Positions 1-64,000 of a stretch of DNA of 64,000 nucleotides are shown here, in pieces; the stretch's first letter is position 1, and each line of letters starts with the position of its first letter. This DNA comes from Curtobacterium salicis. Lineage in GTDB: Bacteria; Actinomycetota; Actinomycetes; Actinomycetales; Microbacteriaceae. The notes below the pieces were generated by a model. That model was not told where the DNA came from, did not search any database, and was given only the letters and a program-made list of their open reading frames with translations. The position numbers were made by a program, and so were the translations under genes. The stretch covers positions 124,001-188,000 of the forward strand of contig NZ_JAAOYO010000001.1 of NCBI RefSeq assembly GCF_011759505.1, given 5' to 3'.

Positions 1-626
1 TCACCGTGATGGACACGTCCTACGCGGAGGAAGCGGGCATCAAGTCCGCCACCTTCGAGGTCGACGGCCCCCACGCGTTCGGCACCCTGTCGGTCGAGGC
101 CGGCACGCACCGACTCGTCCGCATGTCGCCGTTCGGTGCCGCGGGCAAGCGCCAGACGTCCTTCGCCGCGGTCGAGGTCATCCCGCTCATGCCGGAGACC
201 ATGGTCATCGACATCCCGGAGAACGACATCCGCGTCGACGTCTTCCGGTCCTCCGGCCCCGGCGGACAGTCCGTCAACACGACCGACTCCGCGGTCCGCC
301 TGACCCACCTGCCGACCGGCACCGTCGTCTCGATGCAGAACGAGAAGTCGCAGATCCAGAACCGCGCCGCCGCCATGCGTGTGCTGCAGTCGCGCCTCCT
401 GCTCCTCAAGAAGGAAGAGGAGAACGCGAAGAAGAAGGAACTGGCCGGCACGATCACGGCGAGCTGGGGCGACCAGATCCGCAACTACGTGCTGGCGCCG
501 TACCAGATGGTCAAGGACCTGCGCACCGAGTACGAGGTCAACAACCCGTCGGCGGTCTTCGACGGGGACCTCGACGGCTTCATCAACGCCGGCATCCGCT
601 GGCGCAAGCGTCCCGACCAGGACTGA
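1..626 (+). CDS. prfB: Peptide chain release factor 2 (RF2), 3' part
   Basis: C-terminal part of a class I release factor; the 5' end lies outside the window, and the reading frame is open from base 3. Release factor 2 recognises UGA/UAA stop codons and triggers peptidyl-tRNA hydrolysis in the ribosomal peptidyl transferase centre. The catalytic GGQ motif (context [10 protein letters not shown]) is at bases 261-269, followed by the conserved release-factor tail. It precedes ftsE, ftsX, smpB and ssrA, the usual actinobacterial order, which supports prfB over prfA. No terminator is evident before ftsE. Confidence 0.96.
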
Positions 627-706
627 GTGCCGGACCCGGTGCCGATCTGGGTGGTCCCGCAGGTTCCTGAGCCGCGCGCCTGGAGCAGGATCACCGGTTC
701 GCGACC

Positions 707-712
707 TACCCT
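707..712 (+). promoter_or_regulatory. Candidate -10 box for ftsE
   Basis: TACCCT lies 9 nt upstream of the ftsE ATG in a region with no clear Shine-Dalgarno sequence, so ftsEX may be transcribed from its own promoter with almost no leader. No convincing -35 hexamer is seen 16-18 nt upstream, so this rests on spacing only. Confidence 0.35.
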
Positions 713-721
713 GATCCGGTC

Positions 722-1477
722 ATGATCAAATTCGACCAGGTCACCAAGGTGTACTCGGGCAACCCGAGTCCCGCTCTCGACAACGTCACCCTCGAGATCC
801 TCAAGGGTGAGTTCGTCTTCCTCGTCGGTGCGTCCGGCTCCGGGAAGTCGAGCTTCCTCCGGCTCGTCCTCAAGGAGGAGAAGCCCTCCCGCGGGCAGAT
901 CCACGTCCTCGGGCAGCGCCTCGGCGCACTCTCGTCCCGCAAGGTCCCGTACTTCCGCCGCAACCTCGGCGTCGTGTTCCAGGACTTCCGACTGCTGCCG
1001 AACAAGAACGTCTTCGACAACGTCGCGTTCTCGCTGCAGGTGATCGGCAAGAGCAAGGGCTTCATCAGCGAGTCCGTCACCGACGTGCTCAAGCTCGTCG
1101 GGCTCTCCGGCAAGGCGACGCGGATGCCGCACGAGCTCTCCGGTGGTGAGCAGCAGCGCGTCGCGATCGCCCGAGCCGTCGTCAACAAGCCAGCGGTCCT
1201 GCTGGCCGACGAGCCGACCGGCAACCTCGACCCGACGACCTCGGCGGGCATCATGGCGCTCCTCGAACGCATCAACCAGGGAGGCACGACGATCCTGATG
1301 GCGACGCACGACGCGAGCATCGTGAACCAGATGCAGCGCCGGGTCATCGAGCTCTCCGGCGGCACGGTCCTCCGTGACGAGCAGGCCGGCGGCTACCAGA
1401 CCCAGGCCCTGCCGATCCAGCGCGGCGGCGTTTCGAACACGACCGGCATCCAGACCATCCCGGGGCTCATCCGATGA
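722..1477 (+). CDS. ftsE: Cell-division ABC transporter ATPase FtsE
   Basis: ATP-binding subunit of the FtsEX complex, which sits at the septal membrane and activates cell-wall hydrolases during division. Walker A (GASGSGKSS) is at about residues 36-44, the ABC signature LSGGEQQR near 139 and Walker B with DEPTGNLD near 160-170. At 251 aa it is somewhat longer than the usual ~225-230; the surplus is a Gly/Gln-rich tail of about 25 residues. Its stop overlaps the ftsX start by 4 nt (ATGA), giving translational coupling. Confidence 0.96.
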
Positions 1478-2388
1478 GGCTCGGACTCGTCATGGCCGAG
1501 GTCGGTTCCGGCCTCCGTCGCAACGCCTCGATGGTGGTCTCCGTCGTCCTGGTGACCTTCATCTCGCTGACCTTCGTCGGCACCGCGATCCTGCTGCAGA
1601 TGCAGATCAACCAGATGAAGGGGTACTGGTACGACCGGGCGCAGGTCGCCGTCTACCTGTGCACCGACACCGACACCACGGGCAACTGCACCGGGGCGAA
1701 GGCGACGGACGACCAGCGCGCCCAGATCAAGCAGCAGCTCGAGTCGTCCACGCTGAAGCCGTACATCGAGAAGGCGTACTTCGAGGACCAGCAGGACGCC
1801 TACACGCGGTTCAAGCAGCAGTTCAAGGACTCGCCCGCCACGGAGTTCGTGAAGCCCGAGTACCTCAACGAGACCTTCTGGGTGAACCTGAAGAACCCCT
1901 CGCAGGCCGACGTCCTCGTCGAGAGCCTGTCGAAGGTCGCCGGCGTGCAGAGCGTCGTCGACCAGCGCGGGTACCTGCAGCCGATCTTCAACCTGTTGAA
2001 CGCCTCGTCGTACACGGCGATCGGCATCGCGGCGCTGATGCTCGTCGCGGCGGTGCTCCTCATCGCCACCACGATCCGGTTGTCGGCGTTCTCGAGACGA
2101 CGGGAGCTCGGCATCATGCGGTTGGTGGGAGCCTCGAACCGGTTCATCCAGACACCCTTCGTGCTCGAGGGGGTGATCGCCGCCGCGGTCGGGGCCGTCC
2201 TGGCCGGCGGAGCGATCACGGCCGTGGTCTGGTTCTTCGTCCGCAACTACCTGACGAAGCGGTTCTCGGGCACCGCGTTCATCGGCATGGACGACGCGGC
2301 GATCGTCGTCCCGGCGGTCATCGTCATCGGTGTCGTCCTGGCGGCCATCTCCGCCTCCATCGCGATCCGGCGGTACCTCAAGGTCTGA
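1474..2388 (+). CDS. ftsX: Cell-division protein FtsX
   Basis: Permease-like partner of FtsE. The 304-aa protein has one N-terminal membrane segment (about residues 20-42), an extracellular loop of about 130 residues, and three C-terminal membrane segments, the FtsX/MacB-type topology. The [13 protein letters not shown] stretch between membrane helices is the typical cytoplasmic coupling region. The loop has a Cys pair ([10 protein letters not shown]). In FtsX family proteins this loop contacts peptidoglycan hydrolases such as RipC in mycobacteria. It is followed by a strong hairpin. Confidence 0.95.
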
Positions 2389-2409
2389 GCGCGACCGCAG
2401 GTCGTTCCT

Positions 2410-2468
2410 CCGGGAGGCCCGCACGCCGAGAACCGGGGCCGTCCCGGGAAGGTGTGCGGGCCTCCCGG
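2410..2468 (+). terminator. Hairpin after ftsX
   Basis: Two 18-nt arms (2410-2427 and 2451-2468), complementary except for one G-U pair, flank a 23-nt loop 21 nt after the ftsX stop. No T-tract follows. It likely ends the ftsEX transcript. The arms contain GGGAGGC/GCCTCCC, the same heptamer found in the 40-bp palindromes elsewhere in the window. Confidence 0.7.
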
Positions 2469-2475
2469 CGTTCGA

Positions 2476-2481
2476 TATGCT
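2476..2481 (+). promoter_or_regulatory. Candidate -10 box for smpB-ssrA
   Basis: TATGCT just after the ftsX hairpin is a plausible -10 for smpB, giving a leader of about 45 nt. The leader holds a small inverted repeat (GCTCGC/GCGAGC, 2488-2505) and a GAAGAGGAG ribosome binding site. No clear -35 is seen. Confidence 0.4.
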
Positions 2482-2530
2482 GGGCGGCTCGCGCGCAAGC
2501 GAGCACACACCGAACGAAGAGGAGCCGGTC

Positions 2531-3007
2531 ATGGCGAAGGAACGCGGGGAGAAGGTCGTCGCGACGAACCGACGTGCGCGCCACGACTACCTCATCGAGG
2601 AGACGTACGAGGCCGGCATGGTCCTCAACGGCACCGAGGTGAAGTCGCTGCGGGAAGGCCGCGCGTCGCTCGTCGACGGGTACGCGTTCGTCGACGCCGG
2701 TGAAGCCTGGCTCGATGCCGTGCACATCCCCGAGTACACCGAGGGCACGTGGAACAACCACGCACCGCGGCGCAAGCGGAAGCTGCTCCTCCACAAGCAG
2801 GAGATCGTGAAGATCTCGCACAAGACGTCACAGGGTGGCTACACCCTCGTGCCGATGAAGATCTACTTCCACGACGGTCGCGCCAAGGTCGAGATCGCCG
2901 TCGCGAAGGGCAAGCGCGAGTTCGACAAACGCCAGGCCCTCCGCGAGAAGACCGACAAGCGCGAGGCCGAACGGGCCATGCGCTCCCGCAACCGTCTCGG
3001 CGAGTAG
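2531..3007 (+). CDS. smpB: SsrA-binding protein SmpB
   Basis: tmRNA-binding protein needed for trans-translation of stalled ribosomes. The 158-aa length is typical. It has the OB-fold core ([17 protein letters not shown], then [16 protein letters not shown] at about residues 36-51) and the basic C-terminal tail ([13 protein letters not shown]...) that enters the ribosomal A site. The ATG at 2531 follows GAAGAGGAG with good spacing. An earlier in-frame start would run back into ftsX and lacks family similarity. Its RNA partner ssrA starts 95 nt downstream. Confidence 0.97.
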
Positions 3008-3027
3008 CGGACGGACCTGTTCTCCGG

Positions 3028-3033
3028 TAGACT
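3028..3033 (+). promoter_or_regulatory. Candidate -10 box of ssrA
   Basis: TAGACT about 70 nt before the mature tmRNA 5' end. A transcript from here would carry a leader of about 60 nt removed by RNase P, as is usual for tmRNA precursors. Confidence 0.45.
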
Positions 3034-3102
3034 CAACAGTTGCCTGGGAGATCAGGCGCAACAACTCCACAGTGTGACAGCGGCTCGCTGCTCGGCCCGT
3101 AC

Positions 3103-3479
3103 GGGGATGATCGGTTTCGACATCGCCTGTGTGCCGACGGGAAGCGGGCCGAGGACCCACGGTCATCTCGTCAACGATCCGTGGAAAACAACAAGTGCCA
3201 ATTCCAAGCGCACTGACTTCGCTCTCGCTGCGTAAGCAGCCCAGCACATGAAGTCCGTCGGCCAGGTGATCGTCTTCTAACCTGAGTTCCGGCGTCATCC
3301 AGAGGACTTGCTGCATGGTTGCGCCTCAGGGCCGTGCGGGACTTGCACTGAGACTGGGCCTGTCGTCCGAGAAGCCGGTAGCAACGGACGGGGCCGAGCA
3401 GAACGCACATCCGGATACGCCCGTAGAAGACGTCGAATTGCAGCGATGGACGGGGGTTCGATTCCCCCCATCTCCACCA
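3103..3479 (+). ncRNA. ssrA: Transfer-messenger RNA (tmRNA)
   Basis: The tRNA-like ends pair over 7 bp: GGGGATG at 3103-3109 with CATCTCC at 3469-3475, followed by A and an encoded CCA at 3477-3479. A T-arm with GGTTCGATTCC lies at about 3455-3466. The mRNA-like part begins with a GCC resume codon at 3197 and encodes ANSKRTDFALAA, ending in TAA at 3233-3235. This is the actinobacterial type of proteolysis tag, ending ALAA. It lies directly after smpB, its protein partner, and before a strong terminator. Confidence 0.97.
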
Positions 3480-3527
3480 TCGCCGAGCGGCGCAGCTGCT
3501 GTCACACGTGGCCTGAGCGATCAGGAC

Positions 3528-3569
3528 CGAACGCCCCGCCGGTGTCATAGGACACCGACGGGGCGTTCG
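3528..3569 (+). terminator. Terminator after ssrA
   Basis: Inverted repeat with 19-nt arms (3528-3546 and 3551-3569), one mismatch, and a 4-nt ATAG loop. It begins about 50 nt after the tmRNA 3' end and is the obvious stop for ssrA transcription, although it lacks a long T-tract. Confidence 0.8.
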
Positions 3570-3651
3570 TGGTTCCCGCACACCGCAGGACTACGCTCCG
3601 GGGACAGGCGCGGGAAAACGCCCGCGCCACACCCGAGTGGAAGGCCCCCCT

Positions 3652-4455
3652 GTGCAGGAGATCGCGATCCGAGTCCGGCTGCGAGAGCAGGAACGAGTCG
3701 GCCTGGCCGAGTACGAGCGCATCGTCGCGTCGGTCGCCACCGTCGCCGCGGTCGTCGCGTGGCTCCCGACGCCGGACGCCCGACTGGTCGTCCGCGGTCG
3801 CGGCGCGGAACCCGTCCGCCTCGAGACCGTGTCCTACGGATCGACCTTCGAGATGCTCGTCGTGCTCGACCAGCGCAGCGCGGGCGTCGAGCGCGCCGCC
3901 GCTGCCGTGGCCGCGCTCATCGAGTCGGTCCGGCACCAGCACGTCGAGGACGACGTCGCCGGGGTCGCCGGCGAACTCGACCGCCTGGACCGCGCGGCAC
4001 CCCGCGGCCGTTCCGCCGTCGAGCGGTCGCTGCGCACGTTCCTCGAGGGGGCCCGTGCCGACGTGCTGGCCCGGAAGAGCACCACGCGCCTCCGTGCCGC
4101 GCAGGCCCTCGTGCGCCTCGCCGAGGACGCCGCCGAGCTCACCGTGGAGCGGGTCGAGGACGCGCTCGCCTCCGAGCTGACCGAGCAGCCCGTGGACGTG
4201 CTCGCCGACACCGGGTCCGCCGTGGTGGTCGAGCCGGTCGACGGACTCGAGCCGAGCGAGCCCGCCGTGCCGCCCGTGCCCGAGGCGCCCGAGGACCAGG
4301 ACGGCAAGGAGACGAAGAAGTCGAAGAAGCAGGACGACGACAAGAAGCAGGACGACGAGAAAGAGCCGAAGAAGAAGTCCAAGAAGAAGGACGACAAGAA
4401 GAAGAAGTCGTCGAAGAAGCAGGACGACGGCAAGAAGAAGAAGTCCAAGAAGTAG
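3652..4455 (+). CDS. Unrecognised protein with Lys/Asp-rich C-terminal tail
   Basis: I do not recognise the family. The GTG at 3652 is preferred because GGAAGG lies 8 nt upstream; a GTG at 3637 in the same frame has no ribosome binding site. The 267-aa product has an acidic/hydrophobic globular-looking region (residues 1 to about 210) beginning with alternating beta-like residues, VQEIAIRVRLREQERVG. A tail of about 55 residues then consists almost wholly of Lys, Asp and Glu in KKSKK/KKQDD runs. No signal peptide or membrane segment. The tail could bind nucleic acid or an acidic surface; that is a guess. Confidence 0.75.
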   Translation: MQEIAIRVRLREQERVGLAEYERIVASVATVAAVVAWLPTPDARLVVRGRGAEPVRLETVSYGSTFEMLVVLDQRSAGVERAAAAVAALIESVRHQHVEDDVAGVAGELDRLDRAAPRGRSAVERSLRTFLEGARADVLARKSTTRLRAAQALVRLAEDAAELTVERVEDALASELTEQPVDVLADTGSAVVVEPVDGLEPSEPAVPPVPEAPEDQDGKETKKSKKQDDDKKQDDEKEPKKKSKKKDDKKKKSSKKQDDGKKKKSKK

Positions 4456-4550
4456 TCTGAAGGGTTCTACAGGACTGATGTTTCAGTCGTGTGAACAATC
4501 CTTCCGAAGTCGCCGCACAGTGCCAGAGTCGGTCACGACAGGAGCAACCC

Positions 4551-6218
4551 GTGGCAACGACGAGCGCACCGACGCTTCCGGATTCCGGACTCAAGCGGAA
4601 CGTCGGCTTCATCGGACTCATCTGGGCGTCGACCGGCTCGATCATCGGGTCGGGATGGCTGTTCGGGTCGCAGGAGGCCCTGAAGACCGCCGGGCCCGCC
4701 GCGATCATCTCGTGGCTGATCGGCGGCGTCGCGATCCTCGTGCTGGCCCTGGTGCACGCCGAGCTCGGAGGCATGTTCCCCATCGCCGGAGGCACGGCCC
4801 GGTTCCCGCACATCGCGTTCGGTGGCGTCGCCGGGGCTTCGTTCGGCTGGTTCTCCTGGCTGCAGTCGGTCACGGTCGCCCCGATCGAGGTCGAGGCGAT
4901 GATCAAGTACGCGCAGCACTGGCAGTTCGCGCACCCCTGGTTGCACACGACGACGGTGGACGGCGAGACCCAGCAGCTCCTGACCGGAGCGGGCATCGCC
5001 GTCGCGGTGGTGCTCATGGCGGTCGTCACGGTGATCAACCTGCTGAGCGTGAAGATCCTCGCGAACACGAACTCGGCGGCGACCTGGTGGAAGGTCGCGA
5101 TCCCCCTGCTGGTCATCATCGTGCTGGCGTTCAGCGGCTTCCACGGCTCGAACTTCACCGCGGCCGACGGTTTCATGCCCGAGGGTGCGAAGGGCGTCCT
5201 CGCGGCGGTGTCGACATCGGGCATCATCTTCGCGTTCCTCGGCTTCGAGCAGGCGGACCAGCTGGCCGGCGAGGCGAAGAACCCCAAGCGCGACATCCCC
5301 CGCGCCGTCATCGGCTCCGTCCTGATCGGCCTGGTCATCTACCTCCTGCTGCAGGTCGTGTTCCTCGGCGTCCTGCGCTCCGACGCGATCCAGGGCTCGT
5401 GGGCGACGGCGGACTTCACGAAGTACACGGGGCCGTTCGCCGACATCGCGATGGCGGCCGGGCTGACCTGGCTGGCGGTCGTCATCTTCATCGACGCGAT
5501 CATCTCCCCGGCGGGCACCGGGCTCATCTACGTCACGGCGACCTCGCGCATCTCCTACGGCCTCAGCCGGAACGGGTACTTCCCGAAGGCGTTCGAGTGG
5601 ACGACGAAGGCGGGCGTGCCGTGGGTCGGCCTCATCACGGCGTTCGTCGTCGGGTGCGCGTGCTTCGCCCCGTTCCCGTCGTGGCAGGGCCTCGTCAGCC
5701 TCATCACGAGTGCGTCGGTGCTCATGTACGCCGGCGCACCGCTCGCCCTGGGCGCGTTCCGCAAGCGCATCCCCGAGGTCGAGCGCCCCTACCGGATGCC
5801 CGCGGCCGCGGTGCTCTCCCCGCTCGCGTTCGTCGTCGCGAACCTCATCATCCTGTGGACGGGGTGGGACACCGACTGGAAGCTGGGCGTCGCGATCCTC
5901 ATCGGCGCGGTCGTGATCATCGCGAACAACGCCTTCCGCGGGAAGACCAGCGTCCAGCCGCGGTGGGACTGGAAGGCGGCGCAGTGGCTGCTGCCCTACC
6001 TGGTCGGCATGGGGCTCATCGTGTTCCTGAGCGACTTCGGACCGCTCACGCACCCGGTCTTCCCGCTCTGGGTCGACATCGTCGTGGTCGCCGTGTTCTC
6101 GGTCATCGTCTACTACTGGGCGGTGAACTCGGCGTCCCCGCGGGAGGAGATCCTGCGCACGGCCGACGACGTCCGCGAGGTCGAGGAGTCAGCGGTCGTC
6201 GAGCCCGTCCGGCACTGA
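4551..6218 (+). CDS. APC-superfamily amino acid permease
   Basis: Integral membrane transporter, 555 aa, with about 12-14 hydrophobic segments. The N-terminal helix NVGFIGLIWASTGSIIGSG carries the G-S-I-I-G-S-G substrate-binding signature of amino acid/polyamine/organocation permeases. The GTG at 4551 is chosen because AGGAG precedes it by 7 nt; an in-frame GTG at 4491 lacks one. The substrate cannot be read from sequence. It converges on the LLM/MetY sulfur operon, which does not prove a link. Upstream, 4473-4488 holds a short inverted repeat (GACTGA/TCAGTC). Confidence 0.9.
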   Translation: MATTSAPTLPDSGLKRNVGFIGLIWASTGSIIGSGWLFGSQEALKTAGPAAIISWLIGGVAILVLALVHAELGGMFPIAGGTARFPHIAFGGVAGASFGWFSWLQSVTVAPIEVEAMIKYAQHWQFAHPWLHTTTVDGETQQLLTGAGIAVAVVLMAVVTVINLLSVKILANTNSAATWWKVAIPLLVIIVLAFSGFHGSNFTAADGFMPEGAKGVLAAVSTSGIIFAFLGFEQADQLAGEAKNPKRDIPRAVIGSVLIGLVIYLLLQVVFLGVLRSDAIQGSWATADFTKYTGPFADIAMAAGLTWLAVVIFIDAIISPAGTGLIYVTATSRISYGLSRNGYFPKAFEWTTKAGVPWVGLITAFVVGCACFAPFPSWQGLVSLITSASVLMYAGAPLALGAFRKRIPEVERPYRMPAAAVLSPLAFVVANLIILWTGWDTDWKLGVAILIGAVVIIANNAFRGKTSVQPRWDWKAAQWLLPYLVGMGLIVFLSDFGPLTHPVFPLWVDIVVVAVFSVIVYYWAVNSASPREEILRTADDVREVEESAVVEPVRH

Positions 6219-6223
6219 CGTGC

Positions 6224-6267
6224 GACGCGGGGACGGACGCGCCCGAGCGCACGTCCGTCTCCGCGTC
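6224..6267. terminator. Convergent terminator between permease and LLM gene
   Basis: 16-bp stem (6224-6239 with 6252-6267, one G-U pair) around a 12-nt loop, placed between two converging genes and overlapping the stop codon of the minus-strand one. It can serve both directions. Confidence 0.7.
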
Positions 6268-7573
6268 AGAAGTCGAACAGGTTCGCCCGCAGTCCGCCCG
6301 CACCGTACTCGCGCCGGAGCAGCCCGCGCTGCCGGAGCACCGGCACCAGGTCGCCGAACATCCGGTACACCTGCGCCGGGTGCAGGTCACCGGAGAAGAT
6401 GATCCCGTCGTTGTCCGCGTCCGCGCCGAGCTCCTCGATGAAGTCCGCGAACTCGCCGGCGGTGCCCACGAACCCGGAGCGATCGGACACCCGACCCTTG
6501 CGGGCCTTCCGGGTCAGGAGCTCCCGGAGCGGTGCGTCCGGCGTGTCGCCGAGCAGCCCGCGGATCGTGCCGGCGGAGACGTGGTCCCCGAAGGTGCCCG
6601 CCGGCACGGGAGCGTCGAGGTCGAGCGCGAGCAGGTCGGTCTCGGAGTCGCTCGACCACGCGATCGCCGCGGTGCGCAGGTCGTCGTCGGAGGGGTGCGT
6701 CGACGCCGAGACGATCCGGTCCGCCTCGTCCGCGGAGACGGTGATCTCGGGCTTGAGCACGAACAGGATGCGCAGGTCCGACGCGGCACGACCGGCGTCG
6801 GCCGCCGCGGCGAGCACCCGGGCGCGGTAGTCCCGCACCGCCGAGGCCGACAACGGCGCCAGCGCGAGCTGCACGTCCGAGTGGGTGCCGGCGAACCCGA
6901 GGCCCCGTCCGGACCCGCCGGGGGAGACCACGACCGGGTCGGCGTCGAGCGGCAGCGCGTTGAGCGGGCCGTCGGCGGTGAAGTAGGTGCCCTCGTGATG
7001 GAACGCGTCGAGCGCGTCACCGTCGGCGAAGCGCCAGTCCGAGCCGTCGCCGACGTACCCGTCCGGCCCCCACGAGTGCCAGAGGCGCCGCACCAGCGTG
7101 ATCCACTCCTCGGCCCGGTCGTACGCCTGGTCGTGGGGCAGCGGCGGCAGGCCGGCGTGCCGGGCGCTGCCGACGTCCGTCACGACGTTGATGCCGAAGC
7201 GCTCCGACGACAGGTGCGCCAGCGTGGCGAACTGCCGTGCGGCGAGGTACGGCGGCGTGATCCCCGCGTTCACGGTCGGTGTGATGCCGATGTGCGAGGT
7301 GGCGGCGAACAGGTACGGCGCGAGCAGGAGCGGGTCGTGCTTCGGGCCGCCGTACGCCTGCCGGATCCGCAGGTCGAGGGTCGAGGGGTTGCCGAGCGAG
7401 ATCGCGTCCTCGGCGATGACCAGGTCCATCCCCGCCTGCTCCAGCGCGCGCACGGACTGCTGGTACAGGTCCGGCTTCGTCCAGTCGTGGCCCCAGTCCC
7501 AGTCGGACCGCCCCCACGCCTGCGGGCCGAAGCCGCGCGAGAAGAAGTACCCGAAGTGCTGCAGGTCGGCCAC
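6266..7573 (-). CDS. LLM-class flavin-dependent monooxygenase (NtaA/SnaA/DszA type)
   Basis: 435-aa luciferase-like monooxygenase of the nitrilotriacetate / pristinamycin IIA / dibenzothiophene-sulfone monooxygenase group, which uses reduced FMN supplied by a separate reductase. Supporting features are the ERFGINVVTDVGSARHAGL stretch (about residues 120-140), the AYDRAEEW motif and the near-440-aa length of this group. The GTG at 7573 lies 2 nt after the stop of the upstream MetY-like gene, with GAGGAG 8 nt before it, so the two are coupled. Pairing with a sulfhydrylase suggests release of sulfur from an organosulfur compound. That role is inferred. Confidence 0.85.
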   Translation of the reverse strand: MADLQHFGYFFSRGFGPQAWGRSDWDWGHDWTKPDLYQQSVRALEQAGMDLVIAEDAISLGNPSTLDLRIRQAYGGPKHDPLLLAPYLFAATSHIGITPTVNAGITPPYLAARQFATLAHLSSERFGINVVTDVGSARHAGLPPLPHDQAYDRAEEWITLVRRLWHSWGPDGYVGDGSDWRFADGDALDAFHHEGTYFTADGPLNALPLDADPVVVSPGGSGRGLGFAGTHSDVQLALAPLSASAVRDYRARVLAAAADAGRAASDLRILFVLKPEITVSADEADRIVSASTHPSDDDLRTAAIAWSSDSETDLLALDLDAPVPAGTFGDHVSAGTIRGLLGDTPDAPLRELLTRKARKGRVSDRSGFVGTAGEFADFIEELGADADNDGIIFSGDLHPAQVYRMFGDLVPVLRQRGLLRREYGAGGLRANLFDF

Positions 7574-7575
7574 CG

Positions 7576-8967
7576 TCAGAGCTCCTCGGCGATCACGTGC
7601 GGCGCCGGGGCCGCGGGTGCCGGGGCGGCGACGTCCGCGGCGGGGGCGAGTCGTGCCTCCCGACCGGCGGTGGCGTGGGTGCGGACGGCGGCGAGTCCGC
7701 GGCCGAGGTCGCGGAGCAGGTCTGCGACGTCCTCGATGCCGACGGACAGCCGGATCAGCCCGTCGCCGATGCCCTGTTCGGCACGTTCCTCCGGTGTCCG
7801 TCCGGCGTGCGTCGTCGTGGCCGGGTGCAGGATCAGCGACCGCACGTCGCCCAGGTGGGTCATCCGGCTGAACAGCTGCACCGCGTCGATGAAGGCGCGG
7901 GCGGCCGGCTCGCCACCGGCGAGCGTGAAGGCGAACACGGAGCCGGCTCCCCGGGGCAGGTACCGCTCCGCCAGGTCGTGGTACGGACTGGAGGCCAGGC
8001 CCGCGTGGTCGACGCTCGTCACCTCCGGCTGCTGGTCCAGCCACTCGGCGATCGCCAGCGCGTTCGCGCTGTGCCGCTCGATCCGCAGGCTCAGCGTCTC
8101 GATGCCCTGTCGGAGCAGGAAGGCGTTGAAGGGTGAGGGCGTCGGGCCGATCCGGGAGCTGATGACGTCGCGCGCGTAGGCGACGAAGGCACGGTTGCCG
8201 TACCGGTCGACGTGGCTCTGGCCGCCGAGGGAACGCTCCGGGGTGGTCAGGTGGGTCCAGCGCTCGGGGGAGGCGGACCAGTCGAACGTCCCGCCGTCGA
8301 CGACGACGCCGCCGAGGCCCGAGCCGTGGCCGCTGAGGAACTTCGACGCGGAGTGCACCACGATGTCGGCGCCGTGCTCGATCGGTCGGACGAGGTAGGG
8401 CGTCGCCAGGGTGTTGTCGACGATGAGCGGGACCCCGGCCCGGTGCGCGGTGTCCGCGACGCCGGTGATGTCGAGCACGTCGTTCTTCGGGTTCGGGATC
8501 GTCTCGGCGAAGAACGCCTTCGTGTTCGGGCGGACTGCGGCAGCCCAGGCGTCGAGGTCGCGGGCGTCGCCGACGAAGTCGACCTCGATGCCGAGCCGTC
8601 CGAGGTTCTGGGTGAGGAGCCCCCGGGTGCCCTCGTAGATGCTCCGGGCGCTCACCACGTGGTCGCCGGCCTGCAGCAGCCCGAGGAACGCCACGGTCGC
8701 CGCTGCCTGGCCGCTGCTGACGAGGATCGCCTCGGCGCCGCGCTCGAGCAGGGCGATGCGGCGTTCGACGTCCGCGTTCGTCGGGTTGCCGAGGCGCGTG
8801 TAGGTGTAGCCGTCGTCCGTGCCGGCGAAGCGGTCGCGGGCCTGCTCGAAGTCGTCGAACAGGAACCCGGAGGACATGTGGATCGCCGGCACCCGGGCAC
8901 CGTGGGCGGTGTCGGGCATGAAGCCGCCGTGCACCTGTTCGGTCGCGAAACCGGGTTCGTCCGTCAT
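7576..8967 (-). CDS. O-acetylhomoserine sulfhydrylase-like PLP enzyme (first MetY paralogue)
   Basis: Cys/Met-metabolism PLP enzyme, 463 aa. The PLP lysine lies in HSASKFLSGHGSGLGG, and the C-terminal block GDVRSLILHPATTTHAGRTPEE is typical of MetY/MetC-family enzymes. It likely makes homocysteine or methionine from O-acetylhomoserine and a sulfur nucleophile. The ATG at 8967 is preceded by GGAGGT. A Pro/Ala-rich C-terminal extension of about 30 residues is unusual. It forms a two-gene unit with the LLM monooxygenase. A second MetY paralogue lies next to metX (46965-48296), so this copy is probably specialised for alternative sulfur sources. Confidence 0.88.
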   Translation of the reverse strand: MTDEPGFATEQVHGGFMPDTAHGARVPAIHMSSGFLFDDFEQARDRFAGTDDGYTYTRLGNPTNADVERRIALLERGAEAILVSSGQAAATVAFLGLLQAGDHVVSARSIYEGTRGLLTQNLGRLGIEVDFVGDARDLDAWAAAVRPNTKAFFAETIPNPKNDVLDITGVADTAHRAGVPLIVDNTLATPYLVRPIEHGADIVVHSASKFLSGHGSGLGGVVVDGGTFDWSASPERWTHLTTPERSLGGQSHVDRYGNRAFVAYARDVISSRIGPTPSPFNAFLLRQGIETLSLRIERHSANALAIAEWLDQQPEVTSVDHAGLASSPYHDLAERYLPRGAGSVFAFTLAGGEPAARAFIDAVQLFSRMTHLGDVRSLILHPATTTHAGRTPEERAEQGIGDGLIRLSVGIEDVADLLRDLGRGLAAVRTHATAGREARLAPAADVAAPAPAAPAPHVIAEEL

Positions 8968-9070
8968 GCGTCCACCTCCGTGCCGGGTCGTCCGGTCGCT
9001 CGTCGTGCCGCGATCGGCTGGTCCGTACTCTCGCAGGCCCGGGCTCGTCGTGGCCCGATTGCGGCGTCGC

Positions 9071-9081
9071 GTTACGGGACG
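9071..9081. promoter_or_regulatory. GTTACG-type motif upstream of first MetY-like gene
   Basis: GTTACGGGACG, 104 nt before the start of the MetY-like gene, matches 9 of 11 positions of GTTACGTCACG found upstream of metX and metY. Candidate operator of a sulfur/methionine regulator. Confidence 0.35.
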
Positions 9082-9107
9082 GCAGCCCAGCGTGTCGCGG
9101 TCGCCCG

Positions 9108-9827
9108 TCAGGCGCCGACGAGGGACCGGATGCCGACGACGACGGTCTCGCCCACGGCGGAGAGCGGCGCCCGGGCCGCCCAGACCGCGACGCCGTTGAC
9201 GAGCAGGAACAGCACGAACCAGACGACGGCGGGCAGGCGCATCTCGGCGGCCGCGATCTGGAAGTCGGTCTGCACCCGTGCCCCGGTCAGCAGCCAGCGT
9301 GCGACCTGGACGAGTGACCGGAGGCCGTCGACGAGGAGCGCTGCCCCGAGGGCGGCGACGACGAGCAGGGTGAGGTCGGACGGGCGGACGGCCACCCAGA
9401 CGGCGAGCGCGTCGAAGCCGACCACGACGAGCAGCCCGAACCAGTTCCGGACGAACAGCAGCGCGATGACGCCGACGACCCCGAGCACGGCGACCGGCAG
9501 CCACGGCGACCCCACGACCGCTCCGGTGACCAGCAGCGCACCGGCCCAGACCGGTGCGCTGTACCCGGCGAACAGGTTGAGCACCCGGACCAGCCAGCGC
9601 ACCGCGCCGGGGACCCGGCCGAGCTGCACCCACGCCTCGCCGGAGCCGTCCGGGTGCAGGTCGATGCGCCGGATGCGACCGCCGAACGGGACGACGACGA
9701 TGCAGTGCCCGACCTCGTGCACGATGGTCGCCGCCAGACGGGCGACCCGTCCGAGGAACGGCACGAGGGGGAGCACGGCACCGATGAGCAGGGCACCGAA
9801 CACGGCGGATGCAGGCAGGGAGGTCAA
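9108..9827 (-). CDS. M50B-like membrane metallopeptidase
   Basis: 239-aa polytopic membrane protein with about six hydrophobic segments. A zinc-binding HEVGH motif sits early in the chain (AATIVHEVGHCIVVVPFGG, about residues 36-54), as in the M50B-like family. Such proteins are site-2-protease relatives, but substrates for this group are unknown. The first in-frame start gives a TTG at 9827; a GTG at 9803 is a credible alternative. It lies 31 nt downstream of the lipoprotein gene, so it may be the last gene of the polysaccharide operon. Confidence 0.75.
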   Translation of the reverse strand: MTSLPASAVFGALLIGAVLPLVPFLGRVARLAATIVHEVGHCIVVVPFGGRIRRIDLHPDGSGEAWVQLGRVPGAVRWLVRVLNLFAGYSAPVWAGALLVTGAVVGSPWLPVAVLGVVGVIALLFVRNWFGLLVVVGFDALAVWVAVRPSDLTLLVVAALGAALLVDGLRSLVQVARWLLTGARVQTDFQIAAAEMRLPAVVWFVLFLLVNGVAVWAARAPLSAVGETVVVGIRSLVGA

Positions 9828-9858
9828 GCCGACATCGTCGCAGACCCGGCTCAGCGGT

Positions 9859-10671
9859 TCACTGGGAGACCTGGCTCGTCGTCACGACCCGACGCCACGG
9901 ACCGTTCGGGACCTTGCCGGCCTCGACGAAGCGCCAGCTGATCCGGTCGTCCTCGCCGTCGAGCTCGGCGTAGTGCAGGCAGCCGTTCAACGCGGGGGAG
10001 ACGTCGACCCCGGCGCCGTTGTACCGCTTGTTCGCGGGCCGCCGGTTGCCGGAGCCGAAGACGTAGGCGCTGTCGTGGTAGGTGCCCGGGCCGGCGTCCT
10101 GGACCTGGCCGTAGCAGGTGTGTCCGTCCTTGCTGAGCTGCACCCACCGGTTCTTGAGGTAGCTGAAGCCGTCGTCGCCGTGGTGCCGGCGGTACGCGGC
10201 GTCGCCCGCCCAGGGGACGACCCGGTCACGGTCGCGGAAGCCCGCGCGGTCGTTGATGTCGTCGTAGGGGACGTCGAGGTAGAACGGGTTCTCCTTCGGC
10301 CGCATGTGCACCGGGAACCACCCGTTCGCCGCCGAGCGCCGTTCGGTCTGGCAGACCCGCTTGCGGATCACGCCGTCGCAGCCGCCGTAGCTGCCCTGCC
10401 AGTCGTCGTCGTAGGTGGAGTAGACCTGGCTGCCGTCGTCGGCGTCCGGGTCGAAGACCTCGCCGACCCAGAACGTCGTCGAGACGATCTTCGTGTGCCA
10501 CGGGTAGGTGCGGGCCACCGCACCACCGCCGACCGGACCGCCGCAGCCGGCGAGGACGGCGGTGAGGGCGATCGCGCCGGTGAGGGCGAGGGCGGTGCCG
10601 AGACGAGCGCCCCGACCCCGGGAGCCGCGGTCGCGGCGCTCCCGGGGTCGGGGCTGGGGTGTCGTCCTCAC
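9859..10671 (-). CDS. Secreted lipoprotein, possible double-psi beta-barrel fold
   Basis: 270 aa from a GTG one nucleotide after the deacetylase stop (TGA-C-GTG). A twin-Arg-rich N-terminus and hydrophobic helix end in a lipobox, LTAVLAGC (Cys near residue 47), so the mature protein should be lipid-anchored outside the membrane. The mature part has several Cys (GGCDGV, KRVCQTE, HTCYGQ, NGCLHY) and aromatic residues. The C-terminal CYGQVQDAGP ... GAGVDVSPAL pattern resembles expansin/RlpA double-psi barrels, which bind glycans; this fold call is inference. No catalytic assignment is made. Confidence 0.75.
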   Translation of the reverse strand: MRTTPQPRPRERRDRGSRGRGARLGTALALTGAIALTAVLAGCGGPVGGGAVARTYPWHTKIVSTTFWVGEVFDPDADDGSQVYSTYDDDWQGSYGGCDGVIRKRVCQTERRSAANGWFPVHMRPKENPFYLDVPYDDINDRAGFRDRDRVVPWAGDAAYRRHHGDDGFSYLKNRWVQLSKDGHTCYGQVQDAGPGTYHDSAYVFGSGNRRPANKRYNGAGVDVSPALNGCLHYAELDGEDDRISWRFVEAGKVPNGPWRRVVTTSQVSQ

Positions 10672-10672
10672 G

Positions 10673-12256
10673 TCACCGGGCGATCTGGCCGGGCTGCGTC
10701 GGTGCCCCGGGTTGACCCGGGGTCGACGGGGCGTCGAGCTGACCGGGCATCCCCGAGGTGTCGAGCTGCCCGAGGACCGCGCGGGAGCGGACGGTGAGGG
10801 CGTCGACGGCCGGTGCGATCCGGCTGACGCTGCTGCTCGTCTTCGCCGGCGTCGTCGCGCTGTTCGTCGTCGTCGTGGTGGTCGCGAGCGGCGGCGCACC
10901 GGCCGTGTCGTACGCGGCGACGTCGTCGGTGGTCAGCGTGCCGTTCGAGAACAGGTTCAGGCCGAAGGCCAGGCCGTCGAACCCGGCCGGGATCTGGTCC
11001 GTCGTCCACACCGCCTGCGTCCACGTCGCGGCCGAGGCGTACCAGGGGCTCGACGTCCAGTAGTGCCAGGACCCGGTCGACGAGTCACGCAGGTAGACCG
11101 TGAACTGCGTCACCGTGTTCGCCTTGTAGTACTCACGGAGCGAGTACGTGTGGCCGGGGACCACGGTCGGGGCGCAGTCGCCGAGGTCGAACGTCGGCAA
11201 CCACTTGGCGTCACCGTCGACGTAGTCGCTCACGGTGAGCGAGGTCGCCTTGGTCGTGGTGCCGGTCCGACCCGGCGTGACGGTGCTGAACGCCGCGGTG
11301 TTCGAGCCGTACCCGCCGTACTGCCAGCACTTCTGCCCGCTCGGGCTGGTGGTGGAGGTCGTCTGGAACGAGGGGTTCTGCACCGCGTTGACGCCGGGCG
11401 CTGCCGGTCCGGGCACCGGGGACTGCACGACCGGCTGCACCGGGGTGCCGACCGCGTCGCCGACCGTCTTCACCGTGGTGGCGTTCGCGGGGTCCGCGGA
11501 GTAGGCGGCGAGCCACTGGGCGAACTGGGCGAACAGCGCCGGCGAGGTCGTCGGGTCGAGCGTGGCGTCGTCGCTGATGTGGTGGAAGGTGAGCTGCACC
11601 CATCCGCCCCGGTCGGTCTTCGCCTGGGTGACCTGCTGCTGCAGGTCGGCCAGGGTCCAGTTCGCCTCGACCTGGCTGGGCGCGCGGGTCAGCATGGCGT
11701 TGCGCGGCGGCAGGGTCTCCGCGGTCACACAGCCGGTGCAGTCGTACGGGGTCCGGACGTCGCCGAGGCCGCGGGCACTGGTGTACCCGCAGGCGCGGAC
11801 GGCGTCACGCGTCTTCGTGGTCGACTCCGCGAAGGGGTAGGCGAAGCTCCGGACGGTGTAGCCCCATGACGACAGCGTGGCACGCGACTGGCAGGCCTGC
11901 CGCTGCGCCTCGGGCTGGGACAGCGCCGACATGTCCGGGTGGGTGACACTGTGCCCCCCGATCTCGTTGCCGGCCGCCGCGAGGGTCGCGAGGTCCGACT
12001 GCTGCATGTAGCCGGGGGCGTTCAGGTACCCGGTGATGATGTAGAACGTGCCGGTCAGGCCGTTCTGCTGCAGTGCCTGCGCGGCCTGCATCTGGTCCGC
12101 GTTGCCGTCGTCGAACGTCAGGCTGACGGTGACCGGTTTCGTGACGGTCGCGGCGCGTGCCGGTGCCGCTCCGAGCAGGCCCGTGACGACGATCGCCAGG
12201 GCGGCGAGGACGGCGAGGATCACCGTCAGGCGGTTGACGGAGTTGTCCTTGGTCAT
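10673..12256 (-). CDS. Secreted polysaccharide deacetylase (NodB/CE4) with C-terminal beta-sandwich region
   Basis: 527 aa. A signal peptide (hydrophobic helix ending APARAA at about residues 10-36) is followed by a CE4 domain. Catalytic TFDDG is at about residues 47-51, the metal-binding HSVTHPD motif near 101-107, and a later RSFAYPFAES and LTFHH motif. A Trp/Tyr-rich region of about 150 residues resembles a carbohydrate-binding sandwich. A Ser/Thr/Pro-rich tail follows. It should remove N-acetyl groups from an extracellular polysaccharide or peptidoglycan. Its ATG overlaps the glmS stop by 4 nt, tying it to amino-sugar synthesis. Confidence 0.9.
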   Translation of the reverse strand: MTKDNSVNRLTVILAVLAALAIVVTGLLGAAPARAATVTKPVTVSLTFDDGNADQMQAAQALQQNGLTGTFYIITGYLNAPGYMQQSDLATLAAAGNEIGGHSVTHPDMSALSQPEAQRQACQSRATLSSWGYTVRSFAYPFAESTTKTRDAVRACGYTSARGLGDVRTPYDCTGCVTAETLPPRNAMLTRAPSQVEANWTLADLQQQVTQAKTDRGGWVQLTFHHISDDATLDPTTSPALFAQFAQWLAAYSADPANATTVKTVGDAVGTPVQPVVQSPVPGPAAPGVNAVQNPSFQTTSTTSPSGQKCWQYGGYGSNTAAFSTVTPGRTGTTTKATSLTVSDYVDGDAKWLPTFDLGDCAPTVVPGHTYSLREYYKANTVTQFTVYLRDSSTGSWHYWTSSPWYASAATWTQAVWTTDQIPAGFDGLAFGLNLFSNGTLTTDDVAAYDTAGAPPLATTTTTTNSATTPAKTSSSVSRIAPAVDALTVRSRAVLGQLDTSGMPGQLDAPSTPGQPGAPTQPGQIAR

Positions 12257-14082
12257 TCGACCGTCACCGACTTCGCGAGGTTGCGGGGTTTGTCCACGTC
12301 GCAGCCCAGCTGCAGCGCGAGCTCGCGGGCGAGCATCTGGAGGGGGACGACCGACTCGAGCGGCCCCCAGAGCGACATGCCCTGGTCGGTCCCGTCGGTC
12401 CGACGGGAGAGGACGCGGCCGGCGTCGCGGCCGAGCGCGGGGACGTCGGCACCGACGCCACCGATGGTGATGACGAAGCCGCCGCGGGCACGGACCTCGG
12501 CGACGTTCGCCTGGATCTTGTGCTCACCGTTGTCGACGACGACCACGGGGGTGCCGTCGGTCACGAGTGCGAGCGGGCCGTGCTTGAGCTCGCCGGCCGG
12601 GTAGGCCTCGGCCCACCGGTAGGAGAGCTCCTTGAGCTTCAGCGCACCCTCGGCGGCGAACGGGAGGCCCGCCCCACGTCCCAGGAACAGGAACCCGGAG
12701 GCGTCCCGCACGCTCGAGACGAGGAGCGGGATCCGGTCGAGCGACGCCTCCGCCGCGCCGGCCAGGAGGCCGGGCAGACGCTGCATGTCACCGACGAGCG
12801 CGAGGGCACGGGACCGGTCGATCCGGCCGGACGACACCAGGGCCGAGATCATCGCGGACACCCCGACGACGACCTGCGCCGTGAAGGTCTTGGTCGCGGC
12901 GACACCGATCTCCGGACCGGCGTGGCAGTCGAGCACCGCGTCGGCTCGACGGGCGAGCGAGGAGTGCAGGTTGTTCGTCAGGGCGAGCACCTGGTACCGG
13001 TCCGCGAACCGGTCGAGCGCACGGAGCACGTCCGCGGTCTCACCGGACTGGCTGATCGCGACGACCAGGGTGCCGGGTGTGAGGACGGCCTGGTCGGCCT
13101 CGCTGGCGACGACCGTGTCGGTGGGGACACCACCGAGCCCGCGGAGCGCGGTCGCGATCACCTGCCCGGCGTTCAGGGACGTGCCACAGGCGATGACCGC
13201 GACCCGCTCGAACGGCAGGAGCCCGAGGCTGCGCCACATGCTCCCGTCGACGGCGCGACCGGCGATCCGGTCGAGGATCTCCGCCACGACGGCCGGCTGC
13301 TCCTCGATCTCCTTCGCCATGTGGTCGGTGTGGTCACCGAGCTCGAGCGCCTCGGCGGCGAACGGCGACGGCGTCGCGAACGGCACCGGCACGACCTCGC
13401 CACGGGACGACCAGGTCCAGCTCTCACCGAGCTCGACCACGTCGCCGTCACGGAGCGCGACGAACGTCTCCGCCCACGTGGCGATCGCACCGATGTCGCT
13501 GGCCACGAAGTCACCACGGGCCGCACGGGCCACCACGAGCGGCGACCGGTCGGCCGCGACGACCATCCGGCCGTCCCGTGCGTCGAGCACCACGATGGCC
13601 CAGGAACCCTCGAGCTGCGCGGTCGCGATCTGCACCGCGAGCATCAGGTCCGGGTCCACCGCCAGGGCACGCTCGACCAGGTGCGTGATGACCTCGGAGT
13701 CGACCTCGGACACGAAGACGTGGCCCTGGGCGCTCAGCTGGTCGCGGAGCAGGTCCGCGTTCTCGATGATGCCGTTGTGCACGACGCTGATCCGACCCGA
13801 GCAGTCGGCGTGCGGGTGCGCGTTGGACTCGCGGACGGCACCGTGCGTCGCCCACCGGGTGTGGCCGATGCCGACGCCGGTGAACGGGTCGCCCGAGCGG
13901 GCGGCGACCAGGGTGCGCAGGTCACCGACCCGCGACACCGAACGGATCGTCTCGGTGCCGCCGGTGCTGGTCCGGACGGCGATGCCGGCCGAGTCGTAGC
14001 CGCGGTACTCCAGACGCTCCAGGCCGTCCAGGAGGTACGGGGTCGCGTCGTCCGCCACCCGTGCCGCGATGATGCCGCACAC
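12253..14082 (-). CDS. glmS: Glutamine--fructose-6-phosphate aminotransferase
   Basis: Makes glucosamine-6-phosphate from fructose-6-phosphate and glutamine, the entry to UDP-GlcNAc. The 609-aa length is standard. After the initiating GTG, the next codon gives the nucleophile Cys (CGIIAA), required once Met is removed. The N-terminal glutaminase domain (to about 240) is followed by two SIS domains with ACGTSLNAGQ and SQSGETADVL motifs and the C-terminal NLAKSVTVE. Start and stop are coupled to neighbours (2-nt gap; 4-nt overlap), so this copy is co-transcribed with surface-glycan genes. Confidence 0.97.
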   Translation of the reverse strand: MCGIIAARVADDATPYLLDGLERLEYRGYDSAGIAVRTSTGGTETIRSVSRVGDLRTLVAARSGDPFTGVGIGHTRWATHGAVRESNAHPHADCSGRISVVHNGIIENADLLRDQLSAQGHVFVSEVDSEVITHLVERALAVDPDLMLAVQIATAQLEGSWAIVVLDARDGRMVVAADRSPLVVARAARGDFVASDIGAIATWAETFVALRDGDVVELGESWTWSSRGEVVPVPFATPSPFAAEALELGDHTDHMAKEIEEQPAVVAEILDRIAGRAVDGSMWRSLGLLPFERVAVIACGTSLNAGQVIATALRGLGGVPTDTVVASEADQAVLTPGTLVVAISQSGETADVLRALDRFADRYQVLALTNNLHSSLARRADAVLDCHAGPEIGVAATKTFTAQVVVGVSAMISALVSSGRIDRSRALALVGDMQRLPGLLAGAAEASLDRIPLLVSSVRDASGFLFLGRGAGLPFAAEGALKLKELSYRWAEAYPAGELKHGPLALVTDGTPVVVVDNGEHKIQANVAEVRARGGFVITIGGVGADVPALGRDAGRVLSRRTDGTDQGMSLWGPLESVVPLQMLARELALQLGCDVDKPRNLAKSVTVE

Positions 14083-14084
14083 GG

Positions 14085-15104
14085 CTAGACCACCGCCGGG
14101 GCGCTCGCCGCAGCGTCGTCCGCCGCGGCCTCGTCCGCTGCCGCACGGACGCGCACGTCCTCCGCGACCAACCGGACCACGGCCTCCAGGGGGGTCACCG
14201 GGGCGAACCCGACGGCGGCCTTGGCGCGCGTGTTGTCCGGGACCCGGCGACGCATGTCCTCGTAGCCCTCGCCGTACGCCTCGTCGTAGGGGACGTACGT
14301 GATCCGGCTGTCCGAGCCGGTGATGTCGATGACGAGCTCCGCGAGTTCGGCGATGCTGATCTCGCGCTCGCCGCCGAGGTTGAACGCCTCGCCGTAGGCC
14401 TCCTCGTGCTCGATGAGTGCGACCATCGCGGGGACGACGTCACCGACGAAGGAGAAGCAGCGCGACTGGACGCCGTCGCCGTAGACCGTCAGCGGTTCAC
14501 CGCGGACGGCCTGGCCGACGAGGTTCGGGACGACCATGCCGTAGCGGCCGGTCTGGCGGGGGCCCACCGTGTTGAACGGACGGGCGATGGCGACGCGCAG
14601 GCCGTACTCCTTGAAGTAGGCGTGGGCGAAGGCCTCGTCGATGCCCTTCGCCGCGGCGTACGTCCAGCGGGCCACGAGCGGCGAGCCGAGCACCCGGTCG
14701 GCGGTCTCGTGCAGCGCGTCGGCGGTGTTCTTGCCGTAGATCTCGCTCGTCGAGACGAGGAGCAGCTTCGCGCCGGCGGCGACACACGCGTCGAGGACGT
14801 TCTCGCTGCCGTGGATGTTCGTGCGGAGCCCCTGCAGGGGGTGGTCCACGATGAGCTTCACACCGACCGCGGCGGCCAGGTGGAAGACCCGGTCCGACCC
14901 GGCGACCAGCTCGGTGACGAGGTCGCGGTCGAGGATGCTGCCCTCGACGACGCGCAGGCGCTCGTGTCCGGCGACGGCGGCCAGGTTGTCGGCACGGCCG
15001 GTGGAGAAGTCGTCGAGGACGACGACGTCGTCGCCGTCGGCGAGCAGGCGTTCGACGAGGTGGCTGCCGATGAACCCGGCGCCTCCGGTGACGATGGACT
15101 TCAT
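14085..15104 (-). CDS. NAD-dependent epimerase/dehydratase (extended SDR, nucleotide-sugar)
   Basis: 339-aa extended short-chain dehydrogenase. The Rossmann motif GGAGFIGSHL is at residues 7-16, the active-site YAAAKG near 155-160, and RPFNTVGPRQTGRYGM is typical of UDP-glucuronate decarboxylase / UDP-glucose epimerase relatives. With the adjacent nucleotide-sugar dehydrogenase it probably processes a UDP-uronate. The exact reaction (C4 epimerisation or decarboxylation) cannot be settled by eye. It lies 11 nt after the dehydrogenase and 2 nt before glmS. A GGGA ribosome binding site precedes the ATG. Confidence 0.88.
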   Translation of the reverse strand: MKSIVTGGAGFIGSHLVERLLADGDDVVVLDDFSTGRADNLAAVAGHERLRVVEGSILDRDLVTELVAGSDRVFHLAAAVGVKLIVDHPLQGLRTNIHGSENVLDACVAAGAKLLLVSTSEIYGKNTADALHETADRVLGSPLVARWTYAAAKGIDEAFAHAYFKEYGLRVAIARPFNTVGPRQTGRYGMVVPNLVGQAVRGEPLTVYGDGVQSRCFSFVGDVVPAMVALIEHEEAYGEAFNLGGEREISIAELAELVIDITGSDSRITYVPYDEAYGEGYEDMRRRVPDNTRAKAAVGFAPVTPLEAVVRLVAEDVRVRAAADEAAADDAAASAPAVV

Positions 15105-15115
15105 GGCGTTCCCTT

Positions 15116-16510
15116 TCAGAGGAGGATGCGGCCGGTGAGGTCCGCAGCCCGGTAGGTGGTGTCGATCACGAGCTGCTCGCCGGTGATCCAGGACAGGTCG
15201 GCGTCGCTGTGACGGGTGTGCAGGAGCACGAGGTCCGCGCCGAAGGCGGCTTCGTCGACCACGTCGTCGAGGACCGTGCCGTCGTGCAGGCGGACCGAGT
15301 CGAAGCGGTGGTCCGCGAACCCCACGTCGGCGCCCGCGGCGATCAGACCCTCGAGGATCTCGAGCGCGGGGGACTCCCGGAGGTCGGCGACGTCGCGCTT
15401 GTACGCGATGCCGACGACGAGCACCCGGGCGCCGCGGAGGCCACGGCCGGCGTCGGAGAGGACCTCGCGGGTGCGGTCGACGACCCGACCCGGGCGGGCC
15501 GCGATCTCGGTCATCGCCTGGGTGATCATCGGCGCGGCCTGCCGGTCGGCCTTGAGCTGCCAGAGCAGGTAGTGCGGGTCGCAGGGGATGCAGTGTCCAC
15601 CGACGCCCGGCCCCGGCATGAACGCCATGAACCCGTACGGCTTCGTCGCGGCGGCGTCGACCACGTCCGCCACGTCGATGCCCATCGTGCGGCAGATGTC
15701 GGAGAACTCGTTCGCCAGCGCGATGTTCACGGCGCGGAACGTGTTCTCGAGGAGCTTCGTCATCTCGGCCGCGGCGAGCGAGGGCACGTGGTGCACCCGG
15801 GCGTAGCGACCGAGCATCTCGTCGGCGATCGCCGCACACGCCGGCGTCGCGCCACCGAGGACGCGGGGCACGTCCTCGTGCGCGACCGAGGCGTTGCCCG
15901 GGTCGATGCGCTCCGGGCTGAACGCGACGAACACGTCCCGGCCCGGCAGCAGCCCGCGCTCGGTGAGGGGCTGCACGAGCAGGTCGTCGGTGCACCCGAC
16001 GTAGGTGGTGCTCGTCAGCATGAGGAGCTGCCCGGGGACGGCGTGCTCGACGACCGTCGCCGCGGCACCGCGGAGGATCGCGAGGTCCGGCACCAGGTAC
16101 TCGTCGACCGGGGTCGGCACGCAGACGATCACGGCGGCCGCACGCGCGAGCATCGACGGGTCGTCGGTGAGCACGAAGTCGTCCGCCAGGAACGCCGACT
16201 CCAGGCGCACCCGGTCGTCGTCGAGCAGGTCGGCCCCGCGGGACCGGATGGTGTCCAGACGACGCTGCGACACGTCGAGGCCGATCACCGAGGTGCCCGA
16301 GTGGTGGTACGCCAGGGCCGTCGGGAGCCCGACGTACCCGAGGCCCACGATCGCCACGTCGAACTCGAAGCCACGGGTTCCGCCGGAGACGGTGGTGCCG
16401 CGGGTGTGCGGCACGGCGACGTCCGGGGACGTCGGGACGGCCGACGTCGTCGGAGCGACCGGCGACGTGCGGACCGACAGGGCGTCGGACGGCGATGGTG
16501 CGATGGACAT
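15116..16510 (-). CDS. Nucleotide-sugar 6-dehydrogenase (UDP-Glc/UDP-ManNAc DH family)
   Basis: 464-aa NAD-dependent dehydrogenase that oxidises the C6 hydroxyl of a UDP-hexose to a uronate. Rossmann motif VAIVGLGYVGLPTALA is at about residues 52-67, the catalytic Cys lies in GVGGHCIPCDPHYL (about residue 300), and the C-terminal UDP-binding domain follows. The GGHCIPCDP form favours the WecC (UDP-ManNAc) branch over classical UDP-glucose dehydrogenase. The ATG at 16510 is preceded by GAGGGG. It is the first gene of the polysaccharide operon and divergent from a glycosyltransferase. Confidence 0.92.
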   Translation of the reverse strand: MSIAPSPSDALSVRTSPVAPTTSAVPTSPDVAVPHTRGTTVSGGTRGFEFDVAIVGLGYVGLPTALAYHHSGTSVIGLDVSQRRLDTIRSRGADLLDDDRVRLESAFLADDFVLTDDPSMLARAAAVIVCVPTPVDEYLVPDLAILRGAAATVVEHAVPGQLLMLTSTTYVGCTDDLLVQPLTERGLLPGRDVFVAFSPERIDPGNASVAHEDVPRVLGGATPACAAIADEMLGRYARVHHVPSLAAAEMTKLLENTFRAVNIALANEFSDICRTMGIDVADVVDAAATKPYGFMAFMPGPGVGGHCIPCDPHYLLWQLKADRQAAPMITQAMTEIAARPGRVVDRTREVLSDAGRGLRGARVLVVGIAYKRDVADLRESPALEILEGLIAAGADVGFADHRFDSVRLHDGTVLDDVVDEAAFGADLVLLHTRHSDADLSWITGEQLVIDTTYRAADLTGRILL

Positions 16511-16897
16511 GCGGGTTCCCCTCGGGTCGGGACACGACCGGGACGTGGTCCCGGTCGGCACCGACCGCCGTCGGGTGGACCGCGGGATCGGGTGGGCCGT
16601 GTCGGGGCCACCGTCCGTCCCCGGATCAGGCGGGGACGGACGATGGCGGTCCGGGTGCGGCCGGTCGGGTACCGATCTCGGGTACGCGGTCCTGCCCCGA
16701 TGACGGGGCCGGCGGTCGGTGCGTTGCCACCATCACGGTTCGGGCAGCCCTCCGGCAACGCCCGGCGACCGGTCTTGCGGTGCCCCGCAGCACCGTGGCG
16801 GCGACTGCCGGACCGCATGCGGACTCCCGCAACCGGATGCGGTGCCGGGTGCGGGATTACGGTGCGGCGGCCACACGGCCCCGCTTAGCGTCGCCCC
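16511..16897. promoter_or_regulatory. Divergent control region of polysaccharide operon and glycosyltransferase
   Basis: 387 nt without a credible gene. It contains a perfect 12-bp inverted repeat (16612-16623 with 16631-16642, 7-nt spacer), a CCGCATGCGG palindrome near 16812, and several TGCGG repeats. On the plus strand TAGCGT (16886-16891) lies 6 nt before the ATG of the glycosyltransferase, so that gene looks leaderless. The large repeat sits between two outward promoters and is more likely an operator than a terminator. Confidence 0.5.
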
Positions 16898-18202
16898 ATG
16901 CTCACGTTCGTCGTCGCCCTCGTGCTCGTCCTCGGCGTCAACACGATCCTCTGGACCACGGTCGGCGCGACCCGTGTGGTCACCGCCCGCATCCACCGGA
17001 TCGGCGCCGACGGTCGCGGTCGACGGGCGCTCCGCCGCGGCGTGCCGGTCCCCGTCCCGGGCGGCTACCGCCCCCCGACGACCGCGGACGTCGCCGTCCT
17101 CGTCGCCGCACACGACGAGGAACTCGTCATCGAACGGACGATCCGCTCCGCCGCCGAACACCTGCCGCCCGAGCAGATCCTCGTCGTCTCCGACGGGTCC
17201 TCGGACCGGACCGTCGAGATCGCCCGGGCCGCCGGCGCCCAGGTGTACGACCTGCAGCCGAACCGCGGCAAGGCGGGCGCCATCGCCGCCGCCATCGAAC
17301 ACTTCGCCATCCCGGAACGCTTCGAGGTGATGATGCTGCTCGACGCGGACACGCACCTGTCCACCGACTACTTCACCACCGGGCTGCCCGAGTTCTCCGC
17401 ACCCGACGTCGTCGCCGTCGCCGGCCGTGCCACCACGATCCTGGACCCACGCGCCCCCACCTTCCTCGGTCGCCTGCTGGTGGCCTACCGCGAACGCGTC
17501 TACGTCGCCGTCCAGTACCTGCAGAAGTTCGGCCAGGCCGCCCCCGCCGCCAACGTCGTCGCCATCGTCCCCGGCTTCGCCTCGATGTACCGCACCCGGA
17601 TCCTCCGCGACATCGACATCACCGCCGAGGGCCTCGCCATCGAGGACTTCAACATGACGTTCGAGGTGCACGCCAAGGAGCTCGGCCGCGTCGCCTTCCG
17701 CCCCGGCGCCGCGGTCGCGTACACGCAGGACCCCGACACGCTCCGCGACTACGCCAAGCAGGTCCGTCGCTGGAACCTCGGCTTCTGGCAGACACTCCGC
17801 CGTCACCGCTTCGGTCTCCGCCGCTTCGGGCTCGCCACGGGGCTGTTCGTCCTCGAGCTCCTCACCTCGAGCCTGATGATGCTCCTGCTGCTGCCCGCGG
17901 TGGCGCTCGCCGGGACCGCTGCGGTCCTCGTCGCGCTCGGGATGGGTGCGGGCTTCCCGGAGGCGGTGCTCGCCGTCGACCCGGTCACCGGGATCGTGGT
18001 GGGCGTCCTGCTGCCCGACTACCTGCTCACCGTCGTCGTCGCCGTGGTGTCCCGCCGCGGCGTCTACGTCCTGTACGGGCTGACGTTCCCGCTCCTCCGG
18101 GTCCTCGACTCGTACCTGTGCCTCCGCGCGCTGTTCCTCGCGTTCCGCGGCGGCTCGAGCGGGGTGTGGCACAGCCCCACACGTCGCGCGGCGACGGTCT
18201 GA
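16898..18202 (+). CDS. Membrane-embedded family-2 glycosyltransferase, processive type
   Basis: 434 aa. One N-terminal membrane helix precedes a GT-A domain (VAVLVAAHDEE near 68-78, DGSSDRT near 107-113, metal-binding LLDADTHL near 148-155, acceptor EDFNMTF). The QVRRW motif (QxxRW) of processive synthases such as PgaC, chitin and hyaluronan synthases follows, then three or four C-terminal membrane helices. It probably polymerises and exports a polysaccharide from UDP-sugars. The divergent operon with glmS, a deacetylase and a uronate-forming dehydrogenase suggests an amino-sugar/uronate exopolysaccharide. -10 box TAGCGT is 6 nt before the ATG. Confidence 0.9.
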   Translation: MLTFVVALVLVLGVNTILWTTVGATRVVTARIHRIGADGRGRRALRRGVPVPVPGGYRPPTTADVAVLVAAHDEELVIERTIRSAAEHLPPEQILVVSDGSSDRTVEIARAAGAQVYDLQPNRGKAGAIAAAIEHFAIPERFEVMMLLDADTHLSTDYFTTGLPEFSAPDVVAVAGRATTILDPRAPTFLGRLLVAYRERVYVAVQYLQKFGQAAPAANVVAIVPGFASMYRTRILRDIDITAEGLAIEDFNMTFEVHAKELGRVAFRPGAAVAYTQDPDTLRDYAKQVRRWNLGFWQTLRRHRFGLRRFGLATGLFVLELLTSSLMMLLLLPAVALAGTAAVLVALGMGAGFPEAVLAVDPVTGIVVGVLLPDYLLTVVVAVVSRRGVYVLYGLTFPLLRVLDSYLCLRALFLAFRGGSSGVWHSPTRRAATV

Positions 18203-18230
18203 GCGAGCGCCCGAGGCGCCACCACGACGT

Positions 18231-18270
18231 GACGGGAGGCCCGGTACCAGCTGGTACCGGGCCTCCCGTC
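18231..18270. repeat. 40-bp palindromic element, copy 1
   Basis: Arms GACGGGAGGC and GCCTCCCGTC flank a 20-nt centre that is itself palindromic (GGTACCAGCTGGTACC), so the whole element is an almost perfect hairpin. It lies between two convergent genes and probably also acts as a bidirectional terminator. Same family as 33427-33466, 37572-37611 and 62587-62626. Confidence 0.85.
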
Positions 18271-18286
18271 GTGCGTGCCGTCGCGG

Positions 18287-20986
18287 CTACCCCAGCAGCG
18301 CCACCAGGTGCGAGCGCGAGCGCGCTCCCACCTTCCGGTAGATCTGCGTGAGCCGGAGCTCGACGGTCCGCTGCGACATGTACAGCGACGACGCGATCTC
18401 GCGGTTCCGGTAACCCTCCGTGACCTTCTGGACCACGGCCTGCTCCTCAGCGGTGAGCAGGGTCAGCACCGGCGTGCCGTCCGGCGCGCTCCGCGGGGTC
18501 GCCGGCGACGGCATCGAGCCGACCTGCGGCTGCCGGAGCGCGGACGAACCGGCCGCCGGCGGCATCGCGGCGACGCCCTGCGGGGCGACGAGCGGACGAC
18601 GCAGACCGGCAGCCTCGTAGGCCGCTGCGGCAGCCGCCCCGAGTCGGGCACGGTCCGGGCCGGTGCCCGTCGTCGCGAGTGCGGCGAGGGTCCTCGCCCG
18701 TTCGAACTGCGAGTCCGTGGGCTCGAACAGCTCGAGCGCACGGTGCCGCGCGGCGTCCCGGGTGGTGTCGTCGCTGACGAGCGCCAGACCGCGTGCCAGG
18801 ACGAGGGCGCCCCAGCGTGACGGGTGGGCCCGGTGGTCGGCGGCGAGGCGGGCCGTCATGGCCCGGGCATCGTCGGTCCGTCCGAGTCGGACGTACGTCT
18901 CGATGAGGTCGCCGAGGTGCCGGAGCACCGTCGGGTTCCGGACCGTCCGACCGATCGCGTCGGCCGTCTCGAGCGCCACGGCGGCTTCCTCGGCACGGCC
19001 CTCGAACAGCAGGACCCGGCCGCGGAACGCGTGCAGCTTCGCCGTCGCTCCCCAGAGTCCGCTCGTCGACCGGAGCGCGAGGCAGCGGTCGAGGACCTCC
19101 AGGGAGGCCTGCGGGCGCCCCTCGAGGAAGTGCCGCCAGGCGATCGCGATCGCCCGCGAGGGCTCCCGCAGTCGCTCGACGACGCTCGAGCCGGTCTCCC
19201 AGGCGTCGATCGCACGGAGGGCGAGCCGGAAGTTGCCCGAGCGCACCTCGTTCTCCGCGGTCAGGTACCGCGCCGCCTCGACCCACACCGGTGCGGTGTG
19301 CGAGGAGCGGGCGAGGACCAGCGCGAACACCCGGCGGGCGCTGCGGTGGCGCTCGGACAGGCTCAGCGCGTGGGCGAGGAGCAGCAGCGTCGGGTCCGCG
19401 AGGGCCAGCAGGCTGGTCGTCGCGAGTCCGTCGTGCAGGTCCCGGTCCGGCGGCAGGTGCCCGTCGACCGCGGCGACCATCTGGCGTGCGGCCTGCAGGA
19501 TCTGCGCCGTGCCGGCCGGCAGCGCCGACTCGAACGGTTCGGCGCGGTGCAGCAGGTCGCGGGCGTGCTCCAGTTCCCAGGCCTCGGCCCGGAAGCTGGC
19601 GACCATGGCCAGGAGGCCCGTGACGGCCTCCGCCTCCTCGGCGTCGGTCGCGTCGGCGGGGACGAGCAGTTCGTCGGCCTCGACCGCTTCGCCGCTCAGG
19701 TACTGCACCGAGTAGTGCAGCCGCAGGCGGCGCACGTCGTCGAGGCGGGACCGGAACGGCGCGATCGCGGCCAGGTAGCGCGCCGCGTAGCCGAGCAGGC
19801 GGTGCGCGAGCAGGACCTCGGCGACCGCGAGGAGCGCGAGGTGCTCGCTCTCGGACCGGGTGCCGACGTGCAGGGCGCGCTCGGTGAGCGTCACGGCGGC
19901 ACCGGAGTCGCCGTCCGCCGCGTACGCCAGGGCGGCGTGCAGCAGGCCGACGGCGTCCGGGACGTCGTCGGTGAAGCTGCGGTGCCACGACGCCGCACGC
20001 GGGTCGTGGGCCGCGGCGGAGGCGGCGAGCTCGGCGTGTGCCGCGCGCCGGTCACGGGCCGTCATCCGCCAGTGCAGGTACGAGCGCACGAGCGGGGAGC
20101 GGACCGAGATCGACTGCCCGCGGACCGTGACGAGGCCGACGGACGCGAGGTCCTCGACGACGTCGCGGTCCCACTCCGGGCCGGCGGCCTTCGTGACGGG
20201 CACCAGGGCGAGGCGGGCGAGGACGTCCAGATCGCGTCCTGCGACCGCCGCGACCACGGGGGCCGCGAGACGGTCCGTCGTGGGGGTGGGGCGCAGCGGG
20301 AGCACGAGGGGTTCCGTGCCGAGGAGCTGCTCACGGCGGAGCATGCCGAGCTGTTCCCGGAGCACGCCGGGGTTGCCGGCGGTCTGCTCCGCGATCACCG
20401 CGAGGACACCGTCGTTCGCGTCGTCCGCGGCCGTCTCCCGGGCGAGCAACAGTGCCTCGTCCGGGTGCAGGGGTGCCAGGCGCAGCGACGGCAGTGCCGC
20501 GAGCGGCCCGTCGGACGGCACGCTCGTCACCGTGGCGACGATCCGCAGGGACGTCCCGACGAGCCGTCCGGCGAGGAACGCGATGAGCGTCTGGCTCGCC
20601 TCGTCCATCCGGTCGAGGTCGTCGATGAGGACCAGCGTCGGCGCCATCTGGAGGGTGCGCAGCGTGTCGAGGAGTTCGTGTGCCACCACGATGACCTGTG
20701 CGGGGTCCGCGTCGCGCACGGTCCCGAGGATCCGGGTGACGTGTGCGGCGGCCCGGGGGTCGTCGAGTGCGCTGAAGAGCGTCGTCACACCACCGAGCGG
20801 CCAGCGGGATTCGCTGCCGTTCACGCCGATGCGGACGACGGGGAGGGAGACGCGGCTGCTGGCCGCGTCGAGGACGCTCGTGCGTCCGGAGCCGGGATCG
20901 CCGACGACGACCAGCGCGGACTCCCGGGGGAGTACGGCGAGGGTCGTGATCCGGTCGACCTCAGTGCGTCGACCGGTGAGTTCCAT
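18287..20986 (-). CDS. Large ATP-binding LuxR-family regulator (LAL/MalT type)
   Basis: 899-aa regulator with an N-terminal AAA/NACHT-like ATPase domain and C-terminal LuxR DNA-binding domain. Walker A GDPGSGRTS is at about residues 30-38, Walker B VLIDDLDRMDE near 119-129. A long alpha-helical, TPR-like middle follows. The LuxR helix-turn-helix spans about residues 835-899 (LTAEEQAVVQKVTEGYRNREIASSLY). Such proteins integrate a ligand with ATP binding to activate secondary-metabolism or sugar genes. It stands alone, next to a gene-free 620-nt upstream region, and converges on the glycosyltransferase. Its targets are unknown. Confidence 0.9.
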   Translation of the reverse strand: MELTGRRTEVDRITTLAVLPRESALVVVGDPGSGRTSVLDAASSRVSLPVVRIGVNGSESRWPLGGVTTLFSALDDPRAAAHVTRILGTVRDADPAQVIVVAHELLDTLRTLQMAPTLVLIDDLDRMDEASQTLIAFLAGRLVGTSLRIVATVTSVPSDGPLAALPSLRLAPLHPDEALLLARETAADDANDGVLAVIAEQTAGNPGVLREQLGMLRREQLLGTEPLVLPLRPTPTTDRLAAPVVAAVAGRDLDVLARLALVPVTKAAGPEWDRDVVEDLASVGLVTVRGQSISVRSPLVRSYLHWRMTARDRRAAHAELAASAAAHDPRAASWHRSFTDDVPDAVGLLHAALAYAADGDSGAAVTLTERALHVGTRSESEHLALLAVAEVLLAHRLLGYAARYLAAIAPFRSRLDDVRRLRLHYSVQYLSGEAVEADELLVPADATDAEEAEAVTGLLAMVASFRAEAWELEHARDLLHRAEPFESALPAGTAQILQAARQMVAAVDGHLPPDRDLHDGLATTSLLALADPTLLLLAHALSLSERHRSARRVFALVLARSSHTAPVWVEAARYLTAENEVRSGNFRLALRAIDAWETGSSVVERLREPSRAIAIAWRHFLEGRPQASLEVLDRCLALRSTSGLWGATAKLHAFRGRVLLFEGRAEEAAVALETADAIGRTVRNPTVLRHLGDLIETYVRLGRTDDARAMTARLAADHRAHPSRWGALVLARGLALVSDDTTRDAARHRALELFEPTDSQFERARTLAALATTGTGPDRARLGAAAAAAYEAAGLRRPLVAPQGVAAMPPAAGSSALRQPQVGSMPSPATPRSAPDGTPVLTLLTAEEQAVVQKVTEGYRNREIASSLYMSQRTVELRLTQIYRKVGARSRSHLVALLG

Positions 20987-21606
20987 CAGGACTCACCGGC
21001 CTCCGGCGCCAGGGACAGGGGAGCATGACGCGTCGGCGGGGGAGCCGACGACGTGGGGGCCCGCAGCGGAGTGGGTGGCTCCGCGGAGGGTGGTGTCGGC
21101 GGACGACGGGTGGGTGGCCCGGTTCGCTGGCAGGGTCGACGTGTGGACAGATCGCGGATGACGAGCCTGGGTGGGCTCGGTTCCGCTCGGGAACGATGAT
21201 GTCATCGTCTTGATCACCCCTCGGGTTAGGGTCTTCGGACGAATGACGGCGGCACGGCGCACACCGGGACTAGGGATCCCGTTGTTCACCTGAACTTCCG
21301 TCAGGAGAACGGTAACCCCTCTTCGGTCGTCCCGAGCCGTCCGTCAGGGAAAGGTCTCGATCCGCGTGCCCCCAGTCCGGGGGGACATGCGGCCCCCCCT
21401 CCAGGACGCCGTGGTAGGCGACGGGGTACAGAACCGTTGGTCTGCCCCGGACGACCCCGCTCCGGCCAGTGGGATGTGACGCGTCATCGCCGGGCCGGGG
21501 TGTCCGGCACAGGGGGACAAGCGCCTCCGGAGCGTCTGCAGGCGGGGCGGAGCCGGACCGGCGTGCGCGTGGCGGGCGTGCCTCCCGCGGTCCGCCGAGC
21601 GGTCCG
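20987..21606. other. 620-nt gene-free region upstream of the LAL regulator
   Basis: No open frame here has convincing coding character. A minus-strand frame at 20993-21289 (98 codons) is low complexity and unlike any family I know. The stretch 21180-21330 is less G+C-rich than its surroundings. It contains an inverted repeat ACGATGA-TG-TCATCGT (21193-21208) and a nested GTTCACCTGAAC / CCTGA-N7-TCAGG pair near 21283-21306. These could be binding sites for the adjacent regulator. Confidence 0.5.
21193..21208. promoter_or_regulatory. 16-bp inverted repeat, candidate operator
   Basis: Perfect 7-bp arms with a 2-nt spacer, about 210 nt upstream of the LAL regulator start and in the A+T-richer part of the gap. 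A dimeric regulator site is plausible but untested. Confidence 0.4.
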
Positions 21607-22392
21607 TCAGGCGCGGCGGACGACCTCCACGACCGCGTCGTGGACCAGACCGTTCGTCGCCAACGCGCTGCCGTGCCACGGGCCCGGGTCGCCGTCGAGC
21701 GAGGTGAAGCGGCCGCCCGCTTCCTCGACGATCGGCACGAGGGCGGCCATGTCCCACGGCTTGAGGTCCGGCTCCCCGGCGACGTCGAGCACCCCTTCGG
21801 CGACCATCATGTACGACCACATGTCGCCGTAGGCGCGGGTGCGCCACACCGTCCGGGACAGCGCGACCAGGGTGTCGAGCCGGTCGTCGTCGTCCCACTG
21901 CTGCAGGGAGTTGTAGCTGAGGCTGGCGTCCTCGAGCCTGCTGACGCCGGAGACGTGCAGGGGGCCCTCGAGGGAGTGCGCGCCCAGACCCTCCGCCGCC
22001 CACCAGCGTCTGCCGAGCGCCGGTGCGCTCACCACGCCGAGCACCGGACGGCCGTCGACCGCCAGCGCGATGAGCGTCGCCCAGACCGGGACGCCGCGCA
22101 GGTAGTTCGCGGTGCCGTCGATCGGGTCGACGACCCACTGACGGTGGCCCGCGCTGACCGCCTCGTCGCCGCTGTCGGCCGTGGTCTCCTCACCGAGGAA
22201 GGCGTCGTCCGGACGTCCGGCCGCGAGCCGGTCCCGGAGCGCACGCTCGACGGCCTGGTCGGCGTCGGTGACCGCGGTGTGGTCGGCCTTCTCCGACACG
22301 TGCAGGTCGGCGGCGCGGAAGCGGTCGAGGCTGATCGCGTCGGCGGTGTCGGCGAGGGAACGGGCGAAGTCCAGGTCGGCGCTGAGGTCCAC
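21607..22392 (-). CDS. hisN: Inositol-monophosphatase-family phosphatase, probable histidinol-phosphatase
   Basis: 261 aa. IMPase-family metal sites are visible: FLGEETT (about 66-72), WVVDPIDGTANYLRG (about 86-100) and LKPWDMAALVPIVEEAGG near the C-terminus. Members encoded beside rsgA/aroA in actinobacteria are commonly HisN, dephosphorylating histidinol phosphate. The GTG at 22392 lies 7 nt after TACGCT (22405-22400 on the minus strand) without a Shine-Dalgarno sequence, so the mRNA is probably leaderless. Activity on other monophosphates cannot be excluded. Confidence 0.85.
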   Translation of the reverse strand: MDLSADLDFARSLADTADAISLDRFRAADLHVSEKADHTAVTDADQAVERALRDRLAAGRPDDAFLGEETTADSGDEAVSAGHRQWVVDPIDGTANYLRGVPVWATLIALAVDGRPVLGVVSAPALGRRWWAAEGLGAHSLEGPLHVSGVSRLEDASLSYNSLQQWDDDDRLDTLVALSRTVWRTRAYGDMWSYMMVAEGVLDVAGEPDLKPWDMAALVPIVEEAGGRFTSLDGDPGPWHGSALATNGLVHDAVVEVVRRA

Positions 22393-22442
22393 GAGCGTCA
22401 GCGTAGCGGGGGTGACTCGGCTCGGACCGGGTCGCGCGGCGG

Positions 22443-23585
22443 TCAGGCCGCCACGACCTCTTCCTCTTCGAGCCGGGTCACGGCGCGCTCACGGGCGATC
22501 CGGGTGCGTCGGGCGACGAGCCCGTGCACGACGACACAGAGCAGCACGGCGGCGACGAGCCAGAGCGCCAGCACCAGACCGCTCCGGCCGAGCGAGGCGC
22601 CGGGGAAGTACTGCAGGTCCTGGGCGGCCTGCAGCCAGGCGGCACCGCTCCAGAACGTGTTGAGGCCCGCGAAGAAGCCGGGCTGGAACGCCGGCTGGAA
22701 GATCCCGCCCGAGGACGTGAAGTTGAGCATCACGAACAGCATCGTCAGCACCGGAGTGGTCCACCGGCCGATGAGCGGGTGCAGGCCGACGCCGAGGGCG
22801 ATGATGACCGCGTCGTACAGCCAGGCGAACAGGAACACCTGCCACTGGTGCGTGGTCAGGACGCCGTACACCGGACCGGCGACGACGATGCCGATGCCCG
22901 CGACGACGCCCGCGGTGACGAGTCCGACGACCGCGGTCCACACCGGACGGAGGCGCGTGGCGAACGCCGCGACGGCGATCGCGGACGAGTACCCGCCGAC
23001 GCTCAGACCGACCAGCAGGAAGAAGAGGCCCTGACCGGTGGTGTCCTGGTCGCCGGTCGGGACGACGTCGACGACGTGGAACGGCAGGTGCTGCTCGAAC
23101 GCGATCGGCACGAAGACCTTCTGCGCGGCCGAGGCGGTGGTCTCGCTGGCGGCCGTCGAGACGTAGAGCGTGGCGGCGGTGTCGCCCGGGGCGTAGACGG
23201 CCGCGAGCTCGCGGTCACGGACCTGTCGCTCGGCCGTTCGCGTGCTGTCGACGACGTGCGCGACGAGCGCGCCGTCGGACTGGTCGGTCACGGTCTGCGC
23301 GAACACCTGGGTGGCCGGGGTGGTGCCGACGATGCCCACCGGCAGGTCGTGCGGGGTCGGGGCGTGGAAGGCGCCGAGGTACGCCAGCGTCATGCCGACG
23401 GCCAGGAAGAGCGGGACCAGGATGTGCGAGCCGAACGAGCGGAGCACCTGGCCGAGCCCCTGCGGACGCAGCACCCCGGGGGCGCGGTGTGGCGGGCGCG
23501 GTGCGGCGTGGCCGTGGGCAGTGGGGCCGGGGGTGGAGGAGGACGACGCGCTCGGCGTGTAGTTGTACTTTGCAACTTCGGACAC
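22443..23585 (-). CDS. YhgE/Pip-like or ABC-2-like membrane protein
   Basis: 380 aa. One N-terminal membrane helix (about residues 43-63) is followed by an extracytoplasmic domain of about 130 residues. Five or six more membrane helices make up the C-terminal half, and the tail is acidic (EEEEVVAA). This is the layout of YhgE/Pip and ABC-2-type permease-like proteins; no ATPase gene is adjacent. The GTG at 23585 lies 8 nt after TACGCT with no ribosome binding site, pointing to a leaderless start. An in-frame upstream extension is low-complexity and antisense to rsgA. Function is unknown. Confidence 0.75.
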   Translation of the reverse strand: MSEVAKYNYTPSASSSSTPGPTAHGHAAPRPPHRAPGVLRPQGLGQVLRSFGSHILVPLFLAVGMTLAYLGAFHAPTPHDLPVGIVGTTPATQVFAQTVTDQSDGALVAHVVDSTRTAERQVRDRELAAVYAPGDTAATLYVSTAASETTASAAQKVFVPIAFEQHLPFHVVDVVPTGDQDTTGQGLFFLLVGLSVGGYSSAIAVAAFATRLRPVWTAVVGLVTAGVVAGIGIVVAGPVYGVLTTHQWQVFLFAWLYDAVIIALGVGLHPLIGRWTTPVLTMLFVMLNFTSSGGIFQPAFQPGFFAGLNTFWSGAAWLQAAQDLQYFPGASLGRSGLVLALWLVAAVLLCVVVHGLVARRTRIARERAVTRLEEEEVVAA

Positions 23586-23640
23586 GAGGGGACAGCGTAC
23601 GCCCGCTCGCACACGAAGTCGAGCGGGCACCCTTCCGGGC

Positions 23641-24696
23641 CTACGCCGTACCCGGGTCCTCGGCGCCCATGCCGGTGAGCAGTGCGCGGAACGAGTCCAG
23701 CCGCTCCACGCCGGTCGCCCCGAGCTCGCCGTTCTGCACCCGGTCGACGATCTCCCAGTCGTGCGCCTGGTCGAGCGGGATGCCGTCGGGGGAGTCCTGC
23801 ACGGTGACCGCGTGCGAGGCGAACGCCCGGAACACGTTCTCCGGCTGCACGTGCCCCAGGCCGAACGACCGCACACCCGGGGTGTCGATGATCCAGCCGC
23901 CGTCCCGCACCCGCAGCGCGATCGAGGACGACGAGGTGTGCCGCCCGCGACCCGTCACCGAGTTCACGACGCCGATCGCCCGCGTCGATCCGGTCAGGGC
24001 GTTCACGAGCGTCGACTTGCCGACACCCGAGTGCCCGACGGTGACCGTGACCTTGTCGTCCAGCAGCTCGTGCAGCGCCGCGAACGGCACGTCGTCCGCC
24101 CGGCTCGTCACGATGCGCAGGTCCAGACAGGCGAAGTGCGCCAGGAACGCGGCCGGGTCGGCCAGGTCCGTCTTCGTGATGCAGAGGATCGGGTCGAGCC
24201 CCGCGTCGAACGCCGCCACCAGGTAGCGGTCGATGAGGCGCGTGCGCGGCTCCGGGTCGGCCGCGGCGACGACGATCAGCATCTGGTCGGCGTTCGCGAC
24301 GATGACGCGCTCGACCTCGTCCGAGTCGTCGGCGCTTCGGCGGAGCAGCGAGGTACGCTCGGCGACCCGGACGATGCGGGCCAGGGAGCCCTCGTCACCG
24401 GAGACGTCGCCTGCGAGCGACACGTGGTCCCCGGTCACGACGGACTTCCGGCCCAGCTCACGGGCCTTCGTGGCGGTGACGACGTGCTCACCGTCCTCGT
24501 CGGTCACCAGGACGCCGAAGCGACCGCGGTCGACGTTCGTCACCCAGCCGGTCGGGGCGTCGTCGTACGACGGACGGGTCTTGGTGCGCGGCCGGTTGCC
24601 CTTCGGGTTCGGGCGGACGCGGACGCTGGACTCGTCGTACTGGCCGTACGGCTCGTCCTCGTCGGCCCCGCCGTCGGTGTCGTCCCACCAGCTCAT
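23641..24696 (-). CDS. rsgA: Ribosome small-subunit GTPase RsgA
   Basis: Circularly permuted GTPase that assists late 30S maturation, 351 aa. An N-terminal OB-like domain is followed by GTPase motifs in permuted order: TKTD (G4) near residue 174, GHSGVGKST (G1) near 220, and DTPG (G3) near 272. The C-terminal subdomain lacks the Cys-x-His-x-Cys zinc ligands of the E. coli type; the equivalent stretch reads FASHAVTVQDSPDG and has no cysteine. The start codon overlaps the aroA stop (ATGA). Confidence 0.93.
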   Translation of the reverse strand: MSWWDDTDGGADEDEPYGQYDESSVRVRPNPKGNRPRTKTRPSYDDAPTGWVTNVDRGRFGVLVTDEDGEHVVTATKARELGRKSVVTGDHVSLAGDVSGDEGSLARIVRVAERTSLLRRSADDSDEVERVIVANADQMLIVVAAADPEPRTRLIDRYLVAAFDAGLDPILCITKTDLADPAAFLAHFACLDLRIVTSRADDVPFAALHELLDDKVTVTVGHSGVGKSTLVNALTGSTRAIGVVNSVTGRGRHTSSSSIALRVRDGGWIIDTPGVRSFGLGHVQPENVFRAFASHAVTVQDSPDGIPLDQAHDWEIVDRVQNGELGATGVERLDSFRALLTGMGAEDPGTA

Positions 24697-26102
24697 GCCG
24701 GGTCCCCCTCGGTCGTCACGGCGTCGGTGCTCTCCGCACGGGCCGCCGTGCCGGTCGCCCCGTCCGTGCTGGTCGCCAGCAGGTCGGCCCACAGTTCCGG
24801 GAACTGCGGCAACGTCTTCGCGGTCGAACCGATGTCGTCGACCTCGACGCCTGCCGTCACCAGGCCGATGACGGCTCCGGCGGTGGCCATCCGGTGGTCC
24901 TCGTACGCGGCCCATCCGCCGCCGTGCAGCCGCGCCGGCTCGATCCGCAGCCCCTCGGCTCGTTCGGTCACCGCGCCTCCGAGACCGGTGACGTCCGCCG
25001 CCAGCGCCGCCAGCCGGTCCGTCTCGTGGCCCCGCAGGTGGCCGATGCCGGACACCTCGCTCGGACCGTCCGCCAGGGCTGCGAGCGCGACGAGCGCCGG
25101 GGCGAGTTCGCCGCCGCGCGTCAGGTCCAGGTCCACCCCCGGGACGGAGGCCCCACCCCGGATCCCGACGCCGCCGTCGAACACCAGGTCGTCACCGTCC
25201 CGCGTCACGGTCGCGCCCCACAGCGGCAGGAGCGTCTCGAGGTCGGCGCCCACCTGTGTCGTCTCGGTCGGCCAGGTCCGGATCCGCACCGTGCCCCCGG
25301 CGACGAGGGCGGCGACCGCGAAGGGTGCCGCGTTCGACAGGTCCGGCTCGATCGTGACGTCGCGCCCGCCGATCGGCCCGGGGTGCACGACCCACTCGCC
25401 GACCGACAGCTCGTCGACCTGCACGCCGCGGGCGCGGAGGACCTCGACCGTCATCGCGATGTGCGGCAGGCTCGGCAGACGCTCGCCGGTGTGTCGGAGG
25501 TGCAGCCCCTCGGTGAACCGCGGCGCGGAGAGCAGCAGGCCGGAGACGAACTGGGACGATGCCGACGCGTCGATGTCCAGCGTGCCGCCGCGGACCGAGC
25601 CCGTGCCGACGAAGCGGAAGGGCATCGCGCCGCCGCCGTCGTCGGTGACCTGCACGCCCAGGTCGACGAGCGCCTGCACGATCGCGGCCATCGGGCGCTT
25701 CCGGGCGTACGGGTCGCCGTCGATGGTGACCGGCCCCTCGGCCAGTGCGGCGAGCGGGGGCAGGAAGCGCATCACGGTGCCGGCGAGACCGCAGTCGACC
25801 CGGACGTCGCCGTGCATCGGCCCGGGCGTGACGCGGAGGTCCGGACCGTACGGGTTCCCGGGGGCACCGGCGGCCGGCTCGACCTCGTCGATCCCGACCC
25901 CGAGCTGCCGGAGCGCCGTCGTCATCAGCGCCGAGTCGCGCGAGTGCAGCGGCAGGTGGATCGTCGACGGGCCGTCGGCCAGGGCAGCGAGCACGAGCTC
26001 CCGGTTCGTCAGCGACTTCGAGCCCGGCAGGGCGACGTCGCCGTGCAGCGGGCCGCGCGCGACCGGAGCGGTCCAGGGGTGGGAATGCGTCGTGGCTGCC
26101 AT
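24693..26102 (-). CDS. aroA: 3-phosphoshikimate 1-carboxyvinyltransferase (EPSP synthase)
   Basis: Sixth step of the shikimate pathway, 469 aa. PEP/shikimate-3-phosphate binding motifs [13 protein letters not shown] (about 25-37) and [12 protein letters not shown] are present. The position of Pro101 in the E. coli enzyme is Phe here, as in other actinobacterial EPSPS such as mycobacterial ones. A -10 box TAGTGT (26117-26112) lies 9 nt before the ATG. Downstream rsgA overlaps by 4 nt. The divergent neighbour is sigR, and a sigR promoter is embedded in its first 22 bases of coding sequence. Confidence 0.95.
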
Positions 26103-26107
26103 CGGTT
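26081..26107 (+). promoter_or_regulatory. SigR-type (ECF) promoter, sigRp2
   Basis: GGGAAT (26081-26086), exactly 18 nt, then GTT (26105-26107). This matches the known SigR/SigH consensus (GGAAT-N18/19-GTT). It lies in the 5' end of aroA on the opposite strand. Transcription would begin near 26113 and include a GGGAGGAG ribosome binding site and GTG at 26141, in frame with sigR. Confidence 0.75.
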
Positions 26108-26111
26108 CACC

Positions 26112-26117
26112 ACACTA
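26112..26117 (-). promoter_or_regulatory. -10 box of aroA
   Basis: TAGTGT on the minus strand, 9 nt before the aroA ATG. It overlaps the expected start point of the opposing SigR-dependent promoter, so the two promoters probably interfere. Confidence 0.45.
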
Positions 26118-26240
26118 CTGAACCCATCGGGAGGAGCACGGTGATCGCACTCGCACCGTCACGAACGGCCGACACAGCGCTGCTGCCTCGGGCCGTCACC
26201 ACGCTCGTCGAGCCACAGAGCCCGGACACCACCGTCCGCC

Positions 26241-26246
26241 TAGACT
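26241..26246 (+). promoter_or_regulatory. Leaderless housekeeping promoter of sigR (p1)
   Basis: TAGACT ends 8 nt before the ATG at 26255, with no ribosome binding site between them. It would give a leaderless mRNA for the short sigma factor. Confidence 0.6.
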
Positions 26247-26254
26247 GGCGGGCG

Positions 26255-27055
26255 ATGACGACCGACGAACCGCAGCACGCACCGGACGACCTGGTCGACG
26301 AGACCGAGGCGCAGCTCGACGCCGTCGAGGACGAGGACCTCGCCGGACTCGACTCCGACGCAGAGCCCGAGCCCGTCGACGCGAAGACCGTGTCCGAACA
26401 CGAGCTGCGACGCCTGTTCGAGGACCAGGCGCTGCCGTTCATGGACCAGCTGTACGGCGCCGCCATGCGGATGACCCGGAACCCGGCCGACGCGTCCGAC
26501 CTGGTGCAGGAGACCTTCGTGAAGGCGTTCGCCGCCTTCCGACAGTTCCGGCAGGGCACGAACCTCAAGGCGTGGCTGTACCGGATCCTCACGAACACGT
26601 TCATCAACACGTACCGCAAGAACCAGCGGAACCCGTACCAGGGCACGATCGACGAGCTCGAGGACTGGCAGCTGGGCGGCGCGGAGAGCGTGACGCAGTC
26701 GATCTCGGCGCGATCCGCCGAGGCCGACGCCATCGACCACCTGCCGTCCTCCGCCGTGAAGGACGCGCTGCAGGCCATCCCGGAGGACTTCCGGATGGCC
26801 GTCTACTTCGCCGATGTCGAAGGGTTCTCCTACCAGGAGATCGCCGACATCATGAAGACCCCCGTGGGGACGGTCATGAGCCGCCTCCACCGTGGACGCC
26901 GGCTCCTCCGCGGACTGCTGGCTGACCACGCACGAGAGACCGGCGTCGTCCCGGACGCAGCGTCGACGGCGACGATGCGCGGACGAGGCCGAGGTGCAAG
27001 CACGCGGGCGGCCACGACGGCCGGCACCCGCACGACCCGGAAGGACGCACGATGA
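26255..27055 (+). CDS. sigR: ECF sigma factor, SigR/SigH type
   Basis: Redox-responsive sigma factor, 266 aa from the ATG at 26255. Region 2 ([18 protein letters not shown]) and region 4 ([31 protein letters not shown]) match the SigR/SigH group. The same frame stays open upstream to a GTG at 26141 with a strong GGGAGGAG site, giving a 304-aa long form with 38 extra residues. This copies the short and long SigR/SigR' arrangement known in Streptomyces. A 4-nt overlap (ATGA) couples it to the zinc anti-sigma gene. The Arg/Thr-rich tail after region 4 is lineage-specific. Confidence 0.93.
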
Positions 27056-27294
27056 GCGGGTGCGACTGCTCGAAGGCGAAGGCGGAACTCGAGGAGTTCC
27101 TCCACGACGAGCTGCGACACGAGGACGCCGCGGACATCCGCGAGCACATGGACGGCTGCGAGGACTGCCTCACCGAGCACCGTGTCGGCGTGGTGCTCAT
27201 GGAGACGGTCAAGCGCGCCTGCCGCGAGTCCGCGCCGGAGCAGCTCCGCGACGAGGTCCTCGCCCGACTCCGCGCGGTGCAGTCGACCCACTGA
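27052..27294 (+). CDS. rsrA: Zinc-binding anti-sigma factor, RsrA/RshA type
   Basis: 80-aa ZAS-family anti-sigma factor that holds SigR inactive under reducing conditions and releases it when its thiols oxidise. The H-x3-C-x2-C motif is HMDGCEDC (His32, Cys36, Cys39), with further cysteines at 4, 6 and 57. In RsrA one N-terminal Cys completes the zinc site and forms the trigger disulfide. Overlap with sigR by 4 nt gives coupled synthesis. A hairpin follows at 27330. Confidence 0.93.
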
Positions 27295-27329
27295 CGCCGT
27301 CCGGTCCCGACGCCGTCCGGTCCCGACCC

Positions 27330-27358
27330 CGTCTCGTCACACCAGCGGTGACGGGACG
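27330..27358 (+). terminator. Hairpin after sigR-rsrA
   Basis: 11-bp stem (27330-27340 with 27348-27358, one G-U pair) and 7-nt loop. It is preceded by two tandem copies of GACGCCGTCCGGTCCC just after the rsrA stop. It overlaps the upstream promoter zone of the next gene. Confidence 0.5.
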
Positions 27359-27379
27359 CTGAGCGGGTAGGGTGCGGAC

Positions 27380-27817
27380 ATGACCGACGCCGAGCCGATC
27401 AGCACCTGGACCGAACCCGACGTCGCCGCGGTGACCGACCTGGTGCGCCTCCTCGGCCACCAGGTGGAACCAGCCGCGATGCAGGCCCGACTCGACCGGC
27501 TCACCGCCGAGGCCGGACACCGCACCTGGGTGGTCCGCGGGGACGACGGTCGACCGATCGCCGTCGCCGGCGCGCAGGTCACGTGGACCTACGCCGGGGA
27601 CGAGCCGACCGCGCAGCTGCTGCTGCTCGTCGTCGACCCGACGGTCAGGAGGCACGGCACCGGATCCGCGCTGCTCGACACCTTCGAGACATGGGCGGCT
27701 GAACAGGGCGCCCGGCGTCTGTCCGCGGTCAGCGCTGCGGCGACCGACAACGCACACCGGTTCTACCAGCGACGCGGCTACCACGAGGCCGGCGTCCGCT
27801 ACACCAGGTTGGTCTAG
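27380..27817 (+). CDS. GNAT-family acetyltransferase
   Basis: 145-aa single-domain N-acetyltransferase using acetyl-CoA. The acetyl-CoA pyrophosphate-binding motif reads VDPTVRRHGTGSALLD (about residues 86-101; R/Q-x-x-G-x-G/A type), and the C-terminal HRFYQRRGYHEAGVRY is typical. The substrate is unknown. TAGGGT (27368-27373) lies 6 nt before the ATG, so the transcript is probably leaderless. It converges on kgd across a large hairpin. Confidence 0.85.
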   Translation: MTDAEPISTWTEPDVAAVTDLVRLLGHQVEPAAMQARLDRLTAEAGHRTWVVRGDDGRPIAVAGAQVTWTYAGDEPTAQLLLLVVDPTVRRHGTGSALLDTFETWAAEQGARRLSAVSAAATDNAHRFYQRRGYHEAGVRYTRLV

Positions 27818-27837
27818 CGAGCAGTCGCCCGCAACGA

Positions 27838-27903
27838 AAAACACCGGTGTTCGTCGGAAACACACACGCAGAGTGCGGTGTGACCGACGAACACCGGTGT
27901 TTT
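27838..27903. terminator. Bidirectional terminator between GNAT and kgd
   Basis: Perfect 20-bp arms (27838-27857 and 27884-27903) start with AAAA and end with TTTT, so RNA from either strand ends in a U-run. The 26-nt loop holds a smaller CACAC/GTGTG repeat. It lies between convergent genes, 4 nt from the kgd stop. Confidence 0.85.
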
Positions 27904-27907
27904 GCTG

Positions 27908-30900
27908 CTACCGCAACGCCCGGTCGATGACGTCGGCGGCCTCCTGCGCACTGCGCTTCGAGGAACCGGTCGCCGGTGCCGCACTCGCCGACCGTGACGA
28001 GACGGACAGCGGTCGACCGTCCAGGTGGGGCGAGAGGTTCATGCAGACGAACGGCCAGGCGCCCTGGTTCTCCGGTTCCTCCTGCGCGAAGACGACCTCG
28101 GCCTCCGGGTAGCTCGCCAGGACCTCGAGGATCCGGTCGAGCGGCAGCGGGGCGAGCTGCTCGAGCCGGACGAGGGCCACGTCGGAGATGCCGCGCTTGT
28201 CCGCCTCGGTCCGCAGGTCGTGGTGGATCTTGCCCGAGTGCAGCACGACCCGGCGCACCGACCCCTTGTCGACGCCCTGCGCGGCCAGACGGTCGTCGTC
28301 CAGGACCTCCTGGAAGGTGCCGGTCGTGAAGTCGTCGACCGCGCTCGTCGCCTGGCGCAGGCGGAGCATCGCCTTCGGCGAGAACACGATGAGCGGCTTC
28401 TGCGGCTTCGCCCACGCCTGACGGCGGAGCAGGTGGAAGTACGACGCGGGGGTCGACGGCCGGGCGACCACCATGTTGTCCTGCGCGCAGAGCTGCAGGT
28501 ACCGCTCGATGCGGCCCGAGGAGTGGTCCGGTCCCTGACCCTCGTAGCCGTGGGGGAGCAGGAGCACCAGGCCGGAGCGCTGGCCCCACTTCTGCTCGGC
28601 CGCCGAGATGAACTCGTCGATCACGGTCTGGGCACCGTTGGCGAAGTCGCCGAACTGCGCTTCCCAGAGCACGAGGGCTTCCGGACGCTCGACCGAGTAG
28701 CCGTACTCGAACGCCATCGCCGCGTACTCGCTGAGCAGCGAGTCGTAGATGAAGAAGCGTGCCTGGTCCTCGGTGAGGTTCGCGAGCGGCAGCCACTCCT
28801 GGCCGTTGGTCCGGTCGTGGAACACCGCCTGGCGCTGCACGAACGTCCCGCGACGGGCGTCCTGACCGGCGAGGCGGACGGGCTTGCCCTCGACCAGGAC
28901 CGAGCCGATCGCCATGAGTTCGGCCATCGCCCAGTCGACCCCACCGGCGCGGGTCATCTCGCGACGCTTGGTGAGGAGCTGCTGCAGCTTCGGGTGGATC
29001 GAGAAGCCCGACGGTGGGTTGCCGTGCGCGTCGCCGATGAGCTCGACGAGCTCCTGCGAGATCGCGGTGTCGTGCACCTCGATCTCGGAGTCGTCGCGCT
29101 GGGCGGTGGGACGCTCGAGGCCGTTCACGGCACCCGAGTCGTCCACCGGGACGGTCGGCATCGTGCCGGTCTGCGCCTCGTGCGTCTCGGCGAACGCGCG
29201 CTCCAGGCGGTCCTGGAAGTCGCGGTGCGCGTCGTCGTACTCCTGCTGGGTGATGTCGCCGCGGCCGACGAGGGCCTCGGTGTACAGGGTGCGGACGGAG
29301 CGCTTCGCCTCGATGAGGTTGTACATCAGCGGCTGCGTCATCGAGGGGTCGTCGCCCTCGTTGTGCCCACGTCGGCGGTAGCAGACGAGGTCGATGACGA
29401 CGTCGCGGTGGAACTCCTCGCGGTACGCGAACGCCAGGTCGGCCACGCGGGCCACGGCCTCCGGGTCGTCGCCGTTGACGTGGAAGACCGGCGCCTGGAT
29501 CGTCTTCGCGACGTCCGTGGAGTACACCGACGTCCGAGCGGACTCCGGCGGCGTGGTGAAGCCGACCTGGTTGTTGATGACCAGGTGCACGGTGCCACCG
29601 GTGCGGTAGCCGCGCAGCTGCGACATCTGCAGGGTCTCGACGACGACGCCCTGGCCCGCCATCGCGGCGTCGCCGTGCACGAGCACCGGCAGCGTGCCGA
29701 ACGTGCCGGCGGGCTTCCGGTCCTGCTTGGCGCGGACGATGCCCTCGAGCACGCCGTCGACGGCTTCGAGGTGCGACGGGTTCGCCGCGATCGTCACCGG
29801 GATGCGCGAACCGTCGGAGGCGCGGAACACGCCCTCGGTGCCCACGTGGTACTTGACGTCGCCGGAGCCCTGCCCGGACACGGTGCCGGGGAGCTGGGTG
29901 CCCTCGAACTCCCGGAAGATCTGGCCGTACGTCTTGCCGGCGATGTTCGTCAGGACGTTGAGACGACCGCGGTGGGCCATGCCGATCGCGACCTCGTCGA
30001 GTCCGGCGACCGAGGCGTGCTGGATGAGCGTGTCGAGGAACGCGATGGTCGACTCGCCGCCCTCGAGCGAGAAGCGCTTCTGCCCGACGTACTTGGTCTG
30101 CAGGAAGGTCTCGAACGCCTCGGCCTCGTTGAGCTTGCCGAGGACCCGCAGCTGCTCGTCCTTCGACGGCTTCGAGTAGGGGACCTCGATGTGCTCCTGC
30201 ACCCAGCGGCGCTGCTCCGGGTCCTGGATGTGCATGTACTCGATGCCGACGGTGCGGCAGTAGGCGTCACGGAGGATGCCGAGCACGTCACGGAGCGGCG
30301 CGGTCGTCGTCCCGGCGAGGCCGCCGGTCACGAACTCCCGGTCGAGGTCCCAGAACGTCAGCCCGTGGCGCTCGATCTCGAGGTCGGGGTGCGTGCGCTG
30401 CCGGTACTCGAGCGGGTCGATGTCGGCCATCAGGTGCCCGCGGACGCGGTAGCTGTTGATGAGCTCCTGCACGCGTGCGGTCTTGTTGACCCGGTGTGCC
30501 AGGTCGACGTTGATGTCGTTCGCCCACTGGATCGGCTTGTACGGGATCCGGAGCGCGGCGAAGATGTCGTCGTAGAAGCCGTGCTGGCCGATCAGCCGCT
30601 CGTGCACCTGCTTGAGGAACTCGCCCGACCCGGCGCCCTGGATGACCCGGTGGTCGTAGGTGCTCGTCAGCGTGATGGTCTTGCCGACGCCGAGCTCGAC
30701 GAGGGTCTTCGGCGCCGAGCCCTGGAACTGCGCCGGGTACTCGAGGGCACCCGCGCCGATGATGCAGCCCTGGCCCTTGGTGAGGCGCGGGACCGAGTGC
30801 ACGGTGCCGATGCCGCCCGGGTTCGTCAGGGAGATCGTCGTGCCCTGGAAGTCCGACGGGGTCAGCTTGCCGTCGCGGGCACGCTTGACGACGTCCTCGT

Positions 30901-31705
30901 AGACGGAGAGGAACTGCCCGAACGTCAGGGTCTCGGCGCGCTTGATGCTCGGGACGAGCAGGGAGCGCGTGCCGTCCTTCTTCGGGACGTCGATCGCGAT
31001 GCCGAGGTTGACGTGCGCCGGGGTGATGACGAAGGGCTTGCCGTCGCGCTCCTCGTAGGAGACGTTCTGGCTCGGGAAGTCCTTGAGCGTCTGGACCATG
31101 GCCCAGCCGATGAGGTGCGTGAAGGAGATCTTCCCGCCGCGGGCCCGGCGCAGGTGGTTGTTGATGACGATCCGGTTGTCGATCATCAGCTTCGCCGGGA
31201 TCGTCCGGACGCTCGTGGCGGTCGGGACGGTGAGCGAGGCGTCCATGTTCGACGCCAGGGTCTTCGCCATGCCCCGGAGCGGGGTGGCGACGTCCTCGTG
31301 GGTCTCTTCGTGCTCGTCGGCGGCGTCGTTGGCCTCGGCCGGGATCGGCTGCGGCGACGGCTGCCGGGAGGTGGTGCGGGCCTGGAGCGGCGCCTTCGTC
31401 TCTCCGGTGGCGGGCTGCTGCGTGGACGACGGGCCGGCGACGGCGGCGGGCTGCTCCGCGGGGGCGTCCTCGGCGGCGGCGGCCTGGGCGGGGGAGGGGG
31501 TCGTGGAGTCGGCGGGGGCATCCGTGCCGGCCGCGGCGTCCGTGCTGCTCGGCTGGGTCCGGTGGTAGCTCTCGAGGACCGGCCACCAGGACTCGTCGAC
31601 GCTGCTCTTGTCGGCGAGGTACTGCTCGTAGAGCTCGTCCACCAGCCACTCGTTCGCGCCGAATTCGCCCGCGGTCTCGTCAGTTCCGGTCAGATGGCTC
31701 GACAC
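27908..31705 (-). CDS. kgd: Multifunctional 2-oxoglutarate metabolism enzyme Kgd (E2o-E1o fusion)
   Basis: Actinobacterial fusion of the 2-oxoglutarate dehydrogenase succinyltransferase (E2o) core and E1o. It works with a separate E2p/E3 in the TCA cycle. The N-terminus has the family GANEWLVDELYEQY segment, then an Ala/Pro-rich linker. The acyltransferase domain follows (TYDHRVIQGAGSGEF) and then the thiamine-diphosphate E1 part with GMAHRGRLNVL, GDAAMAGQG and NNQVGFTT. The GTG at 31705 is chosen by family length (1265 aa). A GTG at 31771 lies 7 nt after TAGGGT and could be a leaderless start adding 22 residues. Confidence 0.93.
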   Translation of the reverse strand: MSSHLTGTDETAGEFGANEWLVDELYEQYLADKSSVDESWWPVLESYHRTQPSSTDAAAGTDAPADSTTPSPAQAAAAEDAPAEQPAAVAGPSSTQQPATGETKAPLQARTTSRQPSPQPIPAEANDAADEHEETHEDVATPLRGMAKTLASNMDASLTVPTATSVRTIPAKLMIDNRIVINNHLRRARGGKISFTHLIGWAMVQTLKDFPSQNVSYEERDGKPFVITPAHVNLGIAIDVPKKDGTRSLLVPSIKRAETLTFGQFLSVYEDVVKRARDGKLTPSDFQGTTISLTNPGGIGTVHSVPRLTKGQGCIIGAGALEYPAQFQGSAPKTLVELGVGKTITLTSTYDHRVIQGAGSGEFLKQVHERLIGQHGFYDDIFAALRIPYKPIQWANDINVDLAHRVNKTARVQELINSYRVRGHLMADIDPLEYRQRTHPDLEIERHGLTFWDLDREFVTGGLAGTTTAPLRDVLGILRDAYCRTVGIEYMHIQDPEQRRWVQEHIEVPYSKPSKDEQLRVLGKLNEAEAFETFLQTKYVGQKRFSLEGGESTIAFLDTLIQHASVAGLDEVAIGMAHRGRLNVLTNIAGKTYGQIFREFEGTQLPGTVSGQGSGDVKYHVGTEGVFRASDGSRIPVTIAANPSHLEAVDGVLEGIVRAKQDRKPAGTFGTLPVLVHGDAAMAGQGVVVETLQMSQLRGYRTGGTVHLVINNQVGFTTPPESARTSVYSTDVAKTIQAPVFHVNGDDPEAVARVADLAFAYREEFHRDVVIDLVCYRRRGHNEGDDPSMTQPLMYNLIEAKRSVRTLYTEALVGRGDITQQEYDDAHRDFQDRLERAFAETHEAQTGTMPTVPVDDSGAVNGLERPTAQRDDSEIEVHDTAISQELVELIGDAHGNPPSGFSIHPKLQQLLTKRREMTRAGGVDWAMAELMAIGSVLVEGKPVRLAGQDARRGTFVQRQAVFHDRTNGQEWLPLANLTEDQARFFIYDSLLSEYAAMAFEYGYSVERPEALVLWEAQFGDFANGAQTVIDEFISAAEQKWGQRSGLVLLLPHGYEGQGPDHSSGRIERYLQLCAQDNMVVARPSTPASYFHLLRRQAWAKPQKPLIVFSPKAMLRLRQATSAVDDFTTGTFQEVLDDDRLAAQGVDKGSVRRVVLHSGKIHHDLRTEADKRGISDVALVRLEQLAPLPLDRILEVLASYPEAEVVFAQEEPENQGAWPFVCMNLSPHLDGRPLSVSSRSASAAPATGSSKRSAQEAADVIDRALR

Positions 31706-31895
31706 AGCCGATCGCCCACTCTCCGTCGATTGATGCTCGTGTGTGTCGTGCAGGGCAACCCTGTCCCGCACGCCGTCAACCCTAGCCGCTCATCCGTGGC
31801 CGTGAGGTGGGAGACGGCGGGTGAGTCGAGCCTCCCGGCCGGGTCCGCGTGCCGCTCCCCGGCGGCCCTCCGCACGCCGCCGTACAGTGGCCGTC

Positions 31896-33335
31896 ATGAG
31901 GTTCTACGAGACGCGGCCGACCCACGACCTGACCTACTCCGACGTCTTCCTCGTCCCCAGCCGGTCGAGCGTGACGAGCCGCTTCGACGTGGACCTGGCC
32001 ACGAACGACGGCACCGGTGCGACGATCCCGATCGTCAGCGCCAACATGAACTCGGTGACGGGTCCGCGGCTCGCTGCGACCCTCGCACGACGGGGCGGTC
32101 TCGGGGTGCTGCCGCAGGACATGCACCTGCAGGACCTCGACGCGGCGATCCGCTGGGTGAAGGCGCAGCCCGTCGACTTCGACTCGGCGATCGACATGGG
32201 CGCCGACGCCACCGTCGCCGAGGCGCTCGGTCAGCTGCTGCCCGTCGAGGGTCGCGGCATCGTCGTCCGTGACGAGGCGGGGGAGTACCTGGGCTGCGTC
32301 CCCGCGACCCGGCTCGCGACCGCCGGGGCCGATGCGGTCCTCGGGGACCTGCTGCACGGCGCGACGACCGCGATCGACGCCGAGGAAGCCGGGTCCTCCC
32401 GTCACGTGTACGACGTGCTCACCGCGGCGGGTGTGGACTTCGCTCCGGTGATGCGGCACGGCAAGGTCGTCGGCACCGTCAGCCCGACCAGCGCCATCCG
32501 CTCCGACATCTACCGACCCGCCGTCGACGCCTCGGGCCGCCTGCGGGTCGCCGCCGCCGTCGGCATCAACGGCGACGTCGCCGCGAAGGCCGCCGCACTC
32601 GCCGACGCCGGGGTCGACGTCCTGGTCCTCGACACCGCACACGGCCACCAGGAGGGCATGATCCGCGCGCTCCGTGCGGTGTCCGCGCTCGACCTCGGCA
32701 TCCCGCTCGTCGCCGGCAACGTCGTCACCGCCGACGCCGTCGCCCACCTGGTCGCCGCGGGGGCGTCGATCATCAAGGTCGGCGTCGGGCCGGGCGCGAT
32801 GTGCACGACCCGCATGATGACCGCCGTCGGGCGTCCGCAGTTCTCCGCCGTCCTCGAGACCGCCGCGGCCGCACGGTCGCTGGGTGCGCACGTCTGGGCC
32901 GACGGCGGCGTCCGCTACCCGCGCGACGTCGCGCTCGCCCTGGCCGCGGGTGCGTCGGCCGTGATGATCGGCTCGTGGTTCGCCGGCACGCTCGAGGCTC
33001 CCGGAGTCCTCCGCCGCGACGACGCCGGCCGCGCCTACAAGGAGAGCTGGGGGATGGCGTCCGCCAAGGCGGTGCGGGAGCGCTTCGAGCGGCTCGACCC
33101 GTACGAGCGGGCCCGCAAGGCGCTCTTCGCCGAGGGGATCTCGTCCTCGACGATCTACCTGGACCCGGAGCGTCCGAGCGTCGAGGACCTGCTCGACATG
33201 ATCACGACGGGCCTCCGCAGCTCCGCCACGTACGCCGGTGCGCAGTCGCTGACCGAGTTCGCCGACCGTGCCCTGGTCGGCATCCAGTCCGCCGCGGGTT
33301 ACGAGGAGGGCAAGCCCCTCCCCGTCAGCTGGTAG
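31896..33335 (+). CDS. guaB1: GuaB1-family IMP dehydrogenase-related protein (GMP reductase)
   Basis: 479 aa. IMPDH/GMPR TIM barrel with an inserted CBS-domain pair at about residues 95-200. The catalytic Cys is residue 303 in GPGAMCTTRMMT, and the start TYSDVFLVPSRSSV is characteristic. The actinobacterial GuaB1 subgroup acts as a GMP reductase, returning GMP to IMP with NADPH, rather than as IMP dehydrogenase. -10 box TACAGT (31883-31888) lies 7 nt before the ATG, a leaderless arrangement. Confidence 0.9.
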   Translation: MRFYETRPTHDLTYSDVFLVPSRSSVTSRFDVDLATNDGTGATIPIVSANMNSVTGPRLAATLARRGGLGVLPQDMHLQDLDAAIRWVKAQPVDFDSAIDMGADATVAEALGQLLPVEGRGIVVRDEAGEYLGCVPATRLATAGADAVLGDLLHGATTAIDAEEAGSSRHVYDVLTAAGVDFAPVMRHGKVVGTVSPTSAIRSDIYRPAVDASGRLRVAAAVGINGDVAAKAAALADAGVDVLVLDTAHGHQEGMIRALRAVSALDLGIPLVAGNVVTADAVAHLVAAGASIIKVGVGPGAMCTTRMMTAVGRPQFSAVLETAAAARSLGAHVWADGGVRYPRDVALALAAGASAVMIGSWFAGTLEAPGVLRRDDAGRAYKESWGMASAKAVRERFERLDPYERARKALFAEGISSSTIYLDPERPSVEDLLDMITTGLRSSATYAGAQSLTEFADRALVGIQSAAGYEEGKPLPVSW

Positions 33336-33345
33336 CCCCCAACCC

Positions 33346-33421
33346 CCCGCAAAACGCAACGTCGGCGTCACCGCGCAGCGCTATAGCGTTGCGGCAAGGC
33401 GCCGGGGTTGCGTTTTGCGGG
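33346..33421. repeat. Nested palindrome, AAACGCAAC family, copy 1
   Basis: Perfect 15-bp outer arms (33346-33360 and 33407-33421) enclose a second inverted repeat around CGCTATAGCG, with CGCAGCG and CGTTGCG on either side. The outer AAACGCAAC/GTTGCGTTT and inner CGCAGCG/CGTTGCG blocks recur at 46877-46948. Here it follows guaB1 in a convergent gap and could terminate transcription. Confidence 0.75.
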
Positions 33422-33426
33422 CTGTA

Positions 33427-33466
33427 GACGGGAGGCTCCGTGCCAGCTGGCACCGCGCCTCCCGTC
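33427..33466. repeat. 40-bp palindromic element, copy 2
   Basis: Same 10-bp arms as copy 1 and a related 20-nt centre (GTGCCAGCTGGCAC core). It lies 6 nt after the nested palindrome in the convergent gap between guaB1 and a CNNM gene. Confidence 0.85.
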
Positions 33467-33482
33467 TGTCTGACCGGTGCGT

Positions 33483-34523
33483 CTACCGGCGTCGGGTGGC
33501 GTCCTCGACGGTGCCGATGAGCTCCTCGAGGATGTCCTCGAGGAACAGGACGCCCGTCGTGCGACCATCCGCGTCGAAGGCCCGCGCCACGTGGCGTCCG
33601 GCCCCACGCATCGTCGCGAGTGCGTCCTCCAGGTCCATCTCCGTGTAGAGCGAGATGAGCTGGCGGATGCGCTTCGGCGGCACCGGGTCGTCGAACTCGT
33701 CCGGCCGCAGGTCGATGACGTCCTTGACGTGCACGTAGCCGGTCGGGTCACCCGCGTCGTCGACCAGGACGTAGCGCGAGAACCCGCGCTGGGCGACGGC
33801 CCGCTCGACCTCGGCGGGTGTCGCGTCCTCGTGCAGGGTGACGAGCCCGGACATCGGGACGGCGACGTCCTTCACCTTCTTCTCGGTGAACTCGAACGCC
33901 ATCCGGAGCGTGCCCGAGTCGTCGGCCAGGGTGCCCTCGCGTCGGGACTGCTCGACGATCGTCTGGACCTCCTCGACGGTGTACGCGCTGACTGCCTCGT
34001 CCTTCGGCTCCACCTTGAACAGGCGCAGCACCGCGTTCGCGACCTCGTTGAGCCCGACGACGACCCAGTGCAGGCCGTGGCCGATGTACCAGAGCGTCGG
34101 CACGAGCAGCAGCGCTGCCCGGTCCGGCATCGAGAACGAGATGTTCTTCGGGACCATCTCGCCGAACACCACGTGCAGGAACGACACGAGCAGCAGCGTG
34201 AAGACGAACGCCACGATGCCGATCACCTCGGCGCTCCAGCCGGTGAGGTGCAGCGGGACCTCGAGCAGGTGGTGGATCGCCGGCTCGGAGACGTTGAGGA
34301 TGAGCAGCGAGCAGACCGTGATGCCGAGCTGCGTGGTCGCGAGCATCCGGGTGGCGTGCTCCATCGCCCACAGCGTCATCTGCGCGGCACGGGAGCCCTC
34401 CTCGGCACGCGGTTCGATCTGCGAGCGTCGGGCAGAGATGACGGCGAACTCCGCGGCGACGAAGAACGCGTTGCCGCCGAGCAGCACGAAGAGCCAGAAG
34501 ATGCCCCACCAGTCGGAACTCAT
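33483..34523 (-). CDS. CNNM/CorC-family membrane protein with CBS domains (second of pair)
   Basis: 346 aa. The N-terminal DUF21/CNNM transmembrane domain has 3-4 helices (NAFFVAAEFAVISARRSQIE near 18-37), followed by a CBS-domain pair (VPMSGLVTLHEDATPAEVERAV ... DVIDL). It lacks the C-terminal CorC_HlyC domain that the partner has. Members are implicated in Mg2+/Co2+ transport, but the direction of transport is not settled for this family. The start overlaps the stop of the upstream paralogue by 4 nt (ATGA). Confidence 0.88.
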   Translation of the reverse strand: MSSDWWGIFWLFVLLGGNAFFVAAEFAVISARRSQIEPRAEEGSRAAQMTLWAMEHATRMLATTQLGITVCSLLILNVSEPAIHHLLEVPLHLTGWSAEVIGIVAFVFTLLLVSFLHVVFGEMVPKNISFSMPDRAALLLVPTLWYIGHGLHWVVVGLNEVANAVLRLFKVEPKDEAVSAYTVEEVQTIVEQSRREGTLADDSGTLRMAFEFTEKKVKDVAVPMSGLVTLHEDATPAEVERAVAQRGFSRYVLVDDAGDPTGYVHVKDVIDLRPDEFDDPVPPKRIRQLISLYTEMDLEDALATMRGAGRHVARAFDADGRTTGVLFLEDILEELIGTVEDATRRR

Positions 34524-35911
34524 CGGGTGGTCTCCTGGTCCGTCGCGGTGGTGCTCGTGGCGGTGCGCTTGCCGCTGCCGCTCCGGGCGCTGCTGCCGAG
34601 GGTGTCCTCGCCGACCGGGTTCGGCGTGTACCGGATCCGGTCGATGCGGCGGCCGTCCAGCCGCTCGATGCGGAAGACGCCGGAGTCGATCGCGACCTCG
34701 TCACCCACCGCGGGCAGGCGGCCGAGCTCCTGCATGAGGAACCCGCCGACGGTCTCGTAGGGACCGTCCTCGGGGACGGTGACGCTCGCGCGGTCCTCCA
34801 GCTCGTCGGGGCGCAGCAGCCCCGGGAAGGTCAGCCACCCGCGGCTGCGGACGACGTCGATGCGTGCCCGGTCGTGCTCGTCGGACACCTCGCCGACGAT
34901 CTCCTCGACCAGGTCCTCGAGCGTGACGACGCCGGCGGTCCCGCCGTACTCGTCGACGACGATGACCATCTGGTAGCCGCGACCGCGGACCTCGGTGAGC
35001 AGGGTGTCGCCGGGCATGGTCTCCGGGACGCGCTCGGCGTCGGTCATCAGGGCGCCGACCGGCACCTCGGGGCGCTTCTCGCGCGGCACCGAGACGGCCT
35101 GCTTGACGTGGACGATCCCGACGACGTCGTCCGCGTCCTCCTCGATGACGGGGAAGCGGCTGAAGCCGGTCCGGCGGGCGAGGGCGATGACCGCCTCGGC
35201 GCTGTCGGACACGCGGATCGTCGACAGGCGCGGGCGCGGGGTCATCACGTCGCTGGCGTTCAGCTCGGAGAAGGACAGCGTGCGTTCGAGCAGCGTTGCG
35301 GTGTCCTGTTCGAGGGAGCCCTCGGACGCGGACCGACGGAGCAGCGAGGTGAGCTCCTCGGCACTGCGCGCACCGGAGAGCTCCTCCTGCGGCTCGATGC
35401 CGATCGCGCGGAGGACGGCGTTCGCGGTGCCGTTGAGCAGGGCGACGGCGGGCTTGAACACGGTGGTGAACCCGACCTGCAGCGGCACCACCAGACGCGC
35501 GGTCTGCAGCGGCAGCGCGAGCGCGAAGTTCTTCGGCACGAGTTCACCGAGGATCATCGACAGCAGGGTCGCGATGACGAGCGCCACGATCGAGCCGACG
35601 GTCTCGACGACGCCCTCGGCCAGGTTCATCGCGAGGAACGGCGCCTCGAGGAGCTTCGCGATCGACGGCTCGAGCAGGTAACCGGTGAGCAGCGTCGTCA
35701 GCGTGATGCCGAGCTGGGCGCTGGACAGGTGCGTCGAGGTGACCTTGAGCGCGCCGATGACGGGGCCGAGGCCGGTCTCACCGCGGTCTCGGCGGGCCTC
35801 GACGTCGGCGCGGTCGAGGTTGACGAGCGCGAACTCGGAGGCCACGAAGACGCCGGTGCCGAGCGTCAGCAGGATGCCGCCGATCAGCATGACGATGTCG
35901 ACGGGGCTCAC
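34520..35911 (-). CDS. CNNM/CorC-family hemolysin-like membrane protein (first of pair)
   Basis: 463 aa from the GTG at 35911, chosen because GAGGTG lies 6 nt upstream; a GTG at 35920 would add three residues. It has a transmembrane DUF21/CNNM domain ([21 protein letters not shown]), a CBS pair starting near [13 protein letters not shown] (about residue 205), and a C-terminal CorC_HlyC domain (about 340-430; [19 protein letters not shown]). Likely role is divalent-cation homeostasis at the membrane. Tandem CNNM genes with a 4-nt overlap are common in this order. Confidence 0.9.
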
Positions 35912-36059
35912 GAGGCGCACCTCGGAGTCGGGCAGCTCACTGTGTGAGCGGCGGGCATGTGATGGTCAGCACTAGGAGGGTCGTCCACAATGCGTCGATC
36001 GTACCGGGCGCTCCCTCGGAGGAAGCGAGAGGACATCAGGAGCCGCCCCGTGCCTCCCG

Positions 36060-36680
36060 TCAGACGGCGGTCGCGAGCTCCTCGAGCGACCGGCGGAGAC
36101 CGGCCGCCGACGTGAAGTGCACGCCCACCGCACCGACGGCGTCCGCACCGACCGCGTTCTCCGCCCGGTTGTCGACGAACACCATCGCGCTCGGATCGAT
36201 GCCGAGCCGCGCGCAGGTCTCGTGGTAGATCGACGCGTCGGGCTTGAGCACGTGCTCCTCCGCGCTCACGACGACCGTCTCGAACAGCGAGCCCATGGGG
36301 GAGCGGCGGTACGGGTCGCCGAAGTCGAAGCCCGCGTTCGAGAGCAGCGCCAGCCGGGTGCCGCCGTCGTGGAGCTCCTCGACGAGGGCCAGGACCTCGG
36401 GGTCGACCTCGAACCAGCCGGTGAAGTCGAGCGCCCACAGGCGGTGGATCTCGGTCACCGACCAGGACCGGCCGGTCCGCTCGGCGATCGCACGCCAGTA
36501 CTCGAGCACCGTCAGGTCGCCACGGTCCAGGTCGTGTCGGAGCTCCTGGTACACCGGGAACAGCGTGTCGGCGTCGAGCCCGGTCGCTTCGAGCAGTGCG
36601 GCCCGGGCGGCGTACGGCGTCCGGCTGATCACCTCGCCGTAGTCGAAGACGACGACACGACCAGGCAGGGACAGGCTCAT
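36060..36680 (-). CDS. HAD-family hydrolase (YihX-like)
   Basis: 206-aa haloacid-dehalogenase-type phosphatase. Motif I is VVFDYGEVI (nucleophile Asp13), motif II LLSNAG, motif III Lys in VLKPDASIYHETCARLG, motif IV FVDNRAEN. The first motif has Gly in place of the usual second Asp, as in YihX-like sugar-phosphate phosphatases. The substrate is unknown. TACGGT lies 7 nt before the ATG, with no ribosome binding site, so translation is probably leaderless. The stop codon lies in a GCCTCCCGTCA sequence resembling an arm of the 40-bp palindrome. Confidence 0.88.
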   Translation of the reverse strand: MSLSLPGRVVVFDYGEVISRTPYAARAALLEATGLDADTLFPVYQELRHDLDRGDLTVLEYWRAIAERTGRSWSVTEIHRLWALDFTGWFEVDPEVLALVEELHDGGTRLALLSNAGFDFGDPYRRSPMGSLFETVVVSAEEHVLKPDASIYHETCARLGIDPSAMVFVDNRAENAVGADAVGAVGVHFTSAAGLRRSLEELATAV

Positions 36681-36687
36681 GCCCGTC

Positions 36688-36697
36688 ACCGTACCGT
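36688..36697. promoter_or_regulatory. Face-to-face overlapping -10 boxes
   Basis: The 10 bases ACCGTACCGT contain TACCGT for the plus-strand gene (36692-36697) and TACGGT for the minus-strand gene (36693-36688), overlapping by 2 bp. Each is exactly 7 nt from its ATG (36705 and 36680). RNA polymerase cannot occupy both at once. Confidence 0.65.
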
Positions 36698-36704
36698 GGG
36701 CACG

Positions 36705-37553
36705 ATGAACGACTTCGTCTCCGTCCGACCCGCCGACGCCGCCCGCTGGATCACCGTCCCGACCGGCGACACCTCGAAGTACCGACGCGGGGTCCTCGGC
36801 ATCGCGACCGGGTCCGCGCAGTACCCGGGCGCCGCGGTGATGGGTGTCGACGCCGCCGTCCACACCGGACTCGGCATGGTCCGATACGTCGGGCCGGACC
36901 GCGCGACCGACTTCGTGCTCGCCAGGCGCCCCGAGATCGTCGCCGGGGTCGGCCGTGTGCAGGCGTGGCTCGTCGGGTCGGGGATCTCCGCGGGGTCCCT
37001 CGACGACCTCGACGAGACCACCCGCGCGGGCTTCACGCACGCCTCCGATGACGGGGTGCCGGTCGTCGTCGACGCGGGGGCGATCCCGCTCGTCGACCTC
37101 GGGCCGCTCGCGGTGCTCACCCCGCACGCCGGGGAACTCGCGTCGCTCCTCGGTGTGTCGCGCGACGAGGTCGAGGGCGACCCGCGCGGTTCGGCCCTGC
37201 GCGCCGCCGAGCGGACCGGGAGCGTCGTGCTGCTCAAGGGCGCCGACACGCACGTCGTCACGCCCGACGGCGGCGTGCGGCTGGTCGCGTCGTCGGCCAC
37301 GCCCTGGCTCGCCGCAGCGGGTGCCGGGGACGTCCTCGGTGGGGTGCTCGGAGCGCTCGTCGCGGCCCGGGCCGGCACCTCGGCGGTCGGACCGGAGGAC
37401 CTGGCCCACCTGGCAGCGGCCGCGGCGGTCGTGCACGGGGTCGCGGCGCGTCGGGCCTCGCAGGGCGGGCCGTTCCCGATGACGGCGCTCATCGAGCAGC
37501 TGCCCGGTGTGGTGCGGGACCTCGCGGTCCGGGGGGACGCGGCGGCGGACTGA
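36705..37553 (+). CDS. nnrD: ADP-dependent NAD(P)H-hydrate dehydratase
   Basis: 282-aa ribokinase-fold repair enzyme that converts hydrated NAD(P)H back to NAD(P)H with ADP. Family motifs are RGVLGIATGSAQYPGAAVM (about 28-46), VLTPHAGELASLLG (about 139-152) and the catalytic-Asp loop AAAGAGDVLGGVLGALVA (about 205-222). It is the stand-alone dehydratase; no fused epimerase domain is present. It is probably leaderless, sharing an overlapping promoter with the divergent HAD gene. Confidence 0.93.
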   Translation: MNDFVSVRPADAARWITVPTGDTSKYRRGVLGIATGSAQYPGAAVMGVDAAVHTGLGMVRYVGPDRATDFVLARRPEIVAGVGRVQAWLVGSGISAGSLDDLDETTRAGFTHASDDGVPVVVDAGAIPLVDLGPLAVLTPHAGELASLLGVSRDEVEGDPRGSALRAAERTGSVVLLKGADTHVVTPDGGVRLVASSATPWLAAAGAGDVLGGVLGALVAARAGTSAVGPEDLAHLAAAAAVVHGVAARRASQGGPFPMTALIEQLPGVVRDLAVRGDAAAD

Positions 37554-37571
37554 CGGAGCGGGCGTCTGTCG

Positions 37572-37611
37572 GACGGGAGGCGCGGGGCGGGCCCGTGCCG
37601 TGCCTCCCGTC
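37572..37611. repeat. 40-bp palindromic element, copy 3
   Basis: Arms GACGGGAGGC/GCCTCCCGTC with a 20-nt centre. The paired arm extends by one G-C pair outside the element. It is placed between convergent nnrD and the YceI gene, where it may act as terminator. Confidence 0.85.
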
Positions 37612-37648
37612 CGTCAGCCGGTCGCGCCGCGACCCGCCCGGACGCCGG

Positions 37649-38371
37649 TCAGGACGACGGCGTGGCGTGCACGAGGAACTCGACCGACCCGGCGTCGTCG
37701 ACCTTGACGAACCCCAGGTTCGGGGCCTGCACCGAGTAGTCCGAGAACGTGATCGGGACCGTGCCGGACACGTCGACACCGTTCCCGCTCAGACCGACCT
37801 GCAGCGTCGCGGTCACCGGCTTCGTGACGCCGTGCAACTGGAGGGTGCCGGGAGCCCGCACCGTCGTCGTGCCGCTGCCCGACGGCACGGCGTCCGTGAC
37901 CGGCTCCGTCAGCGTGAACGTCGCCGTGGGGAACGCCTGCGTGTCGAGCGCCGAGTCGCGGAAGTACGAGTCGCGCTGCGCGGAGTCGGTCGCGATGTCC
38001 CCGACCTGCACGGTGATGGTCGCGGCGCTGATCGTGGTGCCGTCGACGGTGGCGGAGCCGGTGACCTCGGAGGTGCGGCCGGTGACCGTGACGTCGGAGC
38101 CGTTGAGGACCTCGTGGACGCGGTATCCGACCTCGGACCCGTCGCCGACCGCCCAGGTGCCGGAGAGGTCCGTGTCGTCGAGCGTCGACGGGGCGCGGCT
38201 GGCGGCGACCGTGGGGGTCGCCGAGGCCTTCGCGTTCTCGTTCGACGTGTACGCGCGCGTGCCGATCGCGACGGCGACCACCGCGACCACCGCGACGACC
38301 ACGAGGACGACGAGCACGATGACGAGGCGACGTCGAGGGCGGGGGGACGGGCGGTTCGGCGTGGAGGTCAC
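37649..38371 (-). CDS. YceI-family protein with N-terminal membrane anchor
   Basis: 240 aa from the GTG at 38371; an in-frame GTG at 38392 is equally possible. A basic N-terminus and a strongly hydrophobic helix of about 25 residues anchor it, followed by a Ser/Thr linker. The YceI lipocalin-like domain begins at LSGTWAVGDGSEVGYRVHEV and ends near LGFVKVDDAGSVEFLVHA. YceI proteins bind isoprenoid-like lipids in a beta barrel. The biological role here is unknown. It converges on nnrD across a 40-bp palindrome. Confidence 0.87.
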   Translation of the reverse strand: MTSTPNRPSPRPRRRLVIVLVVLVVVAVVAVVAVAIGTRAYTSNENAKASATPTVAASRAPSTLDDTDLSGTWAVGDGSEVGYRVHEVLNGSDVTVTGRTSEVTGSATVDGTTISAATITVQVGDIATDSAQRDSYFRDSALDTQAFPTATFTLTEPVTDAVPSGSGTTTVRAPGTLQLHGVTKPVTATLQVGLSGNGVDVSGTVPITFSDYSVQAPNLGFVKVDDAGSVEFLVHATPSS

Positions 38372-38438
38372 CCGAGGACGGTGACACGTCACTCTCGGGA
38401 TCGGCTGAGGATCGGCGACCGGTCGGTACGCTCGTCCG

Positions 38439-39704
38439 GTGCGCAGGAACCCGTGGCCCGAGATCGTCGTCTTCGGGGTGGCGTTCGTCGCGGTGCACCT
38501 GGTGCTCTGGTACCTGTCGCTCGTCGTGCCGAACCAGCCGATCGGCGACGTCACCATCACCTACCGACGGTGGATCGAATCCGGGCAGTCGTCGCACTTC
38601 TGGGTCGGCATCGACTCGCCGTGGGTGTACCCGATCCTCGCGATCGTCCCGATGGCCGCCGCAGCCCTCGGTGGCACCGCGTCGATCGGCACCGGATGGC
38701 TGCTGCTCATGGTGGTGCTCAACGCCGTCGCGGCCACGGTGCTCTGGCGCTTCCGCGCGTTCGGCGTCCGGGTCGTCTGGTGGTGGCTGGTGTTCCTGCT
38801 GGCCCTCGGACCGATCGGCCTCGGCCGGATCGACACCGTCGCCACCGCGGTCGCCCTGGTCGGGGTGGCCTTCGTCGCCGCACGGCCGGGCATCGCCTCG
38901 GCCGTGTTCACCGTCGCCGCCTGGGTCAAGGTCTGGCCGGCGGCTCTGGTCGGTGTGCTGTTCGTCCTCCGTCGCGGGCGCCGCGTCGAGGTCGTCGCCG
39001 GAGCCCTCACCGTCACCGGGCTCGTCGTCCTGGTCGACGTGCTGTTCGGCGGCGCCGCGCACCTGCTCTCGTTCATCGGCGAGCAGACCGGCCGAGGGCT
39101 GCAGATCGAGTCACCGCTCGCCACGCCGTTCCTCTGGGCCGCCGCCGCGCACGTGCCCGGCGCAGCGGTCTTCTACGACACCGAGATCCTGACCTTCGAG
39201 GTCTCCGGCGCCGGCACCACCGTCGCCGCCGCGCTCTCCACCCCGCTGATGGCGGCCGTCGTGGTCGTCGGCGTCGTCCTCGCCCTGCTCGCCGTCCGGA
39301 CTGGCACCCGCCGCACCCAGGTCGCCCCGGTCCTGGCGCTGCTGTTCGTCGCAGCGCTCATCGCGACGAACAAGGTCGGGTCACCGCAGTACGTCGGATG
39401 GTTCGCCGTGCCCGTCGTCTGGGGGCTCGTCGCCGGACGGGGGAGTGCCTGGCGGTTCCTGCCGGTCGCCGCCGCGATGCTGCCGACGGCCTTCCTCACG
39501 CAGCTCGTCTACCCGGACTACTACGACCAGGTGCTCGCCGTGCAGCCGTGGATCCTCGTCGTCCTGTCGCTGCGGAACGCCCTCGAGGTCGCGGTGCTCG
39601 TCTGGGCCGTCGTCGTGCTGGTCCGGATGTGGCGGCAGGGGATCGAACCACGGGCCTCCCGTCGGACCCCCGACCCGACGCACGCGGACCCCGTCACGCG
39701 GTGA
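38439..39704 (+). CDS. GT87-like integral membrane glycosyltransferase
   Basis: 421-aa polytopic protein with about ten hydrophobic helices, resembling the DUF2029/GT87 mannosyltransferases that use polyprenyl-phosphate sugars on the outer membrane face. The motifs TYRRWIESG and DSPWVYP in the first loop and GSPQYVGWF late in the chain are consistent with this. The acceptor is unknown; cell-wall glycan or glycolipid is likely. The GTG at 38439 is 6 nt after TACGCT (38427-38432), so it looks leaderless. Confidence 0.8.
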   Translation: MRRNPWPEIVVFGVAFVAVHLVLWYLSLVVPNQPIGDVTITYRRWIESGQSSHFWVGIDSPWVYPILAIVPMAAAALGGTASIGTGWLLLMVVLNAVAATVLWRFRAFGVRVVWWWLVFLLALGPIGLGRIDTVATAVALVGVAFVAARPGIASAVFTVAAWVKVWPAALVGVLFVLRRGRRVEVVAGALTVTGLVVLVDVLFGGAAHLLSFIGEQTGRGLQIESPLATPFLWAAAAHVPGAAVFYDTEILTFEVSGAGTTVAAALSTPLMAAVVVVGVVLALLAVRTGTRRTQVAPVLALLFVAALIATNKVGSPQYVGWFAVPVVWGLVAGRGSAWRFLPVAAAMLPTAFLTQLVYPDYYDQVLAVQPWILVVLSLRNALEVAVLVWAVVVLVRMWRQGIEPRASRRTPDPTHADPVTR

Positions 39705-39728
39705 CGTGCAGCGGGGCAGGATGGAGGC

Positions 39729-40037
39729 ATGATCGTCGCCTTCTCCATCGCCCCGTCCGGCGGCCCTGCCGCAGCCGAGGACGGCTCCGTCCACGACGCC
39801 GTCGCCGCAGCCGTGCGGGTCGTCCGTGAGTCCGGCCTGCCGAACCGCACCTCGTCGATGTTCACCGAGCTCGAGGGGGAGTGGGACGAGGTCTTCGCCG
39901 TGGTCAAGGCCGCGACCGAAGCCGTCGCGCCGTTCGGGACGCGGGTGTCGCTCGTGCTCAAGGCCGACATCCGACCGGGGCACACGGGGGAGCTCGACGG
40001 CAAGCTCGAGCGGCTCGAAGCGGCGCTCGAGGACTGA
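39729..40037 (+). CDS. MTH1187/YqgV-family thiamine-binding protein
   Basis: 102-aa small alpha/beta protein of the MTH1187 (DUF77) family, members of which bind thiamine or its pyrimidine moiety. The IVAFSIAPSG start, NRTSSMFTELEGEWDEVF middle and VSLVLKADIRPG end fit the family. It follows the GT87-like gene by 24 nt, and CAGGAT (39717-39722) sits 6 nt before the ATG. Confidence 0.85.
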   Translation: MIVAFSIAPSGGPAAAEDGSVHDAVAAAVRVVRESGLPNRTSSMFTELEGEWDEVFAVVKAATEAVAPFGTRVSLVLKADIRPGHTGELDGKLERLEAALED

Positions 40038-40187
40038 GCCGACCCCGGTCCGGTCGGCCTTCCCGGTCGACTGCTGGGTCCGGGCACGACACGCCGCCGA
40101 CGTTCCTGCGATGTCGGCGGTCGGGTGTGTGCTGGGTCCATCAGCCGGTGCACGAGCACCGGCACCCGTGACGGAAGGAGCCCGCTC
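40038..40187. other. Hairpin-rich spacer before the zinc-ribbon gene
   Basis: Three inverted repeats in 150 nt: GCCGACC/GGTCGGC directly after the thiamine-binding stop (40038-40058, probable terminator), CCGCCGAC/GTCGGCGG (40094-40120), and GCCGGTGC-ACGA-GCACCGGC (40144-40163). The last lies 13 nt before the AAGGAG ribosome binding site of the next gene. TGCTGGGTCC occurs twice. Confidence 0.5.
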
Positions 40188-40388
40188 ATGATGCACGACG
40201 GTTGGTGCCCGGACTGCGACCTCCCCTCGGTCGTGATCGACGTCTCCGACGACGGGCAGCACGCCTGGGCGAGCTGCGACGAGTGCGGCACCGGGTGGGT
40301 GCACCGCGACGAACTGCCGGAGGCGCGGACCACGCCCGGAACGACGGTGCAGCGTCCGGAGCAGATGACGGAGCAGCAGGCAGCGTGA
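40188..40388 (+). CDS. Small zinc-ribbon protein
   Basis: 66 aa. Two CxxC pairs (CPDCDL at residues 7-12 and CDEC near 31-34) predict a single zinc ribbon; WASCDECGTGWVHRDEL resembles rubredoxin-like or ribbon modules. The ATG at 40188 follows AAGGAG by 7 nt. The C-terminus is polar and probably disordered. No specific function can be assigned. It is probably an independent unit with hairpins on both sides. Confidence 0.7.
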   Translation: MMHDGWCPDCDLPSVVIDVSDDGQHAWASCDECGTGWVHRDELPEARTTPGTTVQRPEQMTEQQAA

Positions 40389-40420
40389 GCGTGGGGTGAC
40401 CCAGCGCCTGCTCCCCATGG

Positions 40421-40463
40421 ACGCGGCCGTGCCGATCGGGAATCCCGGTCGGCACGGCCGCGT
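40421..40463 (+). terminator. Hairpin after the zinc-ribbon gene
   Basis: 20-nt arms (40421-40440 and 40444-40463) with one G-U pair and a 3-nt AAT loop, 33 nt after the stop. A strong stem without a T-tract. Confidence 0.65.
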
Positions 40464-40499
40464 TCGTGGTCCTGTCGGCTGTGCGGTCCACAACGGTGT

Positions 40500-40600
40500 C
40501 GAATCGATTCGGCTCAACCCCTTCCACCGCTGTGTTGGAGCGGTCTACACTGATCCGGCACCCGTACTGCCCGTGCTCGTACCCACCGTGCTCGTACCCA
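40500..40600 (+). promoter_or_regulatory. Control region of the MFS exporter gene
   Basis: It contains the perfect palindrome CGAATCGATTCG (40500-40511), a possible -10 box TACACT (40546-40551), and a 15-bp sequence CCGTGCTCGTACCCA repeated twice in tandem (40571-40600). The start is at 40630. The palindrome could be a repressor site; no regulator gene is adjacent. Confidence 0.4.
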
Positions 40601-40629
40601 CACCGTGCTCCGGCACGAGAACAGGTCCC

Positions 40630-41898
40630 ATGTCCCAGCTTACGCCGGCACGCCGCACGCTCGCCATCCTCGCCCTCGCGCTGGGTGGCTTCGCCATCGG
40701 CACCACCGAGTTCGTCGCGATGGGCCTCCTGCCGAACATCGCCGAGGCCCTCCTGCCCGGCCAGTACGCCGCCGACCCGGACGGCGGAGTCGCCCACGCC
40801 GGCTGGCTCGTCAGCGCGTACGCGCTCGGCGTCGTCGTGGGGGCACCGACGATCGCCGCGATGTCCGCCAAGTTCCCGCGCAAGGGCCTGCTCATGGTGC
40901 TGCTCGTCGGGTTCGTCGTCGCGACGGTCGCCAGCGCGGTGCTGCCCTCGTTCGGCCTGGTCCTGGTCGCCCGCTTCGTCGCCGGTCTGCCGCACGGCGC
41001 CTACTTCGGGATCGCCTCCATCGTCGCCGGCGACATCATGGGCCCGGGCAAGCGCGGCAAGGGCATCGCCCTCGTGCTCCTCGGCCTGTCCGTCGCGAAC
41101 GTCGTGGGCGTCCCGGCCGTGACCTGGATCGGGCAGGTCGCCAGCTGGCGGATCGCCTACGCGGTCGTGGCCGCGCTGTTCGCGCTGACGCTGGTCGCCG
41201 TCTCGTTCTTCGTCCCGCGCAGCGGCCGTGACGTGCACGCGACCATCGGACGTGAACTGCGCGCCTTCACGGTGCCGCAGGTCTGGATCGTGATGAGCCT
41301 CGGCGCGGTGGGCTTCGGTGGGTTCTTCGCCGTCTACTCGTACATCTCGCCGCTCGTGCAGAACGTCACCGGGCTGTCGGAGTCCTCGGTGCCGCTGGTC
41401 CTCGTCGTCGTCGGGCTCGGCATGGTCGTCGGTGGGCTGCTCGGCGGGTTCCTGGCCGACCACAGCGTGAAGGCCACGATCTTCGTCGGGCTCTTCGCCC
41501 TGGTCGGGGCGCTCCTGGTCACCGTCCTCACGGCGCAGTACGTCGTCGGGCTGTTCGTCGGGGCGTTCCTGCTCGGGGCGACCTCGTCCGCGATCCCGCC
41601 GGCCGTGCAGTCCCGCCTGATGGACGTCGCCGGTGACGCCCGGACGATCGCCGCAGCGCTCAACCACTCCGCGTTCAACCTCGGCAACTCGCTCGGCGCG
41701 GCACTCGGCGGCGCGGTCATCGCCGCCGGCTTCGGGTTCCTCGCCCCCGGCTGGCTCGGCATCGGCCTGGCGCTGCTCGGTGTCGTCGTCGCGGTGATCA
41801 GCTACGCGGTCGAGCACCGGACGAACCGACGCGCAGCGGCGGCTCGGACCGCGGGGGCCAGCACGGGCCCGATCCGCGAGCCGGTGTCGACGCACTGA
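40630..41898 (+). CDS. MFS transporter, AraJ/DHA1-like
   Basis: 422-aa major-facilitator protein with 12 predicted membrane helices. GTTEFVAMGLLPNIA (helix 1) and the GRD-type cytoplasmic loop KFPRKGLLM are typical of the AraJ-like branch of the DHA1 efflux group. It probably exports a sugar, arabinose-like compound or drug; the substrate is not readable. The ATG at 40630 gives the standard N-terminus, and longer in-frame starts have no family match. Confidence 0.9.
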   Translation: MSQLTPARRTLAILALALGGFAIGTTEFVAMGLLPNIAEALLPGQYAADPDGGVAHAGWLVSAYALGVVVGAPTIAAMSAKFPRKGLLMVLLVGFVVATVASAVLPSFGLVLVARFVAGLPHGAYFGIASIVAGDIMGPGKRGKGIALVLLGLSVANVVGVPAVTWIGQVASWRIAYAVVAALFALTLVAVSFFVPRSGRDVHATIGRELRAFTVPQVWIVMSLGAVGFGGFFAVYSYISPLVQNVTGLSESSVPLVLVVVGLGMVVGGLLGGFLADHSVKATIFVGLFALVGALLVTVLTAQYVVGLFVGAFLLGATSSAIPPAVQSRLMDVAGDARTIAAALNHSAFNLGNSLGAALGGAVIAAGFGFLAPGWLGIGLALLGVVVAVISYAVEHRTNRRAAAARTAGASTGPIREPVSTH

Positions 41899-41940
41899 GG
41901 CCCGCCCGCCGGACGCAGCCCGAGCCTCCCGGCCGACCGG

Positions 41941-42004
41941 GACGGAACCCGGCCGCGACGGAACCCGGCCGCGACGGAACCCGGCCGCGACGGAACCCGG
42001 CCGT
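41941..42004. repeat. Four tandem 16-bp repeats
   Basis: GACGGAACCCGGCCGC is repeated four times without interruption (last base of unit four differs). It starts 42 nt after the MFS stop in the convergent gap with the response-regulator gene. Not coding in a plausible gene. Confidence 0.9.
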
Positions 42005-42024
42005 GGTCGCGTCGCACCGCCCCG

Positions 42025-42082
42025 CGAGATGCCGTGACTCGCCGTGCGCGCCTCGCTGCGATGCGCGAATCGCGGCATCTCG
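42025..42082. repeat. Palindrome in convergent gap
   Basis: CGAGATGCCG (42025-42034) pairs with CGGCATCTCG (42073-42082), with CGCGC/GCGCG inside. A second partial copy (GAGATGCC ... GGCACCTC) follows to about 42112. Together with the tandem repeats it fills the 241-nt gap and may terminate both convergent transcripts. Confidence 0.65.
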
Positions 42083-42139
42083 ACGCCCGAGATGCCCGAA
42101 TTGCGGCACCTCGCGGCGGAGCCCGCCCGCAGAACGCCC

Positions 42140-42811
42140 CTACAACCCGTGCGGGGAGCCGTCCTGGACGATGATCCCGTCGGTGATCGCCCGCTTCCGC
42201 AGCGCCACCTTCGTGCCGACGTCGAACCCGGCGACGCGGTACTTCTCGCGGATGCGCTTGAGGTAGCTCTTCGCCGTCTCCTCGGAGATGCCGAGCTGGT
42301 ACGCGACGCTCTTCACGGGCTCGCCACCGCCGTACAGCGCCATCACGCGACGCTCCTGCGCGCTGAGCTTCGGCACGCCGCCGACGTCCCCGCTGTTGAT
42401 GGCCAGGTCGAGTTCGGCGGACACGTACTGCTCACCGCGCTGCGCTGCCCGGATCGCCTCGACGATCATGGCCGCGTCCTCGCTCTTGACGAGGTAGCCG
42501 AGCGCGCCGGCACCGAGGGCCTCACGGACCACGTTCGGCTCCGAGTAGGTGCTCATCACGACGGTCTTCACACCCGCGGTCTTCAGCGTCGAGATCTTCA
42601 GCGACACCGGGATCGAGTCCTTGAGGTCCAGGTCGAGCAGGACGACGTCGACGGGGAAGGCGGGGCTGGTGAGCAGCTCCGGCCAGGTGGTGACCGCGGT
42701 GACCATCGCGATGTCGTCCGCGGCGCCCCGGATCCACTCGGTCAGGGCGCTGAGCAGCATCCGGTGGTCGTCGACGAGAGCGAGTCTGATCGGTTCTGCT
42801 GGAGTCGCCAT
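42140..42811 (-). CDS. NarL/LuxR-type response regulator
   Basis: 223 aa. The receiver domain has acidic pocket LVDDHR (about 11-16), phosphoacceptor Asp in VVLLDLDLKD (near 57-59), Thr/Ser in VVMSTYS and Lys in GYLVKSED. The C-terminal LuxR helix-turn-helix carries LSAQERRVMALYGGGEPVKSVAYQLGISEETAKSYLKRI. The ATG at 42811 has AAAGGA upstream. It is encoded 143 nt downstream of a kinase pair and is their likely output. Targets unknown. Confidence 0.92.
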   Translation of the reverse strand: MATPAEPIRLALVDDHRMLLSALTEWIRGAADDIAMVTAVTTWPELLTSPAFPVDVVLLDLDLKDSIPVSLKISTLKTAGVKTVVMSTYSEPNVVREALGAGALGYLVKSEDAAMIVEAIRAAQRGEQYVSAELDLAINSGDVGGVPKLSAQERRVMALYGGGEPVKSVAYQLGISEETAKSYLKRIREKYRVAGFDVGTKVALRKRAITDGIIVQDGSPHGL

Positions 42812-42954
42812 GCGCGAGGGTCCTTTCTGGTGGGTCCGTCCCGGGCCTGCTGATCCTAGGAGGATCGTCGGTCCGGTTCGGGGAGGCTGGCCAGGATGTC
42901 CGGGAGCGGCACCGGCGTGCGTGTCGGCGTCGCTGCCGGGAGGCTCGTGGTGCG

Positions 42955-44271
42955 TCACATCTGCGGGTGCCGGTTCACGACGCAGTGCGCGGTGACGTGC
43001 AGCACGCCGTCCCGGACACTGTCGGTGTACGGGCCGATGCGCTGCAGGGCCGTCCACGCGGCGGGGCCCAGGCGACGGCGGGGGACGCCGCGCGACTCGA
43101 TGACGACGGGGACGTCCATGGTGTCGTCGGTGACCGGGTGGCCGTCGCTGCCGACGGGGCCGAGGGTGACCGAGACGACGGGGACACCGGGCTGCTGGGT
43201 GCGGCCGTCGCCGACCATCTGCCAGAGCGCCTGGAGCAGGCCGTCGCGCTGGGCGGGGGTGAGGTGTCCGGCCAGGGCGCTCGGGTCGGTCACGGCGACG
43301 GAGCGTCCGAGGTTGTCGGACTCGGTGATCGCGTGGTAGAGCCAGGTCTCACGCCGGCCCTCGATGAGGTGCAGGCGGAGTTCGGTGGCGAGGGACGCGG
43401 CGACCGAGGCCGAAGCGTCGGAGAGCGGCAGCGGGTCGGAGCCGTTCGCGACGGCGTCGAGCAGCTTCTCGGCGGCCAGGTCCAGGCGGGCGAGTTCGTC
43501 CGAGGCGAGCATCCCGACGGCGAACTGCGGGGCGCCGACGTTGCTCTGCACCAGGACCCGGTCGAGTTCGCGCTGGACGAGCTGCCGGAAGCGGTGCACG
43601 ACGAACAGCGCCACGGACGGCGGGACGACGGTGACCGCGAGCATGGTGACGATGCCGGGCAGGGTCTCGGTCGTCAGCGGGGTCGACACCGCGGCGTACA
43701 CGACGAACGCCAGGCCGAGGGCGACGATCGCGGCGATGACCTCCCGGGCAGGCCGGAGGGTCGTGATCGGCAGGAGTGCGAAGCCGGCGGCCATCGAGGC
43801 GGTGGCGAAGTGGCCGACGTCGTGCTCCGGCCAGATGCCGATGAAGTCGAGCGTCACGATGCAGGCGAGCACGACGCAGATCAGCCCGAACGCGACGCCG
43901 GTCAGTCGCTCGCCGTAGGTGAGGACGGTGGCCAGGACACAACTCGCGGCGACGACGAACAGCGCCCAGGCGGTGGCCGTCATCCACGGGTTCGTGTAGT
44001 CGTCCCAGTGCACGAGGAAGAAGACGATGCCGCCGAGCGCCTCGAGTCCGGTGAGCACGGCCGCACCGAGGCCGAGGTGGCCGGCACCGAGCGAGGCGCC
44101 GGGCTGGGCCGCCTGCCGGAGCGAGCGCGCGCCGGTCGAGGTGGAGGGGAGGCCGCGCGCCTGTCGACGTTCGGTGCCCCGGTACCGCTCACGGGCCTCC
44201 CGGCGGGTGCGGGGTGCGCCCTGCTCGCCGGGGAGGCCGCGGCTGATGGTGTCCTCCGGGACGCCGCTCAT
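42955..44271 (-). CDS. Membrane protein resembling a degenerate histidine kinase
   Basis: 438 aa. A charged, Arg-rich N-terminus of about 75 residues is followed by six or seven membrane helices (about 80-245). The cytoplasmic C-terminal region of about 190 residues aligns in outline with a HATPase domain: LTPAQRDGLLQALWQMVGD where an N-box would be and VVIESRGVP where the D-x-G-x-G box would be. The key Asn and Asp are absent, and no phosphoacceptor His is evident. I read it as a pseudokinase or accessory sensor. Its start overlaps the kinase stop by 4 nt. Confidence 0.7.
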   Translation of the reverse strand: MSGVPEDTISRGLPGEQGAPRTRREARERYRGTERRQARGLPSTSTGARSLRQAAQPGASLGAGHLGLGAAVLTGLEALGGIVFFLVHWDDYTNPWMTATAWALFVVAASCVLATVLTYGERLTGVAFGLICVVLACIVTLDFIGIWPEHDVGHFATASMAAGFALLPITTLRPAREVIAAIVALGLAFVVYAAVSTPLTTETLPGIVTMLAVTVVPPSVALFVVHRFRQLVQRELDRVLVQSNVGAPQFAVGMLASDELARLDLAAEKLLDAVANGSDPLPLSDASASVAASLATELRLHLIEGRRETWLYHAITESDNLGRSVAVTDPSALAGHLTPAQRDGLLQALWQMVGDGRTQQPGVPVVSVTLGPVGSDGHPVTDDTMDVPVVIESRGVPRRRLGPAAWTALQRIGPYTDSVRDGVLHVTAHCVVNRHPQM

Positions 44272-45425
44272 CGGGGTGCCTCCAGGACGACGGTGGTGCC
44301 GGCACCGGGTGCCGAGAACAGGCGGGCGTCGCCGCCGACCTCGCGGAGACGGTTCACGACGCTCTCCTTGAAGCCGAGCCGTTCGGCGCTGACGGTGTCG
44401 AGTTCGAAGCCGACGCCGGAGTCGGTGACCATCGCACGGACCATCGCCTCGTCGTGGACGATCGTGACGTGCGCCTCCGGGACGCCGGCGTGGCGTCGGA
44501 CGTTCTCCAGGCACTCGCCGAGCGCCAGCAGGAACGCGTCGAGGACGTGCTTCGGCAGCAGGACCTGCCCGGTGCCGTGCCAGGCGACCTCGAGGCCCAT
44601 CCGACCGAAGCGCTGCTTGACGGACTCGAGGGTCTGGCCGAGCGGGGACTCCTCGGTGCGGGTGAGCGAGTAGTCGCCGGACTGCTGCGGCTGCGGGGTG
44701 GCGCCGAGACGGAGGTGGCGGAGGAGTCGGGCGTCCTCGGCGGCCTGCTCGCGCATCGCGTGCTCGGAGACGCCGACGCCGGAGTGGGCGAGCAGGGTGA
44801 GGGTCGCGAGCACGGTGTCGTGGAGCAACCGGGCGCCCTGGCGTCGCTGCGCCTCGGTCTCGCTGGCCTGTCGTTCGGCGCGGTGGGCGGTGCCGATGCT
44901 GTAGATGCGGCGGGCGACCCGGGGGATGCTCCGGCTGATCCAGACGGCGATGACGGCGATCAGGACCCAGCCGAGCAGGACGCCGCTGACCGGGGCGGAG
45001 AGGACGGAGCCGCTCGCCCAGCTCATCAGCGCGAGGGAGACCACTCCGGCGCCGGCGGCGAGGCCGAGACCGAGTCGGTGGCCGCGCTGCGCCATGAGCA
45101 GCGAAGCGAGCCCGCCACCGGCGAGCGGGACGAGCGCACTCGCGATGACCCGGCGGTCGTCGGGGGCCACGGCCGAGGTGAGGACCGCGACGGCTGCGAG
45201 TCCGGCGACGACCGTCGTGGCGGTCCACCACGTCGACCCGTTGACGCCGAAGACCACGAGGGCCCCCACCATCACCGCGATGCAGGCGAACCCGGCGACG
45301 AGCGGCAGCACGGGGACGGCGAGCGAGGTGGCCACGCCCACGACGCTGACGAGCGCGCAGACGATGCCCACGACACGCGTCGTCGACCGGAGGAGGCGGT
45401 CGCGTTCCTGCGCGAGGAGTTCCAT
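44268..45425 (-). CDS. Sensor histidine kinase, HisKA_3-like
   Basis: 385 aa. Four or five membrane helices (about residues 18-175) precede a dimerisation/phosphoacceptor region with LLHDTVLATLTLLAH (His near 213). The HATPase domain has N-box GECLENVRRHAG, G1 DSGVGF and a G2 region ending GAGTTVVLEAP. All catalytic boxes are intact. It couples (4-nt overlap) to the degenerate-kinase gene and then to the NarL-type regulator. The stimulus is unknown. The ATG at 45425 has AGGA 7 nt upstream. Confidence 0.9.
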   Translation of the reverse strand: MELLAQERDRLLRSTTRVVGIVCALVSVVGVATSLAVPVLPLVAGFACIAVMVGALVVFGVNGSTWWTATTVVAGLAAVAVLTSAVAPDDRRVIASALVPLAGGGLASLLMAQRGHRLGLGLAAGAGVVSLALMSWASGSVLSAPVSGVLLGWVLIAVIAVWISRSIPRVARRIYSIGTAHRAERQASETEAQRRQGARLLHDTVLATLTLLAHSGVGVSEHAMREQAAEDARLLRHLRLGATPQPQQSGDYSLTRTEESPLGQTLESVKQRFGRMGLEVAWHGTGQVLLPKHVLDAFLLALGECLENVRRHAGVPEAHVTIVHDEAMVRAMVTDSGVGFELDTVSAERLGFKESVVNRLREVGGDARLFSAPGAGTTVVLEAPR

Positions 45426-45571
45426 CGTTGGTCCTGGCTGTTCCTGGTTCGGGAGAGCTGGTAGGTCTGGGGAAACCGAGCACTGGTCGAGACCGTGCAC
45501 TCTGCATCATTCCACGGGCGACACCCGTAGTGGGGTGTTCGGCGCGCGGGGGTCGACGGATCGGTCTGGGG

Positions 45572-45593
45572 GTGTCCCGTCTTCCGGGGACAC
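45572..45593 (-). terminator. Hairpin after metX
   Basis: GTGTCCC/GGGACAC arms with an 8-nt loop, 13 nt downstream of the metX stop. It separates metX from the signalling genes. Confidence 0.5.
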
Positions 45594-45606
45594 GCGTGCA
45601 CCCCGA

Positions 45607-46806
45607 TCAGTCGAGCAGTCGCCGCAGGTGCGCCCCGACGGCCTCGTGTTCGATGAGGAAACCGTCGTGACCGAACTCGCTCGTGATCACCGCAGCCCGG
45701 TCGCCGTCCAGCGTGTCGGGCACCCCGGCTGCGATCCGGTGCTGGTCCTCGACCGGGAACAGCCGGTCGCTGGAGACCCCGACGACGAGGGTGCGCGCGC
45801 TCACCCGGGCGAGCGCTGCGGCCACCCCGCCACGACCGGCACCGACGTCGTGCGAGTCCATCGCGTGGGTGAGGACGACGTACGAGGCGGCGTCGAACCG
45901 GCGGGTGAACTTGTTGCCGTGGAAGTCGAGGTAGCTCTCCACCGAGAACCGTCCGTCGTCGCCGAGCGGCGAGACGTCGCTCTGCCACGAGCGGGCGAAC
46001 CGGCCGTTGAGCTCGTCGGAGGCGCGGTAGGTCATCATCGCCATCCGACGGGCGAGCGCGAGGCCTCGGTGCGGCCCCTCGCCGGGTTCGGCGTCGTGGT
46101 GGTCGCCGCCGGCGTAGCCCGGGTCCATCTGGATCGCGGCACGTTGCAGGGAGTTCGCCGCGATCTGGTCGGCGGTGGTCTGCGCGGTGCTCGCCAGGAC
46201 CGCGAGTCGCGCGACACGCTCCGGCGCGGTGACCGCGGCCTCGAGGGCGTGCATGCCGCCCATCGACCCGCCGACGACGGCGGCGAACCGGTCGATGCCG
46301 AGCCGGTCGGCCAGGCGCAGTTGCGTGGCGACCTGGTCGCGGATCGTCACGAACGGGAAGCGGGAGCCCCACTCGCGTCCGTCGGGTGTGACCGAGGACG
46401 GCCCGGTGGTGCCCTGGCAGCCGCCGAGCATGTTCGGCGCGATGACGAACCAGCGGTCGGTGTCGATCGCGCGGCCGGGGCCCACGACGTCGCCCCACCA
46501 GCCGGCGGTGCGGTGACCGGGCCCCGGCGGACCGGCGACGTGCGAGTCACCGGTCAGGGCGTGGAACACCAGGACCGCGTTGTCGGCTGCGGGGGAGAGC
46601 GTGCCCCAGGTCTCGTAGGCGACGCGGACCGCGGGGATGCGGCCGCCGCGGACGAACTGTTCACCGAGCGACGCGAAGTGCCGCGCTCCGGGTGGGTCGC
46701 CCGGACGCCAGGCGCCGGTGACGGGTGGCTTGCCGAGGGTGCCGAGTTCGGCGCCGGGCACCAGGGTGGACGGCACGGAGTCCTCGGGGGTCGTCTGCCA
46801 GTCCAT
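45607..46806 (-). CDS. metX: Homoserine O-acetyltransferase
   Basis: First committed step of methionine synthesis by direct sulfhydrylation: acetyl-CoA plus homoserine gives O-acetylhomoserine. 399-aa alpha/beta-hydrolase fold; oxyanion-side motif FHALTGDSHVAG, nucleophile Ser in VVGGSMGGMHALE (about residue 158), NMLGGCQGTTGPSS, and C-terminal acid/His pair ending SEFGHDGFLIE. The start MDWQTTPEDSVPS is by first in-frame ATG. It lies downstream of metY across a 158-nt gap holding a nested palindrome. Confidence 0.95.
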   Translation of the reverse strand: MDWQTTPEDSVPSTLVPGAELGTLGKPPVTGAWRPGDPPGARHFASLGEQFVRGGRIPAVRVAYETWGTLSPAADNAVLVFHALTGDSHVAGPPGPGHRTAGWWGDVVGPGRAIDTDRWFVIAPNMLGGCQGTTGPSSVTPDGREWGSRFPFVTIRDQVATQLRLADRLGIDRFAAVVGGSMGGMHALEAAVTAPERVARLAVLASTAQTTADQIAANSLQRAAIQMDPGYAGGDHHDAEPGEGPHRGLALARRMAMMTYRASDELNGRFARSWQSDVSPLGDDGRFSVESYLDFHGNKFTRRFDAASYVVLTHAMDSHDVGAGRGGVAAALARVSARTLVVGVSSDRLFPVEDQHRIAAGVPDTLDGDRAAVITSEFGHDGFLIEHEAVGAHLRRLLD

Positions 46807-46847
46807 CGTGCGTCCATTCTCGCGGCAGGTCCGCTCCGCCGCCGCCG

Positions 46848-46858
46848 TGTTACGTCAC
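46848..46858. promoter_or_regulatory. GTTACGTCACG motif upstream of metX
   Basis: Identical 11-mer to the one (opposite orientation) upstream of metY at 48417-48427, centred about 47 nt before the metX ATG. The core GTNACGTNAC is palindromic, as expected for a dimeric repressor site. Confidence 0.45.
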
Positions 46859-46876
46859 GTCCCCGGCCGGCGGCCT

Positions 46877-46948
46877 CGCGAAACGCAACCCGGGCGGCTC
46901 CTCGCAGCGGTACTCCGTTGCGGGAAGCCGCCCGGGTTGCGTTTCGCG
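46877..46948. repeat. Nested palindrome, AAACGCAAC family, copy 2
   Basis: Perfect 22-bp outer arms (46877-46898 and 46927-46948) with inner CGCAGCGG/CCGTTGCG repeat. It shares outer AAACGCAAC/GTTGCGTTT and inner blocks with 33346-33421. It lies between co-directional metY and metX, 17 nt from the metY stop. Confidence 0.75.
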
Positions 46949-46964
46949 GGAGGCACGGGGCGGG

Positions 46965-48296
46965 TCAGGCGCGCAGGCCCGCCTGGGCGACGGCGCGGGC
47001 CGCGGCGAGCCCGGCCTCGAGGTCGGCCTTGAGGTCCTCGACGTTCTCGATCCCGACCGAGAGGCGCACCAGACCCGGCGTGACCCCGGTGGTGAGCTGC
47101 TGCTCCGGCGTCAGCTGCGAGTGGGTCGTGGACGCCGGGTGGATGACGAGCGAGCGGACGTCACCGATGTTCGCCAGGTGCGAGAACAGCTGCAGCTCGT
47201 CGACCAGCGCACGGCCGGCGTCGACACCGCCCTTGAGCTCGAAGGACAGCACCGCACCGACACCACGCGGCGCGTACTTCGTCGCCGCCGGGTACCACGG
47301 GCTCGTCGGCAGCCCCGCGTACGCCACCGTCGCGACGTCCGGGTGCCGGTCGAGCCACTCCGCGATCTCCTGCGCGTTCGAGACGTGCCGTTCGATCCGG
47401 AGGCTCAGCGTCTCGATGCCCTGCAGGAGCGCGAACGCCGTGTCCGCCGAGTTCGACGCACCGAGGTCGCGGAGCAGCTGCACGCGGGCCTTGACGATGT
47501 ACGCCAGCGCGTCACCGACCGCCTGCGAGAACACCGCCCCGTGGTACGAGGGATCCGGGGTGCTGAACTCCGGGAACCGCTCGGTGTGCTCGGACCAGGC
47601 GAACGTGCCGCCGTCGACGATGATCCCGCCGATGACCGTGCCGTGGCCGCCGAGGAACTTCGTCGCCGAGTGCACCACGATGTCCGCACCGTGCTCGAAC
47701 GGCCGGATCAGGTACGGCGTCGCGATCGTGTTGTCGACGATCAGCGGCACACCGGACTCGTGCGCGACACCGGCGACGGTCTCGATGTCCAGCACGTTGA
47801 TGCGCGGGTTGCCGATGGTCTCGGCGAAGAACAGCTTCGTGTTCGGACGGACCGCGCGGCGCCACTCCTCCGGATCGTCCTGGTCCTCCACGAACGTCGT
47901 CTCGATGCCGAGCTTCGCCAGCGTGTACTTGAACAGGTTGTACGTGCCGCCGTAGATCGACGACGACGACACGATGTGGTCCCCGGCACCGGCGATGTTG
48001 AGCACCGCGTAGGTCTCCGCCGCCTGGCCGCTCGACACGAGGAGCGCCCCGGTACCGCCCTCGAGCGCCGCGATGCGCTGCTCCACGACGTCGTTCGTCG
48101 GGTTCATGATCCGCGAGTAGATGTTGCCCGGCTGCGCCAACGCGAACAGGTCACGGGCGTGGTCCGAGTTCTCGAACACGTAGGACGTCGTCTTGTAGAT
48201 CGGCGTCGCCCGGGCACCCGTCGTCGGGTCGGGGTGCGCCCCCGCGTGGATCTGCGTGGTCTCGAACCGCCACTGCGCGGCGTCGTTCTCGGTCAT
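46965..48296 (-). CDS. metY: O-acetylhomoserine sulfhydrylase
   Basis: 443-aa PLP enzyme that forms homocysteine from O-acetylhomoserine and sulfide. PLP lysine in HSATKFLGGHGTVIGG; substrate motifs SSSSIYGGTYNLFKYTL and GDVRSLVIHPASTTHSQLTPEQQ. The ATG at 48296 follows CAGGAG by 6 nt. Its metX neighbour makes its substrate, so this is the housekeeping copy; a divergent paralogue is at 7576-8967. Confidence 0.95.
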   Translation of the reverse strand: MTENDAAQWRFETTQIHAGAHPDPTTGARATPIYKTTSYVFENSDHARDLFALAQPGNIYSRIMNPTNDVVEQRIAALEGGTGALLVSSGQAAETYAVLNIAGAGDHIVSSSSIYGGTYNLFKYTLAKLGIETTFVEDQDDPEEWRRAVRPNTKLFFAETIGNPRINVLDIETVAGVAHESGVPLIVDNTIATPYLIRPFEHGADIVVHSATKFLGGHGTVIGGIIVDGGTFAWSEHTERFPEFSTPDPSYHGAVFSQAVGDALAYIVKARVQLLRDLGASNSADTAFALLQGIETLSLRIERHVSNAQEIAEWLDRHPDVATVAYAGLPTSPWYPAATKYAPRGVGAVLSFELKGGVDAGRALVDELQLFSHLANIGDVRSLVIHPASTTHSQLTPEQQLTTGVTPGLVRLSVGIENVEDLKADLEAGLAAARAVAQAGLRA

Positions 48297-48416
48297 CTCG
48301 TGCTCCTGTCCGGGCGGCTGGTCGTCGGGTGGCGGTGACGCACGGGAGGCTCGGTGCACCGTCGCGTCGCAGGTCACGGTACGGACGTGGTCGCCCCCGC
48401 ACCAGCGCCCCCGTCT

Positions 48417-48427
48417 CGTGACGTAAC
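48417..48427. promoter_or_regulatory. CGTGACGTAAC motif upstream of metY
   Basis: Reverse complement of the metX motif, 121 nt before the metY ATG. Caution: bases 48420-48429 also coincide with where the left arm of a decayed 40-bp palindrome would fall, its right arm being GCCTCCCGTC at 48450-48459. Confidence 0.4.
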
Positions 48428-48457
48428 GCGCCTGACGGCGGTGGGCCGGGCCTCCCG

Positions 48458-49549
48458 TCAGGCTGGGTCCTTGCGGAACAACCAGCCGACCTTCGGCTCG
48501 AGCAGCCACCGCATGCCGCGCCGCACGAACGGCTGCGCCAGGAACAGGCTCACCGCACACGCCACCAACACCATCAGCAGCACGAACGGCCACGCCGAGT
48601 GCTCACCCGCCAGCACCCCGGACTCACGGATCGGGTAGAGCAGGAACGTGTGCAGCAGGTACACGTACATCGTCGCCGCACCGAACTGCGTCAGCCAGAC
48701 CGTCCGCCGCGGCACGAGCACCAGGAACGACGCGGTCAACAGCGTCGCCAGGAGCATCAGCCCGAAGCGCACCCCACCGGCCCACCACGCGTCCTCGCCG
48801 AGCCCCGAGTACGAGTCGTCGTAGAAGAACCAGTGGTGCAGGTCGAACTCCTTGAACTGCGGGATCCACAGCGCACACGACACCGCCCACGCCGCGAACA
48901 CCACGCCAGCGGCCACCCGCACCCGGACCACCGTCCGACGGGACGCCTCGTACCAGCGGTCGAACACCCCCCACTGCTTCACCTGCCACCCGAGCAGGAA
49001 GAACGGCAGCAGGCTGATCGCCCGGCCCAGGGACAGCGTCGAGTCCACGTTGTCGAAGTACCCGACGCCGATGCTCAGCACCACCGCCCACACCAGCGGC
49101 AACCGCAGCTGCGCCAGGTACGGCAGGATCAGCCGGAAGATCCCCAGCGCCAACAGGAACCACAGCGTCCACGTCGGCTTCGTCGGGTTGAACTCCTTGC
49201 CGCCCTCCACCACCGCCTGCACCACGGTCCAGATCGTCTGCATGATGATGTACGGCACCACGATGTCCGTGAAGGTCCGACGCATCCGCTTCGCCGTCGG
49301 GGTGTCCGCCGACGAGAAGTACCCGCTGATCACGCCGAACGCCGGCATGTGGAACGCGTAGATGAACGTGTACAGCGCCAGGGCGTGCTCGCTGCCCGTC
49401 GTCTGCCGCTGGATCGCGTGCCCGATCACCACCAGGGTCACCGCCAGGAACCTGGCCGTGTCCCACATCGGGATGCGCCGCTTGAGCCGACCCGGGTCGA
49501 GCGCCCCCGCCGGGGCAGAGGGCGCGGGAGGGGCGGCGTCCGTCGTCAT
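48458..49549 (-). CDS. Acyltransferase-3-like integral membrane protein
   Basis: 363 aa with about ten membrane helices. RIPMWDTARFLAVTLVVIGHAIQ near the N-terminus carries the Arg and His pattern of acyltransferase family 3 (OafA/NolL type), which moves acyl groups onto glycans or lipids. TAACGT (49562-49557) is 7 nt before the ATG, so it is probably leaderless. The stop codon falls within GCCTCCCGTCA. The substrate cannot be inferred from the neighbours metY and an SDR. Confidence 0.85.
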   Translation of the reverse strand: MTTDAAPPAPSAPAGALDPGRLKRRIPMWDTARFLAVTLVVIGHAIQRQTTGSEHALALYTFIYAFHMPAFGVISGYFSSADTPTAKRMRRTFTDIVVPYIIMQTIWTVVQAVVEGGKEFNPTKPTWTLWFLLALGIFRLILPYLAQLRLPLVWAVVLSIGVGYFDNVDSTLSLGRAISLLPFFLLGWQVKQWGVFDRWYEASRRTVVRVRVAAGVVFAAWAVSCALWIPQFKEFDLHHWFFYDDSYSGLGEDAWWAGGVRFGLMLLATLLTASFLVLVPRRTVWLTQFGAATMYVYLLHTFLLYPIRESGVLAGEHSAWPFVLLMVLVACAVSLFLAQPFVRRGMRWLLEPKVGWLFRKDPA

Positions 49550-49636
49550 CCTCCGCACGTTACCGTCCGGCGGCGAGGGCGGTGTCGGTAGCGTTGCCCC
49601 CGGGCCGCCCACCGTCCCCGACCCGCGAGGAGCATC

Positions 49637-50413
49637 ATGACCACACGTCGAGCCGTCGTCACCGGAGCCAGCTCCGGCATCGGCGCCGCAACCGTCCGCC
49701 TGTTCCGCCAGCACGGGTGGGACGTCCTCGCCGTCGCCCGCCGAGCGGACCGGCTCGAAGCGCTCGCCGCAGAGACGGGCGCGGACACCCTGGTCGTGGA
49801 CGTCACGGACGACGCCCACGTGACGGCGCTCGCCGCGCGGGTGGACGAGCTCGGCGGAGCGGACGTGCTCGTCAACAACGCCGGGGGAGCGTTCGGCTCG
49901 GCTTCGGTCGAACACAGCGACGTCGACGACTGGCGGGCGATGTTCGAGGTGAACGTCCTCGGCACGAAGCGTGTCACCGCGGCACTCCTGCCGGCCCTCC
50001 GTCGTCGTGCGGCCGAGGTCGGCGGTGCCGACGTCGTGACGGTGACGAGCACCGCGGGCTTCGTCGCGTACGAGAACGGCGGCGGGTACGTCGCCGCGAA
50101 GCACGCCGAGCACGCCCTGGTCGGGGTGCTCCGGCTCGAGCTGAACGGCGAACCGATCCGGGTGGTCGAGATCGCCCCCGGCATGGTGAAGACCGACGAG
50201 TTCGCCCTCGTCCGGTTCGGCGGCGACGGCGACGCGGCCGCCGCGGTCTACGACGGGGTGGAGGCGCCGCTGGTCGCCGACGACGTGGCCGAGGCGATCG
50301 TGCACGCGGTGGAACTGCCGGCGCACGTCAACCTGGACCTGGTGACGGTCCGGCCGGTGGCGCAGTCGGCGCAGCACAAGCTCGCGCGCGGCCCGCTGAC
50401 CCCCAAGGCGTAG
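49637..50413 (+). CDS. Short-chain dehydrogenase/reductase (YdfG-like)
   Basis: 258-aa classical SDR. Cofactor motif TGASSGIG (residues 9-16), NNAGG near 85-89, catalytic Ser in TSTAGF and YVAAKH (Tyr/Lys pair near 152-156). A GARRADRL-like segment after the second strand suggests NADP(H). Similar proteins oxidise hydroxy acids such as 3-hydroxypropionate or serine, but the substrate is unproven. GAGGAG precedes the ATG by 4 nt, and TAGCGT near 49589 is a candidate -10. Confidence 0.88.
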   Translation: MTTRRAVVTGASSGIGAATVRLFRQHGWDVLAVARRADRLEALAAETGADTLVVDVTDDAHVTALAARVDELGGADVLVNNAGGAFGSASVEHSDVDDWRAMFEVNVLGTKRVTAALLPALRRRAAEVGGADVVTVTSTAGFVAYENGGGYVAAKHAEHALVGVLRLELNGEPIRVVEIAPGMVKTDEFALVRFGGDGDAAAAVYDGVEAPLVADDVAEAIVHAVELPAHVNLDLVTVRPVAQSAQHKLARGPLTPKA

Positions 50414-50498
50414 CGACCGGACCACACGCCGGACCCCGCAGCGCCCGGGCGACGATCGCGGGTCGCGGGCGGAGCATCCCTGCCGGTACCGTGGGCGG

Positions 50499-51029
50499 AT
50501 GCCGATCAGCAGCGAACCCGCGGAGTCTCCCGCCTCGTCGACCGTGACCGTGACGAGCGGACCGGAGGTGCTCGGCTGGCTCGAGTTCGGCGACGCCGCC
50601 CGGCTGCTCGCGAAGGACGTCCTGTCCGCCGGCTTCGAGCCCGAGGTCGTCGTGGCCGTCGCCCGCGGTGGGCTCATCATCGCCGGTGCCGTCGCCTACG
50701 CACTCGGCACGAAGGAGTGCGGCTCGATCAACGTCGAGTTCTACACCGACGTCGAACAGCGCCTCGAGGAACCGGTCGTGCTGGCCCCGGCCCTCGACGC
50801 ACCGAGCCTGGCCGGCAAGCGGGTCCTGGTCGTCGACGACGTGTCCGACTCCGGCCGCACCCTGGCGCTGGTCGTGGACATCATCCGCAGCGCCGGCGCC
50901 GACGTCCGGAGCGCCTGCCTCTACTCGAAGCCCGGCACCGTCCTCGAGCCGGACCACGTGTGGCGTCGCGTCGACGGCTGGATCACCTTCCCGTGGAGCG
51001 CCCTCGCCCCGGTGACGGCCGAGTCGTGA
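50499..51029 (+). CDS. Phosphoribosyltransferase-fold protein
   Basis: 176-aa type I PRTase. The PRPP loop is VLVVDDVSDSGRTLALV (about 109-125), with an upstream VVAVARGGLIIAGAVAYALG block. It resembles xanthine/hypoxanthine PRTase-like and 'phosphoribosyltransferase' regulators, so the base cannot be specified. TACCGT (50487-50492) is 6 nt before the ATG (leaderless). The stop overlaps the start of the next gene by 4 nt (GTGA), the first of three tightly packed genes ending with ung. Confidence 0.88.
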   Translation: MPISSEPAESPASSTVTVTSGPEVLGWLEFGDAARLLAKDVLSAGFEPEVVVAVARGGLIIAGAVAYALGTKECGSINVEFYTDVEQRLEEPVVLAPALDAPSLAGKRVLVVDDVSDSGRTLALVVDIIRSAGADVRSACLYSKPGTVLEPDHVWRRVDGWITFPWSALAPVTAES

Positions 51030-51745
51030 GCATCCACCTCGTCGGCGGCGGTCCCTTCGTCGCCGCGGACGCCGCCGCCGCCTTCACCGCCGAGGCGACC
51101 GCACGCTCCGCCGCCGTCGGTCGAACCGTCCCGCGCATCGCCCTGCTCTCCGTCGCCGGCGCCGACGGGTCCTCGCCGTCGTCCACCGCGGACATCGCCG
51201 AGGTCCTCGGCGGCTCCCGCGCGGCCGAGGTCCTGGTGACCGAGGTCGCCGCGGGCGCGGTCTTCGACACCACGGTGCTCAGCGACGTCGACGCCCTGGT
51301 CGTGAACGGCGGACGCACCCCGGACTACCTGGACGCCGTCGCCCCGCTCGTCGACCAGATCCGCCTGCTCGTCTCGGACGGGCTGCCCTACCTCGGCTAC
51401 TCCGCCGGCGCGATGATCGCCGCGGACCGTGCCCTGGTCGGCGGCTTCCGCATCGGCGGTGTCGAGGTCTGCCCCGAGTCCGCGTCCGAGGGGCTCGACG
51501 AGGTCGAGCTCCGCGAAGGGCTGGGACTCGTCGACCTGACCATCGACGTGCACGCCGTCCAGGCCGGCACCCTCGCCCGCCTGGTCGCCGCCGCCGAAGC
51601 CGAGTTCGTCACCGCGGGCCTGGCCATCGACGAGGACACCACGCTCGTCGTCGGTGAGGGCGCGCTCGAGGTCCGGGGCACGGGGAGCGTCTGGCGGGTG
51701 ATGGCGGGTGACGAGTCCGTCTCGGTCGCCACCATGGGCGCCTGA
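51026..51745 (+). CDS. S51/peptidase E-like, type 1 glutamine-amidotransferase-like protein
   Basis: 239 aa. The fold resembles dipeptidase E/cyanophycinase: glycine-rich start [22 protein letters not shown], and a nucleophile elbow [10 protein letters not shown] (Ser near 123). Likely a serine peptidase acting on Asp-X or cyanophycin-like substrates; activity is inferred. GTG start overlaps the PRTase stop by 4 nt and the stop is 2 nt before ung, so the three form one operon. Confidence 0.8.
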
Positions 51746-51747
51746 GC

Positions 51748-52434
51748 GTGCAGCCGAAGGCCCTCGCCGACCTGGTCGACCCGGGCTGGGCAGCAGCGCT
51801 CGCACCCGTCGAGGACGACGTCCACCGCATCGGTGACTGGCTCCGTGCCGAGACCGAGGCCGGACGCCCCTACCTGCCGGCCGGCCCCGCCGTGCTGCGC
51901 GCCTTCGAGGACCCGTTCGACCGGGTCAAGGTGCTCGTCGTCGGCCAGGACCCGTACCCGACGCCGGGACACCCGATCGGGCTGTCCTTCGCCGTCGACC
52001 CGCACGTGCGGCCAGTGCCGCGCAGCCTGCAGAACGTGTACCGCGAACTCCACGACGACCTCGGCGTCACCCCGCCGCAGCACGGGGACCTGCGTGCCTG
52101 GTCGGAGCAGGGCGTGCTGCTGCTCAACCGGGTCCTGACGGTCGGCGTCGGCGAACCGGCCAGTCACCGCGGCAAGGGCTGGGAACGCGTGACCGAGCAG
52201 GCCGTCACCGCGCTCGTCGCCCGCGGCGGCCCGCTCGTCGCCGTGCTCTGGGGGGCGCAGGCCGCGTCGGTCCGTCCGCTCCTCGGCGACACCCCGGTGG
52301 TGGCCTCGGCGCACCCGAGTCCGCTCAGCGCCTCCCGCGGGTTCTTCGGCAGCCGTCCGTTCTCGGCCGTCAACGACCTGCTGGTCGCCCAGGGTGCGGA
52401 CCCCGTCGACTGGACACTGCCGACGGGGGCGTGA
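51748..52434 (+). CDS. ung: Uracil-DNA glycosylase
   Basis: Family-1 UDG that removes uracil from DNA, 228 aa. The water-activating motif [20 protein letters not shown] (Asp near 69) and the DNA-intercalating [17 protein letters not shown] loop are intact. GTG start 2 nt after the peptidase-like stop. Family length is normal. Confidence 0.96.
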
Positions 52435-52457
52435 CGGGCCTCCCGTAGGCTCGTGTC

Positions 52458-53066
52458 GTGCTCGAGGAGGAATACCAGCAGCGGCGTGTCCTGCCGCGGC
52501 ACCTGCGTGCCCCGGCGCCGGTCGAACCGGCGTTCACGTACGCGATCCGTGCCGCCACCGCAGCCGACCTGCCCGAGGTCCGCGAGATCCACACCCACTA
52601 CGTGCGGAACTCGTCCGTGACCTTCGACGCGGCCGCGTTCACCTTCGCGGCGTGGAAGAAGCGGTTCGACGAGGTGCAGCGCCGGAAGCTGCCCTTCCTG
52701 GTGGCGGAGAACCCGTCCGGCCAGGTCCTCGGCTACGCACTCGTCGAGCCGTGGAACATCCGCGACCGGTCGAACCGGGTGGTCGAGGACTCAATCTACC
52801 TCGGTGCGGCGTCGGGCGGCAAGGGGCTCGGACGGGCGCTGATGGAGGCGCTGCTCGAGGCCTGCCGCACCGCCGGCGTCCGCGAGGTCATCGCCGTGAT
52901 CGCGGACCGGTCGGCGGACGCCTCGATCCGGCTGCACGAACGGCTCGGCTTCGAGGAGGTCGGGCGGATGGGCCGCGTCGGCTACAAGTACGACCGGTGG
53001 CTCGGCACGGTGACGATGCGGCTGCGCCTCCGCGGGACGCGGAAGCCGTTGTTCGGCGGGCGCTGA
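52458..53066 (+). CDS. GNAT acetyltransferase, phosphinothricin-acetyltransferase-like
   Basis: 202-aa GNAT protein. An N-terminal extension of about 30 residues precedes IRAATAADLPEVREIHTHYV, the start typical of PAT/YncA-type enzymes. Acetyl-CoA motif GGKGLGRALMEALLEACR is followed by ASIRLHERLGFEEVGRMGRVGYKYDRW. These enzymes acetylate amino compounds such as methionine sulfoximine or phosphinothricin; the native substrate is unknown. TAGGCT (52446-52451) is 6 nt before the GTG, a leaderless start. Confidence 0.87.
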   Translation: MLEEEYQQRRVLPRHLRAPAPVEPAFTYAIRAATAADLPEVREIHTHYVRNSSVTFDAAAFTFAAWKKRFDEVQRRKLPFLVAENPSGQVLGYALVEPWNIRDRSNRVVEDSIYLGAASGGKGLGRALMEALLEACRTAGVREVIAVIADRSADASIRLHERLGFEEVGRMGRVGYKYDRWLGTVTMRLRLRGTRKPLFGGR

Positions 53067-53088
53067 CGGCGGCGGGAGCCGCCAGCGC
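53060..53088. terminator. Convergent terminator GNAT / SPFH
   Basis: GCGCTGACGGC (53060-53070) pairs with GCCGCCAGCGC (53078-53088), one mismatch, 7-nt loop. The stem includes the GNAT stop codon. Confidence 0.55.
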
Positions 53089-53094
53089 CGACCG

Positions 53095-54102
53095 TCACTT
53101 GGTCGAGCTGCCCCGGGTGCCCGGCAGGCTGAGGATGTTGTCCGAGCCCTGCGGCACGACGATCAGCGAGCCGTTGTCGCCCGCGCTCTTCAGCGCCTCG
53201 ATCTCCCGCTGCTTGAGTGCGGCGTCGGAGAGCGGCTGGCCGTTGAGCACCTTGTTCGCGTCCGCCTGCCCCTGCGCCTCGGCGACCTGTTGCTGCGCCT
53301 GGACCTTCTTCGCGTCGAGCAGGGCGCGCTCCTTCGTCACCTGGATCTGCGCCTGCTGGGCGGCGGCGTACGAGGCGGTGACGGACTTCGGCGGGGTGAT
53401 CTCCTGCAGCGCGAAGTTGTCGACGTGCACGCCGGAGCCCTTCCAGCGCGCCTCGAGGGCCTGGATCATCGACTTCTCGACCGACCCGCGCTTGGTGATG
53501 AGCTGGATCGTGGTGAAGTCGTTCGGCACCTGGCGGACGACGCTCCGCACCGAGTTGCCGATGAACTGCGTCTTGAAGTTCTCCTCGGTCTTGTACGACC
53601 GGTAGATGTCGGTGACGGACTTCGCGTCGATGCTGTACTGCAGGTTCAGGCTGACGTTCGACGAGACGCCGTCCTGGTCCTGCACGGTGACGTAGGGGCC
53701 GGAGCGCACGTTGCCGTTGTTGTCCGAGTCGGACCCGTTGACGGCGTTGATGTAGGTCACCGTCTGGTTGCGGATGTTGAACGTGTGCAGCGTCGCCCAG
53801 GGCGCCTTGAAGTGGAAGCCGGAGTCCGTGGTCTGTCCGACGATGTTGCCGGAGATGTCCACCTGCACCTTCGACTCGCCGGTGTCCTGCGCGTAGAGGG
53901 TGCTCGCCAGCGTGCAGGCGACGAAGAGCAGCCCGGCGGCGACGGCGAACCACGTGGCGATCGTGTTCGGGCGGCGGGTCGGGGTGGCGAGCTGTGCCTC
54001 CCGGCCGGGCGTGGCCGCGCGCTCGGGCGTCGTGTAGGTCCGTGTCCGGAAGTACAGCGCGACGAGCGCGACGAGGAGGAAGAGGATGGCGAGCACGAAC
54101 AT
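53095..54102 (-). CDS. SPFH/Band-7 domain membrane protein
   Basis: 335 aa. A short N-terminal helix (residues 1-18) and a second membrane helix (about 48-70) precede a Band-7/prohibitin domain (TTDSGFHFKAPWATLHTFNIRNQT ...), then an Ala/Gln/Lys-rich coiled coil (AAAQQAQIQVTKERALLDAKKVQAQQQVAEAQGQA). Such proteins oligomerise on membranes and scaffold proteases or lipid domains. No NfeD partner gene is adjacent. The ATG at 54102 lies 6 nt after GGGGG. Confidence 0.9.
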   Translation of the reverse strand: MFVLAILFLLVALVALYFRTRTYTTPERAATPGREAQLATPTRRPNTIATWFAVAAGLLFVACTLASTLYAQDTGESKVQVDISGNIVGQTTDSGFHFKAPWATLHTFNIRNQTVTYINAVNGSDSDNNGNVRSGPYVTVQDQDGVSSNVSLNLQYSIDAKSVTDIYRSYKTEENFKTQFIGNSVRSVVRQVPNDFTTIQLITKRGSVEKSMIQALEARWKGSGVHVDNFALQEITPPKSVTASYAAAQQAQIQVTKERALLDAKKVQAQQQVAEAQGQADANKVLNGQPLSDAALKQREIEALKSAGDNGSLIVVPQGSDNILSLPGTRGSSTK

Positions 54103-54184
54103 GAAGAACCCCCGGTTTCGGTCCCTGCAGTCTGCCGCACCCCGGGAGCGGCCCCGGACCACCCGGCGTGCCCCGAACGGGGCG

Positions 54185-54883
54185 TCAGCGGGCTTCGGCG
54201 ACGAACTCGTCGCGCGTGGTGCGCACCAGGTCGGCGGTCGCGTCGGAGGCGAGCTGCGCCTCCCGTCCGACGACCGCCCGGCCGACCGCCTGGTGCCGGG
54301 CTGCCGCCTCGGCCGTCCACCCGGTGATCGTGTCCCGGGACTCGCTCGTCCGGGTGCGGAGCAGGGCCTCGACGGTGCCCGCGAAGTGGGCGAAGACGCT
54401 GTTGCCGGACCCGGTCAGCAGGGCACGGTGGAAGCGGACGTCGGCGTCGAGGTAGGCGCGTCCGTCGCCGGCGGCCACCGCGGTGACCATGTCCTCGGCG
54501 GCGGACAGCACCGCGTCCGCCGCCGCTCCTCCGTGTCCGGCGGTCAGCCAGGCGGCGACCGGTTCGATGCCCAGCCGGAGTTCGAGGAGTTCGCGCTGCT
54601 GCGTGAAGTACGCGCCCGAGGAACCGCGCCAGCGGATCACCGACGGGGCCAGGAGTTCCCACCGGGTCGACGGCTGCACCTGCGTGCCGACGCGCTGCCG
54701 GGGTTCCACCAGTCCGAGGGACTGCAGCACCCGGAGAGCCTCCCGCACCACCGACCGTGAGACGCCGAACTCGTCGACGACGTCGTCGGGGCGGAGCACG
54801 GTGCCGGGCGCGAGGGTGCCGTCGACGATGCGCTGCCCGAGCGTGTCGAGCACGTGGGCGTGCAGGCCGCCGGGTGTCGGCAT
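54185..54883 (-). CDS. gntR: GntR/FadR-family regulator of gluconate genes
   Basis: 232 aa. Winged helix-turn-helix at about residues 7-75 (LRPDDVVDEFGVSRSVVREALRVLQSLGLV) and an FCD ligand domain (about 95-225) with Asp/His metal-binding pattern. It is divergent from gntP-gntK, whose promoter carries a palindrome, so it should repress gluconate uptake until gluconate or 6-phosphogluconate binds. GAGGAGG precedes the ATG. Confidence 0.88.
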   Translation of the reverse strand: MPTPGGLHAHVLDTLGQRIVDGTLAPGTVLRPDDVVDEFGVSRSVVREALRVLQSLGLVEPRQRVGTQVQPSTRWELLAPSVIRWRGSSGAYFTQQRELLELRLGIEPVAAWLTAGHGGAAADAVLSAAEDMVTAVAAGDGRAYLDADVRFHRALLTGSGNSVFAHFAGTVEALLRTRTSESRDTITGWTAEAAARHQAVGRAVVGREAQLASDATADLVRTTRDEFVAEAR

Positions 54884-54961
54884 CGTTCCTCCTCGTCGGA
54901 CCGAGTCACGCGGATGTGTGACGCGGTGTCCATTGCAGCGGCAGACTGCGCCTGGGTCCGG

Positions 54962-55001
54962 GTGACGCGCGGACGAAGACGAGGTAGTCTGATTAATCAG
55001 A
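54962..55001 (+). promoter_or_regulatory. gntP promoter with overlapping operator
   Basis: -35 GTGACG (54962-54967), 17-nt spacer, -10 TAGTCT (54985-54990). The perfect 14-bp palindrome TCTGATTAATCAGA (54988-55001), strikingly A+T-rich for this genome, overlaps the end of the -10 and the start site, so bound GntR would block transcription. Confidence 0.7.
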
Positions 55002-55101
55002 TTATTGCAGCGACGGCCGCGGGTGGGATCAGCACCCCGGTCGGCCCGGCACCAGCAGCAGGACGGCAGCAGCGCAGGAGCTGCTCCAGGAAGGGGCGCA
55101 G

Positions 55102-56619
55102 ATGCCTCACCTCCAGACCACCGCAGTGCACCAGCTCGCCTCGGGCCACGTGCTCGCCGCGGGCACCGAGACGGTCGATCCGTCCGGACCGATCCCGCAA
55201 CTCGTCATCGCCGCCCTCGTCGGCATCGTGGTGATCATCACCCTCATCACCTGGCTGAAGGTGCACCCCTTCGTCGCGCTGACGATCGGCGCGCTCGGCG
55301 TCGGCATCGGTGCCGGCCTCGCCCCGGAGAAGGCGGTGACGAGCTTCGGGGACGGCTTCGGCGCGACCATGACGAGCGTCGGCATCCTCGTCGGCCTCGG
55401 GTCGATGTTCGGCAAGCTCCTGGTCGACTCGGGTGCCGCCGACCGGGTCGTCGACACCCTGGTCCGCCGCTCGTCCGCCGCCGCACTGCCCTGGACGATG
55501 GCGCTGATCGGTGCGCTGATCGGCCTCCCGATGTTCTTCGAGGTGGGCCTGGTCCTGCTCATCCCGATCATCGTCCTGGTCGCGAAGCGCAGCGACGTCC
55601 CGATCATGAAGATCGCCATCCCCGCCCTCGCCGGCCTGTCGACGATGCACGCCTTCGTCCCGCCGCACCCCGGCCCGCTCGTCGCGGTCTCGACGGTGGG
55701 CGCCGACCTCGGCACGACCCTGGCGTTCGGCATCGTGCTCGCCATCCCCGTCATCGTCCTGGCCGGCCCGGTCTTCGCCCGCTTCGCGGCGCGCTGGGTC
55801 GACATCCCCGTGCCGGACATCTTCGGCTCTCGCGGCGAGGACCCCGCACACCCCGGCCGGGAGGCCCGTCGCGGCCCCGCCACGGAGGACACGGCTTCCT
55901 TGCCGAACGGCAAGAGCGACTTCACGCGCGTGATCAGTGAGCCGCGCAGCCCGTCGTTCGCCGTCGCCCTGGTCGGCATCCTGCTGCCCGTCGTGCTCAT
56001 GCTCGCGCAGGCGATCCGCGAGGCGACCGCCCCCGACGCCGGTGGTGCCTGGGTCGGCGTCCTCGACTTCCTCGGCACGCCCATGATCGCGATCGGCATC
56101 GCCACCGTCTACGCGATGGTGTTCTTCGCGATCGGTGGCGGCATGGACCGGTCCGCCGTGGCCAAGTCGCTCGAGAGTGCGCTGCCCCCGGTCGCCGGGG
56201 TGCTGCTCATCGTCGGTGCCGGTGGTGGGTTCAAGCAGGTGCTCATCGACACGGGCATCGGTGGCGTGATCGCCGACGCCGTCAAGGACTCGGGCGTCTC
56301 GGTGCTCCTCGTCGCCTGGGTCGTCGCCGCGCTCGTCCGCGTCGCCACCGGGTCGGCGACCGTCGCGACCGTCACGGCCGCAGGCATCATGGCCCCGATC
56401 GCGCACGACCTGTCGTCGCCGATGACGTCGCTGCTCGTCCTCGCGATCGGCGCCGGGTCGGTGTTCCTGTCGCACGTCAACGACGCCGGGTTCTGGTTGG
56501 TGAAGGGGTACCTCAACACCACGGTGGGGCAGACGTTCAAGTCGTGGACGGTGCTCGAGTGCCTGATCTCGGTCATCGGTCTGGTCGGCGTCCTCGTCGC
56601 CGGGATCTTCATCCGATGA
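55102..56619 (+). CDS. gntP: Gluconate:H+ symporter, GntP family
   Basis: 505 aa with about 12-14 membrane helices. GFGATMTSVGILVGLGSMFGKLL, ALIGLPMFFEVGLVLLIPI and GLSTMHAFVPPHPGP are signature stretches of the GntP family. It imports gluconate for phosphorylation by gntK, with which it overlaps by 4 nt. AGGAAGGGG precedes the ATG. Confidence 0.95.
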   Translation: MPHLQTTAVHQLASGHVLAAGTETVDPSGPIPQLVIAALVGIVVIITLITWLKVHPFVALTIGALGVGIGAGLAPEKAVTSFGDGFGATMTSVGILVGLGSMFGKLLVDSGAADRVVDTLVRRSSAAALPWTMALIGALIGLPMFFEVGLVLLIPIIVLVAKRSDVPIMKIAIPALAGLSTMHAFVPPHPGPLVAVSTVGADLGTTLAFGIVLAIPVIVLAGPVFARFAARWVDIPVPDIFGSRGEDPAHPGREARRGPATEDTASLPNGKSDFTRVISEPRSPSFAVALVGILLPVVLMLAQAIREATAPDAGGAWVGVLDFLGTPMIAIGIATVYAMVFFAIGGGMDRSAVAKSLESALPPVAGVLLIVGAGGGFKQVLIDTGIGGVIADAVKDSGVSVLLVAWVVAALVRVATGSATVATVTAAGIMAPIAHDLSSPMTSLLVLAIGAGSVFLSHVNDAGFWLVKGYLNTTVGQTFKSWTVLECLISVIGLVGVLVAGIFIR

Positions 56620-57191
56620 GCACCGAGTCCGTCAGCGCCGAGTCCGTCGGCGCCGAGTCCGTCAGTGCCGAAGGCGTCAGCGCCGTGGATGCCCGGGTGC
56701 TCGTCGTGATGGGGGTGTCCGGGTCCGGGAAGTCCACCGTCGCCGCGATGGTCGCCGACCAGCTCGGGTGGGCGTTCGCCGAGGGGGACACCATGCACCC
56801 CGAGGCGAACGTCGCCAAGATGCACGCCGGTACGCCCCTGACCGACGAGGACCGCTGGCCGTGGCTCGACGTCGTCGCGGGCTGGATCCGCGGCCACCTG
56901 CAGGCCGGGACCAACGGGGTGGTGACCTGCTCGGCGCTCAAGCGGTCGTACCGGGACGTGCTGCGGGCCTCCGGGGTGGTGTTCGTGCACGTGGCCGGGG
57001 ACCGCGCGCTGCTCGAGGAACGGATGTCCGCGCGATCCGGGCACTTCATGCCGACCTCGCTGCTGGAGTCCCAGCTGGCGACGCTCGAGCCGCCACAGCC
57101 GGACGAGGTGCACGTCACCGTCGCCGCCGACCGGACCCCGGCCGAGGAGGCCGCGCAGGTCCTGGCGCTGCTGGGGCTGCCTCGGGACTGA
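56616..57191 (+). CDS. gntK: Gluconokinase
   Basis: Phosphorylates gluconate to 6-phosphogluconate. 191 aa. The P-loop MGVSGSGKSTV is at about 31-41, followed by GDTMHPEANVAKMHAGTPLTDEDRWPWL and CSALKRSYRDVLR, all typical. The first 22 residues are an extension of repeated SAESV-type pentapeptides (see repeat 56622-56681) not present in the usual ~165-175-aa enzyme. Translationally coupled to gntP. Confidence 0.95.
   Translation: MSTESVSAESVGAESVSAEGVSAVDARVLVVMGVSGSGKSTVAAMVADQLGWAFAEGDTMHPEANVAKMHAGTPLTDEDRWPWLDVVAGWIRGHLQAGTNGVVTCSALKRSYRDVLRASGVVFVHVAGDRALLEERMSARSGHFMPTSLLESQLATLEPPQPDEVHVTVAADRTPAEEAAQVLALLGLPRD
56622..56681 (+). repeat. Four 15-bp repeats inside gntK
   Basis: Units of 15 bp (consensus GCCGAGTCCGTCAGC) encode four near-identical pentapeptides at the extreme N-terminus of gluconokinase. 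Being in frame and in multiples of 15, copy number can change without breaking the gene. Confidence 0.85.
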
Positions 57192-57212
57192 ACGGCCGAC
57201 GCGGTCGGTGGG

Positions 57213-57839
57213 TCACGGAACCGGGGGAACGGCTCCCTCGTGTCCGAGCGTCGCCCAGCACACCGCGACGACGAGTGGGTGGGCGACCTCGGCGGTCGTC
57301 TCCCGCTCGTGGGTCAGCGCGAGGACCACGAGTGCGCCGAGCATCCCGGTCACCCGTGCGCGGCGCAGCAGGTCGGTGTCGACATGGATCCGGAACAGGT
57401 CGGACACCAGGGTGAAGACGTCCCCGAGTGCCGGTTCGAGGGTCGCGTCGGCGACCGGCGGCACCGAGGCCAGCACGAGTTCGGCCCATCCGCGGCGACG
57501 CAGTGCGAGGTCGACCAGGCCGGCCACCGCTGCGGCGTCTCGGTCGCGGGGTGCGGTGACGTCGTCGACCCGCTCGTGCACGTCGCGGGTGAGCCGGACG
57601 CACTGGTCGAGTGCGGCGGCGACGAGTCGCTCCTTCGTCGGGAACCGTCCGAGCAGACCGGTCTTCGAGTACCCGGTGGCGTCCGCGACGGCCTGCACCG
57701 ACGTGTCACGGACCCCGCGGCGGGCGAGCAGCCCGGCGGTGACGTCCAGGACCGCTTCGTCGATCTCGGCGGCGGTCGGGCGGACCCGGGCCGACGTCGG
57801 GGCCGGTCCGGGCGTGGGGGTCCGGTCGCCGCCGGTCAC
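57213..57839 (-). CDS. TetR-family transcriptional regulator
   Basis: 208 aa. Helix-turn-helix at about residues 25-70 (DVTAGLLARRGVRDTSVQAVADATGYSKTGLLGRFPTKERLV) with a variable C-terminal ligand domain. The GTG start overlaps the stop of the upstream DUF998 gene by 4 nt, so regulator and membrane protein are made together, often meaning the regulator controls the pair. Converges on gntK. Confidence 0.88.
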   Translation of the reverse strand: MTGGDRTPTPGPAPTSARVRPTAAEIDEAVLDVTAGLLARRGVRDTSVQAVADATGYSKTGLLGRFPTKERLVAAALDQCVRLTRDVHERVDDVTAPRDRDAAAVAGLVDLALRRRGWAELVLASVPPVADATLEPALGDVFTLVSDLFRIHVDTDLLRRARVTGMLGALVVLALTHERETTAEVAHPLVVAVCWATLGHEGAVPPVP

Positions 57840-58588
57840 GCTGCCGACCGTTCAGCGAGTCGACCGTTCGTACCGGTGTGCACGCGGTCGGTGCGCGAGC
57901 CGGCGGTGCTGATCACGGCGACCCCGGCGAGGAGCTCCCACGCGAGGATCGCGTACACCGCGACCCGTTCCCAGACCCCATCGGGCAGCAGGTCGACGGC
58001 GGTCCAGGCCGGATCGACCACGAGCATCACCAGACCGACCAGGCCGATCGCACCGAGCGCGACGCTCAGGACGCCCACCCACCTGGCGCCACGGCTGCGC
58101 TGCTCCGGTGCGTGCCGGAGCAGCGCGACACCGGCGACGACGGCCGCCGCGTTGCCCGCGATGATCGCCACAGCGGCCCCGAGGACGTGCAGGACCACGA
58201 GGCCGTTGTCGACCGAGGCCTGGCTGCCGTGGAAGAGGCCGACCAGCACGATGCCGACGCCGTGCGCCACCGCCAGGACGGTGAACCACCGCCGCGCGGC
58301 TGGTCGTCCCGGGGCCAGGCTCCCGACCGCCAGGTTCCGGGCGGCCAGCGCGGCCACGACGAACAGCACGCCGTGCAGCACGAAGGCGGTGTTCATGAGC
58401 AGGTGGAGCGGTGAGTCGATCGCCCGTCCCTGGAACACCTCCACGTCCGGCACGCCGAGGTCGCTGATGTAGTTCGTCGCGTACGAGTACCCGGGGAACG
58501 CGCTGGCACTGACGGCCTCGGCGACCAGGTAGAGCGCAGCCGCCGCGATCCAGCAGGACACGGCGAGGGCAGACTGATGTGGTCGCAT
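57836..58588 (-). CDS. DUF998-family membrane protein
   Basis: 250 aa with six or seven membrane helices. The N-terminal YLVAEAVSASAFPGYSYATNYISDLGVP block is the DUF998 signature. Function unknown. TAGGTT (58601-58596) lies 7 nt before the ATG at 58588 with no ribosome binding site, so it is probably leaderless. Confidence 0.82.
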   Translation of the reverse strand: MRPHQSALAVSCWIAAAALYLVAEAVSASAFPGYSYATNYISDLGVPDVEVFQGRAIDSPLHLLMNTAFVLHGVLFVVAALAARNLAVGSLAPGRPAARRWFTVLAVAHGVGIVLVGLFHGSQASVDNGLVVLHVLGAAVAIIAGNAAAVVAGVALLRHAPEQRSRGARWVGVLSVALGAIGLVGLVMLVVDPAWTAVDLLPDGVWERVAVYAILAWELLAGVAVISTAGSRTDRVHTGTNGRLAERSAA

Positions 58589-58623
58589 ACCGACCAACCT
58601 AGTCGGTCACGATCGAGGAGTCG

Positions 58624-59574
58624 TCACCGAATCCGGTGCTCGAGCGTCGCCGGCGCGTCCGGACCCGTCGGCAGGGCGGCGCGGGCCTGGTCCCACACGT
58701 CGTCACCGGCACCCAGCGCGGATCGGAGGTACGCGGTCGTCAGGCGCTGGACGAGGGCGACGCGCTCCGGGTTCTCGTCGGTGGTCTCGGCGGCCTCGTA
58801 GCCGGAGATCCCGCCGAGCCCGTGTTCCCCGCCGCGGAGGACGAGCAGGTCCGTGGCGCCGGGGCTCTGTGTGAAGGCGTCGGTGAACCAGTCCGGGCCG
58901 CGGGTCGACATCCGCGACTGGTCCTGGTCGCCGGCGACGACGAGCGTGGGCGTCGTCAGCTCGGCGAAGGACGGGCGCATGAACGGGAAGTGCTCGGCCG
59001 CGAACGGGACGAGGTCGTCGCCGGCCACGCCGGTGGCCGCGAGCAGGACGCCGGCGGTGATCCGGGCCTCCCGTCGGTCCTCGCCGGGCTGCCCGGCGTC
59101 GTCGAGGATCCGCGCCCCGAGCAGGCTCTGCACGCTCTGGCCGCCCCAGGAGTGCCCGGCGGCGGCGATCCGGCTGCGGTCGACGCGGCCGGACAGCCCG
59201 GGCAGGGCGGCCTCGACGGTGTCGAGCTGGTCGAGCACGCGGACCAGGTCGGTGGTGCGCTCGGACCAGATCGACGGGAAGACGGGGTGGTCGAACCCGA
59301 TGCCGTTGCGACGGGAGTCGAGGTGCGTCGGCTGGACCACGACGAACCCGTGCGACGCCCAGAACGAGACGAGGGGTGCGTACGCGTCCAGGTGCATGCC
59401 GTTGCCGTGCGAGAAGAGCAGGACGGGCAGGTCCGTGCCGGTCGCCGGGGCGGACACGCGGACCTGCAGGGGGAGCGGGCGGCCCGGGGCCTCGAGCTGG
59501 ACGGGGGCGACGGAGACGACGGGGGTGGAGTCGCCGAGGAGGTGGTCGAGCGCGGTGCTGAGTGAGGTGGGCAC
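58624..59574 (-). CDS. Alpha/beta hydrolase (chlorophyllase / PAF-acetylhydrolase-like)
   Basis: 316 aa. Oxyanion motif FSHGNGMHLDAYAPL (about 56-70), nucleophile elbow AAGHSWGGQS (Ser near 134), acid in VVAGDQDQSR and His in RGGEHGLGG. No signal peptide is visible, so it is probably cytoplasmic. The substrate is an ester or similar compound, unidentified. GTG start with AAGGA upstream. It is divergent from a TetR gene with shared operators, so it is likely induced by its own substrate. Confidence 0.85.
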   Translation of the reverse strand: MPTSLSTALDHLLGDSTPVVSVAPVQLEAPGRPLPLQVRVSAPATGTDLPVLLFSHGNGMHLDAYAPLVSFWASHGFVVVQPTHLDSRRNGIGFDHPVFPSIWSERTTDLVRVLDQLDTVEAALPGLSGRVDRSRIAAAGHSWGGQSVQSLLGARILDDAGQPGEDRREARITAGVLLAATGVAGDDLVPFAAEHFPFMRPSFAELTTPTLVVAGDQDQSRMSTRGPDWFTDAFTQSPGATDLLVLRGGEHGLGGISGYEAAETTDENPERVALVQRLTTAYLRSALGAGDDVWDQARAALPTGPDAPATLEHRIR

Positions 59575-59624
59575 GGGGTTCCTTCCGGAGGGGTGACGGC
59601 TGCCGTACGATGAAGCGGAGCGGT

Positions 59625-59653
59625 GTTCCGGACAGTACCGGAACCTTGTTCCG
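59625..59653. promoter_or_regulatory. Tandem TetR operator between hydrolase and tetR
   Basis: Three half-sites in alternating orientation: GTTCCGG (59625-59631), CCGGAAC (59638-59644) and GTTCCG (59648-59653). They form two overlapping inverted repeats, the first with a 6-nt spacer and the second with CTT. This suits two cooperating TetR dimers repressing both divergent genes. Confidence 0.65.
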
Positions 59654-59679
59654 TTTGCAACGACCGTCGAGGAGCCCCC

Positions 59680-60282
59680 ATGCCCGAGCCCGGCCCAGCC
59701 GCGTCCGACCGCGTGCGACGCAGCGACGCGCGCCGGAACCAGGAGACCCTGCTCGACGCCGCCGCCCGGGTCTTCGTCCGGTCCGGCGTCGACGCCCCCG
59801 TGCGTGAGGTCGCGACGGAGGCCGGGGTCGGTGTGGGGACCGTCTACCGGCACTTCCCCACTCGGGCCGACCTCGTGCTCGCCGTCTACCGGCACCAGGT
59901 GGAGGCGTGCGCGGAGGCCGGCCCGCGCCTCCTGTCCGAGGCGTCCGACCCGGATGCGGCACTGCGGCAGTGGGTCGGGCTCTTCGTCGACTTCCTGGTC
60001 ACCAAGCACGGACTGCCCGTCGCCATGCACGGCGACGGCGCCGCGACCGATGCGCTGCACCGGTACTTCGTCGACCGGCTCGTGCCGGTGTGCGCCGACC
60101 TGCTGACCGCCGCGCGTGCTGCCGTGCCGGAGCGGACGACGAGCGCGGGGGTCACCGGCTACGAACTGCTCCGCGGTGTCGGGAACCTGTGCATCGGGAC
60201 GGCGGACGACCCGGACTTCGACGTCGAGCGGGCGGTCCAGGTGTACGTGTCCGGTGCGCTCGTCGGTGTCCCGGGCGAGTGA
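59680..60282 (+). CDS. TetR-family regulator of the adjacent hydrolase
   Basis: 200 aa. Helix-turn-helix about residues 15-62 (RRNQETLLDAAARVF ... VREVATEAGVGVGTVYRHFPTRADLV) and a C-terminal SBP/TetR_C-like domain. The ATG at 59680 follows GAGGAG by 6 nt; an in-frame ATG at 59623 would start inside the operator. It is divergent from the alpha/beta hydrolase and likely autoregulated through 59625-59653. Confidence 0.9.
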   Translation: MPEPGPAASDRVRRSDARRNQETLLDAAARVFVRSGVDAPVREVATEAGVGVGTVYRHFPTRADLVLAVYRHQVEACAEAGPRLLSEASDPDAALRQWVGLFVDFLVTKHGLPVAMHGDGAATDALHRYFVDRLVPVCADLLTAARAAVPERTTSAGVTGYELLRGVGNLCIGTADDPDFDVERAVQVYVSGALVGVPGE

Positions 60283-60300
60283 ACACCGCGCTCCCGGTGC

Positions 60301-60786
60301 TCAGTCCTCGGTGAGTGCTGCCGCGTAGGCGCGCACCGACCGGTTGTACCGCGGCAGGGTCGGTTCGATCGTCTCGATGGCCAGCCGCAGCGCCTCGTCG
60401 CTCCGCCCGGCACTGTGCAGGGCGAGCGCGAGGAACACCGCCGGAGCGTCGCCGATCGACGGGTGGGCGGGGGCTGCGCGGAGCATCGTGATCGCGTCCT
60501 CGACCCGGCCCAGGTTCCGGAGCGTCGACGCGTGCTGGATCACCATCCGAGCGGCACGGACCGGGTCGACCGTCCCCAGACCCTCCGCGGTGGCCCGGCT
60601 GTACTCGACGTCGGCCTCGACCTCGTGCCCGCCGGAGTCGTATGCACCGCCGAGTTCGAAGGCCCCGAGCGCCGGGTGCGGTGCGGCGTCGACCAGCTCC
60701 CGCATCCGGTCGATCCGCTGTTCGCCGTCGACGTCGGGGTCGGCCCAGAGAGCGTCGACGTGCTGCTGCCACTCCGTCATGTCCAC
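60301..60786 (-). CDS. Tetratricopeptide-repeat (TPR_5-like) protein
   Basis: 161 aa, all-helical, with TPR-like repeats (GAFELGGAYDSGGHEVEADVEYSRA; ASTLRNLGRVEDAITMLRAA; ALALHSAGRSDEALRLAIE). Such proteins mediate protein contacts; the partner is unknown. TAGGCT (60798-60793) lies 6 nt before the GTG at 60786, a leaderless start; an ATG two codons in is less well placed. Confidence 0.82.
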   Translation of the reverse strand: MDMTEWQQHVDALWADPDVDGEQRIDRMRELVDAAPHPALGAFELGGAYDSGGHEVEADVEYSRATAEGLGTVDPVRAARMVIQHASTLRNLGRVEDAITMLRAAPAHPSIGDAPAVFLALALHSAGRSDEALRLAIETIEPTLPRYNRSVRAYAAALTED

Positions 60787-60828
60787 CGCGCCAGCCTAGG
60801 GGCGCCCCGATCCCGGACCGCTGGCGCG

Positions 60829-60900
60829 TGCGCCCTCGATGGCCCGTCAGGTCTCGGTGACCCGTCAGCCCTCGCTGGCCCGTCAGGCCTCGGTGACCCG
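60829..60900 (-). repeat. Four 18-bp tandem repeats at the 3' end of the ABC-F gene
   Basis: Units of 18 bp alternate between two types (CGGGTCACCGAGGCCTGA and CGGGCCAGCGAGGGCTGA on the minus strand). The first unit contains the last codons and stop of the ABC-F gene, and the next two also end in an in-frame TGA. Unit four is partly degenerate. Confidence 0.9.
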
Positions 60901-62547
60901 CCCGGCCTCGACACGCCACTGCCGGTCGAGCTGCACGGTGTCGAGCATCCGCCGGTCGTGGGTCACCAGCAGCAGGGTCCCCTCGTACGTCTCGAGCGCC
61001 TGCTCCAGCTGTTCGATCGCGGTGAGGTCCAGGTGGTTCGTCGGCTCGTCGAGCACGAGCACGTTCACCCCGCGGGCCTGGAGGAGCGCCAGTCCGGCCC
61101 GGGTCCGCTCACCGGGCGAGAGCTCACCGGCGGCGCGTCCCACGTGGTCGGCCTTCAGCCCGAACTTCGCCAGCAGGGTGCGGACGTCCGCCGTCGTCAT
61201 CTCGGGGACCAGCCCCTCGAACACCGCCGCGAGCGGCTCCGCACCCGTGAACAGCGAGCGGGCCTGGTCGACCTCGCCCACGGCGACGCTCGACCCGATC
61301 GACGCGGTGCCGCTCGTCGGTTCCTGCCGCCCGAGCAGCGCCCGCAGCAGCGTCGACTTGCCGGCGCCGTTCGGGCCCGTGATGCCGATCCGGTCGCCGC
61401 CGTTCACCTGCAGCGACACCGGGCCGAGCGTGAAGTCGCCCTGCTCGTACCGGGCGTCGGACAGCGTCGCGACGACGGCGGAGGACCGCGGCGCCTGGCC
61501 GATCGTGAACTCGAGCTGCCACTCCTTGCGGGGCTCCTCGACCTCGTCCAGTCGGGCGATCCGCGACTCCATCTGCCGGACCTTCTGCGCCTGCTTCTCG
61601 CTCGACTCGCTCGCGGCCTTGCGGCGGATCTTGTCGTTGTCCGGCGCCTTCTTCATCGCGTTGCGCACGCCCTGGCTGGACCACTCGCGCTGGGTCCGGG
61701 CACGCGAGACCAGGTCGGCCTTCGTCGCCGCGAAGTCGTCGTAGGCGTCGCGCTTGTGCTGGCGGGCGATCTCGCGTTCCTCGAGGTACGCGTCGTACCC
61801 GCCACCGAACAGGCGGTTCGAGGACTGCGCCAGGTCGAGTTCGAGGACCGCCGTCACCGAGCGCGCCAGGAACTCTCGGTCGTGGCTGACCAGCACGACA
61901 CCGCCGCGGAGGCCGCGCACGAAGTCCTCGAGCCGGTCCAGCCCGTCCAGGTCCAGGTCGTTCGTCGGCTCGTCGAGCAGCACGATGTCGAAGCGTGAGA
62001 GCAGCAGCGCCGCGAGCCCCACACGAGCCGCCTGACCACCGGACAGCGACGTCATGAGTGAGTCCGCGGTGACCGAGCCGTCGGGTGCGTCGAGGGTCAA
62101 CCCGAGGTCGGCGAGCACCACCGGCATCCGCTCGTCGAGGTCCGCCGCGCCCGAGGCCAGCCACCGCTCGAGTGCGATCGAGTACCGGTCCGCCGCGGCG
62201 TCACCGGCATCGGGCTCGCCGAGGGCCAGGGCCGTCGCGTCCATCTCCGCCGCCGCCTCCGCGCACCCGGTCCGTCGTGCGACGTACCCGGCGACCGTCT
62301 CACCGGGCACCCGCTCGTGCTCCTGCGGCAGCCAGCCGACGAGCGCGTCCGTCGGCGAGAGCGACACCGTCCCGGCGAGTGGCTCGTCCACCCCGGCGAG
62401 CAGGCGGAGCAGTGTCGACTTGCCGGCACCGTTCACCCCGACGACGCCGATCACGTCACCCGGTGCGACCGTGAGGTCGAGGGAGTCGAACAGCGTGCGG
62501 GCGGCGTAGCCGCCGGCGAGCCCCTTGGCGACGAGCGTGGCGGTCAT
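60883..62547 (-). CDS. ABC-F family ATPase
   Basis: 554 aa with two ABC domains and no membrane segments. First Walker A GVNGAGKST near 38-46 with signature LSGGQ and DEPTNDLD; second GPNGAGKST near 360 with LSPGE and DEPTNHLD. A charged linker (MKKAPDNDKIRRKAASESSEKQAQKVRQ) lies between. ABC-F proteins act on the ribosome, in translation elongation or antibiotic protection; the subtype is not clear. GACGAT lies 6 nt before the ATG at 62547 (leaderless-like). The longer in-frame upstream region runs antisense through the epimerase and is not coding. Confidence 0.93.
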   Translation of the reverse strand: MTATLVAKGLAGGYAARTLFDSLDLTVAPGDVIGVVGVNGAGKSTLLRLLAGVDEPLAGTVSLSPTDALVGWLPQEHERVPGETVAGYVARRTGCAEAAAEMDATALALGEPDAGDAAADRYSIALERWLASGAADLDERMPVVLADLGLTLDAPDGSVTADSLMTSLSGGQAARVGLAALLLSRFDIVLLDEPTNDLDLDGLDRLEDFVRGLRGGVVLVSHDREFLARSVTAVLELDLAQSSNRLFGGGYDAYLEEREIARQHKRDAYDDFAATKADLVSRARTQREWSSQGVRNAMKKAPDNDKIRRKAASESSEKQAQKVRQMESRIARLDEVEEPRKEWQLEFTIGQAPRSSAVVATLSDARYEQGDFTLGPVSLQVNGGDRIGITGPNGAGKSTLLRALLGRQEPTSGTASIGSSVAVGEVDQARSLFTGAEPLAAVFEGLVPEMTTADVRTLLAKFGLKADHVGRAAGELSPGERTRAGLALLQARGVNVLVLDEPTNHLDLTAIEQLEQALETYEGTLLLVTHDRRMLDTVQLDRQWRVEAGRVTEA

Positions 62548-62586
62548 CCCCACATCGTCCCACCTCACCAGGCCGGGCACGCACCG

Positions 62587-62626
62587 GACGGGAGGCGCGG
62601 CGCGGCCCGGTCCAGTGCCTCCCGTC
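62587..62626. repeat. 40-bp palindromic element, copy 4, in a divergent gap
   Basis: Identical 10-bp arms and 20-nt centre; pairing extends 3 bp beyond the element on each side (13-bp perfect arms, 62584-62596 and 62617-62629). It sits between two divergently transcribed genes, where a terminator is not needed. Confidence 0.85.
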
Positions 62627-62649
62627 CGGCGCGCTGCCACACTGACGGC

Positions 62650-63618
62650 ATGCGACGCGTGCTGGTGCTGGGTGGGACCGGGTGGTTGGGGCGGACGATC
62701 GCCGAGGCAGCGATGCGGGACGGCGCCGAGGTGACCTGCCTGGCCCGGGGTGCGTCGGGGGAGCCGCCGGCCGGCGCACGGTTCGTCCGTGCCGACCGCT
62801 CGGCAGTCGACGCGTACTCCGCCGTCGGCGACGCCTGGGACGACGTCGTCGAGTTGGCGACCGATCCCGCGCACGTGGCGGCTGCGCTCGAAGCCCTCTC
62901 GGCTCGTGCCGCGCACTGGACGACGGTCTCGACGATCTCCGTGTACGCGCGGACCGACCGGGCCGGCGACGACGAGGACGCCCCCGTCGTCGAGCCCGTC
63001 GACCCGACGCAGTACGCCGACGCGAAGGTCGCCGGCGAGCGAGCGACCCGGCGGGCACGGGGGACGGACGCGCTCGTGGTCCGCCCGGGGCTCATCGTCG
63101 GGCCCGGCGACCCGAGCGACCGCTTCGGCTACTGGGCAGCCCGGCTCGATCGCGGCGGCGACGTGGTGACACCCGTCCTGGAGGACCGCGCCGTGCAGGT
63201 CGTCGACGTCACGGACCTGGCGGAGTGGATCGTCCGCGCCGGGCGAGCGGGCACGGTCGGGACCGTCGACGCCGTCGGTCCGAGCACGTCGATGCGGGCG
63301 TTCCTCGACGAGGTGCAGGCCGCGACCGGGTTCGACGGGAGGCTCGTGGCCGTCGACGACGACAGCCTCCTCGCGCAGGGGGTCGCCTACTGGGCCGGCC
63401 CGGCATCGCTGCCGCTGTGGATCCCGGTCAGCGAGGTCGGGTTCGCCCGGCGGGCCGGTCGGGCGTTCCTGGCCGCGGGCGGGACGGCTCGGCCGCTCGC
63501 CGAGACGGTCCGTCGTGTCGTCGAGGACGAGCGGGCCCGCGGGGTCGGGCGGGTGCGGCGGTCGGGGCTGACCGATGCGGAGGAGCGGCGGGTCCTCGAC
63601 GTGGTCCGTCCGGGCTAG
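62650..63618 (+). CDS. NAD-dependent epimerase/dehydratase-like protein (atypical SDR)
   Basis: 322 aa. The N-terminal Rossmann motif VLVLGGTGWLGR (about 4-15) is clear. The usual YxxxK is represented by QYADAKVAGE near 119-128. The C-terminal half is divergent (DVVTPVLEDRAVQVVDVTDLAEWIV). It looks like a reductase/isoflavone-reductase-type atypical SDR. CACACT (62638-62643) is 6 nt before the ATG. Its stop overlaps that of the converging gene in a shared CTAG. Confidence 0.83.
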   Translation: MRRVLVLGGTGWLGRTIAEAAMRDGAEVTCLARGASGEPPAGARFVRADRSAVDAYSAVGDAWDDVVELATDPAHVAAALEALSARAAHWTTVSTISVYARTDRAGDDEDAPVVEPVDPTQYADAKVAGERATRRARGTDALVVRPGLIVGPGDPSDRFGYWAARLDRGGDVVTPVLEDRAVQVVDVTDLAEWIVRAGRAGTVGTVDAVGPSTSMRAFLDEVQAATGFDGRLVAVDDDSLLAQGVAYWAGPASLPLWIPVSEVGFARRAGRAFLAAGGTARPLAETVRRVVEDERARGVGRVRRSGLTDAEERRVLDVVRPG

Positions 63619-64000
63619 CGCGCCTCGGGGGTGGGTCCGGTGGCCGGGACCGGGGCCGGGGTCTGGGTCGGCGCCGGCGCCGGTCCTGGCGCCGGTCCTG
63701 GCGCCGGTCCTGCTCCCGGTTCGAGGGGTGGTGCCGAGTCGAACGCGACGGTGAGCAGGGGCAGCTCGTCGCGGGGGAGCACCGCCGTCAGGACCCGTCC
63801 GTCGTCGAGTACGGTCGCCAGGCCGAGCACGAAGGGGTCCGTGTCGAGGAGCAGGCCCGGGCGCTCGAGGCCGTCGACCAGGACCGGGTGTCCGGACTGG
63901 ACACTGCGCTCGTCGACCAGGGCCGGCCACGGGTCCTCGGTCGGGTCCGGGAGGCCGTGTTCGTCGCGGTACTGGTTCATCAGGACGGACTGCACGTGGT
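63615..64000 (-). CDS. Unrecognised protein, 5' end outside window
   Basis: The frame is open to the window edge. Starts at 63995 (GTG) and 63980 (ATG) exist but neither has a ribosome binding site or close -10 box, so the gene probably begins beyond 64000. The visible part has an acidic globular segment (NQYRDEHGLPDPTEDPW ... LATVLDDGRVLTAVL) and a C-terminal Pro/Ala/Gly-rich tail. I do not recognise it. It converges with the epimerase-like gene with overlapping stop codons. Confidence 0.6.
   Translation of the reverse strand, partial: HVQSVLMNQYRDEHGLPDPTEDPWPALVDERSVQSGHPVLVDGLERPGLLLDTDPFVLGLATVLDDGRVLTAVLPRDELPLLTVAFDSAPPLEPGAGPAPGPAPGPAPAPTQTPAPVPATGPTPEAR
63676..63711 (-). repeat. Three 12-bp tandem repeats in the Pro/Ala tail
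   Basis: GGCGCCGGTCCT is repeated three times, encoding PAPG-type units of the C-terminal tail of the partial minus-strand gene. Confidence 0.8.

Follow-up and report, generated by a model that had tools for sequence, protein, structure and literature searches.

The locus considered here raises the question whether a single sigR gene gives rise to one sigma factor or to two, read from two promoters that are nested beside the start of the divergent gene aroA. For Streptomyces, the available text of previous papers already describes a longer form, SigR', with its p2 promoter, its extension and its short half-life (PMC5472188, PMC4921905, PMC6282962). An earlier note on this DNA had proposed a comparable pair of isoforms, and its claims were followed up in a stretch of 64,000 nucleotides of a Curtobacterium genome, referred to as the window, and in related genomes. 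The explanation that best accounts for the locus as a whole, and which we consider very probable, is that two nested sigR promoters yield two forms of SigR, together with exclusion between sigR p2 and aroA and a transient burst of SigR. The elements concerned, in window coordinates, are listed below.

24693..26102, minus strand: aroA (EPSP synthase), TIGR01356 336.5 bits; start codon at 26100-26102
26081..26107, plus strand: p2, predicted SigR-type autoregulatory promoter; GGGAAT, N18, GTT at 26105-26107
26112..26117, minus strand: putative aroA -10, TAGTGT, 9 nt before the aroA ATG
near 26113, plus strand: predicted p2 transcript start
26129..26136, plus strand: GGGAGGAG, putative ribosome-binding site of long SigR
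26141..26254, plus strand: 38-codon N-terminal extension of the long SigR isoform, starting at GTG 26141 in frame with ATG 26255
26241..26246, plus strand: p1, putative housekeeping -10, TAGACT, 8 nt before ATG 26255 and also translated (CTA GAC T)
26255..27055, plus strand: sigR, short isoform, ECF sigma factor starting at ATG 26255; TIGR02947 300.1 bits, cut-off 251.55
27052..27294, plus strand: rsrA, zinc anti-sigma factor of 80 aa, its start overlapping the sigR stop

The promoter that the earlier note had placed in the 5' end of aroA, on the opposite strand, was found as described, with GGGAAT at 26081-26086 and the core GGAAT-N18-GTT spanning 26082-26107 on a check of the window sequence. 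The ribosome site and the GTG that it had read as opening a 38-residue extension in frame with sigR are likewise present, and upstream of this GTG the extension frame has no stop until 25829. No obvious ribosome site precedes the ATG at 26255, and the AGGAGGTG-GTC start of Streptomyces is likewise missing there. Farther along the window, a 26-nt inverted repeat (27838-27903; arms 92% complementary, 14 nt apart and containing AACACCGGTGTT) separates two convergent genes and probably terminates transcription in both directions.

A SigR regulon is expected to hold thiol-repair genes, and the locus and its genome show the features of a SigR/RsrA system, namely a SigR/SigH-type ECF sigma factor, an adjacent RsrA-like gene and SigR-type promoters before thiol-repair genes. 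The RsrA-like product scores 61.7 bits against TIGR03988, slightly below the cut-off of 62.5 (E 5.4e-17), and carries the zinc-binding motif H-x3-C-x2-C as HMDGCEDC. Exact GGAAT-N18-GTT occurs at 23 sites in this genome and the reversed pattern, a weak control, at none. Scanning the open reading frames that follow 8 of these sites gave six that score above a curated cut-off (thioredoxin reductase, thioredoxin, MsrB, SufB, a TIGR03086 protein and IMP dehydrogenase); among the other 15 sites, some are not followed by any evident gene.

To follow the arrangement across relatives, 159 sigR loci of Microbacteriaceae were compared: 58 from Curtobacterium (60 genomes, minus G023, which is 73% complete and gave no orthologue-level match, and G025, with a broken match) and 101 from other genera, taken from 186 genomes with a match. 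A sample from outside the family comprised 79 loci from 41 families (L348 was left out as partial), and 80 loci of named genomes that overlap other sets are excluded from the counts. The p2 pattern was defined as GGAA[TC]-N16-19-GTT not more than 700 nt upstream of sigR, and where a family locus offered several matches the one with CAT near its end was preferred. The conservation of p2 across the family that the earlier note had looked for is evident, the pattern being present at 158 of the 159 loci (L140 is without it) vs one on the opposite strand, and the strict form GGAAT-N17/18-GTT at 157 vs none. Judged on sequence, the layout of p2 and of the p1 described below is beyond chance.

Does p2 lead into a longer protein? 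In Curtobacterium an in-frame start with a GGAGG-type site follows shortly after p2 in all 58 loci (GTG 27, TTG 27, ATG 4), with extensions of 25-50 codons. Stops in the upstream frame of close relatives had been named beforehand as the finding that would speak against a long form; none of the 58 loci has such a stop within the extension itself, up to the short ATG, and two have one farther upstream. The SD-to-ATG distances taken modulo three (43/14/1) are ambiguous because the site anchor shifts, and were replaced by a rule that takes the first SD-linked start codon after p2 with its frame left free, so as not to choose it beforehand; by chance one third would be in frame. Under this rule, 129 of the 158 family loci have an SD-linked start and 124 of these are in frame. 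All 58 Curtobacterium loci are in frame with the short ATG; of the 100 loci of other genera, 66 have the start in frame and 5 in another frame, and 29 lack such a start, which counts against the two-form explanation. With one locus per genus the figures are 41 in frame, 3 out of frame and 19 without. A stop between the p2 start and the ATG is found in 23 of the 100 loci of other genera, 18 of which restart with an SD-linked codon in frame after the stop and five of which do not.

These figures bear on the possibility that only short SigR is made, in which case p2 would merely provide a long 5' leader and the open frame upstream would be a by-product of high GC. Open frames are indeed common: among 64 genera the region is stop-free in 47 for frame 0, 17 for frame 1, 39 for frame 2 and 41-50 for the reverse frames, so that the absence of stops alone does not discriminate within Microbacteriaceae, and a p1 start is available at all 159 loci. 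A by-product would nevertheless leave the first SD-linked start in frame about one time in three, not in 58/58 and 66/71 cases. It would also not explain why a peptide motif, [VLIAT][LIV][ED][RAP][PTSEV] (typically ..VLERP), is concentrated in frame 0, where, taking a single locus from each genus, 31 of 64 genera have it; the two remaining forward frames give 1 and 0, no reverse frame gives more than 1, and codon shuffles give 2.1. Since the motif was picked after looking, it is the contrast between frames and not the motif itself that serves as evidence. We regard production of the short form alone as very improbable, and a chance open frame was rejected on the frame 0 concentration of the motif and the in-frame SD-linked starts.

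The extension had been described as simply different in sequence; it is unlike that of Streptomyces, but not merely different, as Microbacteriaceae share this peptide motif. The extension encoded in the window does not itself match ..VLERP and has a Curtobacterium variant instead, such as VATATLARERT. Outside the family there is no clear enrichment of the motif (7 vs 2 vs 1 of 50), nor of its parts, with L[ED]R at 7 vs 8 vs 5 and [ED]RP at 10 vs 3 vs 8.

A similar peptide is found at the N-terminus of Microbacteriaceae SufB, which reads MSDVLIDRPEL or near it and resembles the SigR extension motif (L163/L369, L370-L398). A SigR-type promoter lies not more than 200 nt upstream of sufB in 19 of 30 loci vs none on the opposite strand; two of the 30 (L372, L390) were misread, probably where a contig end cuts the flank. 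An N-terminal tag common to SigR and SufB within one regulon is possible and may be coincidence.

Turning to the short form, TANNNT stands exactly 8 nt before the in-frame ATG in 58/58 Curtobacterium and 101/101 other Microbacteriaceae loci; none of the 159 has it at another spacing between 3 and 13 nt. The position given previously for TAGACT holds; the claim of a strictly leaderless mRNA needs amending, as 8 nt from the -10 would probably give a leader of 0-2 nt. The TA of p1 falls in a CTA leucine codon in all 58 Curtobacterium loci. Among the leucine codons of the sigR core, aroA and the open reading frame 27908-31771, which we take to be kgd, CTA is used in 0 of 176, and the contrast therefore points to selection on a DNA signal inside coding sequence.

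It might be argued that SigR is made only in the long form, from GTG 26141, with TAGACT a chance or inactive sequence. In line with this, the frame runs unbroken into sigR and no ribosome site is recognisable before the internal ATG. Such a view is difficult to reconcile with the constancy of TANNNT-N8-ATG at all 159 loci, with the use of CTA at p1 and nowhere else in the genes compared, and with the recurrence of the same element in 22 of 41 other families. We find this alternative barely credible, and a coincidental -10 was rejected on the same three observations.

The constant spacing itself calls for explanation. Signals of the TANNNT type have been placed about 12 bp before leaderless starts in the portion of the published work available (PMC3160421). 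As a control, 464 kb of this genome, including the window of sigR, were searched, with 301 genes recognised by a rule on GC by codon position and not by annotation. Leaderless candidates with ATG have TANNNT at 6 nt (13), 7 nt (13), 8 nt (2) or 9 nt (5), and those with GTG at 6 nt (16), 7 nt (8), 8 nt (7) or 9 nt (1); pooled, 50 of 65 are at 6-7 nt, nine at 8 and six at 9, the nine at 8 nt being counted against the preferred explanation. Before the aroA ATG, TANNNT is found at 9 nt in 58/58 Curtobacterium loci and, in 92 other Microbacteriaceae loci, at 7 nt in 12, 8 nt in 36, 9 nt in 43 and 11 nt in one. Because the spacing varies both among leaderless candidates and at aroA of other genera, the invariant spacing at sigR does not look like plain promoter geometry, a comparison in which kinship among loci is ignored; such geometry was rejected as the cause on the 50 of 65 candidates at 6-7 nt. 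The invariance also speaks against a short form made alone. The 8 nt look locked by the extension frame instead, because a change of one base would shift that frame.

Outside Microbacteriaceae, p2 is found at 65 of the 79 loci and in 36 of 41 families, with one match on the opposite strand, and TANNNT-N8-ATG at 38 loci. Other ATG spacings from 4 to 12 nt gave three matches, and GTG gave nine at 5 nt (in most cases a GTG directly ahead of the ATG), four at 8 nt, and one each at 9 and 12 nt. At the 35 loci having both p2 and TANNNT-N8-ATG, the frame is open from p2 to the ATG in 33 and the other two frames in 10 and 22; the free-frame rule, applied to 35 loci outside the family, gave 12 in frame, 1 out of frame and 22 without an SD-linked start. 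One family of seven loci (f24) has p2 and TANNNT-N8-ATG in 0/7. We take it for Streptomyces-like from the published context of the GTC start, and the absence agrees with the ribosome-site/GTC start given in the available text for Streptomyces (PMC5472188). A family of eight loci (f9), probably mycobacterial, has TANNNT-N8-ATG in 0/8 and the p2 pattern in 3/8.

The earlier suggestion that the scheme is older and wider than the Streptomyces case gains support from this spread in sequence. The wider spread of the dual-isoform scheme is, however, only partly new: the title of Kim et al. 2009, on that scheme, reads 'in actinomycetes', so part of the distribution may be contained there.

In the available descriptions of S. 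coelicolor sigR-rsrA, a SigR-dependent upstream p2 gives the long form from an upstream start and the short form comes from p1, which lies downstream and does not depend on SigR; rsrA is adjacent. The present locus likewise combines a predicted SigR-type p2 leading into an in-frame extension with a separate p1 that appears SigR-independent. The extension is of 55 or 58 aa in the Streptomyces accounts and of 38 aa here, with a different family motif; the short form begins at GTC behind AGGAGGTG in Streptomyces, as the accessible passages have it (PMC5472188), and at a near-leaderless ATG here. Here, p1 is also embedded in the extension and p2 interlocked with aroA. M. tuberculosis sigH and sigE, as far as the text available goes, also have two promoters each, the upstream one recognisable by SigH (for sigE, by SigE or SigH), and sigEp1 is leaderless (PMC4921905); the eight probably mycobacterial loci differ from the present one as counted above. 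C. glutamicum sigH-rshA resembles our locus in having a SigR orthologue, an anti-sigma gene and several promoters, whereas in the accessible account its mapped sigH promoters fit SigA and a SigH-dependent promoter drives rshA (PMC3489674).

The overlap of p2 with the coding start of aroA, also noted before, is confirmed in that the aroA start codon sits within the p2 spacer. This ATG occupies a fixed place at 143 of 158 loci (126 at -8 and 17 at -7 from the GTT end). Codons 6-7 of aroA overlap the p2 -35 on the other strand; the corresponding AroA residues are HS here and YS in many other genera, and appear to be dictated by that -35. A ribosome site was recognised, by the rule used, in only one of 150 aroA leaders. 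With the aroA start codon enclosed in the p2 core, initiation at p2 and at aroA would be expected to exclude one another.

The overlap could instead be neutral packing with no regulatory consequence, which is otherwise compatible with two promoters and two SigR forms. Compact divergent promoters need not interfere, the two genes might fire at different times, and the fixed position of aroA is absent in 15 of 158 loci. Neutral packing sits less easily with the fixed position in all the others, with an expected aroA -10 that covers the expected p2 start, and with the situation outside Microbacteriaceae, where aroA, when found, is mostly hundreds of nt away. There, a divergent aroA was found at 17 of 79 loci, its GSKS motif being 665-888 nt from p2 in 12 and 119-142 nt in two, with no p2 match in three; it was not found at the other 62 within the 0.9-1.5 kb of flank covered. 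The interlock of p2 with aroA therefore looks specific to Microbacteriaceae. We consider neutral packing quite plausible, at a little under an even chance.

The DNA itself contains the two promoters, the two start codons and the open frame, along with the conserved extension peptide and the aroA interlock, and the dual-promoter, dual-start reading stands up to both kinds of test, conservation and frame. From this arrangement we infer the transcripts, the sigma factor used at each promoter and the exclusion of aroA as follows. In unstressed cells the housekeeping sigma factor would use p1, the mRNA would have next to no leader, and the short SigR made from it would be kept inactive by RsrA. Thiol stress would oxidise RsrA and free SigR, and p2 would fire; its mRNA, with the strong ribosome site and the GTG start, would give long SigR. 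As the internal ATG is without an obvious ribosome site, the p2 mRNA should yield mainly this form. The -10 of p1 would itself be translated within the extension, whose reading frame would fix the spacing to the ATG. By analogy with Streptomyces, the extension would make long SigR short-lived, presumably through Clp turnover, and the response a transient burst.

Instability is the step for which an alternative has to be weighed: both isoforms may be made, with the extension tuning RsrA binding, affinity for core RNA polymerase or promoter choice. In favour of such tuning, the degron in the extension is only putative, and two clpP genes (TIGR00493, below cut-off) have no SigR-type site in the 1.5 kb upstream; nor has a Clp_N protein (L315) over the same distance, so that the Clp part of the feedback loop known from Streptomyces does not show up here, a point against the preferred explanation. 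Against it stands SigR' of Streptomyces, which in the text available has a half-life of about 10 min and is made a Clp substrate by its extension (PMC4921905, PMC5472188). Tuning in place of instability strikes us as unlikely, and a short-lived long form remains the preferred reading. A ClpB/ClpC-like ATPase (L317, minus strand, read to the locus end only) has GGGAAT-N17-GTT 39 nt before its TTG start and an AGGAGG site just upstream, and may connect SigR with protein quality control.

The arrangement was not evident from the entries listed among open-access papers for SigR in Curtobacterium, sigR with aroA, leaderless sigma isoforms, Clavibacter start-site maps or leaderless spacing, subscription literature being mostly outside the scope of these searches. 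As far as they show, the near-leaderless, frame-locked short start, the Microbacteriaceae extension motif and the interlock with aroA are new. A more far-reaching, joint reading is tentative and clearly less probable than not: the frame-locked, near-leaderless plan would be widespread and perhaps ancestral in the class, with the ribosome-site/GTC start of Streptomyces derived from it; in Microbacteriaceae the placing of p2 over the aroA start codon would let its firing directly switch off aroA transcription; and ..VLERP would be an N-terminal degradation tag. If the two-form explanation holds, producing one sigma factor in both a short-lived and a lasting version would be a general actinobacterial strategy and not a peculiarity of Streptomyces, and the 159 family loci would offer natural variation from which a minimal destabilising tag might be read out. 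The explanation also predicts a direct link from thiol stress to the synthesis of aromatic amino acids.
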